Source: a bacterium
GTDB taxonomy: Bacteria > RBG-13-66-14 > B26-G2 > WVWN01
DNA: 45,834 nucleotides
Direction: 5' to 3'
Assembly: GCA_035529855.1 (NCBI GenBank)
Contig: DATKVX010000064.1
Location: forward strand, 1 to 45,834
Positions 1 through 45,834 of this stretch are shown here, piece after piece. The first letter of the stretch is position 1. Each line of letters begins with the position of its first letter. Position numbers and translations under genes: made by a program. Below the pieces are notes generated by a model, which made no database searches, was not told the DNA's origin, and saw nothing but the letters and a program-made list of their open reading frames with translations.

Positions 1-32
1 GCGCTGTACTACTAGCCGACGAACCGTTGAAT

Positions 33-58
33 AAAGGGGCCGCGAGGCCCCTTTTTTT
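33..58 (+). terminator. Rho-independent terminator of an upstream gene
   Basis: A GC-rich hairpin (arm AAAGGGGCC at 33-41, loop GCGA, arm GGCCCCTTT at 46-54) runs into a run of T residues at 52-58. It closes a transcription unit whose coding part lies left of the window and insulates the restriction gene that starts at 142. Confidence 0.85.
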
Positions 59-77
59 GCCCGCCCCCCGTTTTGAG

Positions 78-110
78 TTGACAGCTTCTGTCAGGGGGGT
101 ATATTATAAT
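78..110 (+). promoter_or_regulatory. Promoter of the type IIG R-M operon with overlapping inverted repeat
   Basis: A perfect TTGACA lies at 78-83 and a perfect TATAAT at 105-110. They are 21 nt apart, so the -10 in use may instead be TATTAT at 102-107 (18-nt spacer). An inverted repeat TGACAG-CTT-CTGTCA (79-93) covers most of the -35 and enters the spacer, as an operator would. A Shine-Dalgarno GGAGGG (133-138) precedes the ATG at 142. The promoter is seen directly; control through the repeat is inference. Confidence 0.7.
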
Positions 111-141
111 AGATAAGGCGCTTTACGCGCCCGGAGGGAAG

Positions 142-2940
142 ATGGCGGCGCCCGATACAATAAAAAAACTCGTCGACGACTTCGAACGCCTGAAGGGAGG
201 GCCCGCGCCGGATAGCTTCGACGAGGCCCAGCTCGGCACGACGTACGTCGAGCCCTTCTGGGAAGCGCTCGGGTGGGCGGTTCGCGACCCGCGCGAGGTC
301 GTGAAGGAAAAACGCGTACACCTCCGCGCCTCGACCAGGAGCGCCGACTACTGCTTTCAACTCGCGCGCAAGCCGCAGTTCATCGTCGAGGCCAAAGACT
401 ACCGCAAACGCCTCGACGACGCAGATTTCATTTTCCAAACCAAACGTTACGGTTATAACTTGCCGGTGGATTTCGGCGTCCTCACCAACTTCGCCGGGTT
501 CCGCCTCTTCGACACCGGCCTGGAGCCCGTATACGAGAACCGGGCCCGCGGCCTGTTTAAAAAGTTCGACCTACCGTATACCGAATACGAGGAACGGTGG
601 GACGAGCTCGCCGCGGTGTTCTCGCGGGAGGCCGTCGCCGCCGGCGCCCTGCGCGAGCTACTCCCCAAGGCCCGCCGCACCCGCAATAAGGAAGCCCTCG
701 ACCGGAAGTTCTTCGAACGGCTTAACGAGTGGCGCGCGGAGCTCGCCCGCAACGTCGCCCTCCGCAATAAGGACCTCGGCGTTCACGACATCAACGAGGC
801 CGTTCAGCGCATCCTCGACCGCGCGATCTTCATGCGCGTAATCGAGGACCGCGGCATCGAGGCCACCGAGCTCCTCCTCGACGCGTTGAACCGGTGGAAG
901 GTGGAAAAAGAAAAAGACCTCTACCGCTACGTCGTAGACAAGTTCCGGTACCTCGAGCCGCAGTACAACGGCGAGTTGTTCTACAAGCATTTCTCCGAGG
1001 ACTTAATGGTAGACGACAAGCAGCTTCGCGATTTCATAGAATCCCTCTACTACCCCAAGTGCCCGTACCAGTTCAACGTCGTCGGCGTCGAGATGCTGGG
1101 GACGGTCTACGAGCGGTTCCTCGGCTCCGAGATAAGACTTACGCCTTCGCACCGTGCGGTCGTTGAACCCAAGCCGGAGGTCCGCAAGGCCGGCGGCGTC
1201 TACTACACCCCCAGGTACATAGTCGACTACATCGTCGAGAACACCGTCGGCGAGTTGCTCAAGAAGTGCAAGACGCCGGCGGCGGCCGCGAAGCTCAAGA
1301 TACTGGACCCGGCCTGCGGCTCCGGCTCGTTCCTGCTGGGCGCCTTCCGGCGCCTCATCGACTGGCACGAGGATTACTTCACCGCGAACCCGGAAAAAAT
1401 CGGCAAGGGTTTGGCGGCGGCGTGTTGGCGCGACGCCGACGAGGAGAAATATCGCCTTACGGCCAGGTTCAAGGGGCAAATCCTCGTCAACAACATCTTC
1501 GGCGTGGACATAGACGACCAGGCGTGCGAGGTCACGCGGATGTCGCTGTACCTCAAGTTATTGGAGGACGTCGACGCCCAGTTCCTGATGAAGACGGCGC
1601 TCCTGCCGCCGCTCGACGCCAACGTCAAGTGCGGCAACTCGCTGATAGGGTCCGACTATTTCGACGTGGGACAGACATTCCTGTCTGTCGACGAGGACGA
1701 GCGCCGCTGCGTCAACCCGTTCGACTGGGAAGTGGAGTTCGAGGAGATAATGAAGGCCGGCGGTTTCGACGCGGTGATCGGGAACCCGCCGTATTTGAAT
1801 TTAACCGTTGGTACGTGTAGACACGACATATTGACTTACTACGATAAAAACTACGGGAGTTACCGCGCGGCCCAATCGAAAAATTTATTCGGGCTATTTA
1901 TAGAAAGGATGCTTGGTTTACTTAATAGAAGTGGTTTATTTTCGTTTATTGTACCAGAAGGCTTAGCGAGAACACGTAGTTATAAAAAAGTAAGGGAGAT
2001 TATTCATTCCGAAGGGTCGCTTAAAAACATATTAATATTCGATAAGTTCGTATTCGAAGAAGCCTATATAGGTAGTTTGGTTTTCGTTGTTACGAAAAAC
2101 GATAAAAAAGAAACTTATATCGTAGAAAGATTAAATAGCGATTTCGAAATAGATAAATCTTTTAGGATGGACTATTCATATTTAAAAGCGTCCCCGGACC
2201 TTATGTGGAATACGGAACCTGAAACCGGAGGTTCGTTACTAGTAAAAAGAATTGGGGGTGTTTTTCCCCCCGCCGAAAACCTATTTAATTTTTACAAGGG
2301 TATGGTTGTTAAAGACCGCCGGAACCACCTCCGCAAAGTACCTAAAGAAAGAGACCTCCCTTTTTTACTCGGGAATTCGTTAAAGAGATACTATTTAGAA
2401 TATAAGGATTATACGTCGTACGACGAGTTAACTATCGTAGGCGGTACTAAGGTTTTATCCAAGCACATGGAGTGTCCTAGGCTACTGGTTAGGAGAACGG
2501 GCGATTTTTTATGCGTAAGCTATACGGAAGACCCACAATTAGTAGAAAGTACGATATATATTGTTGCGGGGCCGAAGCGAAGGGAATTGCTTTATTATCT
2601 AGGGCTTTTTAATTCGAGGCTCCTTACCTTCGTAGTAAGGCAAAGGATGATCACGAACCCCCAAGCTTTCCCCCAAATACTGATGACGGATTTAAAGGAA
2701 TTGCCGTTCAAGGTGATAAACCCTTCCGTCCCCGCCGACGTCGCGCGGCACGACAAGATGGTGGCGTTGGTGGAGGAGATGCTCGAGCTGCACAAGCGCC
2801 TCGCCGCCGCCAAATCGGACGCCGACAAGCAGCGCCTCCAGCGCGCCATCGCCGCCACCGACCGCAAGATCGACGCGCTGGTCTACGTGCTGTACGGCCT
2901 GACGGAGGAAGAGATAAGGGTCGTTGAAACCGGCAAGTAA
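142..2940 (+). CDS. Type IIG restriction-modification enzyme (fused endonuclease and N6-adenine methyltransferase)
   Basis: This 932-aa protein cuts and methylates DNA with one polypeptide. The N-terminus carries a PD-(D/E)XK nuclease signature (D69, E83-A-K85 in FIVEAKDY). A helical linker follows. The gamma-type methyltransferase has motif I DPACGSGSF (389-397) for S-adenosylmethionine and catalytic motif IV NPPY (548-551). A TaqI/Eco57I-like specificity region (about 553-855) and a short coiled-coil tail complete it. Start ATG at 142 has a good ribosome site. Base composition shifts sharply just after NPPY (about 1797): the specificity region is AT-rich with TTA, ATA and AAA codons until about 2703, while both flanks are GC-rich, so that region was probably exchanged by recombination. 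Motif I and motif IV are intact, so an active methylase is likely. The recognition sequence cannot be read from the sequence. Confidence 0.9.
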   Translation: MAAPDTIKKLVDDFERLKGGPAPDSFDEAQLGTTYVEPFWEALGWAVRDPREVVKEKRVHLRASTRSADYCFQLARKPQFIVEAKDYRKRLDDADFIFQTKRYGYNLPVDFGVLTNFAGFRLFDTGLEPVYENRARGLFKKFDLPYTEYEERWDELAAVFSREAVAAGALRELLPKARRTRNKEALDRKFFERLNEWRAELARNVALRNKDLGVHDINEAVQRILDRAIFMRVIEDRGIEATELLLDALNRWKVEKEKDLYRYVVDKFRYLEPQYNGELFYKHFSEDLMVDDKQLRDFIESLYYPKCPYQFNVVGVEMLGTVYERFLGSEIRLTPSHRAVVEPKPEVRKAGGVYYTPRYIVDYIVENTVGELLKKCKTPAAAAKLKILDPACGSGSFLLGAFRRLIDWHEDYFTANPEKIGKGLAAACWRDADEEKYRLTARFKGQILVNNIFGVDIDDQACEVTRMSLYLKLLEDVDAQFLMKTALLPPLDANVKCGNSLIGSDYFDVGQTFLSVDEDERRCVNPFDWEVEFEEIMKAGGFDAVIGNPPYLNLTVGTCRHDILTYYDKNYGSYRAAQSKNLFGLFIERMLGLLNRSGLFSFIVPEGLARTRSYKKVREIIHSEGSLKNILIFDKFVFEEAYIGSLVFVVTKNDKKETYIVERLNSDFEIDKSFRMDYSYLKASPDLMWNTEPETGGSLLVKRIGGVFPPAENLFNFYKGMVVKDRRNHLRKVPKERDLPFLLGNSLKRYYLEYKDYTSYDELTIVGGTKVLSKHMECPRLLVRRTGDFLCVSYTEDPQLVESTIYIVAGPKRRELLYYLGLFNSRLLTFVVRQRMITNPQAFPQILMTDLKELPFKVINPSVPADVARHDKMVALVEEMLELHKRLAAAKSDADKQRLQRAIAATDRKIDALVYVLYGLTEEEIRVVETGK
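1670..1689. repeat. Short palindromic element inside the R-M coding sequence
   Basis: Arms GACAGACA (1670-1677) and TGTCTGTC (1682-1689) flank a TTCC loop, preceded by GTGG. In frame it encodes VGQTFLSV, in a stretch between the NSLIGSDYF motif and the NPFDWEVEF motif that is variable in the family. From memory, very similar palindromes translating to GQTFLSV occur dispersed in genomes of Planctomycetes and candidate phyla, so this looks like a REP-like unit tolerated inside a protein. The palindrome is seen; the element class is inference. Confidence 0.5.
2743..2905 (+). repeat. Copy A of a repeated 3' end (within the R-M gene)
   Basis: This GC-rich part encodes the C-terminal coiled coil of the type IIG enzyme. 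Bases 2743-2858 are identical to 4064-4179 (116 bp). Bases 2848-2905 match 3931-3988 with a single difference. Copies B and C lie downstream beyond the DUF4268 gene. Identity that includes third codon positions points to recent duplication or ongoing gene conversion. Confidence 0.9.
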
Positions 2941-2966
2941 TCACGTGAACATATCGGAGGTTAATT

Positions 2967-3896
2967 ATGATCGGTAAAATAGAGAGGGTTCCCCTCCGCG
3001 AAATTTGGCGGCGAGAAGCGAAGGATTTCACTTCTTGGCTTAGGAATAATATTGACGTTTTAAACGAAGTAGTAGATATTACGCTAACCAGCTTAGAAAC
3101 CGAAAAATCGGCGGGTGCTTTCAGCGTCGACCTTGTCGCCGAGGATGAAGAAAAAAATACGGTTATCATCGAAAACCAATTAGGGAAAAGCGACCACGAC
3201 CACCTGGGGAAGCTCGTAACTTATTTAACGGCGCTAGAAGCTAGTTACGGTATCTGGATCGTTGCCGACCCTCGGCCGGAACATATAACGGCCGTTACTT
3301 GGCTTAACGAATCGACGTCCGCCTCGTTTTATTTAATAAAGATTGAAGCCGTCCGCATAGGTGATTCTGAGCCGGCGCCTTTATTAACAATAATCGTTGG
3401 GCCGAGCGAAGAAAGCCGCGAGATAGGGGAGATTAAAAAAGAAAAAGCCGAGAGGTACAAAATAAGGAAGCGCTTTTGGACAGGGCTGTTAGAGAAAGCT
3501 AAAGCAAAGACTCAATTACACGCTAACATAGCACCAAGTGAATATAGTTGGGTTGGAACCGGGGCAGGGAAAACCGGTTTGGGTTTCAATTATACTATAA
3601 AAAAGAACGAAGGTAACGTTGAACTATATATCGATAGAGGTAGAGACGCCGAAGAAGAAAATAAAAAGATTTTCGATGAGCTTTACCGAAATAAGGAAAA
3701 AATTGAAGAAGATTTCGGTCCCCCGTTAGATTGGGAACGCCTCGACGATAGACGCGCGAGTAGGATTAAAAAAGGGGTAAAAACCGGCGGTTATGCTAAC
3801 GAGGATAAATGGCCAGAAATCCAGGAAACGCTAATCGATTATATGGTCAGGTTCGAAAAAGCGTTAAGGCCTTATATTAATAGATTGAGTATATAA
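2967..3896 (+). CDS. PD-(D/E)XK nuclease-fold protein with DUF4268-type C-terminus
   Basis: This 309-aa AT-rich gene begins 26 nt after the R-M gene with Shine-Dalgarno GGAGG (2956-2960) and ATG at 2967, so the two are probably co-transcribed. Residues about 45-110 look like a restriction-endonuclease-like core: FSVDLVAED supplies an acidic residue (D55) and VIIENQLG an E69-x-Q71 pair that replaces the usual E-x-K. A charged helix follows (EIKKEKAERYKIRKRFW), then a C-terminal region resembling DUF4268. Members of this group often sit beside restriction systems or in mobile regions. The role is unknown; an accessory nuclease or DNA-binding partner is possible. The family call is from pattern memory, the context is seen directly. 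Confidence 0.65.
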   Translation: MIGKIERVPLREIWRREAKDFTSWLRNNIDVLNEVVDITLTSLETEKSAGAFSVDLVAEDEEKNTVIIENQLGKSDHDHLGKLVTYLTALEASYGIWIVADPRPEHITAVTWLNESTSASFYLIKIEAVRIGDSEPAPLLTIIVGPSEESREIGEIKKEKAERYKIRKRFWTGLLEKAKAKTQLHANIAPSEYSWVGTGAGKTGLGFNYTIKKNEGNVELYIDRGRDAEEENKKIFDELYRNKEKIEEDFGPPLDWERLDDRRASRIKKGVKTGGYANEDKWPEIQETLIDYMVRFEKALRPYINRLSI

Positions 3897-3930
3897 TTAA
3901 AACGCGTTCAAAAATCCCCTCGACGGCGTC

Positions 3931-4020
3931 ATCGCCGCCACCGACCGCAAGATCGACGCGCTGGTCTACGAGCTGTACGGCCTGACGGCCGAGGAGATAA
4001 AGATCGTGGAGGGAGGTTAG
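3931..4020 (+). pseudogene. Copy B: remnant of a type IIG gene 3' end
   Basis: An open stretch in the same frame as the R-M tail encodes the last 29 or so residues of a type IIG enzyme (IAATDRKIDALVYELYGL and onward) and ends in TAG. It matches 2848-2905 with one difference and then diverges. It has no start codon or ribosome site, so it is a broken 3' fragment. It ends against a long palindrome (4016-4049) that separates it from copy C. Confidence 0.8.
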
Positions 4021-4049
4021 ACAGTGGGCTTAAGCCCACTGTCTCAACC
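4016..4049. repeat. Long palindrome between the two R-M remnants
   Basis: A perfect 22-bp palindrome occupies 4021-4042 (arm ACAGTGGGCTT and its complement). It is extended by GGTTAG on the left and CTCAACC on the right, which pair with one bulge. The sequence can form a long hairpin. No T run follows, so it is not a standard terminator. Its position exactly at the junction of two gene fragments suggests a recombination junction or a REP/MITE-like repeat. Confidence 0.7.
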
Positions 4050-4052
4050 ACG

Positions 4053-4261
4053 CCGCCGACGCAGCGCGGCACGACAAGATGGTGGCGTTGGTGGAGGAGA
4101 TGCTCGAGCTGCACAAGCGCCTCGCCGCCGCCAAATCGGACGCCGACAAGCAGCGCCTCCAGCGCGCCATCGCCGCCACGGATAAAAAGATCGACGCCCT
4201 GGTCTGCGAATTGTACGGCCTGACGGACGAGGAGATAAAGATAGTGGAAGAACCACTTTAG
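4053..4261 (+). pseudogene. Copy C: remnant of a type IIG gene 3' end
   Basis: This GC-rich fragment encodes the C-terminal 65 or so residues of a type IIG enzyme. Within it 4064-4179 is identical to 2743-2858 of the intact gene, after which the copies drift apart (KIDALVCELYGLTDEEIKIVEEPL, stop TAG 4259-4261). An internal ATG at 4079 leaves a 60-codon reading frame, but no ribosome site precedes it. It is best read as the leftover tail of an earlier or alternative R-M gene, or as a donor for recombination into the intact one. Confidence 0.8.
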
Positions 4262-4305
4262 AAGGGACACTAGCTGCTATTTAAGGAGGGAGACAGGAGG
4301 AATAG

Positions 4306-4473
4306 ATGGCGTTCAGAGCCGGCGACGTAAGCCCCGAGGCCGGCGTATACCGCTGCAAAAACTGCGGCGCCGAGGTCAAACTCACCACCGGCGAGACCTT
4401 CCCACCCTGCGACTGCGGCCAGGCCGACTGGTCTCTCGTTTGGCGGAACTCGCCCGGTGCGCCGCGGCGTTAA
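4306..4473 (+). CDS. Tiny zinc-ribbon protein, 55 aa
   Basis: An ATG at 4306 follows a strong Shine-Dalgarno AGGAGG (4295-4300). The 55-aa product contains YRCKNCGAEV and then PPCDCGQADW, giving two C-x(1-2)-C knuckles (C17, C20, C35, C37) that would bind one zinc, as in rubredoxin-like zinc ribbons. The C-terminus is basic (SPGAPRR). It returns to the GC-rich style of the core genome and lies just before the L13-S9 operon. The function is unknown; zinc ribbons of this size with an aromatic after the second knuckle are common uncharacterised bacterial proteins. Confidence 0.7.
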   Translation: MAFRAGDVSPEAGVYRCKNCGAEVKLTTGETFPPCDCGQADWSLVWRNSPGAPRR

Positions 4474-4505
4474 AGCGGGGTAGCTAAGCTTGGGGGGTAC
4501 GAACC

Positions 4506-4612
4506 ACGCGAAGGGTAGTCCCTTTGCGTACGGGGCGGTTTATACCGCGGGCGGGCGAGGTATAACGTTCCTCTCGAGCCGGCGTCGTCCGGGTCGGCGT
4601 TTCTCGCTCGAG
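4506..4612. other. Cluster of stable hairpins in the gap before rplM
   Basis: Three consecutive inverted repeats are readable. The first has 10 bp with one G-U pair and a TAGT loop (4506-4515 with 4520-4529). The second pairs GCGGT with ACCGC (4535-4548). The third pairs CTCGAGC with GCTCGAG (4573-4579 with 4606-4612). No run of T directly follows, although GGGGGTTTTTGGG lies at 4626-4638. They could end transcription from the left or form a small structured RNA. The rest of 4474-4648 shows no gene. Confidence 0.4.
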
Positions 4613-4648
4613 TATTAATATGTTCGGGGGTTTTTGGGTAAATAACCC

Positions 4649-4677
4649 TTGACTTCGCTTCGTAAAATTGTTATATT
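4649..4677 (+). promoter_or_regulatory. Promoter of the rplM-rpsI operon
   Basis: TTGACT (4649-4654) and TATATT (4672-4677) are separated by exactly 17 nt, a near-consensus sigma-70 type promoter in a locally AT-rich stretch. Transcription should begin near 4684, at the edge of the leader hairpin at 4685-4704. Confidence 0.8.
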
Positions 4678-4684
4678 TATGCCT

Positions 4685-4704
4685 CTCGCGGCGCGAGCCG
4701 CGAG
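4685..4704 (+). promoter_or_regulatory. 5' leader hairpin of the L13-S9 mRNA
   Basis: A perfect 8-bp stem (CTCGCGGC with GCCGCGAG) is capped by GCGA, a GNRA tetraloop. It begins at the predicted transcription start and ends 12 nt before the first ATG. Ribosomal protein leaders of this type can bind a product of the operon (L13 leaders are known in Firmicutes) or simply stabilise the mRNA. The hairpin is seen; the regulatory role is inference. Confidence 0.6.
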
Positions 4705-4716
4705 CGCTTAATAATT

Positions 4717-5166
4717 ATGGAGCTACGAGCGGTGAACGAGCGAACCTATATCCCGAAGGAAGACGACATCGAGCGGCGCTGGTTCGTCGTCGACGCCGAC
4801 GGCAAGGTCCTGGGGCGGTTGGCGACGCGCATCGCGCAGATAGTACGCGGCAAGGAGAAGGTGTACTTCACGCCCCACCTCGACGCCGGCGACTTCGTCG
4901 TGGTCGTGAACGCCGAGAAGGTCCGCGTAACGGGCAACAAGCTGCGCGACAAGATCTACTACCGGCACTCGGGCTACGTAGGCAACCTCAAGGAAGAGCC
5001 GCTCGCCCGTTTGATGGCGCGTAAGCCGGAGTGGGTAATCATGCACGCGGTGCGCGGTATGCTCCCCAAGAACCGGCTGGGCCGCAAGCTGCTGAAGAAG
5101 GTCAAGGTCTACCGCGGCCCGAGTCACCCCCACGCCGCCCAGAAGCCGCTGCCGCTCGAGGTTTAG
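4717..5166 (+). CDS. rplM: 50S ribosomal protein L13
   Basis: The 149-aa product is a full-length L13, an early assembly protein of the large subunit. The family pattern is clear: [21 protein letters not shown], then [26 protein letters not shown], and [14 protein letters not shown] near the end. ATG at 4717 has no ribosome site. An in-frame GTG at 4732 lies 9 nt after GGAG (4719-4722) and may be the true start, leaving a 144-aa protein that begins VNERTYIP. rpsI follows after 20 nt, the usual L13-S9 pairing. Confidence 0.95.
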
Positions 5167-5186
5167 GCCAGGTTGGAGGATTTCGG

Positions 5187-5579
5187 TTGGAAGTGAAGAA
5201 ACATTACGCCACGGGCCGACGCAAGTCGTCGGTAGCGCGCGTCTGGCTTTGGCCCGGCGAGGGCAACCTGGTCGTCAACCGCAAGCCGCTCGAGCAGTAC
5301 TTCACGCTCGAGAGCTGGCGGGCGGACATTGCGAAGCCGTTCGAGGTCACGGCCACCACAGGCAAATTCGACGTCTTCTCGACGGTGAAGGGCGGCGGCA
5401 TCACCGGCCAGCGCGGCGCGCTGCGGCACGGCATCGCCCGGGCGCTGGAGCAGGTGGACGGCTCCTACCGCTCGGCGCTCAAGAAGGCGGGCCTGCTTAC
5501 CCGCGACCCGCGGGTGAAGGAACGCAAGAAGTACGGCCAGCCGGGCGCTCGCAAGCGGTTCCAATTCTCGAAGCGCTAA
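5187..5579 (+). CDS. rpsI: 30S ribosomal protein S9
   Basis: S9 sits in the head of the small subunit, and its C-terminal tail reaches the P-site tRNA. The 130-aa length equals the E. coli protein. It has YATGRRKSSVARVWL at the start, GGGITGQRGALRHGIARAL in the middle, and the basic tail KKYGQPGARKRFQFSKR with the invariant terminal lysine-arginine. The TTG at 5187 is chosen because GGAGGA (5175-5180) lies 6 nt upstream; the open frame reaches further left but overlaps rplM without family similarity. It is co-transcribed with rplM. Confidence 0.93.
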   Translation: MEVKKHYATGRRKSSVARVWLWPGEGNLVVNRKPLEQYFTLESWRADIAKPFEVTATTGKFDVFSTVKGGGITGQRGALRHGIARALEQVDGSYRSALKKAGLLTRDPRVKERKKYGQPGARKRFQFSKR

Positions 5580-5582
5580 CGT

Positions 5583-5611
5583 AAACGCCGCAACCGCGGA
5601 GGACGCGTTTT
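5583..5611 (+). terminator. Possible terminator after rpsI
   Basis: AAACGC (5583-5588) pairs with GCGTTT (5605-5610), and an inner CCGC/GCGG pairing is possible. The stem ends in TTTT (5608-5611). The stem is short and partly alternative, so this is only a weak candidate for the end of the rplM-rpsI unit. Confidence 0.4.
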
Positions 5612-5643
5612 AGAGACCAATAAAATCCAGGGCTATCGCTCCA

Positions 5644-5669
5644 AAGGGGCGGCGACCGACGCGCCCCTT
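5644..5669 (+). promoter_or_regulatory. Leader hairpin upstream of rpsB
   Basis: AAGGGGCG (5644-5651) pairs perfectly with CGCCCCTT (5662-5669) around a 10-nt loop. No T run follows. It lies about 40 nt before the rpsB start and could belong to an S2-type autoregulatory leader or be a bidirectional insulator. No convincing promoter was found between 5580 and 5707. Confidence 0.45.
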
Positions 5670-5707
5670 GCCTAAAAGCGAACCGGGTAACGGAGGTTTA
5701 GATAGTC

Positions 5708-6478
5708 ATGTTCGACGTTTCGATGAAGCAACTGCTGGAGGCCGGCGTACACTTCGGCCACCAAACGCGCCGTTGGAACCCGAAGATGCGTAAGTACATC
5801 TTCGCGGAGCGCAACGGCATTTATATTATAGATTTACAGAAGACGCTGCGTCTGTTGGAGGAAGCGTACGAATTCGCCAGCGATACGGCGCGCGGCGGCG
5901 GCCGGGCGCTGTTCGTGGGGACGAAGAAGCAGGCTCAGGCCGCGGTAGAGGAGGAGGCGACGCGCGCCGGCGCCTTCTACGTAACCACTCGCTGGCTCGG
6001 CGGTACGCTCACCAATTTCGAGACCATAAAGATGAACATCGAACGCCTCAAGACGATCGAGGCCATGGGCGAGGACGGTTCGCTGGCGAAGTACAATAAA
6101 AAGGAGCGCCTCGGGTTCCAGAAGGAGAAGGACCGCCTTACCAGGTTGTACGAAGGCATCCGCGACATGCGACGCCTGCCGCAGATAGTTTTCCTGATCG
6201 ACCCCCGGCGGGAAGCCATAGCGTTGCGGGAGGCCAACCGCCTCGGCATACCGGTGGTGGCGCTGGTGGATACCAACTGCGACCCGGACCCGGTGGACCA
6301 CGTCATCCCCGGCAACGACGACGCCATACGTTCTATCCGCATCATGGCCTCCACCATCGCGACCGGCGTCGTCGACGGCCGCGCCGAGGCCACCGAGGGC
6401 GCGGAGGGCGCCGAGGGCGGGGGAGTCGTGGCGGAAGAAGCGCCCGGCGCCGGGGCGTACGTAAGCCCCGAGAAGTAG
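5708..6478 (+). CDS. rpsB: 30S ribosomal protein S2
   Basis: The 256-aa product is a complete S2, the last protein to join the small subunit, on the back of its head-body junction. Signatures include [19 protein letters not shown] at the start, [23 protein letters not shown], the coiled-coil region around residues 110-160, and [29 protein letters not shown]. The last 30 residues are an acidic glycine/alanine-rich extension. ATG at 5708 follows GGAGG (5692-5696). tsf starts 15 nt later, the universal rpsB-tsf arrangement. Confidence 0.96.
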
Positions 6479-6493
6479 ACGAGAGGATACCCT

Positions 6494-7087
6494 ATGGCGA
6501 TCGATGCGAACGAGGTAAAGAAACTCCGCGACCGGACCGGCGCCGGCATGATGGACTGCAAACGCGCCCTGCAGGAGTGCGGCGGCGACCACGACCGGGC
6601 GACGGAGTACCTCCGCGTCAAGGGCCTGGCCGCGGCCAAGAAGAAGGCCGGCCGGGTCACCGGCGAGGGTGTCGTCGTCTCCTACGTCCACCCCGGCGAC
6701 AAGCTGGGCGTGCTGGTGGAGGTCAACTGCGAGACCGACTTCGTGGCGCGCAACGACGAGTTCCGCGCCTTCGTCAAGGATATCGCGATGCACATCGCCG
6801 CCTCCGACCCTATGGGCGTGACGTCGGACGACGTGCCCGCGGAGACATTGGGAGAGGAACGAAAGATAGCCGCCGAGCAGGCCCGCGAGCAGGGCAAGCC
6901 GGATAACATAGTCGAGAAGATCGTCGAAGGCCGCTTAAAGAAGTTCATAACCGAGAACACGCTTCTCGAGCAGCCGTTCGTCAAGGACCCCGACAAGACG
7001 GTGCGGGAGTTCGTCGAGGAGGCCGTCGCGAAGTTCGGCGAAAACGTCGTCATCGCGAGGTTCTCCCGCTTCAAGTTGGGCGAGTGA
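6494..7087 (+). CDS. tsf: Elongation factor Ts
   Basis: EF-Ts is the nucleotide exchange factor for EF-Tu. The UBA-like N-terminus with the EF-Tu contact motif is present (VKKLRDRTGAGMMDCKRAL), followed by one dimerisation/core domain containing EVNCETDFVARNDEF and ENTLLEQPFVKDP. At 197 aa it is the short form seen in Thermus rather than the 283-aa E. coli form. Its stop TGA overlaps the GTG start of pyrH (GTGA), so the two are translationally coupled. Confidence 0.95.
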   Translation: MAIDANEVKKLRDRTGAGMMDCKRALQECGGDHDRATEYLRVKGLAAAKKKAGRVTGEGVVVSYVHPGDKLGVLVEVNCETDFVARNDEFRAFVKDIAMHIAASDPMGVTSDDVPAETLGEERKIAAEQAREQGKPDNIVEKIVEGRLKKFITENTLLEQPFVKDPDKTVREFVEEAVAKFGENVVIARFSRFKLGE

Positions 7088-7809
7088 GCGTCGTGGGCGC
7101 GGCCCCGAAATATAAGCGGGTTGTGTTGAAGCTGTCGGGCGGCGCGTTCGCCGGCGAGGGGGGCGGGGGGCTCGAGCCGTCGCGGGTGTCCTTCGTCGCG
7201 GCCGAGGTGGCCGACGCCCGGGCCGCGGGCGCCCAGGTGGCCGTGGTGGTGGGCGGCGGCAACGTCGTGCGGGGGCGCGAGGCCGCGGCGCTGGGGTGGC
7301 CCCGGGCGGCCGTGGACTACATGGGCATGCTCGCCACCGGCGTTAATGCGCTGGCGCTCAAAGAGGGCCTGACGCAGCTCGGCGTGCCGGCGGCGGTGCT
7401 GAGCGCCTTCGACGTCGGCGAATGCTGCGAGCGCTACCGGCGCGAACGCGCGCTCGAGCTGCTGGAAGAGGGCGCGACGGTCATATTCGCCGGCGGGACC
7501 GGCCGGCCGTTCTTCACGACGGACACCGCCGCGGCGCTGCGTGCCTGCGAGCTGGGCGCCGACGCGGTGCTGAAGGCCACCGACGTGGCCGGCGTCTACG
7601 ACCGCGACCCGAAGGACCGCGGCGACGCGAGCTTGCTAACGTCGCTCACGTACGACGAGGTGATAGCGCGAAATATGGCGGTGATGGACGCCGCGGCCGC
7701 GGCGCTGTGCCGGGACCACGGCATCCCCCTCGTCGTTTTCTATTTGTATGACGCCGGCAATATTGGTAAAATAATAAAAGGAGAAAAACTCGGTACCCGC
7801 GTGGGGTGA
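7084..7809 (+). CDS. pyrH: Uridylate kinase (UMP kinase)
   Basis: This 241-aa enzyme phosphorylates UMP to UDP with ATP, feeding pyrimidine nucleotides to RNA and cell-wall precursors. The amino-acid kinase fold is visible: VVLKLSGGAFAG at the N-terminus, VAVVVGGGNVVRG, the UMP-binding DYMGMLATGVNALAL, then AGGTGRPFFTTDTAAALRA and KATDVAGVYDRDPK. It starts at GTG 7084 overlapping tsf; a second in-frame GTG at 7093 is possible. frr follows after 6 nt, the common rpsB-tsf-pyrH-frr order. Confidence 0.95.
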   Translation: MSVVGAAPKYKRVVLKLSGGAFAGEGGGGLEPSRVSFVAAEVADARAAGAQVAVVVGGGNVVRGREAAALGWPRAAVDYMGMLATGVNALALKEGLTQLGVPAAVLSAFDVGECCERYRRERALELLEEGATVIFAGGTGRPFFTTDTAAALRACELGADAVLKATDVAGVYDRDPKDRGDASLLTSLTYDEVIARNMAVMDAAAAALCRDHGIPLVVFYLYDAGNIGKIIKGEKLGTRVG

Positions 7810-7815
7810 GGAACC

Positions 7816-8376
7816 GTGGTAGCGGACGAGATACTTAAGAAAACGGAAAGCAAGATGGAGAGCTCGGCGGCCGCGACCGGCCGCGAGCTCGGGTCCATCC
7901 GGACCGGCCGCGCGTCGGTCGCCTTGCTCGACCGCATCTACGTCGATTCGTACGGCCAGCGCATGCCCCTCAAGCAGGTGGCCACGGTCTCGGTACCGGA
8001 CGCCCGCACCATCGTCGTCCAACCGTGGGACAAGTCCATAATCAAGGACGTGGAGCGGGCGATATACCAGTCCGGCCTCGGCCTCACTCCCACCAACGAC
8101 GGCAACATAATCCGGATACACATCCCGCCGTTGACGGAGGAGCGCCGCCAGGAACTAGTGAAACTCGTGAAGAAGCTGGCCGAGGAGGGCAAGGTCTCCG
8201 TCCGGCGGGTACGCGGCGACGCCAACAAGAACATCAAGGCCGCCGAGAAAGAAGGCGAAATTTCCGAAGACGACGCGCAGCGTCTTATGGATAAGATACA
8301 GGAGTTAACGGATAGTTATATCGAGCGGGTTGACGCCCTCTTTGAAGCGAAGGAAGAAGAGATCCTGGAGATATAG
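7816..8376 (+). CDS. frr: Ribosome recycling factor
   Basis: RRF splits post-termination ribosomes together with EF-G. The 186-aa length is typical. Conserved parts are the helix with GSIRTGRASVALLDRI, the domain II stretch QVATVSVPDARTIVVQPWDKS, the loop GLTPTNDGNIIRIHIPPLTEERR, and VRRVRGDANKNIK before the last long helix. The GTG start at 7816 is preceded by GAGGA (7808-7812). It ends the ribosomal/translation operon, and a terminator follows at 8416-8458. Confidence 0.95.
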   Translation: MVADEILKKTESKMESSAAATGRELGSIRTGRASVALLDRIYVDSYGQRMPLKQVATVSVPDARTIVVQPWDKSIIKDVERAIYQSGLGLTPTNDGNIIRIHIPPLTEERRQELVKLVKKLAEEGKVSVRRVRGDANKNIKAAEKEGEISEDDAQRLMDKIQELTDSYIERVDALFEAKEEEILEI

Positions 8377-8415
8377 TTATGGCCTGACTCTTCTCCAACT
8401 GAATAGCTTCTTGCG

Positions 8416-8458
8416 AGGGACCCGCCGTTCAGTTTGGGGTAGGCGAGAGTCCCTTTTT
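8416..8458 (+). terminator. Terminator after frr
   Basis: AGGGAC (8416-8421) pairs with GTCCCT (8449-8454), and CGCC (8423-8426) pairs with GGCG (8442-8445) inside it. The stem runs into TTTTT (8454-8458). This fits a two-part rho-independent terminator closing rpsB-tsf-pyrH-frr. 8459-8521 before uppS shows no clear promoter. Confidence 0.65.
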
Positions 8459-8521
8459 AAATTTGCGCGAACCGGGGCGGCTTGGGGCGGGAAGGCCGAG
8501 AAGTGGTTAATACGCACGCCC

Positions 8522-9289
8522 ATGGAAATAATTAACCCGTTGGAGGAGCTCGACGAGGAGGAGCTCCGCGCCCGCTTGGAGGGCGCCGCGCTGCCCGCCC
8601 ACGTCGCCGTCATTATGGACGGCAACGGCCGCTGGGCGAGGGGCCGCGGCCTGGCTCGCATCCGCGGCCACCAGGCCGGCGTGAAGGCGGTGCGGGAGGC
8701 CGTGACCGCGTGCCGCGAGGCGGGAGTCAAGTACCTCACGCTGTACGCCTTCTCCAGCGAGAACTGGGAGCGGCCGGAGCTCGAGGTCCGCGCGCTGATG
8801 CGCCTTCTCAAGAACTACCTGGTCGGCGAACGCGAAGAGCTTACCGAGAAGCATATCCGGCTCGAGGCCATGGGTCGATTGGACCGTTTACCGGAGGACG
8901 TCCGCGCGGAGTTGGATAAGACGATGGCCTTGACGGCGCCGTACGACGAGCTGACGCTCACGCTCGCGCTCTCCTACGGCGGCCGGGCCGAGCTGGCGGA
9001 CGCCGTGCGCGCGTTGGTCACCGCCGGCGAAAACGACGTCGACGAGGCGACGATTAGCCGGTACCTTTACGCGCCGGGCCACCCCGACCCGGACTTGCTG
9101 GTGCGGACGAGCGGCGAGTTGCGCGTTTCCAACTTCATGCTGTGGGAGATAGCGTACGCCGAGATCTACGTCACCAACGTTCTGTGGCCCGACTTCCGCG
9201 CCCGGCACATGTACGCGGCCTTGCTCGATTACGCGAGCCGCGAGCGACGGTACGGCCGGGTATCGGCGGCCGGGGGGGGCGGCGGCTAA
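8522..9289 (+). CDS. uppS: Isoprenyl transferase (undecaprenyl diphosphate synthase)
   Basis: This cis-prenyltransferase adds isopentenyl units to farnesyl diphosphate to make the C55 lipid carrier for cell-wall and glycan synthesis. The 255-aa protein has HVAVIMDGNGRWARGRG with the catalytic aspartate, GHQAGVKAVREAV, YAFSSENWERP, and the C-terminal DLLVRTSGELRVSNFMLWE. The ATG at 8522 is chosen because similarity begins about 30 residues later; upstream codons reach into the terminator region. The ribosome site is weak. The stop overlaps the cdsA ATG (TAATG). Confidence 0.93.
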   Translation: MEIINPLEELDEEELRARLEGAALPAHVAVIMDGNGRWARGRGLARIRGHQAGVKAVREAVTACREAGVKYLTLYAFSSENWERPELEVRALMRLLKNYLVGEREELTEKHIRLEAMGRLDRLPEDVRAELDKTMALTAPYDELTLTLALSYGGRAELADAVRALVTAGENDVDEATISRYLYAPGHPDPDLLVRTSGELRVSNFMLWEIAYAEIYVTNVLWPDFRARHMYAALLDYASRERRYGRVSAAGGGGG

Positions 9290-10095
9290 TGTTGGCGGTC
9301 CGCATCTTGACGGCGGCGCTGTGGGTACCGGTGCACCTGGTGATCTTGATATGGGGTCGGCCTTACCACTTCTTGATTTATCTGGAGGCTATAGCGCTGG
9401 TAGCGCTTGTCGAGACGTTTCAGCTACTGGAGGCCGGGGGCCGGCGGCCCCACCGCCTAGCCGCGGTCGCGGCCGGCGTCGCGTTCCTGGCGGCCGTAGC
9501 GTACCGGCCGGCGATATCGCTCTGGGCCGCGGCGGCGCTGGTGGTGGCGGTGCTTTTGGTCCCGGTGTTCCGGCGCGGCACCGCGGGCGCGCTGGCCGAC
9601 GCCGGCGCCACGCTCTTCGCCTTCGCGTACGTGCCGGCGCTGCTCGCGTTTTTGATGCTGGTGCGGGTCCTTCCCGCCGGCGTGGAGCTGTTGTTGATTT
9701 TCTTTATAACGATATGGGCGGTAGACGTCGCGGCGTACTTCGTAGGCCGGGCGGTGGGGCGCCGTCGCCTCGCGCCCAACATAAGCCCGGGCAAGACCGT
9801 GGCCGGGGCCGTGGGCGGCGCCGTCGTGGGCTTGGTGATGCCGCTCGCGCTGGCCAAGCTCTTCTTCGCCGGCGCGGGCCTGGGTTGGCTCGGCGCGCTG
9901 GCGGCGGGCGCGGCCCTCGCGGCCGGCGACCTCGTCGGCGACCTGGCCGAGTCGGCGCTCAAGCGTGACGCCGGCGTCAAGGACAGCGGCGGCGTCCTGC
10001 CGGGGCACGGCGGCGTGCTGGACCGCTTCGACGCCGTGTTATTCTGCGCGCCGCTCTTCTTCGGCGTCCTGGTGCTGGTGGGGCGGGTCGGTTAA
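9289..10095 (+). CDS. cdsA: Phosphatidate cytidylyltransferase (CDP-diglyceride synthase)
   Basis: CdsA makes CDP-diacylglycerol, the precursor of membrane phospholipids. The 268-aa product is almost entirely hydrophobic, with about seven or eight membrane segments. The family signature lies near the C-terminus: ESALKRDAGVKDSGGVLPGHGGVLDRFDA, with the conserved K-R-x-x-x-x-K-D and H-G-G-x-x-D-R pattern. NISPGKTVAGAVGG also matches the family. Start ATG 9289 overlaps the uppS stop by one base. The uppS-cdsA-dxr-rseP order is widespread in bacteria. Confidence 0.93.
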   Translation: MLAVRILTAALWVPVHLVILIWGRPYHFLIYLEAIALVALVETFQLLEAGGRRPHRLAAVAAGVAFLAAVAYRPAISLWAAAALVVAVLLVPVFRRGTAGALADAGATLFAFAYVPALLAFLMLVRVLPAGVELLLIFFITIWAVDVAAYFVGRAVGRRRLAPNISPGKTVAGAVGGAVVGLVMPLALAKLFFAGAGLGWLGALAAGAALAAGDLVGDLAESALKRDAGVKDSGGVLPGHGGVLDRFDAVLFCAPLFFGVLVLVGRVG

Positions 10096-10101
10096 GACGA
10101 T

Positions 10102-11274
10102 ATGGTTAAACGCGTAGCCATACTGGGGTCCACCGGTTCCATAGGGCGGAACGCGCTCGACGTCGTCGCCTCGCTGGGCGACGAGGTCGAGGTGGTGGGG
10201 CTCGCCGCGGGGCACAACGCCGAGCTGTTGGCCCGCCAGGCGCGCTCCTTTCACGTCGCCGCCGTGGGGATGAACGACGAGCGGCAGGCGCGCGTGCTCG
10301 AGCCGCTGGCCGCGGAGGGCGTGGAGGTGTTCGCGGGCGACGGCGCCGCGGCCAACGTCGCGACGACGCCGACGGCGGACCTGGTCCTGGTCTCGGTCGC
10401 CGGGTTCGCCGGCCTCGCTCCCACCCTCGCCGCGTTGAACGCGGGCAAGGACGTGGCGCTCGCCAACAAGGAGTCGCTGGTCGCGGGCGGAAAGCTGGTG
10501 CGGGAGGCGCAGCGGGCCGCCGGCGTGCGCATCTTCCCGGTGGACAGCGAGCACGCGGCCCTGGCCCAGTGCCTCGAGATCTGCCGCCCCGACGCCGTCC
10601 GGCGGTTGATACTCACGGCCTCCGGCGGCCCGTTCCTGGGGAAGAGCCGGGAAGAAGTGGCGAACGCGACGCCGGAGCAGGCCGTGGCGCACCCGGTGTG
10701 GGATATGGGCGCCAAGATTTCGGTGGACTCCGCGACGCTTATGAACAAGGGTTTAGAGGTCATCGAGGCGTACTGGCTCTTCGACATGCCGTGGGACCGC
10801 ATCGACGTCTTGATACATCCGCAGTCGGTGGTCCACTCGCTGGTCGAGCTGGCGGACGGCTCGTTCGTGGCGCAGTTCGCCACCGCGGACATGCGTCTGC
10901 CCATCCAGTACGCGCTTACGTACCCGGAGCGGCGCGCGGCGCGTTTCCCCACCGTGGCGCTCGAGCTCGCGACCATAGGCCGGCTCGACTTCGCCCGGCC
11001 GGACCCGGCGCGGTTTCCGTGCTTCGGCCTGGCCCTCGCCGCGGGGCGCGCCGGCGGCCTGAAACCCGCGGTAATGAACGCCGCCGACGAGGTGGCGGTC
11101 GAGAAATTCCTGGCGGGCGAAATCCCCTTCGGCGCGCTGCCGGAGATCATCGAGACCACGCTGGCCGGCGCCCCGGACGGCGACGTAGGCGGCTACGATG
11201 ACGTCGCCCGGGCGGACCGGTGGGCGCGGCGCCGGGCGGAGGAGGTCGCCGCGGCGGTCGTGGGTCGTACTTAG
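10102..11274 (+). CDS. dxr: 1-deoxy-D-xylulose 5-phosphate reductoisomerase
   Basis: Dxr carries out the second step of the MEP pathway for isoprenoids: rearrangement and NADPH reduction of DXP to MEP. The 390-aa protein shows the nucleotide-binding GSTGSIGRNALDVV at residues 8-21, ANKESLVAGG, the metal/substrate residues in PVDSEHAAL, ASGGPF, and MGAKISVDSATLMNKGLEVIEA. The C-terminal helical domain is complete. With ispG downstream and uppS upstream, the cluster links isoprenoid precursor synthesis to its polyprenyl product. Confidence 0.96.
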   Translation: MVKRVAILGSTGSIGRNALDVVASLGDEVEVVGLAAGHNAELLARQARSFHVAAVGMNDERQARVLEPLAAEGVEVFAGDGAAANVATTPTADLVLVSVAGFAGLAPTLAALNAGKDVALANKESLVAGGKLVREAQRAAGVRIFPVDSEHAALAQCLEICRPDAVRRLILTASGGPFLGKSREEVANATPEQAVAHPVWDMGAKISVDSATLMNKGLEVIEAYWLFDMPWDRIDVLIHPQSVVHSLVELADGSFVAQFATADMRLPIQYALTYPERRAARFPTVALELATIGRLDFARPDPARFPCFGLALAAGRAGGLKPAVMNAADEVAVEKFLAGEIPFGALPEIIETTLAGAPDGDVGGYDDVARADRWARRRAEEVAAAVVGRT

Positions 11275-11290
11275 GCGTGAGGTAAGGTCG

Positions 11291-11911
11291 ATGTTTGCGA
11301 ATAAAATTTTTCGGGCGAGGTACTTCTTAGCGGCGGCGGCTTTCGCGGCCGCGGCGTACGGCGACGTTATCGAGGACATCGAAGCCGACATCGCCGCCGA
11401 CCCGGATAACGCCGACCTGTACGTCGAGCTCGCGATGGAATATGAGTACGCGAACGATTGGCGGGAGGCCGTGGACGCGTACCTGATGGCGCTGGCGCTC
11501 GTGCCCAACGACGCCGACGTACACTTCCGGCTGGCGGAGGTATACTTCGCCGTCGACAAGCTCGAGCCGGCGATAGACGAGTACCGTAAGGCCGTCGCCC
11601 TCGACGAAGGCCTCAAGAAGGCCTACTATCAGATGGGGCGCGCGTACCTCGGCTCGAGAAGGTACGACGAGGCCGTAACCGCGCTCGAGAAATACGTGGA
11701 GGTTTCTCCCTACGATTTCAACGGCCTGTGGTTTCTGGGACGCGCGTTGGAGAAGGTGGGGCGAAAAAAGGACGCGCTGGAGCGATACGAGGAGATATTG
11801 GACTACAGCACGGGTGCGTACGCCGCCGTGGGCAAGATAGGCGTCTTCGGAACCAGCGACGACCTCGCCGCGTACGTGCGCAAACTGGAGAAGGAAGTCT
11901 ACGGAGAATAA
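11291..11911 (+). CDS. Exported TPR-repeat protein
   Basis: ATG at 11291 with AGGTAAGG just upstream gives a 206-aa protein. It begins with a signal peptide (KIFRARYFLAAAAFAAAAYG), so it acts outside the cytoplasm. Four tetratricopeptide repeats follow from about residue 38 to 175 (for example ADLYVELAMEYEYANDWREA, YYQMGRAYLGSRRYDEAV, LWFLGRALEKVGRKKDAL), forming a protein-binding helical scaffold. The last 30 residues are charged. It is embedded between dxr and rseP, which suggests an envelope assembly or quality-control role, but the specific partner is unknown. Confidence 0.8.
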   Translation: MFANKIFRARYFLAAAAFAAAAYGDVIEDIEADIAADPDNADLYVELAMEYEYANDWREAVDAYLMALALVPNDADVHFRLAEVYFAVDKLEPAIDEYRKAVALDEGLKKAYYQMGRAYLGSRRYDEAVTALEKYVEVSPYDFNGLWFLGRALEKVGRKKDALERYEEILDYSTGAYAAVGKIGVFGTSDDLAAYVRKLEKEVYGE

Positions 11912-11913
11912 GA

Positions 11914-12195
11914 ATGCCGACGGAAAAACCGGCGCGAATGGTGGCTTTGATATACCCGCACGGCGGCGGCTTCATGGCCCGCATCTTCCCGGCGGGGATA
12001 GTCTGCTTCAGCGAGAGCATCGCCGGCCTGAAGGAAGAAATCGAGGCCGCGCTGGCCGACTACCGGGCCGACGCCGAGGAGTTCTCGGACGCGCTCGAGG
12101 ATTTCGCCCTGTCGTTATCGCAGGCGGAGTGGGACTGGGCCGAGGGCTCGTCCACCCTCTTCTACGTCGAGCTCGAGGAGGATTACACCCAATAG
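11914..12195 (+). CDS. Small conserved-looking acidic protein, unknown function
   Basis: A 93-aa product starts at ATG 11914 with GGAG (11903-11906) inside the end of the TPR gene. The first 60 residues (MVALIYPHGGGFMARIFPAGIVCF and then a helix) have the strand-strand-strand-helix look of the HicB antitoxin/RNase-like fold, but no partner HicA toxin is next to it. The C-terminal part is very acidic. It lies between the TPR gene and rseP with 2-nt and 10-nt gaps, so it is part of that operon. No function is assigned. Confidence 0.6.
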   Translation: MPTEKPARMVALIYPHGGGFMARIFPAGIVCFSESIAGLKEEIEAALADYRADAEEFSDALEDFALSLSQAEWDWAEGSSTLFYVELEEDYTQ

Positions 12196-12205
12196 GCGGG
12201 GACGC

Positions 12206-13528
12206 GTGACTACGATATTGGCATTCATAGTCGTTCTTGGGATTCTGGTCTTCGTGCACGAGGCCGGCCACTTCGCCGCGGCCAAGCTCGCGCGCATCCG
12301 CGTTCTGCGATTTTCGTTCGGCTTCGGCAAGGTCCTCCTAAGCTTCACGTGGCGCGGCACCGAGTACGCCCTATCGCTCTTGCCGCTGGGCGGCTACGTC
12401 AAAATGGCGGGCGGCGACGAGCGCGAGCGCGAGGGCACGCCCGACGAGTTCCTGTCCAAGCCGCCGTGGGCGCGGATGCTGGTGGCCTTCGCCGGCCCGG
12501 CGATGAACTTCGTCCTGGCGATAGTACTCTTCGCGGTGGTGGCCAAGGCCGGGTACACGCTCTACACTTTCCCGAACCGGGTCGGCGGCATACTGGAAAC
12601 CGTGGCCGTCGACGGCGAACGGGTGCCGGCGCCGGCCAATCTGGCGGGCTTCGAAGAAGGCGACGTAATCGTGGCGGTGGACGGCCGGCCCACGACCTGT
12701 TGGTTCGACCTCCAGCGCGTCGTGAGCGCGAACGCCGGCCGCAAGCTTACGTTCGACGTCCTACGCGGCGGCCGTAAGTTGACGCTCGAGGCCGCGCCGG
12801 CGCTGGAGCCCGAGACCGGCCGCGGCCTGGTGGGGTTGATGCCCTACCAGACGAACGACGTCTACGGTGTAGCCGAGGGGACGTCCGCCGCCGCGGCGGG
12901 CGTGACGAAGGGCGACCGCGTCGTATCGATGGACGGCCGACCGGTGGCCACGTTCAACGACTTGTTGGCGCTGACCGTGGACCTGCCGGCGGGCGGCCAC
13001 GACGTCACCTTTGAAACGGCCGCCGGGCCGGTAACGGCGACCGTCGATTACAAAGGGGAAGGCGCCGAGGAATTCGTCGAGAAGCTCGGCGTGGTGTGCG
13101 GCCTGCTCGAGGTCCGAAGGTCCGAGGACTGGCTCGGCGCCGTTCCCGCCGGTTGGGACCGGACGTGGGAGATAATGGCCGGCACCGCCCGCGGCATGGC
13201 GCTGGTGTTCAAGGGCCGCGTCAAGGTTACCAAAGCGCTGGGCGGCCCCATCACCATCGCGCGCTTCGCCGGCGAAACGGCGCGCGCGGGCTTCGTGCCC
13301 TACGTGGAGTACATAGGTTTTCTCTCGGTAATGTTGGCGATGCTCAACCTCTTGCCGGTGCCGGTGTTGGACGGCGGCCACATTGTGATCGGCCTTTTCG
13401 AGACGGTGCGGCGCAAGAACCTGTCGGCTCGCGCCCGGGAGCTGGTCAACGTCGTCGGCTTCGCCTTGATGGTCGGCATCGTCGCGCTGGCGCTTATCGC
13501 CGACTTCACGAGGGTCTTTCAGGGTTAA
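12206..13528 (+). CDS. rseP: RIP metalloprotease RseP (site-2 protease)
   Basis: RseP cuts membrane-embedded anti-sigma factors and leftover signal peptides within the bilayer. The 440-aa protein has the zinc motif HEAGH at residues 18-22 in the first membrane helix and LDGGH at 388-392 near the C-terminus, which supplies the third ligand. Two PDZ-like domains lie between (about 125-215 and 220-285, the second with AAAAGVTKGDRVVSMDGRPV). It begins with GTG at 12206. ispG starts 12 nt after it. Confidence 0.94.
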   Translation: MTTILAFIVVLGILVFVHEAGHFAAAKLARIRVLRFSFGFGKVLLSFTWRGTEYALSLLPLGGYVKMAGGDEREREGTPDEFLSKPPWARMLVAFAGPAMNFVLAIVLFAVVAKAGYTLYTFPNRVGGILETVAVDGERVPAPANLAGFEEGDVIVAVDGRPTTCWFDLQRVVSANAGRKLTFDVLRGGRKLTLEAAPALEPETGRGLVGLMPYQTNDVYGVAEGTSAAAAGVTKGDRVVSMDGRPVATFNDLLALTVDLPAGGHDVTFETAAGPVTATVDYKGEGAEEFVEKLGVVCGLLEVRRSEDWLGAVPAGWDRTWEIMAGTARGMALVFKGRVKVTKALGGPITIARFAGETARAGFVPYVEYIGFLSVMLAMLNLLPVPVLDGGHIVIGLFETVRRKNLSARARELVNVVGFALMVGIVALALIADFTRVFQG

Positions 13529-13540
13529 ATTAAAAAAGCG

Positions 13541-14599
13541 ATGTTTACGCGAGACGAAACGAAGAAAGTCATGGTGGGCGGCGTCGCGGTAGGCGGCGGC
13601 GAGCCGGTGCGCGTCGAGTCCATGACCAAGACCGACACCCGGGACGTGGCGGCGACGCTGGCGCAGCTCGAGCGGCTGGCCGCCGCGGGGTGCGAGCTGG
13701 CGCGCGCGGCGGTTCCCGACGTCGACGCCGCGGCGGCTTTCGGCGAATTGGCGCGCCGGTCGCCGGTGCCGCTTATGGCGGATATACACTTCGACCGCCG
13801 CCTGGCTTTGGCCTGTCTCGACGCCGGCGCCGCGGCCGTTCGTCTCAACCCGGGCAATATAACGCGGCGCGAGGAATGGCTCGAGCTCGGCCGCGAGATG
13901 GCGGCGCGCGGCGCGGCGGCCCGCGTAGGCGTGAACGCCGGCTCGCTCGCGCGGGACGTGGTCGCCCGACACGGCGGCCGCACCGCCGCGGCCATGGCGG
14001 CGAGCGCCGTCGAGGGCGTGCGGCGGCTGGAGGACGCGGGCGTCGAAGACGTCATCGTCTCGGCCAAGGCTACATCGCCGGCGGTTACGCTCCAGGCCAA
14101 CCGCCTCATAGCCGAGGAGCTCCCGTACCCGCTCCACGTCGGCGTCACCGAGGCCGGCCTGGGCGACGCGGGCGTCGTGCGCTCGGCGGCGGGGCTGGCC
14201 CTTATCCTAGCCGCGGGTTTGGGCAATACCCTCAGGGTATCGCTCACCGACGCGCCGGAGCGCGAGGTGGCCGTCGGCTACGAGGTCTTGCGGGCGCTCG
14301 AGCTGAGGCGGCGGGGCCCCACGCTCATCTCCTGTCCCGGTTGCGGCCGCGCCCAGGTGGACGTGGCGGCTCTGGCCCGCCGCGTGGCGCAGAGCCTGAA
14401 CGGCGACGCGCGCGACGTCGTGGTGGCCGTTATGGGGTGCGCCGTTAACGGCCCGGGCGAGGCGAGCGAGGCCGACGTCGGCGTGGCCGGCGGCAAAGGC
14501 CGCGGCGTCGTCTACCGCAAGGGCGAGATCGTGCGGTCGACGGACGAGGGCGAGCTCGTGGCCGCGCTGCTCGAGGAACTGGATAGGTTGGGGTCGTAG
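13541..14599 (+). CDS. ispG: 4-hydroxy-3-methylbut-2-enyl diphosphate synthase (flavodoxin-type, IspG/GcpE)
   Basis: IspG converts MEcPP to HMBPP in the MEP pathway, using a 4Fe-4S cluster. The 352-aa protein is the short form without the extra plant-type domain. The TIM-barrel half has PVRVESMTKTDTRD, PLMADIHFDRRLAL and RLNPGNI. The cluster ligands are C265 and C268 (SCPGCGR) and C300 (MGCAVNGPGE), with the neighbouring glutamate. All catalytic residues appear intact. It shares the operon with dxr and rseP. Confidence 0.95.
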   Translation: MFTRDETKKVMVGGVAVGGGEPVRVESMTKTDTRDVAATLAQLERLAAAGCELARAAVPDVDAAAAFGELARRSPVPLMADIHFDRRLALACLDAGAAAVRLNPGNITRREEWLELGREMAARGAAARVGVNAGSLARDVVARHGGRTAAAMAASAVEGVRRLEDAGVEDVIVSAKATSPAVTLQANRLIAEELPYPLHVGVTEAGLGDAGVVRSAAGLALILAAGLGNTLRVSLTDAPEREVAVGYEVLRALELRRRGPTLISCPGCGRAQVDVAALARRVAQSLNGDARDVVVAVMGCAVNGPGEASEADVGVAGGKGRGVVYRKGEIVRSTDEGELVAALLEELDRLGS

Positions 14600-14603
14600 C
14601 TTT

Positions 14604-15128
14604 ATGTTGCTGGAAGACGCGCGGGAGAAAGTAGCCGAACTCGCGGCCGCGGTGGCCGCGGCGCGGGGCGTCGACGTGTGGGACGTCTCGCTCAAACGCG
14701 GCCCCAAGGGTTGGGTGGTGAAGGTTATCCTCGACCGGGCCGAAGAGTTCGTAAGCGTGGAGGATTGCGCCGACGTGAACGTTAGGCTGCGTGCCCGGCT
14801 CGAAATTGAGAACGCACTGGCCGGCGCGTTCGACCTCGAAGTGTCGTCGCCCGGGTTGGACCGGTCGCTGCGGGGCCGGCGCGATTTCGAGCGCTTCCGC
14901 GGCATGCTGGCCCGTTTGAAGGTCAAGCGCGGTACGCGGCCGGAGACGGTCGTGGGACGCATCGTGAAGGTCGACGCCGACGGCCTCGAGCTCGATATCG
15001 ACGAGGGCCGCCGGACTTTCGAATTCGGCTCGGTGGCGGAAGCCAGGCTCGAGCCGGAACTACCGGGCTTCGGGAAGAGCGAGCCCTCGGGTAAGAAGGG
15101 TCGCGGTAGGACGTGGCCTCGGCGCTAG
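14604..15128 (+). CDS. rimP: Ribosome maturation factor RimP
   Basis: RimP helps mature the 30S subunit. The 174-aa product has the KH-like N-terminal domain (ARGVDVWDVSLKRGPKGWVVKVILD) followed by VSVEDCADVNVRLRARLE, FDLEVSSPGLDRSLRGRRDFERF, and an SH3-like C-terminal barrel ending in a basic tail. It starts at ATG 14604, 4 nt after ispG, and lies directly before nusA, the standard rimP-nusA-infB order. Confidence 0.92.
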   Translation: MLLEDAREKVAELAAAVAAARGVDVWDVSLKRGPKGWVVKVILDRAEEFVSVEDCADVNVRLRARLEIENALAGAFDLEVSSPGLDRSLRGRRDFERFRGMLARLKVKRGTRPETVVGRIVKVDADGLELDIDEGRRTFEFGSVAEARLEPELPGFGKSEPSGKKGRGRTWPRR

Positions 15129-15142
15129 GAGAGAGATTGACC

Positions 15143-16720
15143 ATGGCGGACGAGATTCAATTGAAAGAAATGGTGGACCAGCTGGCGCGCGCCAAGGACA
15201 TCGAGCGCGAGGTCGTCATCGAGGCTTTGGAGGCGGCGCTGAATTCGGCGTCGCGGCGCAGCCACCTCAACATCCCGGAGATGGACATACACCTCCTGGA
15301 GGAGGACGACGACGTAATCATCGTGTCGCGCCGCACCGTCGTAGACGAGGTGACCAAGCCGGGGATGGAGATAAGCCTAGAGGAGGCGCGTGCGATGGAC
15401 CCGGAGGCCGAACTGGGCGACGAGCTGGACGTCGAAATTTCTCCCTCCATCTTCGGCCGCAACGCCGCCCAGATCGCCAAGCAGGTCGTAATCCAAAGGC
15501 TGCGCGAGGCGGAACGGGTCGTCATCCTCGACGAGTATCAGAAGCGCGTCGGCGAGGTGGTGAGCGGCGTCGTCAAACGCGAGTCTAAAGGGACCGTCGT
15601 CGTCGACCTTGGCCGTACCGAGGCCGTCATGCCGTACCGGGAACGGCTCCCCGGCGAGGAGTACCGCGTCGGCGACCGCGTCCGGGCGTACCTCATCGAG
15701 GTCCGCGAGACTACTAAGGGTGCGCAGATTATCATTTCGCGCGCCCACCCCGACTTCTTGACGAAATTGTTCGAGCTCGAAGTCCCTGAAGTATACGAGG
15801 GGTTGGTGAAAATACAGGCCGTCGCCCGCGAACCGGGTTCGCGCTCCAAGATCGCGGTCTCGAGCCGGGATAAGAACATCGACCCGGTAGGCACCTGCGT
15901 CGGCATGCGCGGTTATCGCGTGCAAGCGGTCGTCCGTGAGTTGTCGGGCGAGAAGATCGACATCGTGCGGTTCGCGCCGTCGGTGGAGGAGTTTACCCGC
16001 AACGCCCTGGCGCCGGCGCAGATTACGGCCATCGACGTTGACGAGGGAGCCTACCACGTCGTCGTGGTGGTGCCCGAGAACCAGCTCTCGCTGGCCATAG
16101 GCCGCGGCGGCCAGAACGTCCGGTTGGCCGCGAAGTTGATCGGGTGGCACCTAGACATTATAAGCGAACGCGAGCGCGAGGAGTTGGCCGTTCGCGAGGA
16201 AGCCGAGGCCGCGGCCTCTTTCGACTTTCTTACTACTCTCCCCGGCGTCGGCGAGAAGACTGCCCTGACGTTGTACGAACAAGGTTTCGGGGCGGCCGAC
16301 GAAATACTGGCCGCGACGCCGGAGGAGCTGGCGACGGTACCGGGTATCGGGCCCAAGACCGCGGTCGAGCTTCAGGAAAAAGTTGCGGCGCGCCTAGCGG
16401 AATTAGCCGAGCAGGGCCTCGAACCCCCTAAGCCCGAGGATTACATCGAGCCCGAACTCGTTGCCGCTTCCGCGGAGGAAAAGCCCGACGAGGAAGGCGC
16501 CGCACCCGAAGGTGACGCGCCGCCCGCGGCCGAGGAAGCCGCCGCGGCTGTCGAAGCAGACGAGGAAGCGGGGGCCGTGGCCGGGGGAGTTGATGAAACT
16601 CCCGAAGCCGCGCCGGCGGAAGAAGAACCGGCGGCGGCCGAGGAAGAGGCCGTCGAGCGCGGCGCCCCGGGCGAGGAGACGCGACCGGGTGAGGAGGGCG
16701 AAGCCCCTGAGCAGGACTGA
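15143..16720 (+). CDS. nusA: Transcription termination/antitermination factor NusA
   Basis: NusA binds RNA polymerase and modulates pausing, termination and antitermination. Start ATG 15143 follows AGGAGAGA (15127-15134); the 525-aa product has the N-terminal polymerase-binding domain, an S1 domain (about 130-205, VGEVVSGVVKRESKGTVVVDLG), and two KH domains (SRDKNIDPVGTCVGMRGYRV and LSLAIGRGGQNVRLAAKLIG). Two helix-hairpin-helix units follow (LPGVGEKTALTLYEQG, VPGIGPKTAVELQEK). The last 90 residues are a low-complexity Glu/Ala/Pro tail, an extension beyond the family core. Confidence 0.96.
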   Translation: MADEIQLKEMVDQLARAKDIEREVVIEALEAALNSASRRSHLNIPEMDIHLLEEDDDVIIVSRRTVVDEVTKPGMEISLEEARAMDPEAELGDELDVEISPSIFGRNAAQIAKQVVIQRLREAERVVILDEYQKRVGEVVSGVVKRESKGTVVVDLGRTEAVMPYRERLPGEEYRVGDRVRAYLIEVRETTKGAQIIISRAHPDFLTKLFELEVPEVYEGLVKIQAVAREPGSRSKIAVSSRDKNIDPVGTCVGMRGYRVQAVVRELSGEKIDIVRFAPSVEEFTRNALAPAQITAIDVDEGAYHVVVVVPENQLSLAIGRGGQNVRLAAKLIGWHLDIISEREREELAVREEAEAAASFDFLTTLPGVGEKTALTLYEQGFGAADEILAATPEELATVPGIGPKTAVELQEKVAARLAELAEQGLEPPKPEDYIEPELVAASAEEKPDEEGAAPEGDAPPAAEEAAAAVEADEEAGAVAGGVDETPEAAPAEEEPAAAEEEAVERGAPGEETRPGEEGEAPEQD

Positions 16721-16725
16721 TTTCC

Positions 16726-16754
16726 CACTAGCACGGGATTTGCGTCCGCTAGTG
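16726..16754 (+). promoter_or_regulatory. Hairpin between nusA and infB
   Basis: CACTAGC (16726-16732) pairs with GCTAGTG (16748-16754), and an inner ACG/CGT pairing is possible. No T run follows. It sits 9 nt before the infB ribosome site (GAGGTG) in the only sizeable gap of the nusA operon, so it could modulate infB translation or mRNA processing. Confidence 0.4.
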
Positions 16755-16776
16755 CGACTAAGCGAGGTGTTAAACT

Positions 16777-19251
16777 TTGGCCGCCAAAAGAAGGGTCCAC
16801 GAAATAGCCAAATCGTTGGACCGGACCAGTAAAGAGCTGATCGAAGTACTGCGGCAGATCGGCGTCGAAGTTAAAGCCGCCAACAGCGTAGTCCCGCCGG
16901 AAGACGAGGCTAAGTTGCGCGCGTACTTATTCGGCATAAAGGACCGTGATCCCGAGGAACAACCGCTCGTTATTCCCGAAATGGCGAAACCCGCGTCGGG
17001 GAAAGTGCGCCTCCGTAAAAAAGCGCCGCGTAAGAAGGAAGAAGAACCGGTGGCCGTAGAAGCCCAGGCGGAGGCGGTCGGAGTCGTGGAGGCGCCGGAG
17101 GCCGGGGTAGCCGAAGTTGCCGCGGAAGAACCGGTTGAAAAGGAAGTTAAGGCTGCAGCGGCGGTCGAAGAGCCATCGGCCCAAGGCCCCGCGGAGGAGA
17201 AACCGGCGGCCACAGCCGTCGCGGAGGGCGAGGCCGGCGTCGACGAAAAGGCTAAGGCCGCCAAGGTTAAGAAAGCTCCCCGTCCGGAGAAAGCCGACGC
17301 CGTGGTAAAAGTCCAGGAGGAGATATTGGATGACCGCGGCGCGGCGGTGTCGCCGGAAGCGTTGCGGCGGCTCGCGAAGGCGGAACGGATGGTGCGCCCC
17401 CCCGCGCGCCGGGGCCCCCGCGGCCGTACCGACAGGGGAGGCCGGGTGAAGAGAGGCGTGCCGGAACGCTCGCGCGCGTACGGCCGTAGGGGTACGGCCG
17501 CATCGAAGGCGGCGCCTAAAGTCGCTCCTAAAAAGAAGGTGTGCCTACGAGAAGAAAAGACGCTGGGCGAGCTGGCGTTCGCGCTCGACGTCTCCACGGA
17601 GAAGGTCGGAGAGTCCTTCCGCGCTAAAGGCCGCCGTGACCTTAACCCGTTGAGTATTTTGAGCGTCGACGAACAAGCGGAGGTCGCGCGCGAATCGGGG
17701 TTCGACGTCGACGCCCAGGCCGTGGAGCCGAAGCTCGTGCCGCGCCGGCCCGTCGTGGCCGTATTGGGCCACGTCGACCACGGCAAGACGACGCTCCTAG
17801 ACGCCATCCGGAAGACCAACGTAGTAGCCACGGAGTCGGGCGGCATCACTCAGCACGTCGGCGCTTCCATAGTGGACAGCCGCTTCGGCGACGTCGTCTT
17901 CATAGATACCCCGGGCCACGAAATATTCACCCAGATGCGTGCGCGCGGCGCCCGGGTTACGGACGTCGCCGTCTTGGTGGTCGCAGCCGACGACGGCGTC
18001 ATGCCCCAGACGCTGGAGTCTATAAGCCACGCCAAGGCCGCCCACGTCCCCGTCGTCGTTGCCATTACCAAGATGGACAAGGCGGAGGCGGACCCGCTTC
18101 GCGTTAAACGCGGCCTGGCCGACCATGGCGTCACAACGGAGGACTGGGGGGGAGAAGTGCTCTCGGTCGAGGTCTCCTCGCTTCGGGGCGAGGGTTTGGA
18201 AAAGCTGTTGGAAGCCATTTCGCTTCAATCGGAGATCATGGAGCTTAAGGGCGACCTCAACGCCCGGACGAGGGGTGTAGTCATCGAGTCGACGCTCGAC
18301 CGGGGCCGCGGCGTCGTCATTACCGTCCTGGTCCAGCAGGGAATCCTCAAGGTGGGCGACGCGTTCGTCGTGGGCCGTTGGGCGGGCCGCGTGCGGGCGA
18401 TGTTCGACGCCGTCGGCAAGAAGGTCAAGGAGACCGGCCCCTCCACGCCGGTTTCGATACTCGGCGCGGAGGGCGTTCCGGAAGCCGGGGACGTACTGGT
18501 CGGCATGCCGGACGACAAGGTAGCGCGCAGCCTGGCCGCGCTCCTGGCCGCCGAGGCCGAGCCCGAAGTAGCGCCCGAGCCGGCGTTCTCTTTAGATGAA
18601 TGGTATCGCCAGCTCGAAGGCGGCGGCAAGTCGGAGTTGAACCTGGTCGTTAAGGCGGACGTGGCCGGCTCGGCGGAGGCGCTGGTGGAGCACCTGAGCG
18701 GGTTGGGGAACGAAGAAGTAAGCCCCAAAATCCTGCACTCCGGCGTGGGGGCCGTGAACGAAACCGACGTGTTGTTGGCGAGTACTTCGCAAGCGGTGTT
18801 GGTGGCGTACCGCGTCGGCGTGGAGGCGAAGGCGAGAAAACTAGCCCAACGCGAGGGCGTCGAGGTCCGCCGTTACGACGTCATCTACGAGACCATCGAG
18901 GACGTGCGGGCGGCGCTGGAGGGTTTGCTCGAGCCCGATATTGTTACCGAGGTCGTGGGCAACGCGGAGGTACGTCAGGTGTTCGACGTCTCGAGCTCGG
19001 TACGCGTCGCCGGCAGCATGGTAACCAGTGGCCGCGTCTTCCGCGGCGCCCGGGCCCGCGTATTACGCGAGGGCGAAGTCGTGCACGAGGGGACCGTCTT
19101 GTCGTTGCGTCGTTTCCGCGACGACACTAAAGAGGTTCAGCAAGGTTTGGAGTGCGGCATCGTAGTGAGCGGTTTTGCGGAGGTGGCCGAGGGCGACATC
19201 ATCGAGGTACTGGAGGAGCGTAAGATAACGCGTCGCCTCGACGCCAAATGA
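16777..19251 (+). CDS. infB: Translation initiation factor IF-2
   Basis: IF-2 is the GTPase that places initiator tRNA and joins the subunits. TTG at 16777 follows GAGGTG (16764-16769). The 824-aa protein opens with an IF2N domain ([22 protein letters not shown]), then a low-complexity linker rich in Ala, Glu, Lys and Pro, a basic RGG-like stretch, and a second IF2N-like motif. The G domain carries [14 protein letters not shown] (G1), [11 protein letters not shown] (G3) and [11 protein letters not shown] (G4). Domains II-IV are complete to the C-terminus. It overlaps the next gene by 4 nt. Confidence 0.96.
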
Positions 19252-19553
19252 CAAAAGAGAAGCGGCCTTATCTGGCGTTGTTGACCGTTACCGTCCGCCT
19301 GGAAGGTACTAGGAGCTTGAAGGAAAAGCGGATGGTAGTCCGTAGCCTGAAGGACGTCATGCGTGCGCGCTTCGGTGCCGCCGTGGCCGAAGTAGACGGC
19401 CTGGACGATAAGACGCGGGCCGTCGTCGCGTTGGCCGGCCTGGCGACGGCGCGCCGCCGGGCGGACGCCTTGCTCGCCAAATTCGAGAACCACCTTGAGC
19501 GCCGGTTCGGCGACCTTGACCTGACGCTCGAGGGGCGAGTAGTGGAGCTTTAG
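19248..19553 (+). CDS. DUF503 family protein (YlxP-like)
   Basis: This 101-aa product begins at ATG 19248, overlapping the infB stop (ATGA). It matches the DUF503/YlxP pattern: a strand LALLTVTVRLEGTRSLKEKR, then RMVVRSLKDVMRARFGAAVAEVD, and a C-terminal helix. YlxP-like proteins lie between infB and rbfA in many bacteria and are thought to take part in ribosome assembly, but the exact role is unproven. The gene order here supports the call. Confidence 0.85.
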   Translation: MTKEKRPYLALLTVTVRLEGTRSLKEKRMVVRSLKDVMRARFGAAVAEVDGLDDKTRAVVALAGLATARRRADALLAKFENHLERRFGDLDLTLEGRVVEL

Positions 19554-19589
19554 CGCGGCCCCGGAACCGCCGTCGGAGCAGTGGTTTGA

Positions 19590-19973
19590 ATGCAAGAAGG
19601 ATTCCGCATAGCCCGGGTGGAGCGTTTGGTCAAGAAAGAGGTCGCCGACGTTCTGGCCTCCCAGGTCGTGGAACCCGCGGCGCGAGACGTGACCGTGCTC
19701 TGGGCCAAGGTTTCGAGAGACCTGCAATTCGCCGACGTTTACGTCAGCGTCTACGGCGACGAGGAACAGGTGTCGCGAGGTCTGGAAGCGCTGGCGCGGT
19801 GTCGCGCGTTCGTGCAGAAGCAGATCGGCGGCCGCGTCCGGTTGCGGCGCACCCCCCACATCCGCTTCCGACTCGATGAAGAGTATCGGGCGGCGGCGCG
19901 CGTCTTCGAGATCCTCAAGGAATTGGAAGCCGATGAATTTCCCGGCGGCGGCGAAGATAGCGGCGGCGGTTAA
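19590..19973 (+). CDS. rbfA: Ribosome-binding factor A
   Basis: RbfA is a cold-shock factor that matures the 5' end region of 16S rRNA in the small subunit. The 127-aa protein has the KH-like fold with RIARVERLVKKEVADVLASQV, FADVYVSVYGDEEQ, and the family end TPHIRFRLDEEYRAAARVFEIL. The terminal glycine-rich residues are an add-on. Its 3' end overlaps the next gene by 41 nt. Confidence 0.92.
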   Translation: MQEGFRIARVERLVKKEVADVLASQVVEPAARDVTVLWAKVSRDLQFADVYVSVYGDEEQVSRGLEALARCRAFVQKQIGGRVRLRRTPHIRFRLDEEYRAAARVFEILKELEADEFPGGGEDSGGG

Positions 19974-20904
19974 GGCCGCGCCGCGGCTCGTGCTCGCCAC
20001 CCACGCCGAGCCCGACGGCGACGCCGTGGCCAGCGTATTGGCGTTCGCCCACACGCTGCGTTCCCTCGGCGGCGACGCGACCCCCTGGCCTTTGGAGGCC
20101 GTTCCCCGCCGCTACGCCTTTCTCCCCGGATTCGACGAGCTGACATCGACCGCGCCGCCCGTCTGGCGCGACGGCGACGTAGTCGTCGCGCTCGACAGCG
20201 CCGACGTAACCCGCCTGCCGGAACCGGTGGCGGCGTTCGGCCGCGACGGCGGCGTCGTTATCAATATCGACCATCACGCTTCCAACCCTGGCTTCGGCGC
20301 GGTGAACTGGGTCGAGCCCGCGGCCCCCGCGGCCGCGGCGCAGGTGTGGGTCGTCCTCCGCGAGCTGACGGCGGAGCTCCCCGACGCCGCGGCGCTGTGT
20401 CTGTACGTCGGCCTCGTCACCGACACCGGCAACTTCACCTATACCAACACCAACGCCTGGGCGTTCGACATGGCGGCGGACCTCGTAGCCCGCGGCGTCT
20501 CGCCCGCCGACGTAGAGGGCGAGCTCTATCGGCGGTACCCGGCGGCCTATATGAACCTCCTGGGCGCGGCGCTGGCCGGAATGAAGCGCCGGAACGGCAT
20601 CGTGTACGTAACGGTAACGCGCGAGGCGCTGGCCCGCGCCGGCGCGAAGGTCGAGAACACCGAGGGGATAGTCGACTATACCCGCCGCGTCGACGGCAGC
20701 CGGGTGGGCATCCTCTTCCGCGAAGAGGAGGGCGGCGTAAGGATATCGTTCCGCGCCGCGGAGGAGATAGACGTCAGCGGCCTTGCTCTCGCCCGGGGCG
20801 GCGGCGGCCACGCCGCCGCGGCCGGCTGCTTCGTCGAAGGTTCGATGGCCGAAGTTCAAGAGGCCGTGCTGGCGGAGGTGGAAGAGTGGCTGCGCCGACA
20901 ATAG
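19933..20904 (+). CDS. nrnA: DHH-family phosphoesterase, NrnA-like (oligoribonuclease / pAp phosphatase)
   Basis: NrnA degrades nanoRNA and 3'-phosphoadenosine 5'-phosphate. ATG at 19933 is chosen because similarity begins at once (FPAAAKIAAAVKAAPRLVLATHAEPDGDAVAS); the 323-aa protein has the DHH core motifs HAEPDGDA (metal ligands), ALDSADVTR, NIDHHASN and GLVTDTGNF. The DHHA1 domain ends with RGGGGHAAAAGCFVEG. It lies in the usual rbfA-nrnA-truB order and overlaps both neighbours, so translation is coupled. Confidence 0.93.
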   Translation: MNFPAAAKIAAAVKAAPRLVLATHAEPDGDAVASVLAFAHTLRSLGGDATPWPLEAVPRRYAFLPGFDELTSTAPPVWRDGDVVVALDSADVTRLPEPVAAFGRDGGVVINIDHHASNPGFGAVNWVEPAAPAAAAQVWVVLRELTAELPDAAALCLYVGLVTDTGNFTYTNTNAWAFDMAADLVARGVSPADVEGELYRRYPAAYMNLLGAALAGMKRRNGIVYVTVTREALARAGAKVENTEGIVDYTRRVDGSRVGILFREEEGGVRISFRAAEEIDVSGLALARGGGGHAAAAGCFVEGSMAEVQEAVLAEVEEWLRRQ

Positions 20905-21806
20905 GCGGCCTCGTAAACGTGAACAAAAACCGCGGGCCGACGTCCCACGACGTCGTCGACGTGGCGCGGCGCGCGCTCGGCACCAGGCGCGTGGGCCACG
21001 CCGGAACGCTCGACCCGGCGGCGCACGGCGTTCTCCTTATCCTGTTCGGCCGCGTTACGCGGCTTGCGCGTTTCTTCGGCGGTTATAAAAAACAGTACCG
21101 CGCCATCGTAAAGCTAGGCGCGGAGACGTCGACCGGCGACGACGAGGGCGAGGTACTATATAAGAGGGGAGTCCCCGCCGACGCGTACGACGCGCTGGCC
21201 GCGGTGGCACGTTCGTTCGTGGGCGAAATCGCGCAGGAAGTGCCGGCGTTCTCGGCGGTCAAGCGCGGCGGCGAACCGCTCTACCGAAAGGCGCGCCGCG
21301 GCGAGGACGTGGTCGCGCCCACGCGAGCGGTTACCGTGTACCGCCTCGACGTCGAGAGCGTGGAGCCGCCGACTTTCACCGCCTTCGTCGAGTGCGGCGG
21401 CGGCACGTACGTACGCGCGCTCGCCCGGGATATAGGCCGCAAGTTGGGCGTAGGCGGTTACCTCGTCGACCTGACGCGCCTCGCCGTGGGGTCGTTCGCC
21501 CTCGCGGACGCGCTTCCCCAGGACCGCCTCGCGAGCGCGGCCCCGGACGAAATATTCGCGGCGCCGCATTTCACGGCCGCCGCGGAGTTGTTGCCGGAGT
21601 TGGCGGCGGCGGGGCTTTCCTCGGCCCAGGTGGCGGACGTAGTGCACGGTCGCTTCGTACCGGCGCCGGGGAACGTACGCCCGGGCGACGCGGTTCGCCT
21701 GCTGGCTCCGGACGGCGGCCTTGTCGGCATCGGCGTCGCCGCGGAAGGAGGCCGCGTCAAACCGGACGCGGTTCTGGTAAAACCCGACGAGTTGGGTGGA
21801 GGTTAA
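20886..21806 (+). CDS. truB: tRNA pseudouridine(55) synthase
   Basis: TruB makes pseudouridine at position 55 in the T loop of tRNAs. GTG at 20886 lies 7 nt after GGAGG (20874-20878) and gives 306 aa. Motifs include NKNRGPTSHDVV, the catalytic aspartate in GHAGTLDPAAHGVLLI, the YRAIVKLGAETSTGDDEG strand, VPAFSAVKRGGEPLYRKAR and CGGGTYVRALARDIG. The last 80 residues form a PUA-like domain (GRFVPAPGNVRPGDAVRLL). It overlaps nrnA by 19 nt, and the next gene starts at the base after its stop. Confidence 0.94.
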   Translation: MAAPTIGGLVNVNKNRGPTSHDVVDVARRALGTRRVGHAGTLDPAAHGVLLILFGRVTRLARFFGGYKKQYRAIVKLGAETSTGDDEGEVLYKRGVPADAYDALAAVARSFVGEIAQEVPAFSAVKRGGEPLYRKARRGEDVVAPTRAVTVYRLDVESVEPPTFTAFVECGGGTYVRALARDIGRKLGVGGYLVDLTRLAVGSFALADALPQDRLASAAPDEIFAAPHFTAAAELLPELAAAGLSSAQVADVVHGRFVPAPGNVRPGDAVRLLAPDGGLVGIGVAAEGGRVKPDAVLVKPDELGGG

Positions 21807-22715
21807 ATGCGACCGAAGCGACTCGTAGATTTACACCTCCACAGCTCGTTCTCCAGCGACGGCCAATATACGCCGGCGGAGCTGGTCCGCATGGCCGCGG
21901 AGAAGGGGTTGGCCGCTGTCGCCCTTACGGACCACGACGACGTCGGCGGCCTGCCGGAGTTTATGGCCGCCGGCGCCGCGAGCGCGGTGGAAACCATCCC
22001 GGGCGTAGAGCTGACCTGCGACCTGGGCCGGCGTTGGGTGCACATCCTCGGGTATTTCATCGATTGGGAAGCGGACGCTATAACCGGGGCCATAGCCGCG
22101 TTGACCGCCGCCAGGCGGCGGCAGGCCGCGGGCCGGCTGGCGATTTTAAGGAAGCTGGGCATAGTCGTCGACGACGAGAAGCTCGCGCGGGAGGCGCGGG
22201 GCCAACCGCCGGTAGGGCCGGTCATAGGCCGCGTGGTGTTGAACGACCGGGGTAACGACGGCCACCCGCAGCTCGAGCCGCTGCGCCGGCCCCCCAAGGC
22301 TGCGGCCCCCTACTTCCACTTCGATCGCGACCTCTTGTCCCACGGCAAGCCGGCCTACTTCCCGGTGGCGCGGATGTCGCCGGCCGAGGCGGTCGAGGTT
22401 ATTCGGGCGTCGGGCGGCGCCGCCGTCTTCGCGCACCCGGGCGACAAGTTCCGCCTGCCGGAGGACGAACCGGTCTTCGCGGAATTGGCCGCGGCCGGGA
22501 TGGCCGGTATCGAGGCCTATTGTTCGTATCACGACGACGAGCAGGGGCGGGCGTTCGCGGCGCTGGCGCGTCGTCTGGGGCTCGTTGCCACCGCCGGCTC
22601 GGACTTCCACGGCCCGCTGGTCAAACCCCACGTCGAGATGGGAGACGTGAGCCATAACGACTACGCCGTCGTCGACGCCCTCCGGAGCCGCCGCCCGGCG
22701 GAAGCGGTCCGATGA
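21807..22715 (+). CDS. PHP-domain phosphoesterase (RNase AM/YciV-like)
   Basis: The 302-aa protein has the metal-binding residues of the polymerase/histidinol phosphatase superfamily: DLHLHSSFSSDG, ALTDHDDVGG, IPGVELTC, HILGYF, AVFAHPGDK and SDFHG. Best-known relatives (TrpH/YciV) act as 5'-to-3' phosphoesterases on short RNAs and 3',5'-nucleoside bisphosphates. Placement directly after truB and near nrnA fits RNA turnover. It starts at ATG 21807, and its stop overlaps the next gene by 4 nt (ATGA). Confidence 0.88.
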   Translation: MRPKRLVDLHLHSSFSSDGQYTPAELVRMAAEKGLAAVALTDHDDVGGLPEFMAAGAASAVETIPGVELTCDLGRRWVHILGYFIDWEADAITGAIAALTAARRRQAAGRLAILRKLGIVVDDEKLAREARGQPPVGPVIGRVVLNDRGNDGHPQLEPLRRPPKAAAPYFHFDRDLLSHGKPAYFPVARMSPAEAVEVIRASGGAAVFAHPGDKFRLPEDEPVFAELAAAGMAGIEAYCSYHDDEQGRAFAALARRLGLVATAGSDFHGPLVKPHVEMGDVSHNDYAVVDALRSRRPAEAVR

Positions 22716-25141
22716 GGCGCCTCGCGGGAGCGTTGCTGGTTATGGCGGCCGCGGCCGGTGCGGCGAACGGCCCGCTGGTGGCCGCGGCCGCGGACCCGTC
22801 GGCCTTGCAGTTTAACCAAAAGGTCGACCTGTATTACCTGGGCCGCGTGGGCCGGGTGCACCTGTTCTGCGGCGCGGCGGCCGGGGCGGTGGGCGACACG
22901 GTGCTGCCGCTCGCGGCCGGCCGCTTCTACTACCGCGTCGAGGGCACCCCGGCGGAGGCGCTCGCGCCGTTCGGCGAGGTCTTGCTCGAGGACGGCGGCG
23001 AAATCCTGTTGGGCCGGCAATACGGCTTCGTTTACGACAAGCCGATGAAGTCGCTTAACGCGCCGTGGCGACTCCTCGTTCCGACGCACGTAGCGGAACC
23101 CGCAGCCCGGCCGGCGCCGCCGCTGCCCGCAGCCGACGGTCGCATTCAATACCTGCTTAGCCGCATAAGAACCGAAGACATCAAAGAGGAGCTCGGCGCG
23201 TTGACGGCGTTCCCCACGCGGTATTCCTTTTCGCCATACATGGAGAAGGCCGCGGCTTTCCTCCACGACCGCCTTTCCTCCTACGGCCTGGCGCCGCGCT
23301 ACGACGTCTTCATTACGGCCCACGACCTCGACTCATGCTTCTTCCTCCCCGGCACGAAGCGGGGGTGGGTGGTCGGGGCTTCGGGGCTCATCTTGCGCAC
23401 CGACGACGGCGGCTCGAGCTGGGTCATACAGAAGAGCGGTACCGAAGAGGAACTGGTCGACGTCTTCTTCGTCGACCAAACGTACGGGTGGATAGTAGGC
23501 GCGAACGGGACCGTCCTCAAGACCGCGGACGGCGGCTCGAGCTGGCGCCGCATGCCCAAGCCGACCGACCGCCACCTCACCGGCGTCCACTTCGTAAGCC
23601 GGCTCGAGGGCTGGGCCTGTGGCACGGGGGGCGTTATCCTGCACACCGACGACGGCGGCTCAAGCTGGGAGCGGCAGCCGAGCGGCATCAGCGATACCCT
23701 CTTCGAGATCCAGTTTCTCGACGACCGGTGCGGTTACGCCGTGGGGTGGCACGGCGAGGTCCGGCGGACCGACGACGGCGGCGCGACGTGGGTACGGCGC
23801 CGGACGCCCTTCTCGGACCCGCAGTCGCCGGCGGAGGTCGTCGAGCTGACGGGCCTAAGCTTCATATCGCGGGACGAAGGTTGGGTGGTCGGCAACCATT
23901 ACGACGTCATCCTGCACACCGACGACGGCGGCTCGAGCTGGGAGGTGCAGCGGTACGACGTCGCGAACGGCACGTATCTGGGCGCGGTCCATTTCTTCGA
24001 CGACATGACGGGCGTGGCGGTAGGCGGCGGCGAGAAGGGCGCGGCGTTCCGGACGACGGACGGCGGCGCGAGCTGGCGCAAGGTCGACATACCCGCCGAC
24101 TTCCCCCTTACCGGGATATCCTTCGCCTCGACGAGCGAGGGTTGGGCGTGCGGCTACGGCTCGTGCGTCGACTACACCGCGGACGGGGGCTCGAGCTGGC
24201 TCAACTTACGCGACAACTTGCCCGAGGAACTCGGTTGGAAGAACGTCGTGTGCGACGTCCCGGGCCGTCGGGAACCGGACGAGCAGTACCTCGTTGTCGC
24301 TCACTACGACAGCATCTCGGACGAGCCGCAACGTCTGGCCCCCGGCGCGGACGACAACGGCTCGGGAACGGTAGCGGCGCTCGCGGTGGCGCGGGCGCTG
24401 GCGACCTCCCGCCTAGAGCGCACGGTTCGGATTATACTTTTCGCCGGCGAAGAGCAGGGCCTGGTGGGCAGCCGCGATTACGCGCGGCGCGTCAAAAGCC
24501 GGGGCGACGACGTCCGCGCGGTGTGGAACATGGACATGGTGGGGTACGTCGGCGACGGCCCCCGCGACGCGCGGTTGTATTACAAAGACGACTCGAGGTG
24601 GATGTATGAGGCCGGGGCGCGCGCGAGCCGGCTGTACGTGCCGGAGCTGATGCTCGCCGGCGAGAACAACCCGTTCAAAGCCAACAGCGACCACTACTCC
24701 TTCTGGCAGCAGGGCTACGCCGCCGCGTACCTCAACGAGGACTCGAGCGGCGGCGGGTATCCCCACTACCACAAGACTACCGATACGATGGACCACCTGG
24801 ACCTGCCGTTCGTCGCCGCGAACGCGCGGCTGGCCGCCGCGACCGTGGCGGGATGGGCGGGCTTGATGGACGAAGGGCCGGCGCTGTCGCTGGACGCGGT
24901 CCGCGTTTACCCCAACCCCTACAAACCGTCGGCGTCGTCGGCGCGGGGCGTCACGTTCGACAACGTACCCTCGGAGGCCGCGATAAGCGTCTACAACCTC
25001 GCCGGCGACCGCGTGGCCGAGGGAAGGCCCGACTCGGGCGGCGTATGGGCGTGGGGCGCGGACGTGGCATCGGGGGTTTACCTATACGTTATGGAGCGCG
25101 ACGGGGAGAAGCGTGTGGGGAAGGTCGCGATTGTTAAATAA
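22712..25141 (+). CDS. Secreted M28 metallopeptidase with an inserted propeller and C-terminal Ig module
   Basis: This is an 809-aa exported protein. Residues 1-18 form a signal peptide. The N-terminal helices of an M28 peptidase (about 150-208, SPYMEKAAAFLHDRLSSYGL) are interrupted by seven YCF48/BNR-like repeats (about 209-515), each ending in a T-x-D-G-G-[SA]-[ST]-W motif. The catalytic core resumes with VVAHYDSISDE (metal ligand H531), GADDNGSGT and LFAGEEQGLVGS. The end (VYPNPYKPS to GKVAIVK) is a FlgD/T9SS-type Ig module. This implies a zinc aminopeptidase displayed or secreted outside the cell. ATG 22712 overlaps the PHP gene; similarity in the overlap is absent, so the start is moderately certain. 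Confidence 0.85.
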   Translation: MRRLAGALLVMAAAAGAANGPLVAAAADPSALQFNQKVDLYYLGRVGRVHLFCGAAAGAVGDTVLPLAAGRFYYRVEGTPAEALAPFGEVLLEDGGEILLGRQYGFVYDKPMKSLNAPWRLLVPTHVAEPAARPAPPLPAADGRIQYLLSRIRTEDIKEELGALTAFPTRYSFSPYMEKAAAFLHDRLSSYGLAPRYDVFITAHDLDSCFFLPGTKRGWVVGASGLILRTDDGGSSWVIQKSGTEEELVDVFFVDQTYGWIVGANGTVLKTADGGSSWRRMPKPTDRHLTGVHFVSRLEGWACGTGGVILHTDDGGSSWERQPSGISDTLFEIQFLDDRCGYAVGWHGEVRRTDDGGATWVRRRTPFSDPQSPAEVVELTGLSFISRDEGWVVGNHYDVILHTDDGGSSWEVQRYDVANGTYLGAVHFFDDMTGVAVGGGEKGAAFRTTDGGASWRKVDIPADFPLTGISFASTSEGWACGYGSCVDYTADGGSSWLNLRDNLPEELGWKNVVCDVPGRREPDEQYLVVAHYDSISDEPQRLAPGADDNGSGTVAALAVARALATSRLERTVRIILFAGEEQGLVGSRDYARRVKSRGDDVRAVWNMDMVGYVGDGPRDARLYYKDDSRWMYEAGARASRLYVPELMLAGENNPFKANSDHYSFWQQGYAAAYLNEDSSGGGYPHYHKTTDTMDHLDLPFVAANARLAAATVAGWAGLMDEGPALSLDAVRVYPNPYKPSASSARGVTFDNVPSEAAISVYNLAGDRVAEGRPDSGGVWAWGADVASGVYLYVMERDGEKRVGKVAIVK

Positions 25142-26060
25142 GGACAGGCGGGACGCTATAGCGGTATTCGACGTCGGCACCAACACGGTCCTGTACTTAC
25201 TTATGTCCCGCGGCGCCGACGGCGAGTTGGCCGTCGAAGACGAGGGGTTCGCGCCTACGCGCTTAGGCCAGGGCCTGGCTTCGGGCGAACCGTCGGCGGC
25301 CGCCGTAGAGCGGACCGTGGGGGCGTTGGCGTCCTTCGTGCAGCGGGCCGAAGGAAAGGGTCCGAACGAGCTTCGGGTCGTGGGCACGGAAGTGCTTCGG
25401 CGGGAGCGGTGGCGTAACGCTTTCGCGCGAGCGCTCCAAGCGCACCTCGGGTTGCCTATCGACGTGCTCACGCCGCGCGAGGAGGGAGAGTTGACGCTGT
25501 TGGCGGCGCGGCGCAGTTTGATGCTAAACGATGGGCCGGTGACGGTGGTGGACGTAGGGGGCGGTAGCGCCCAACTGGCGCGCGAGGCCGGCGGCGGCCC
25601 CCCGGCGGTAGCGAGTTACGCCGTGGGCTGCGTTCTGGTTACGGAAAGGTTCTTCGGCGGGGCGCGAACGCCCGAGGCGTGGGAAGCGGCGCGGAACTAC
25701 GTACGGGGTACGTTGGTCGACGTAAAGGCCTCGGCGGGCGACGTCGTTTTAACCGGCGGCACGGCGACGACCGCGGCTACGCTTAAGTTGGCGCTGCCGG
25801 CGTACGACGGGGCGCGGGTTCACGGTTACGCCTTATCGGCCGCTACCCTCGCGGCCATCGGCAAGGGGGTTTTCTTTATGCCGCTGTCGAAGCGGCGCCG
25901 GTTGGCCGGCATGCCCGCGGGTCGGGCCGACGTCTTCCCGGCGGGCGTACTGGCCGCTGCGGAGTTCTTGGATAAGCTCGGCGCCGACAATGCCGTCGTC
26001 TCCGCGCAGGGGGTCCGCTACGGCGTGGCTTACCGTTATTTCGAGGACGAGGAACGGTAG
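25113..26060 (+). CDS. Ppx/GppA family phosphatase (exopolyphosphatase / pppGpp phosphohydrolase)
   Basis: The ASKHA-fold enzyme hydrolyses polyphosphate or pppGpp. The 315-aa protein shows AVFDVGTNTVLYLL (phosphate loop), EEGELTLLAARR, the second loop TVVDVGGGSAQL, and VVLTGGTATTAATLKL. It has only the two-lobed core of the family without the extra C-terminal domain of long Ppx. GTG 25113 overlaps the M28 gene by 29 nt; TTG 25131 with GGAAGG upstream is an equally good start. It closes the (+) block, and a terminator lies in the next gene's end (26129-26155). Confidence 0.85.
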   Translation: MWGRSRLLNKDRRDAIAVFDVGTNTVLYLLMSRGADGELAVEDEGFAPTRLGQGLASGEPSAAAVERTVGALASFVQRAEGKGPNELRVVGTEVLRRERWRNAFARALQAHLGLPIDVLTPREEGELTLLAARRSLMLNDGPVTVVDVGGGSAQLAREAGGGPPAVASYAVGCVLVTERFFGGARTPEAWEAARNYVRGTLVDVKASAGDVVLTGGTATTAATLKLALPAYDGARVHGYALSAATLAAIGKGVFFMPLSKRRRLAGMPAGRADVFPAGVLAAAEFLDKLGADNAVVSAQGVRYGVAYRYFEDEER

Positions 26061-26108
26061 GCGGTGTTCGCGGCGGGTTAAGGAAGCGGTAGCGGGAGGG
26101 TATTTAAG

Positions 26109-26903
26109 TTAATCGGCTTTCGGCGGCGCCGCGGCCTTCCGGCCGCGGAATTTTTCTCTCAATACGTAGGAGACGAAACGCGAGTCGACGAAGAGGTAGC
26201 GGCGCCAAAGCCGGCGGGGTTCTTGCGAAAGTCGGAAGAACCACTCCAGGCCGGCGCGTTGCATCCAACGCGGCGCGCGTTTTACGGTCCCGGCGGCGAA
26301 GTCGAAGGCGGCGCCCACGCCGATGGCGGCCGGGACGCCGAGCCGGTCGCGCACGGCGTCGAGCCACAGCTCCTGCTTGGGCGCGCCGAACGCGACGAAG
26401 AGTACGTCCGGCTTCGCCTCGCGGATGCGCCGCAACGTCTCTTCGTCATCGGCCAACTCCTTCCACGGCATTACCCGCGGCGAGTACGTACCGACGACGT
26501 TGAGGCCGGGGTAACGTTCCGTTAGGACGCCGGCGGCCTTCTCCGCCACCCCCGGCGCGGCCCCCAGGTAGAAGCATCGGTATCCCGTGGTTGCCGCGCG
26601 TTCCGCCAGCGCCCCGAACAGGTCCGCGCCGGCGACGCGCTCCTTCACCGGCGTCCCCAAAAAGGCCAAAGCCCACTTCACCGGCACGCTGTCGCACGTC
26701 ACGAGGTCGGCGCGCCGGTACGCTTCCCGGAACGCGGCGTCCTTGCGTAAGAGCATAAGGTGGTCGACGTTGGCCGTGACGATCACGCGGGGCGAGCCGT
26801 CCGCGACGAAGCCGTCGACGATGTCCAACGTCTCGGCCACGGAGACGTTGTGGATCGCCGTATCCATGATGGGGAAGCGCTCGAGCTCCAACGCAGCTGT
26901 CAC
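26109..26903 (-). CDS. WecG/TagA/CpsF family glycosyltransferase
   Basis: Enzymes of this family (GT26) add N-acetylmannosamine-type sugars to a polyprenyl-linked glycan. The 264-aa protein has IVTANVDHLMLLRKD, the catalytic CDSVPVKWALAFLGTPVKERVAG and VAFGAPKQELWL. It begins with GTG at 26903, 7 nt after the GT2 gene. It ends an operon that also holds the GT2 enzyme and, further up, the sugar-phosphate transferase and export genes. The 3' end contains the terminator of the opposite gene. The exact sugar is unknown. Confidence 0.85.
   Translation of the reverse strand: MTAALELERFPIMDTAIHNVSVAETLDIVDGFVADGSPRVIVTANVDHLMLLRKDAAFREAYRRADLVTCDSVPVKWALAFLGTPVKERVAGADLFGALAERAATTGYRCFYLGAAPGVAEKAAGVLTERYPGLNVVGTYSPRVMPWKELADDEETLRRIREAKPDVLFVAFGAPKQELWLDAVRDRLGVPAAIGVGAAFDFAAGTVKRAPRWMQRAGLEWFFRLSQEPRRLWRRYLFVDSRFVSYVLREKFRGRKAAAPPKAD
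26129..26155 (+). terminator. Terminator of the (+) operon inside the end of the facing gene
   Basis: CCGCGGCC (26129-26136), loop TTCC, GGCCGCGG (26141-26148), then AA and TTTTT (26151-26155). This is a textbook rho-independent hairpin read on the (+) strand, and it would stop transcripts of the Ppx/GppA gene. It overlaps the last codons of the convergent glycosyltransferase, encoding its Gly/Arg/Ala/Pro-rich tail. The 48-nt gap 26061-26108 holds no other signal. Confidence 0.8.
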
Positions 26904-26910
26904 GGTTTTA

Positions 26911-27612
26911 CTATCGCTCCAACCTCTCGGCCAGGTCCGCGACGACGACGCGGAAGAAGCGGTACGTGTCCACCAGCACGTTTATCTTGCTCCTCTCGTC
27001 GCCGTAGATGGTGGACACGGGGACGTGGCCTATCCTGGCGCCGGCGCGGGCAGCCTTGAGCAGCATCTCGGACTCCAGGTCGAACCCGCGGCGTACGAGC
27101 GGGAGCCCCTCGAGCGCGGCCAGTCGGAGCGCCCGGTAGCCGGTCTGGCTGTCTCGCACCATCCGGCCTGCCAACATCGAAATCACCGCGGAGGTGAAGG
27201 TGTTGGAGAATACCCGCTGCGGTGGCATGCCGCGCACGTCTTTCATACGGGTTCCAATGACGACGTCGGCGCCCCGCGCGAGCGCCGCCAGCATAGCCGG
27301 TATGGCTGCGGCGTCGTGTTGGCCGTCGGCGTCGAGCGTTACCGCGGCGTCGAAGCCGCGCCGCCGCGCTTCCGCCAGGCCCGCGAGCAGCGCCGCGCCT
27401 TTGCCTCGGTTGGGCTCGAGCCTGACGACCGTCGCGCCGGCTCGAGCCGCTTCCGCGCCCGTACCGTCCGGCGAACCGTCGTCGACGACGAGAACGTCCG
27501 CCAGGTAATTTCTCACGCCGGCGACAACTTTGCCCACCCGGCCCTCCTCGCGGTAGGCCGGGATAACCGCTATGGCCTTCACCCCTCTGATTTCACAAAT
27601 ATAATATAACAA
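26911..27612 (-). CDS. Family 2 glycosyltransferase (polyprenyl-phosphate sugar synthase-like)
   Basis: The 233-aa GT-A enzyme resembles DPM1-like synthases that load a sugar onto a polyprenyl phosphate. It shows AVIPAYREEGRVGKVV, LVVDDGSPDGTG, the DxD-like TLDADGQHD, and DSQTGYRALRLAAL. It lacks the C-terminal membrane helices of the long forms, so it is a soluble or peripheral enzyme. ATG 27612 overlaps the preceding gene by 20 nt; GTG at 27582, right before KAIAVIPAYRE, is an alternative start. The product could serve the GT39-like genes as lipid-linked sugar donor (inference). Confidence 0.85.
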   Translation of the reverse strand: MLYYICEIRGVKAIAVIPAYREEGRVGKVVAGVRNYLADVLVVDDGSPDGTGAEAARAGATVVRLEPNRGKGAALLAGLAEARRRGFDAAVTLDADGQHDAAAIPAMLAALARGADVVIGTRMKDVRGMPPQRVFSNTFTSAVISMLAGRMVRDSQTGYRALRLAALEGLPLVRRGFDLESEMLLKAARAGARIGHVPVSTIYGDERSKINVLVDTYRFFRVVVADLAERLER

Positions 27613-28675
27613 CCGGATAGAGCGATATCAATATAATGAGCGCCGCCGCGGTACGATGAAGCAGCGGCGCCGGTTCACGCCGACGGCGGCCTATCCCCGC
27701 GAGCGCTATCGTAATAATAACGGCTAACGCCAATATCAGCAGGCTGAGCGGCGCGAAGTGCATATTGCCGTTTACGAACAGCGTCGCCAGGACCGCCGCC
27801 GCTCCCAGCGCCCCCGTCCAGGGGCGCAGCGCGTTTTGCCCTCCGGGCCGCCACAGCTCGCCGGTTACCGCGCCTACCAGGACCGCCGCGGGCAGCGCGG
27901 CCAGAAGCCACCGCGTCGGCTCGAGCGCCATCGGCGCGTAGCCGCGCAGCGATGTCGGCGTAAAGTTAAACGCCGCCAGCGTGAAGACGAGCAGGCCGGC
28001 GTAGAAGAGCGCGCCGCTCGAGCGTCGCTTAATAAAATAAATCGCCGCCGCGAGCGCGACGACGACGGCGAAGCCGAAGCCCGGCGAGTCCCAGCAGAGC
28101 ATGGCCGCGGCGCCGGCGACGAGCCTTTTTATCAGCAGCGCCGTCTCCGGGTAGAATTGCGACGGCGTCGCCGGCGTTCCTCGCAGGTGGGCGAAGAGCT
28201 GCCCGACGCGGAGGTACTCCAGGGTCGCGGCCGCGGCGACCACCGGCGCGAAACCGGCCAACCACGCGAATGCCCGGGGGCCGGCGCCGTTTCTGCGGAA
28301 CGCTCGGTATATGGAGAATAAAGAGTAGAACGCGACGAGCGCGAGCGCGCTGGAGCTAAAGGCCGCGGCCACGCCCACCAACGCTCCCGCCCACAGCAGG
28401 TCCGAGACGTACCCGCGGCGGCCCGCGCCTTCGGCGAAGAAGTACAGCGAGAACGCCGCGGCGCCGGCGGCGTACGTTACCGGCGGATAAAATACCGCGG
28501 CGACGATGGAGGCGGGCAACACGGCCCAGACAAAAGCCGCGGCCCCGCCGGCGAGCGGCCCGGCCAAGCGGAGGCCGAGCGCCGCCAGCGCGAACGTCGT
28601 GACGGCGCCGGAGACGACGGAAGGCCACGGTATCGGCGCTCCCAGGCGCCAGGCGTACGCCAGCCGCAGCGCCAA
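27593..28675 (-). CDS. Truncated GT39-like integral membrane protein
   Basis: A 360-aa multi-pass membrane protein (about ten hydrophobic helices) resembles the later helices of GT39/PMT-type glycosyltransferases. It lacks the first periplasmic loop with the acidic catalytic motif. The only start is TTG 28675 without a ribosome site; the same reading frame continues, with no ATG, back to the secA stop at 28763. So the true 5' part seems to be missing, and the gene is either a shortened protein translated from a poor start or a decaying gene. It lies between secA and the GT2 gene and overlaps the latter by 20 nt. Confidence 0.6.
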   Translation of the reverse strand: MALRLAYAWRLGAPIPWPSVVSGAVTTFALAALGLRLAGPLAGGAAAFVWAVLPASIVAAVFYPPVTYAAGAAAFSLYFFAEGAGRRGYVSDLLWAGALVGVAAAFSSSALALVAFYSLFSIYRAFRRNGAGPRAFAWLAGFAPVVAAAATLEYLRVGQLFAHLRGTPATPSQFYPETALLIKRLVAGAAAMLCWDSPGFGFAVVVALAAAIYFIKRRSSGALFYAGLLVFTLAAFNFTPTSLRGYAPMALEPTRWLLAALPAAVLVGAVTGELWRPGGQNALRPWTGALGAAAVLATLFVNGNMHFAPLSLLILALAVIITIALAGIGRRRREPAPLLHRTAAALIILISLYPVVILYL

Positions 28676-28762
28676 AGCGAGGACCGCGACGGCCCAGGCG
28701 GCGGCTGCGAAAGTAAACGTAGCGCGGTTGTCGGGGGGATTTTCGATGGCTTCAGGGGGCGG

Positions 28763-31969
<3,207 letters not shown>

Positions 31970-31970
31970 T

Positions 31971-34900
31971 TTATTCTTTCAGGAATATTAACGGAATACC
32001 GTGTTCTTCGAATATCTCTCGGGTAAGGCGTTCGGCCGCTTCCCCGGAGCCGAGGCGCGCGGTAAATTCGCGGTATATTTCTTCGAATTTATCTTTTAAA
32101 TACTTTTCGTGGTCGACCACGGCGTTGTGGACTTTGACGGCGTCGTTCGGTATTTTTAGCGTATAAACGTCCGGTTGGAACGAGTAAACGACGAAACGCG
32201 CCTCTTCCTCGGAGGCCGCGCGTACTATTAACCGACCTGCATTGTCTAGAACCTCGCGGCCACCCAAGAAATAAGCGCCCAATTTGAAAGGCCCGTTCCC
32301 TAACGATTGCATCCTGAACTCGTCGCTACGGCCGTACGTCACGTACGCGTCCGGGAAGGGTTTGAAACCCTGCGGTAGAACGGCCCGCACAACGTCGTCT
32401 TTAACCCGGGCTATATCCTTCGTGAAGCTTTCTCTTTTTATCTTTTTACGTTGCCCTGCTAAGGAGAGCCGCTCCTGGACGAGTTCCGTAACCGCAGCAT
32501 ACAAAGGACCGAGGTACTTATCGACGTCTAGCTCTAGCGCTTCCAGTATCGCCGTATCTAAAGCCCGCCGGTCGGGTTCTTCGAATTCCGTGGGTACCGG
32601 TTTAACAGGACGGATCGTTAATTTGTCGAAGGCATCCGTAATAGCTTTTTGTTTTTCGTTATGAATCGTAGTTAAGTCGGGTATCTCTAAGTAATTATCG
32701 TAATCGGAAACCATTATATCTAGAACACCTTCGCCAAGCATAACCCTTCCTATTAATTCTTTGAATAAGTAATTTAAAACGGAATTTAAGGTAGCGGCTA
32801 ATAATTTCTCGTTAACCCCGTTTTTAGGTCTAACGTAATAAATACGGCAATCGCACGCGATAGGTTCTTTAGAGAAATAACCGGATAATTTGGCGTCGTA
32901 ACCCTTCGCGAAAAATATCGGCGCCGGTTCGAATTCGCGTACCGCCCACCAACCGGGCTTATTGTCTTTAACGGAGGGTACTTCCGAGTATAAAACGCCG
33001 GCGGCGTTGCGGCGAACTTCGCCTTCCTCTATATATTTAAGTGCGCCCATCCGGCTTTTCTTTTTGAGTACCTCCTTAGCCTCGCGGCATTTAAACAGTA
33101 ATACTTTCAAGTCTTCCGGTTCTATTAAGATATTATCGCTATGACGCGGCGATTTGAATACGGGCGCAAGGTATTCTTTTTCTATGCTCCTTTCTTCAGC
33201 CTGCTCGGGCGTCATATAGAAAAAATCGTTAATGCCCGTCGTTAACCCGCGGTCTATTTGGGCGAATTCTTTGAGCGGCTTTAGTTTTTCGCCCAAAGTT
33301 TCTTTAACCTCGAAATAGATCTCGGGCGCCCGTAGATATTGGCTCCACTTTACGGTTCGGCCCGCCGCCACGAGCTCTTCCCGAAGTTCGCGTTGGTTCT
33401 TCATGCGTATGCGGAAATCGCCGTTTTGAACGGACTTCAACCCCTGAAGCGTGCTTACTATTTTTTCCCCTTCTTGCTTGTATAAGTCGTTACCGGCGTT
33501 CTCTATTACGCGCGCCCGCCCTTCAATCGATTGCCAACGCTCACGCTGCTTCAGCTTTGGGTCGTGAGGGAACATATCTTTTAAGGGGCGCCGGACTTTG
33601 ACGAACTTTACGTTATGGTTTTCCCTTTCGTCCGCATTATCGCATCGTTCTAGGACCGTGAATACCGTATTGACCGCGGCCTGCTCGAACCAGGGTTCGC
33701 ACCGCGACTCGATAACGGCGACAAGTTTAAACTTATCCAAGAAGAACTTTTGAAGTTCGTAGCCGTACGCGGCGTCGAGCCACGCGTTGGAGGTTACGAA
33801 GCCGAGACGGCCGCCGGTTTTCAAAAAAACTGCGGCGTGGAAGAACATAGATGCGTAAACGTCCGGCTGGCCCGAAAGCCTTTGCGCGTAACCCGGCCAA
33901 TCGCGTTGTAGTACGCCTTCGATTTTTCCTTTGTTTGGGATAAGTTTTTGCTTTATGTACGGGAAGTTGCCAACGGCCGCGTCGAATTCGGGCATCGGGA
34001 CGTCTATGACCTTTACGGCTTCGGTCGGCCCGGTGGGCGGTGGGAACGGGAAGACGTCCCCCGGATTGATATCGAAGAAGTCTTTCGGGATAATACGGGG
34101 GAAGTTTGCCGTATCGCCGAGGTCTTGGCCGAAGAGGTTGATCGTCGCCAAGGCCGCTGGGAAGTGGGCTATATCGTTGCCCCAAAGTTGGGCCAGACGC
34201 TTTCGGTGGCTCAGATTACCGAGGAAGCCGAGGCGGTCGTAACCCCTAATAAGGAAAGTACCCGTGCCGCATGTCGGATCGAAAATAGCGTCGTTCGCTG
34301 TTTGTACGCAAAAAGCGAGAATAAAATCTACAAGGTTTTCGGGCGTGAAATATTGGCCGAGGCCATGGCGTTCTTCGTGCGGGATCAAACCTTCGAAAAC
34401 TTTACCTATTACGTCTTGCGGAACCGAGTGGAAGGAATAGTTTTCCAAACTTCCCAAAAGTCCGGAGATTTCGGGCACCGCCAAGTCCGGCCAAGGCAAT
34501 TCGTCTATTAAGTCATCTTCAAATACCGCGAACCAATCTATATTTTTAGCTTCGGCGAAGCGTTCGCGAAGTACCTGCTGGGCGGTCCGTGCGTCAACGT
34601 CCATAAGAGCCAGGGGTTTTAGGTTATAGCGGCCGCGCAATGTCTCATAAAAAATTATCTTGCATAATAAACGGTAGACCGCTTGGTTGCTTACGGTATC
34701 AATTTGGGCGAGCGGGTTTTTAACGCCTTGTTTTTTACCCCACGCGTCGAAAGCTGCCCGAAGCTTTTTATCCTCCCCCAAGTTGGCTTTTATCGTCTGG
34801 GCGAAGAGCGGGAATAGCTTATCGGCCGTTTCGCGGAGGCGGCCTACGAAGAAACGGGCGTCGAGGGGGATTCGGGTTATATGCTCGTGTTGGGAAAGCC

Positions 34901-35366
34901 ACGCTAAGTCGTCCAGTAATTCTTTACATAAGGTTTCCAACGCCCGGCGTTTATAGTCTACCGTCCAGTCGTCGGCCTTTTGGATCATATCCAGCGTGGG
35001 GTAACGTTTGGGTAGCGCCGCGTGCCCCCGACCCTCGTCTTTGACCTCCCATATGACGAGTTCTTGCATATTCCAGGTTACGAAGTATTTAACGTGAAGG
35101 GCGTTCGCTTTAACGCGGGCGTTTTCCAGTAGGGCGGAATCGTGTACAGCCGTTTCCGGCGTTTTTAGTTCGAATAAACAAAAAGCTAACTTCGCTTCGC
35201 GGTTGAGCCATAAGACGACGTCGATAAATAAATGCGTATCTTCGACCGCGATCGATACGTCATTTGTTGCGTTTTCGAATGGGTAATTACCCGCTTGGAA
35301 ATACCCGTTAAGCCATGACGTTAATTGGCTTCGGAATTCGTTTTCGGTGGCGCTAATATCGGCCAT
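31971..35366 (-). CDS. Second type IIG-like restriction-modification enzyme
   Basis: This 1131-aa AT-rich gene sits between pyrB and secA. The N-terminus has a PD-(D/E)XK signature (D49, E66-L-K68 in CLFELKTPE). The methyltransferase part follows [16 protein letters not shown] (336-350), with motif [10 protein letters not shown] (363-371) and motif IV GNFPYI (466-471), where NPPY has become NFPY. Specificity and C-terminal coiled-coil regions follow (to [19 protein letters not shown]). Its codons (ATA, TTA, AAA) differ strongly from those of secA and pyrB, pointing to transfer. The gaps to pyrB (6 nt) and secA (1 nt) mean it must be transcribed from the pyr promoter. Whether it still restricts DNA is open. 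Confidence 0.88.
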
Positions 35367-35372
35367 TCTAAA

Positions 35373-36482
35373 TCACACCACTACCTCGTAGTCGCAATAC
35401 AGGCACCGGTAGCGCTTGCCCTCGCCCAGCTCGCCGAAGAGCGACTCGGTTTTATCCAGTATCGGCGTGTAGGAGTTTTTTAAATATTTTTCCGAGGCCG
35501 TGATGCAGCGCGGGTTGGGGCAGGGGAGCTCGAGCTCCTCGCCGCGGACCTCTTTGTAGGGTATATCTTTATCCACCAGGCCCAGCAGGACCGCGATGAG
35601 CGCCATCCGCGCCGGCACGCCGTAGCGCATCTGCTCGAAGTACCGCGCCCGGGCGTCGTCGTCCACCGCCGGCGGAATCTCGTCCACCCGCGGCAGCGGG
35701 TGCAGCACCAGCGAGCCCTCGGGCATCCGCTCGACGACCCGCTTGTCCACCACGTACGAGCCCTTGACCTTGAGGTAGTCGTCCGAGGAGAAGAAGCGCT
35801 CCTGCTGGATGCGCGTCACGTAGAGGACGTCGGCGCCTCGAGCGGCGGCCGCCAGGTCGTCCGTCTCCTCCACCGCCGTCCCCAGCTCCGCCCGGAGCCG
35901 CCGCGCGACGTGGGGCGGGAGCTCGAGCCCCTCCGGCGCGACGCACACCAGCTGCGGCTTGAACGGCGCCAGCGCCAGCGCTAGCGAGCTCGCCGTCCGG
36001 CCGTAGCGCAGGTCGCCCGCCAGCACCACGCTCAGGTTCTCCAGCCGGCCCAGCTCGCGCCTTATCGTCAACAGGTCGAGCAGCGTCTGCGTGGGGTGGA
36101 GGTGGCCGCCGTCGCCGGCGTTTATAACGGGGACTTCCGAGTAGAACGAGCAGGCCAGCGCCGCCCCCTCCGCCGGGTGGCGGAGGGCGATGACGTCGGC
36201 GTACTTGTCGACCGTTCGGATGGTGTCGGCCAGCGACTCCCCCTTGGCGACGGAGGAGGCCGCGGCGTCGGCGAACCCCAGCGCCCGGCCGCCCAGCCGC
36301 TGCATCGCGGACTCGAGCGAAAGGCGCGTCCGCGTCGACGGCTCGTAGAAAAGGGTGGCCAGGATCTTACCGGCGGCGATGTCCGTTCCGTCGCGCGCGA
36401 GCGGTACCATCTCGTCGGCCACGTCCAGCAGCGCCGTCAGGCTCTGCTTGGAAAGCCGCGATATATCGACGAAATGCTTCAT
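35373..36482 (-). CDS. pyrB: Aspartate carbamoyltransferase fused to a PyrI-type zinc ribbon
   Basis: ATCase joins carbamoyl phosphate and aspartate in pyrimidine synthesis. Residues 1-300 are the catalytic chain: FYEPSTRTRLSLESAMQRLGG, ALRHP, HPTQTLLDLLTI and LHPLPRVDE. The last 60 residues carry C321-x4-C326 and C360-x2-C363, the same spacing as the zinc ligands of E. coli PyrI (109/114/138/141), followed by YEVVV. The nucleotide-binding domain of PyrI is absent, so the fusion would keep the assembly contact but not CTP/ATP control. ATG 36482 is 6 nt after pyrC. It runs directly into the R-M gene. Confidence 0.92.
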   Translation of the reverse strand: MKHFVDISRLSKQSLTALLDVADEMVPLARDGTDIAAGKILATLFYEPSTRTRLSLESAMQRLGGRALGFADAAASSVAKGESLADTIRTVDKYADVIALRHPAEGAALACSFYSEVPVINAGDGGHLHPTQTLLDLLTIRRELGRLENLSVVLAGDLRYGRTASSLALALAPFKPQLVCVAPEGLELPPHVARRLRAELGTAVEETDDLAAAARGADVLYVTRIQQERFFSSDDYLKVKGSYVVDKRVVERMPEGSLVLHPLPRVDEIPPAVDDDARARYFEQMRYGVPARMALIAVLLGLVDKDIPYKEVRGEELELPCPNPRCITASEKYLKNSYTPILDKTESLFGELGEGKRYRCLYCDYEVVV

Positions 36483-36488
36483 ATCGAC

Positions 36489-37820
36489 TTAGGCGGTCTC
36501 GGCCGTCTCCGCCAGGCGGCCGTCCCGCACGACGGGCCGGCCGTCCACCAGCACCGTATCCACCCGGCCCCGCACGGCCCACCCTTCGAACGGCGTGTTC
36601 TTCCCTTTGGAGTAAAACGACGCCGCGCGTATCGTGTCTTGTGCTTCCGGGTCGAAGACGGTGACGTCGCCTCGGGCCCCCGGCGCCAGCGTCCCGCGGC
36701 CCTCCAGCTCGAGCCGCCGCGCCGGGTTGCCCGACATCAATTCTACCATACGCTCGAGCGAAATTACACCCGGAAGGACCAGGTAGGTGTATATCAAACG
36801 GAGCGCCGTCTCCAGGCCCACGACGCCGAAGGGCGCCCGGGCGAATTCCTTGTCCTTCTCCGCGGCGGTGTGGGGCGCGTGGTCGGTGGCGACGCAGTCC
36901 ACGGTTCCGTCGGCGACGGCGGCCAGTATCGCCCGGCGGTCCTCTTCGTCCCGCAGCGGCGGGTTCATCTTGGCGTTGGCGTCGAACGACTCGGCCGCGT
37001 CGGCGGTCAGCAACAGATAGTGCGGCGTGGTCTCGCAGGTTACGTCCAGTCCCCGGGCCTTGGCGCCGCGGATGTGCGCCAACGAGGCGGCGGCGCTCAC
37101 GTGCGCCACGTGGAGCTTGCCGCCCGCCTGCCGCAGCAGCGCGAGGTCGCGGGCGACCATCACCTCCTCGGCCTCCGGGGGGATGCCCGGCAGACCCGTC
37201 CGACTCGAGACCGGTCCCTCCGTCACGGCGCCGCCCGCCGACAGGGCGTAGTCCTCCGAGTGGGCGATGAGGGGCAGGCCGAAGTCGGTGGCGTAGCGCA
37301 AGGCCGCGACCATGACGTCGCTCGATACCACCGGTACGCCGTCGTCGGAGAGCGCGACGACGCCGGCCTCCTTCAGTCTGCCGATCTCCGACAATCTGCC
37401 GTAGCCCCGCAGGCCCTCGGTGACCGAGCCGACGGGGAAGACGTGGGCGAAGGCCGCGGCCTCGGCGCGCGAGTGCACGAACTCCACCACCGTCGGGTTG
37501 TCCATCACCAGGAAGGTGTTGGCCTTGGCGCACACCGACGTGAAGCCGCCCATGACCGCGGCCCGCGTGCCGGAGGCGATGGTCTCCTTGTCCTCGCGGC
37601 CGGGCTCGCGGAGGTGGACGTGCATGTCGATGAGGCCCGGGAAGACGTACTTGCCCGCGGCGTCGACGACGACCGCCCCGGGCGGTGTTTTGAGGGCCGC
37701 GCCCCGGGCGGCGACGCGGCCGTCCTCGATTAATATATCCTCGTCGGCGGTGCCGCCCGCCGGGTCGACGACGCGGCCGCCGGCGATTAAAACGGCTCGT
37801 TGCTCAGGAGGCGTGGCCAT
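36489..37820 (-). CDS. pyrC: Dihydroorotase (type I)
   Basis: PyrC closes carbamoyl aspartate to dihydroorotate. The 443-aa amidohydrolase has the metal pair MHVHLREPG (H67, H69), then VVALSDDGVPV, IAHSEDYALS, LHVAHVSAAA and the catalytic ATDHAPH. The substrate loop reads CAKANT rather than the common CMPNT. It has its own near-consensus promoter (37828-37856), and the ATG lies 7 nt after the -10 box, so the message should be leaderless. pyrB follows after 6 nt, so one promoter serves pyrC, pyrB, the R-M gene and secA. Confidence 0.94.
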   Translation of the reverse strand: MATPPEQRAVLIAGGRVVDPAGGTADEDILIEDGRVAARGAALKTPPGAVVVDAAGKYVFPGLIDMHVHLREPGREDKETIASGTRAAVMGGFTSVCAKANTFLVMDNPTVVEFVHSRAEAAAFAHVFPVGSVTEGLRGYGRLSEIGRLKEAGVVALSDDGVPVVSSDVMVAALRYATDFGLPLIAHSEDYALSAGGAVTEGPVSSRTGLPGIPPEAEEVMVARDLALLRQAGGKLHVAHVSAAASLAHIRGAKARGLDVTCETTPHYLLLTADAAESFDANAKMNPPLRDEEDRRAILAAVADGTVDCVATDHAPHTAAEKDKEFARAPFGVVGLETALRLIYTYLVLPGVISLERMVELMSGNPARRLELEGRGTLAPGARGDVTVFDPEAQDTIRAASFYSKGKNTPFEGWAVRGRVDTVLVDGRPVVRDGRLAETAETA

Positions 37821-37827
37821 TTCGTTG

Positions 37828-37856
37828 ATTATACATTAATAGGCCGAACATTTCAA
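37828..37856 (-). promoter_or_regulatory. Promoter giving a leaderless pyrC transcript
   Basis: On the minus strand TTGAAA (37851-37856) and TATAAT (37828-37833) are 17 nt apart. The pyrC ATG (37818-37820) follows 7 nt after the -10, so transcription should begin at or within a base or two of the start codon. There is no room for a Shine-Dalgarno or an attenuator. A weak inverted repeat (CGACCC 37862-37867 with GGGTCG 37873-37878) lies just upstream. Confidence 0.8.
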
Positions 37857-37899
37857 ACGGCCGACCCGTCGTGGGTCGTTGGGCGTCAAAGGCGTAAGG

Positions 37900-38454
37900 T
37901 TAAAACTCGTACGGCTTCGCGACGTACGCTCGTATCTTGAGGTCGAAGAATTTGTTCGACGGGACGGCGCGAACGACCGCGGCGGTGTCGGCGCCGCGGC
38001 CTGTCCCCGCGACGCACAGTACGTCTTCGGGCGGAACCAGGCTGGCGTCGGCCGCCATCATCGCTATCTCGGCGCACACCTTCGTCCCCTCGCCCAGGAC
38101 GCGCAGCGCCGACGCCACCAGCGTCTCCTGGTCGCCGCCCGTCTTATCGCGGATGGCGCGGCCCAGGCTGCGGAATACCATCGTGCCGGTGAGGACGCGC
38201 GTCCCCCCGGCCTCCAGTTCGGCGCGGAGCTCGGCGGGGAACTTCTGCTCGCCCTCCTCGCCGAAGCCGGTGTTGTGCGTTACGACGACGAGTTGGACGT
38301 CGCCGCCCTTGACGGCGGCGTGGGCCGCGCGGGCGGTGGTGCCGGTGGTCGAGGCCACGACGAGGCGTTTGATTTTACGCTCGCGGCAGGCGTCGACCGC
38401 GGCCTTGACCGTAACCTCGGTGAACTCCGGGCCGGTGCCGTGGTGCAGTATCAT
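37900..38454 (-). CDS. Pyruvate kinase C-terminal-domain-like protein (COG1751)
   Basis: A 184-aa stand-alone protein resembles the alpha/beta C-terminal domain of pyruvate kinase without the catalytic barrel. It begins FTEVTVKAAVDACRERKIKRLVVASTTGTTARAA, with the nucleotide- or effector-binding-like VVASTTGTTA loop, and continues VLVVTHNTGF and CVAGTGRGADTAAVV. Proteins of this group occur in archaea and some bacteria with no established function; an effector-sensing role is only inferred from the fold. ATG 38454 follows AAAGGAG and overlaps the end of the upstream membrane protein by 4 nt. Confidence 0.75.
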   Translation of the reverse strand: MILHHGTGPEFTEVTVKAAVDACRERKIKRLVVASTTGTTARAAHAAVKGGDVQLVVVTHNTGFGEEGEQKFPAELRAELEAGGTRVLTGTMVFRSLGRAIRDKTGGDQETLVASALRVLGEGTKVCAEIAMMAADASLVPPEDVLCVAGTGRGADTAAVVRAVPSNKFFDLKIRAYVAKPYEF

Positions 38455-40235
38455 TCCGTACTCCTTTCGGCGGCGTCGCGCTCCGGCTCGAGCTCAAGCA
38501 CGCGGATGACGCCGGTCTTTTCGAATTCGCGGTAGTCGCACAATAAGTAGGGGCGCGGCATGAAGAGCGCGGCGAAGGCGGCGTTGCGCGGGCCGCGGTC
38601 GCGGGCGTATATGATGCGGTTCTTCAGCGCGGCGTCGTTGGGGGGCGGGCCGCCGCACCGTTCCTCCGGCGCGACGAAGATTATAGCCTCTTTTACGTTC
38701 CACTCCTCAAGCGCCCACTCGAGCCGGCGCGAGGCCCAGGGGCGCTTGCCCTCCGGGAAGGCCCACGCGCCGCCGTACGCGGCCTCGAGCGCGACGACGT
38801 ACGGGACCGTCGCGACGGCGACGGCGAGCAGCGCGGCCGCCGCGGCCGTGCCGCGCGCGAAACCCCATTTACTCTGCAACCACGAGGGGAGCAGCGTCAG
38901 GCCCAGGCCGCCGCCCAGCAGCGCCGCCGGGAGCGCGCCGTAGTAGAACCGCGCGCCGTAATTTATACCGTCCGCGTACGGCAAGATATAGAGGAGTAAC
39001 GTCGCCGCGGCCACCGCGTACGCCAAACGCGCGGGGCGCGGTAGTTTTTTCAGGAAGAGGGGGACCAGCGCCGGCGCGAGCGATATCAACGGCCACCCCA
39101 TGACGTCCGTCGCGAGGACCCACAGCCGCCGCGTCGTGAAGTACGCCAGGTACGGCGAGAGGAACGGCAGCGAGATGCCGAAGCGCGTATGCAGCGCGTG
39201 CGAACGCGGGAACGTGAACGCCGCGCCGCTCGTCGCGTAGTTGTAATACAAGAGCGGCCCCGCGGCCAGGGCGACGCCCAGTACGAAATAGGAGAGCGCG
39301 TACCCGCTCGTCTTCTTGCGCGCCACGTCGTAGAACAGCAGCGCTACCGCGGGCAAAGCGGCGAAGGCCGCGTAGTCGCGGACGGCGAAGGCGACGACCA
39401 GCAGCGCGCCGGCGACCGCCATAAGCGACGGCTTTTCCGGCTCGCGGCCCGCGTCGAAGGCCCACAGGAAGAGCACCAGGAACAGCAGGAACGCGGGCTC
39501 GGCGAAGAGCGACGCGTTGTTGAAGGTCGCGAACGGCGAGACGGTGTACAGCAACACGCCCGCCAGCGCGGCGTCGGCGCCGACGATGCGCCGGCCGTAG
39601 CCGTAGAGCGCGAGGGCGGTGAAGAACGCTATGAAGGGGTTGACGAGCCACGGCCTCCCGAGCGCGGTCCCGGCGGCCAGCAGCAGCGGCCAGGCTGGTA
39701 CGAATATCGTGAACCACTTGCCGTCGCGCACCCCTTCGTTGGGCCCCACCAGGAAGTTGCCCGAGCGGTTCTCGTCGGCGACGTACGCGTCGGTGGCCGG
39801 CGCCGTCGCGGTGAGGCGGCCGGCGGCGAAGATGCGGGCCTGAAACCCGTACTCGCGCTCCTCCCAGGTGTGGCCCTCGCCCCCCAGCGAGAAGTACGCG
39901 AAGCAGGCCGCGGCCACCGCCGCCGCCACGCCCAACGTTCCCGCCACCCACCAGTCGCCCAGCTCGCGGCGGCAGTACGCGGCGAACCGCAGCGCCGAGC
40001 GGCCCAGCGGCGCGGCCGCCGGAGCGAAGCACAGCGCCCCGGCCAGCAGCCACGCGTATCGGAATACCCACGACGGCGGCGCCGGCGTCTGCCCGGGCGC
40101 GCCCAGTATGAAGCCCGCGCCCCGTCCCCCGTCGAATACGGTGAAGACGTCGGAGAGGAACGCCGTGTGGCTGAGCGCGAAGACGGCGACGAAGGCCGCG
40201 CCCCATAAGTACAATTTTAAATATTTCCGGCTCAC
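38451..40235 (-). CDS. GT39-like membrane glycosyltransferase
   Basis: A 594-aa protein with about eleven membrane helices shares the layout of the GT39/ArnT-like families that move a sugar from a polyprenyl phosphate onto a protein or lipid. After the first helices the periplasmic loop carries acidic residues (GEGHTWEEREYGFQARIF), equivalent to the catalytic D/E site. The end is a soluble domain of about 100 residues. ATG 40235 with a short gap to fmt (40254) places it in the same transcript. A donor could be made by the GT2 enzyme of the operon; the acceptor is unknown. Confidence 0.75.
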   Translation of the reverse strand: MSRKYLKLYLWGAAFVAVFALSHTAFLSDVFTVFDGGRGAGFILGAPGQTPAPPSWVFRYAWLLAGALCFAPAAAPLGRSALRFAAYCRRELGDWWVAGTLGVAAAVAAACFAYFSLGGEGHTWEEREYGFQARIFAAGRLTATAPATDAYVADENRSGNFLVGPNEGVRDGKWFTIFVPAWPLLLAAGTALGRPWLVNPFIAFFTALALYGYGRRIVGADAALAGVLLYTVSPFATFNNASLFAEPAFLLFLVLFLWAFDAGREPEKPSLMAVAGALLVVAFAVRDYAAFAALPAVALLFYDVARKKTSGYALSYFVLGVALAAGPLLYYNYATSGAAFTFPRSHALHTRFGISLPFLSPYLAYFTTRRLWVLATDVMGWPLISLAPALVPLFLKKLPRPARLAYAVAAATLLLYILPYADGINYGARFYYGALPAALLGGGLGLTLLPSWLQSKWGFARGTAAAAALLAVAVATVPYVVALEAAYGGAWAFPEGKRPWASRRLEWALEEWNVKEAIIFVAPEERCGGPPPNDAALKNRIIYARDRGPRNAAFAALFMPRPYLLCDYREFEKTGVIRVLELEPERDAAERSTE

Positions 40236-40253
40236 TTGCGTAACGGCTATCGG

Positions 40254-41210
40254 TTAGTCGAAGCGGTCGCCCGTGGCCAGCCGCCGGCCGAGGGCGAAGG
40301 CGTGCGCCGTCATCTCGCCGCGGCCCGCCGGTTTCACCCGCGTGAGTTTGAGGGCGCCTTCGCCGCAGGCCGCGACGACGCCGGCCTCGTCCACCGCCGT
40401 AATCGTCCCCGGCGCCGCGTCGGCCGGGCCTTCGGCCGGCTCCGCCCCCAGGATTTGCACCAGCTCGCCGGCCAGCGACGCCCGCGCCGGCGCGTCGGGG
40501 TAAAGGCCTTGCACCAGGCGCTCGAGCTTGGCCGCCGGCTCCGACCAATCGACCGCGCGAACGTCGGCGGTTATCTTCGGCCGGTACAGGATGTTCGCTT
40601 CGTTCGGGTCCTGCGGCCTGGCCCGTATGTCGCCTCGAGCCAAACCGCGCAACGTATCTACGACGACGCGCGCGCCGAGCCGCGCCAGCTTCTCGGCCAG
40701 CGAGCCGGCCGTTTCGCCGGGTGCTATGGCGAGCCGTTCCTGCAGCAGGACGTCGCCGGCGTCCAACTCTTCGGCGAGGCGGATGGTCGTAACGCCCGTC
40801 TCGGCGTACCCCTCGATGATGGCCCAGTTGACGGGCGCCGGGCCGCGGAGCTCGGGCAATAATGACGGGTGGAGGTTTACCGCGCCGTATTTTACGAGGC
40901 CGTCGGGTTGCGGCTCGCGCAGCCACGCCGGGACGAAGAAGGCCGACGCCACGACGACGACGGCGTCCACGCTTACGTCCACCTCGCTCGAGGCCGCGTC
41001 GTAGGCGCGCGCGAGCTTCTCCAATTGTACCACCGGCAGCCCTTTATCCCGCGCCCACTCGTACACCGGCGGGTATATGGGCTTAAGGCCCCGGCCGCCG
41101 GGGTGCTCGGCCTTGGTTATGACCTGCGCTATTTCGACGTCCGGCGCCTCGTGGAGCGCGTCGAAGGTGGGCAGCGCGAACGCCGGCGTCCCTACGGCGA
41201 TGACGCGCAT
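40254..41210 (-). CDS. fmt: Methionyl-tRNA formyltransferase
   Basis: Fmt formylates initiator Met-tRNA using 10-formyl-tetrahydrofolate. ATG 41210 is used because similarity starts there (MRVIAVGTPAFALPTFDALHE); the frame extends upstream into the sugar transferase without match. The 318-aa protein has the folate site NLHPSLLPELRGPAPVNWAII, ELDAGDVLLQ with the catalytic aspartate, and the C-terminal tRNA-binding domain (YRPKITADVRAVDWSEPAAKL). Its start overlaps the upstream stop (TGATG). Confidence 0.93.
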   Translation of the reverse strand: MRVIAVGTPAFALPTFDALHEAPDVEIAQVITKAEHPGGRGLKPIYPPVYEWARDKGLPVVQLEKLARAYDAASSEVDVSVDAVVVVASAFFVPAWLREPQPDGLVKYGAVNLHPSLLPELRGPAPVNWAIIEGYAETGVTTIRLAEELDAGDVLLQERLAIAPGETAGSLAEKLARLGARVVVDTLRGLARGDIRARPQDPNEANILYRPKITADVRAVDWSEPAAKLERLVQGLYPDAPARASLAGELVQILGAEPAEGPADAAPGTITAVDEAGVVAACGEGALKLTRVKPAGRGEMTAHAFALGRRLATGDRFD

Positions 41211-42112
41211 CAGTGGCCGCCCCCCTTGCCGAAGAGGATGGGTATGGTCTTGCGGAATATCCGCGCGTCCATCGCCGGCGTTTGGTTGGCGATGTAGTAG
41301 AAGTCGAACTCCAGGCTCTCGCGGATGGCGCGGTCGGCGCGGCCCGCTATCTGCCACAGGCCGGTGATGCCGGGCTTGACGCTCAGGCGGAGGTTCTGCC
41401 AGGGCTCGTACTCCGCGGCCTCGCGCGCCATCTCCGGCCGCGGGCCGACGAGGCTCATCTGGCCCTTGACGACGTTTATGAGCTGCGCCGTCTCGTCCAG
41501 GCCGAGTTTACGCAGCAAGCGTCCCACGCGCGTAACGCGGATGTCGTCGCCGCCGGGGGGCGACTGCTGGTACTTGGGTACGGAGGCGAACATAGTGCGG
41601 AACTTGTACATGTTGAACTCGCGGCGGCCTCGCGTGACGCGCTTCTGGCGGAATATTATGGGCCCGCGCGAGTCGAGCTTGACGGCGACGAACATCGGCA
41701 GCCAGACGGGCGTTAGGATTACGATGAACGCCGCGGCCACGAGCTTATCCATAAGCCACTTCGTCAGGCCGCGCACCAGGCCCCGCCGGACGCCGGGGAA
41801 CGGCACGAACTCCCGCCCGGCTATCGCCACGGTGCTGGCGACCGGCGCGAGCTCGGCCAGGATATCCGCGGCGACGTACGCCGGCGCGCCCGCCTCCCAC
41901 GCCGCGGCCACCGCCTCCAGCGCCCCGTCCTTGGAGGGCGCTTCGGCCACCACGACGGCGACGTCTTCTTGGCGCGGCAGCAGCTCGCGCAACCCCCGGG
42001 CGTCGGCGGCGAAGTCGAGCAAGGAGAGCGGCGGCGCGGCGCCCTTCTCCACGTCGCGGGCCAGGCGGCGGGCCTCCTCGCCCGTACCGATAATTATTAC
42101 GGATTCGTTCAC
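41210..42112 (-). CDS. Polyprenyl-phosphate sugar-1-phosphate transferase (WcaJ-like, bacterial sugar transferase)
   Basis: This enzyme starts a surface glycan by moving a sugar-1-phosphate from a nucleotide sugar to undecaprenyl phosphate. The first 110 residues form a Rossmann-like domain (SVIIIGTGEEARRLARDVE); one membrane hairpin follows (KLVAAAFIVILTPVWLPMFVAV). The catalytic part has FRQKRVTRGRREFNMYKFRTM, LDETAQLINVVKGQMSLVGPRPE and SVKPGITGLWQI. The frame is open to TTG 42181, but a promoter overlaps that part, so GTG 42112 (or TTG 42118) is the likely start, giving about 300 aa. fmt follows with overlapping codons. Confidence 0.88.
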   Translation of the reverse strand: MNESVIIIGTGEEARRLARDVEKGAAPPLSLLDFAADARGLRELLPRQEDVAVVVAEAPSKDGALEAVAAAWEAGAPAYVAADILAELAPVASTVAIAGREFVPFPGVRRGLVRGLTKWLMDKLVAAAFIVILTPVWLPMFVAVKLDSRGPIIFRQKRVTRGRREFNMYKFRTMFASVPKYQQSPPGGDDIRVTRVGRLLRKLGLDETAQLINVVKGQMSLVGPRPEMAREAAEYEPWQNLRLSVKPGITGLWQIAGRADRAIRESLEFDFYYIANQTPAMDARIFRKTIPILFGKGGGH

Positions 42113-42152
42113 GCTCAAACGCGGCGAATTAACGCCCTGGGCCTTTCGCCGG

Positions 42153-42181
42153 ATTATAAGCGCCCCGGCGGCGCGGCGCAA
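42153..42181 (-). promoter_or_regulatory. Promoter of the sugar transferase-fmt operon
   Basis: On the minus strand TTGCGC (42176-42181) and TATAAT (42153-42158) are 17 nt apart. Transcription would start near 42146, about 30 nt before GTG 42112. It lies back to back with the PrsW promoter, with about 30 nt between the two -35 boxes. Confidence 0.6.
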
Positions 42182-42210
42182 GGGTAATGTCGGCCGGGCC
42201 GGTATTTCCC

Positions 42211-42239
42211 TTGTCTGCGGCGGACGCTTACCCTATTAT
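42211..42239 (+). promoter_or_regulatory. Promoter of the PrsW gene
   Basis: TTGTCT (42211-42216) and TATTAT (42234-42239) are separated by 17 nt. Transcription would begin near 42246, leaving a leader of about 45 nt before GTG 42291. It diverges from the sugar transferase promoter at 42153-42181. Confidence 0.65.
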
Positions 42240-42290
42240 GAATACGCAGAGGTCGGCAAGGGCGATAGTTTTCCGACAGGAGAGTGCGGC

Positions 42291-43265
42291 GTGGAGTACT
42301 TGGCGGCGACGCTGGCGGTAACGCTGACGACCGTAGCGAGCTTGATACTGATATGGTTCCTGGACCGGTTCGAGAAGGACCCGGTGTGGCTTTTAGGGCT
42401 GGTCTTTTTGTGGGGCGCCGTGCCGGCGGTGATAATCTCGTTGGTGGTCGAGCTCATCTTCCGCCTGCCGCTCCCGTATCTGTTGGACGCCTGGGCCGCT
42501 GACGTCTTCATGAGTTCCGTCGTGGCGCCGATAGTGGAGGAGTCCGCGAAGGCTATCGCGCTGCTCCTCGTCTTCGTCGCGCTGCGCCACCACCTCGACG
42601 ACATCCTGGACGGCATCATCTACGGCGCGCTGGTGGGCGTGGGCTTCGCCTGGATCGAGGATATATTTCGCCTCTTCGGCGCCGCGTCGGAGGGGGGCGT
42701 CGAGGCCATGGGGTTCGTCTTCATCCTGCGGGTCTTCGTCTTCGGCCTCAACCACGCCTTCTTCACCGCCCTCACCGGCCTGGGCTTCGGCATCGCCAAG
42801 GTGGTCCGAAGTTGCTGGCTGGGCGGCCTGGCGGTGCTCTTCTTCTTCAGCGCCGCGGTGGGGGCGCATTTTCTGCACAACGCGCTGGTGAGCGTGGGCG
42901 GCGACGCCGGCGTCCTGGTGTCGTTCCTGGTGCACTGGGGGGCCTTGTTCGCCTTGCTGCTGGTCGTAATAGTCGTGTGGTTCACGGAGTGGCACTGGAT
43001 AAAAAAAGAGTTGCGCGCGGAGGTCGTTTCGGGGGCCATCGGCGAGCGCGACTATCGCCAGGTCTCGAAGTGGTTCGGCCGGCTGGGGTGGGAGCTCCGG
43101 TTCCTGGTCGCCTTCGACCTGGGCGGATTCCTGCACGTCCGGCGGATGTACAACCGCCTCGTCAAGCTGGCCTTCCTGAAACGCAGTTACGCCCGCCGGC
43201 CCAAAGAGAGCACCGAGCGCCGCATCGCCGAGCTGCGGGAGCGCATCGCCCGCGACCGGCGTTAG
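42291..43265 (+). CDS. PrsW-family intramembrane metalloprotease
   Basis: PrsW proteases cut membrane proteins such as anti-sigma factors and belong to the CPBP/Abi-like superfamily. GTG 42291 is preceded by CAGGAG (42277-42282). The 324-aa product has about eight membrane helices and the family motifs: APIVEESAKAIAL (EExxK), GVGFAWIED, NHAFFTALTGLGFG and HFLHNALVS. A soluble basic/acidic tail of about 90 residues ends it. It may act together with RseP in envelope stress signalling, though no anti-sigma gene is next to it. Confidence 0.85.
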   Translation: MEYLAATLAVTLTTVASLILIWFLDRFEKDPVWLLGLVFLWGAVPAVIISLVVELIFRLPLPYLLDAWAADVFMSSVVAPIVEESAKAIALLLVFVALRHHLDDILDGIIYGALVGVGFAWIEDIFRLFGAASEGGVEAMGFVFILRVFVFGLNHAFFTALTGLGFGIAKVVRSCWLGGLAVLFFFSAAVGAHFLHNALVSVGGDAGVLVSFLVHWGALFALLLVVIVVWFTEWHWIKKELRAEVVSGAIGERDYRQVSKWFGRLGWELRFLVAFDLGGFLHVRRMYNRLVKLAFLKRSYARRPKESTERRIAELRERIARDRR

Positions 43266-43316
43266 CCGCGGCGAGAATTTAACTAAGGTAAAATTTCAAC
43301 GAGAGGAGCGACGCGT

Positions 43317-43592
43317 ATGCCGACGATAACTGTTGAGGGGCCGCCCATACCGGTCGAAAAGAAACGCGACCTCGCGGAAGGGCTTACCAAAGCGGCCGCG
43401 GCCGCGTACGAGGATATACCGACGGAAGCTATTATCGTTTTAATCCGGGAGAACGAGGCCGAGAACGTGGGCGTGGGAGGCGAGTTGCTTTGCGACCGTC
43501 GGGCCAAGGGCGCGGGCCAGAAGGGCGCCGGTCAAAGCGGCGCAGGCCAGAGCGGCGCGGGTCAGAAGGGCGCAGGCGAGAAAAGTGGCTAG
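43317..43592 (+). CDS. 4-oxalocrotonate tautomerase-like protein with a repeat tail
   Basis: The 91-aa protein begins MPTITVEGPPIPVEKKRDLAEGLTKA, so Pro2 becomes the catalytic N-terminal proline after methionine removal, as in the tautomerase superfamily. The family core ends near residue 62. The tail is five units of five residues (GAGQK, GAGQS, GAGQS, GAGQK, GAGEK) followed by SG, encoded by five 15-bp repeats. The tail is absent from ordinary tautomerases of 60-70 aa. AGGAG (43304-43308) serves ATG 43317. Substrate unknown. Confidence 0.85.
   Translation: MPTITVEGPPIPVEKKRDLAEGLTKAAAAAYEDIPTEAIIVLIRENEAENVGVGGELLCDRRAKGAGQKGAGQSGAGQSGAGQKGAGEKSG
43509..43583 (+). repeat. Five 15-bp tandem repeats in the tautomerase tail
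   Basis: Five in-frame copies of a 15-bp unit (GGC-GCN-GGY-CAR/GAG-AAR/AGC) follow codon 64. Copies differ mainly at third positions, so they are not the newest possible expansion. Tandem repeats with a unit divisible by three can change copy number by slippage without shifting the frame. Confidence 0.95.
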
Positions 43593-43721
43593 GCACGGCG
43601 GCGGCCGACCTTAGCGTCGGCCCGACCCCCCTTGGTGTCGGCCGTTACTGTACAACGGCCTCCCGACCCCGCCGGTTTCTTGGGCCGTTATTGTTCACGC
43701 CTGTTATAGGAAGGGAATACC

Positions 43722-44498
43722 GTGAAAAAAGTACTATTGTCCGGCGTTATCCTGGCCGTGACGGCCGGCGCGGCGTTCGCCGATTTGGGCGACGTCGTCG
43801 CCTCTTTCACCGCGCCTTATCGCGCCCCGATCGCGTTGGCCCACGCCAACAACGCCACGCAAATGTGGCTGTTCTGCAACCAAAATACGAGCGGCTGGCG
43901 GATCTTCCTGGTCCACCATACCACGGGCTCCATATATAGTTCGTTCGTCTCTCCTTGCGCCGAGTATACGCGGGGATTAACGTACGAGGACCCGGGCTAC
44001 CTGTGGACCGGCAACTTCAACAACCGGCGCGTATACCGATGCCGGTCCGTCAACGGGAGCGTGCTGTATTCCTGGGCCGCGAACCACGCCGTCTCGGGTC
44101 TGGCGCTGAAGGCGCGCGGCGACGGCGGCGTGAATCATGACGGCCTATTCGTGAACGCTGGCACGACGACCTGGCGCCACCGGCCGAGCGACGGCAGCAT
44201 CATATCCTCCTTTTCCTATACCCCCGCCTTCTACGGGGACAACGCCTGGGACTGGCGGAACGAACTCGTATGGGGAGGGGACGCGAACGTCAACTACGTA
44301 TACGGGTGCACGACCGCGGGTACGGTTGCGGCGTCCTTCGCTTCCCCGGCCACCAATCCGCAGGGCATGTGCTACTACGGCGAATACTTGTGGGTCGGGG
44401 TGAACTCCACTCCGGATTACGTGTACGAGGTCCATTGCCCGAATAACTTGGGGGTTGCGCCCGCGTCGCTGGGCCGCGTGAAGGCGTTGTTCCGTTAA
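43722..44498 (+). CDS. Secreted propeller-like protein with a shared C-terminal tail
   Basis: GTG 43722 gives a 258-aa protein with a signal peptide (MKKVLLSGVILAVTAGAAFA) and GGAAGGGA just upstream. The rest consists of about five loosely repeated units (GSI-x-SSF, YLWTGN, VYRC, GSVLYSW, YLWVGVN) like a small beta-propeller or sugar-binding repeat. It has several cysteines, as in exported proteins. The C-terminus (VAPASLGRVKALFR) matches the tail of the NHL protein at the window's right end although the rest of the two proteins is dissimilar. Function unknown; an extracellular or cell-surface role is likely. Confidence 0.7.
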   Translation: MKKVLLSGVILAVTAGAAFADLGDVVASFTAPYRAPIALAHANNATQMWLFCNQNTSGWRIFLVHHTTGSIYSSFVSPCAEYTRGLTYEDPGYLWTGNFNNRRVYRCRSVNGSVLYSWAANHAVSGLALKARGDGGVNHDGLFVNAGTTTWRHRPSDGSIISSFSYTPAFYGDNAWDWRNELVWGGDANVNYVYGCTTAGTVAASFASPATNPQGMCYYGEYLWVGVNSTPDYVYEVHCPNNLGVAPASLGRVKALFR

Positions 44499-44518
44499 AA
44501 TGCGAAATACAAGATATG

Positions 44519-44547
44519 AACGGGTCGCCGCCAAGGGGGCCCGTTTT
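44519..44547 (+). terminator. Terminator after the propeller-like gene
   Basis: AACGGGTC (44519-44526) pairs with GGCCCGTT (44538-44545), with one G-U pair, and runs into TTTT (44544-44547). It lies about 20 nt after the stop at 44498. Confidence 0.65.
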
Positions 44548-44622
44548 AATCGCGGGCCTCGGCTAAGTTATGGCCTTTTGTTATGAGAATATAACTGATA
44601 TTGTCAAGTATATATATTTTCC

Positions 44623-44651
44623 TTGACTATGTTACGGCTTTGTTCAATAAT
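44623..44651 (+). promoter_or_regulatory. Promoter candidate upstream of the NHL gene
   Basis: TTGACT (44623-44628) and AATAAT (44646-44651) are 17 nt apart next to an AT tract, giving a start near 44658. The resulting leader to the NHL ATG (44873) would be over 200 nt and would include the hairpin at 44792-44822. Confidence 0.55.
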
Positions 44652-44791
44652 GGTTCACGAAGAGTTCGAAGCGCTCGGCGACGAACCGATGTGCGATGTT
44701 GGCGGGGAGCCGGTATGCCGCACGTTGGGAAACGAGGGGAACGATATCGCGCGACCGCCGACGGGGCCGTAGTTCCGGGATAGTAAACAAC

Positions 44792-44822
44792 ACCCGAGTC
44801 GGGCCTCGTGCGCCACTCGGGT
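44792..44822 (+). promoter_or_regulatory. Hairpin in the leader of the NHL gene
   Basis: ACCCGAGT (44792-44799) pairs perfectly with ACTCGGGT (44815-44822). It is followed by an ATTTCATTATTATATTTA tract that is U-rich but interrupted, so it could work as a weak terminator or attenuator. It lies 50 nt before the NHL start codon. Confidence 0.5.
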
Positions 44823-44872
44823 ATTTCATTATTATATTTAATGCCCTGAGTTTAGGGCGGAAGGAGAGCGAA

Positions 44873-45834
44873 ATGAAGAGGGCGGTAATTTTCGCGGCCG
44901 TCACGGCGCTCGTCGCGGCCAGCGCGGCCTACGGCGTCTGGGTCTACGAGGGCAAGTGGGGCGAGTTCGGCACCGGCGAAGGCCAATTCTACGGCGCCTG
45001 TGACGTCGCCGTCGCGCCCAACGGCCGCGTCTACGTGGTCGATAACGGAAACGACCGAATTCAGTATTTCTCTCCGACGGGTTCGTACCGCGGCAAGTTC
45101 GGCAAATACGGCTCGGGCAACGGGGAGTTCAGGCAACCTGGTGGCGTAGCGGTCGCCCCCAACGCCAACGTCTACGTCGCCGACACGTGTAACGACCGCA
45201 TCCAATACTTCACCGCGAGCGGGTCCTTCCTCGGCAAGTGGGGCTCGTCGGGCTCGGGCAACGGCCAATTCCATTGGCCGTTAGACGTCGCTTTCGCGCC
45301 TGGCGGCAACGTCTACGTCGCCGATATCGGTAACTGCCGCATCCAATACCTCACGCCTGCGGGTTCGTTCCTCGGCAAGTGGGGCAAGGTCGGGTCCGGC
45401 GACGGCGAATTCCAGCGCATCGCCGGCGTCGCCATTCACCCCAACGGTCACGTCTACGTCGTCGATGTCTATAGCAACCGTATTCAATACTTCACGCGGA
45501 CCGGTTCCTTTCTGGGGAAGTTCGGTTCGCGCGGCTCGGGCGACGGGCAATTCTTACAGCCTTGCGGAATTGGCGTAGGGGATAACGGCACGGTTTACGT
45601 TGCGGACACGACCAATTGCCGCATCCAATATTTCACCCCGAGTGGTTCCTTCCTGGGCAAGTGGGGTTCGATGGGTAGCGGTAGCGGCTACTTCAATAGA
45701 CCCGTCGCCGTTGATAAAAACTCGGCGACCAATAGGGTTTACGTCGCCGAAGTCGAGAACTGCCGCGTCCAATATTTCCGCTGGTCCCCCCCGGCGGTAG
45801 CGCCCGCCTCCCTCGGCCGCGTGAAGGCGCTGTT
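44873..45834 (+). CDS. Secreted NHL-repeat six-bladed propeller protein (runs off the window)
   Basis: ATG 44873 follows AAGGAG (44861-44866). A signal peptide (KRAVIFAAVTALVAASAAYG) precedes six NHL repeats of about 47 residues, each with the pattern GKWGSxGSGxGQF, GVAVAPNGxVYVAD, NDRIQYFTxxGSFL. Six units make a closed propeller, a scaffold that binds proteins or glycans outside the cell. After the last blade the protein ends with VAPASLGRVKAL; the window stops two codons or so before the likely end. The repeats are highly alike at the DNA level. The same tail ends the gene at 43722-44498. Confidence 0.85.
   Translation, partial: MKRAVIFAAVTALVAASAAYGVWVYEGKWGEFGTGEGQFYGACDVAVAPNGRVYVVDNGNDRIQYFSPTGSYRGKFGKYGSGNGEFRQPGGVAVAPNANVYVADTCNDRIQYFTASGSFLGKWGSSGSGNGQFHWPLDVAFAPGGNVYVADIGNCRIQYLTPAGSFLGKWGKVGSGDGEFQRIAGVAIHPNGHVYVVDVYSNRIQYFTRTGSFLGKFGSRGSGDGQFLQPCGIGVGDNGTVYVADTTNCRIQYFTPSGSFLGKWGSMGSGSGYFNRPVAVDKNSATNRVYVAEVENCRVQYFRWSPPAVAPASLGRVKAL

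What the first reader, a model, noticed from the sequence alone, without database searches (positions are those of the whole stretch)
44450..45834. Shared C-terminal tail on two unlike secreted propeller proteins: candidate sorting signal
The 258-aa protein ends VAPASLGRVKALFR; the NHL protein reaches VAPASLGRVKAL at the window edge. The preceding domains are unrelated, both have signal peptides, and the codons differ in the tail (GCGTCGCTGGGC against GCCTCCCTCGGC). Selection on the peptide rather than recent duplication is the likely cause. A short conserved C-terminus on diverse exported proteins is the hallmark of a dedicated export or anchoring system (like LPXTG, PEP-CTERM or T9SS tags). 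This may be an undescribed one; the M28 protein has a different, T9SS-like end.
Basis: partly seen in the sequence, partly recalled or inferred. Interest (0 to 1): 0.7.

Follow-up and report, generated by a model that had tools for sequence, protein, structure and literature searches.

The report
Short C-terminal export tag, many proteins

Summary
A DNA pattern for G-x-[IV]-K-A-x-[FY]-[RKHQNS]-stop hits 70 places in this 2.6-Mb genome and 500 in the 14 held genomes of the phylum (Candidatus Coatesbacteria), with zero hits for the reversed control. A scan of about 85,000 species finds the SWGxIKAx[FY]R form in Eisenbacteria, Effluviviaceae, Krumholzibacteriia, Fermentibacteria and Latescibacterota too. 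The tail ends signal-peptide proteins of unrelated folds. Conservation starts about 15 residues before the stop and ends at it, with varied synonymous codons, so selection is on the peptide. In the NHL model the tail lies outside the propeller.

All 14 genomes carry type IX secretion genes (SprA, PorV, PorU-like) and ordinary type A CTD cargo. One passenger family ends in the tail in some members and in a type A CTD or CTD-like domain in the rest. Tail and CTD never co-occur (0 of 265). Best explanation: a minimal C-terminal signal for a type IX-like pathway, distinct from known type A, B, C and short CTDs. Dependence on that pathway is inferred, not shown.

The parts
43722..44498 (+). 258-aa exported repeat protein carrying the tail
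   Evidence: GTG start, signal peptide MKKVLLSGVILAVTAGAAFA; 13 paralogues in A3; no Pfam or NCBIfam family
43722..43781 (+). Signal peptide, approximate extent
   Evidence: heuristic; sequence MKKVLLSGVILAVTAGAAFA
44454..44495 (+). C-terminal tail VAPASLGRVKALFR
44873..45834 (+). NHL 6-bladed propeller protein with signal peptide; cut by the contig end
   Evidence: AlphaFold2 model, mean pLDDT 83, last strand ends at residue 305; Foldseek best match the NHL domain of Drosophila Thin, E 1e-30
45797..45834 (+). C-terminal tail VAPASLGRVKAL..., truncated by the contig end
   Evidence: non-strand, low-pLDDT segment after the propeller
22712..25141 (+). Ycf48-like plus M28 peptidase protein whose C-terminus is type IX CTD-like: the alternative signal in the same window
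   Evidence: NF052228 PorZ C-terminal match, residues 726-809, E 2.6e-6; NF045908 LapA

Best explanation
The tail is a short C-terminal sorting signal, consensus V-[AE]-P-x-S-[LWFV]-G-x-[IV]-K-A-[LM]-[FY]-[RK]-stop, about 12-15 residues long. It is carried by exported proteins that cross the inner membrane through a Sec signal peptide. Shown: it is peptide-selected, modular, ends dozens of unrelated exported proteins per genome, and stands in place of a type A CTD on members of the same passenger family. Inferred: the tail is read by the type IX outer-membrane machinery (SprA channel with one of the PorV-family proteins), so it works as a minimal CTD that reduces the signal to a motif E-like end with a conserved lysine and a terminal basic residue. 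Whether it is then cleaved, or linked to the surface by a PorU-like protein, is unknown.
For: (1) 70 tails in this genome, 1-113 in every genome of the phylum, 0 control hits. (2) Sharp conservation boundary at about residue -15, none after the stop, varied synonymous codons. (3) 185 of 207 complete tail ORFs of at least 200 aa have a signal-peptide-like start. (4) SprA, PorV family (6-14 per genome), PorU-like and TIGR04183 CTD matches are in all 14 genomes; SprA is in 25 of 27 tail-bearing genomes reached through the global scan. (5) Signal swap: a G003 tail protein and a G000 CTD protein share 36% identity over 318 residues from the signal peptide on; in that family 7 homologues end in the tail, 7 in a clear CTD, 8 run into a weaker CTD-like end (4 of these cut by the locus end inside it), and none with a complete C-terminus lacks both. 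Two Fermentibacteria tail proteins carry the spacer domain that precedes the CTD in about 15 CTD proteins, then the tail instead. (6) Tail and CTD never occur on one ORF (0 of 265). (7) 88% of tails and 81% of CTDs end in K or R, against 22% of other long ORFs. (8) In P. gingivalis the last 13 CTD residues with the motif E lysines are required, and the last 22 residues of HBP35 suffice to secrete GFP (PMC10202324).
Against: No sequence homology between tail and CTD is detectable (hhalign probability 0.3%), and the tail has no GxY motif D. SprA-bearing genomes with few or no tails are common (in one other phylum 25 of 64 genomes have any hit, 63 of 64 have SprA), so T9SS does not require the tail, and co-occurrence could reflect shared ancestry of these phyla. 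One tail-bearing Desulfobacterales MAG and one small Eisenbacteria MAG show no SprA. Tail passengers are not clearly enriched for CTD-passenger homologues compared with other signal-peptide proteins (8 of 187 against 6 of 250). No direct experiment exists.
Confidence: 0.6

Rival explanations
1. The tail is the address tag of a separate, undescribed export or surface-anchoring system that coexists with type IX secretion in these phyla; an unidentified receptor or transpeptidase reads the last 12-15 residues.
For: No sequence similarity to known CTDs; no NCBIfam or Pfam model; many SprA genomes lack tails; two tail genomes show no SprA.
Against: Swap with type A CTD on the same passenger family with no complete homologue lacking both; no specific partner family near tail genes; no membrane segment for a sortase or exosortase route.
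Confidence: 0.25
2. The tail is not an export signal but a docking motif: a free C-terminal peptide that binds a common envelope or surface partner after export by another route.
For: The tail is short, free and outside the fold; some NHL propellers exist without it.
Against: Replacement of the CTD export signal by the tail on homologous passengers fits an export role better; otherwise those tail-bearing homologues would lack an outer-membrane signal.
Confidence: 0.12
3. A repeated DNA element or recent duplication makes the 3' ends look alike; no function.
For: Some tails share identical DNA (e.g. GGCCGCGTGAAGGCGTTGTTCCGGTAG repeatedly), contigs break in tails, and orphan tails occur.
Against: Synonymous codons vary widely, nothing is conserved past the stop, and the motif persists across phyla at peptide level.
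Confidence: 0.02

Closest known systems
Type IX secretion system type A CTD (TIGR04183 / PF18962)
   Same: Extreme C-terminal sorting signal on signal-peptide proteins; conserved lysine and terminal basic residue; same genomes; interchangeable on the same passenger family
   Different: About 12-15 residues against 70-85; no beta-sandwich, no GxY motif D; no detectable homology
Short CTDs of Prevotella intermedia (PMC11969387)
   Same: Shortened type IX signal alongside long CTDs in one organism
   Different: Those are 40-55 residues with motifs B, D and E and three strands; the tail has none of these except a motif E-like basic end
Type B and type C type IX CTDs (PMC10202324)
   Same: C-terminal type IX signals different in sequence from type A
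   Different: About 100 residues or more; five motifs in type B
PEP-CTERM/exosortase and LPXTG/sortase signals
   Same: Short conserved C-terminal motif on diverse exported proteins
   Different: Those need a hydrophobic membrane segment followed by basic residues after the motif (own knowledge); the tail ends at the protein's last residue and has no such segment

Membership tests
Type IX type A CTD | Match to TIGR04183 at the C-terminus | tested here: not met
   No TIGR04183 hit in 44 tail proteins at E up to 1; 0 of 265 tail ORFs hit a local CTD model
Type IX type A CTD | Conserved basic residues at the very C-terminus (motif E) | tested here: met
   88% terminal K/R in tails, 81% in CTDs, 22% in other long ORFs; lysine at -5 was fixed by the search pattern, but recurs in the independent check except for two K-to-R cases
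Type IX type A CTD | Motif D GxY | tested here: not met
   No such motif in the conserved block
Type IX secretion cargo (functional class) | Sec signal peptide | tested here: met
   185 of 207 complete tail ORFs (heuristic)
Type IX secretion cargo (functional class) | Genome encodes SprA, PorV and PorU | tested here: met
   SprA, PorV-family and PorU-like matches in all 14 genomes; the PorU-like match is over the curated cut-off in only 2 of 14, with PorV-family genes beside it
Type IX secretion cargo (functional class) | Export depends on the type IX machinery | not testable with these tools
   Needs a mutant or binding experiment
P. intermedia short CTD | 40-55 residues with motifs B, D and E | tested here: not met
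   Conserved block is about 15 residues against the published description
Sortase/exosortase substrate (LPXTG, PEP-CTERM) | Motif followed by membrane segment and basic cluster | tested here: not met
   No residues follow the motif and no hydrophobic stretch is present

The most novel reading that the evidence does not exclude
A dedicated, undescribed outer-membrane export and/or anchoring pathway, conserved across Coatesbacteria, Eisenbacteria, Krumholzibacteriia, Fermentibacteria and Latescibacterota, reads a roughly 14-residue free C-terminal peptide and is mechanistically separate from the type IX system.
Probability: 0.25. Interest if true: 0.9.

Novelty: new variant of a known kind. Interest (0 to 1): 0.74.

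Why it matters
C-terminal sorting tags are how a proteome's surface and secreted part can be read from sequence. This tag marks from a few to over 100 proteins per genome in several uncultured phyla and is absent from Pfam, NCBIfam and the papers searched, so a large share of their exported proteins is at present unlabelled. If the type IX system reads it, it would be far shorter than the natural CTDs described in the papers read, and would directly test which part of a CTD is needed for recognition, given that the last 13-22 residues matter in P. gingivalis (PMC10202324).

Tried and rejected
DNA repeat or mobile element: rejected on codon diversity and no conservation past the stop. Tail as part of the propeller: rejected (NHL propellers without tail). 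Single-sequence model of the 258-aa protein was useless (pLDDT 33). hhalign of tail against CTD: no signal. Neighbour scan for a sortase, exosortase or dedicated transporter: nothing recurrent among the 25 top families apart from NHL, TPR and ABC/LptFG genes; one C25 peptidase gene lies beside a tail gene, not a pattern. Enrichment of CTD-passenger homologues among tail proteins: weak, not significant in the signal-peptide subset. Paper searches for the motif or for type IX secretion in these phyla: nothing.

Full report
Observation. The 258-aa protein (43722-44498) ends VAPASLGRVKALFR, and the NHL protein starting at 44873 reads VAPASLGRVKAL where the window ends. The window is a whole contig (G000:C64, 45,834 bases), which explains the truncation.

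Extent. The pattern GGNNNNRTNAARGCNNNNTWYMRNTRR gives 70 hits in the 2.62-Mb genome and none for the reversed control. It gives hits in all 14 held genomes of the phylum, 500 in total, again with no control hits; counts are highest in the window's genus (70-113) and low in one distant family (1-8). G010 of this phylum and G030, reached through a contig titled Candidatus Coatesbacteria (L130), give the same SprA hits at the same coordinates, so the phylum is Candidatus Coatesbacteria. A scan of about 85,000 species genomes with a strict form of the motif ([TS..]-S-W-G-x-I-K-A-x-[FY]-x-stop) gave 65 stretches. Nearly all read as C-termini of proteins, many with a visible signal peptide, from Eisenbacteria, Effluviviaceae, Krumholzibacteriia, Fermentibacteria, Latescibacterota and Coatesbacteria. 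Twenty-seven of those genomes hold 1-40 tails each, controls 0.

Anatomy. Over 69 tails of this genome, information rises abruptly at residues -15/-14, and the nucleotides after the stop are near random. Codons vary freely at each position: all four Gly and Ala codons, all six Arg and both Lys codons at the last residue. So the constraint is on the peptide. G, [IV], K, A and [FY] were imposed by the pattern. An independent anchor (P-x-[STN]-x-G plus seven residues at ORF ends) found 46 ORFs in the held loci, all recognisable tails, 14 of them variants such as KCLFK, KSLYR, RALFK or KALFE. Across phyla the consensus is V-E/A-P-x-S-W/L-G-x-I/V-K-A-L/M-F/Y-R. Of 207 complete tail ORFs of at least 200 aa, 185 have a signal-peptide-like start. 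Passengers include NHL propellers, the GSVxxSF family, PD40/TolB-like, SGNH-like, DNRLRE-like and beta-helix-like proteins (the last three by eye). In 44 aligned tail proteins of this genome the only invariant columns are P, S, G, K and A of the tail. The NHL model (mean pLDDT 83) closes its propeller at residue 305, and the tail is an unstructured extension. It matches solved NHL domains. NHL propellers without the tail also exist. The tail is therefore a detachable module.

Machinery. All 14 genomes have SprA matches (12 over the curated cut-off), PorV-family proteins (6-14 per genome, each genome with at least one over the cut-off), PorU-like matches (2 genomes over the cut-off; large ORFs beside PorV-family genes) and 23-67 TIGR04183 CTDs. 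SprA matches are in 25 of 27 tail genomes elsewhere. In another phylum (64 genomes) SprA is nearly universal but tails are sparse, so SprA does not imply the tail.

Signal swap. No ORF carries both signals (0 of 265). A tail protein of G003 and a CTD protein of G000 (510-aa ORF) share 36% identity over 318 residues starting at the signal peptide. The first then ends in VPSSIGRVKALYK, the second continues into a spacer and a type A CTD. A search for this passenger in the 14 genomes gave 7 distinct homologues that end in the tail, 7 in a clear CTD (E below 1e-20) and 8 that run into a weaker CTD-like end (all 8 lie beside PorV-family genes; 4 are cut by the locus end inside that domain). None with a complete C-terminus lacks both. 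In Fermentibacteria, two tail proteins carry the spacer domain that precedes the CTD in about 15 CTD proteins, with the tail in the CTD's place. A broader enrichment test with only 65 CTD proteins was weak, so the case rests on these families.

Explanation. The most economical reading is a minimal C-terminal signal read by type IX machinery. Published work says the last 13 CTD residues with the motif E lysines are needed and the last 22 residues of HBP35 suffice for GFP secretion (PMC10202324). Tails and CTDs share the basic end. The step from swap to shared machinery is inference. A separate system remains possible (about 0.25).

Novelty. No Pfam or NCBIfam family covers the tail, and no paper with the motif or with type IX secretion in Eisenbacteria was found in the held library. 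Known type IX signals are types A, B and C and the 40-55-residue short CTDs of P. intermedia. The tail is a new variant of C-terminal sorting signal.

Noticed in passing
Window end 45834; G000:C54:39162-39189; G000:C2:3085-3111: Contigs end in or right after a tail, and C54 and C2 share the same protein end: tail DNA repeats apparently break the assembly.
   Followed up: partly
L060 (- strand), L042:11532 and 11650 (+), L032:3360 and 3620 (+), L129:7794 and 7863 (+): Orphan or tandem tails lie 69-260 nt downstream of a tail-bearing gene with little or no passenger, suggesting truncation or recombination between tail genes.
   Followed up: partly
L038:13123-14886 (+) beside tail gene L038:11553-12566: A PorV-family barrel fused to TPR repeats lies 560 nt downstream of a tail-bearing NHL gene; PorV-family proteins number 6-14 per genome in this phylum.
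   Followed up: partly
L035:3382-5793 (-): A C25 (gingipain-type) peptidase with propeptide lies 11 nt upstream of a tail-bearing gene on the same strand.
   Followed up: no
window 28763-31969 (-): SecA of 1068 aa whose DEAD domain match spans residues 5-566 for 290 profile positions, implying a large insertion.
   Followed up: no
window 43317-43592 (+): Tautomerase (4-OT type) with a repetitive GAGQ[KS] C-terminal extension.
   Followed up: no
window 142-2940 (+): Eco57I/PglX-like adenine methyltransferase with a TaqI-type specificity domain, possibly a defence locus.
   Followed up: no
G000, G004, G005, G006: NHL propellers are hugely expanded in the window's genus (108-152 hits per genome against 3-22 in other genera).
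   Followed up: no
L104:844-1737 (G015): A tail protein on a 4.6-kb contig of a Desulfobacterales MAG with no SprA hit; misbinning possible, not settled.
   Followed up: partly
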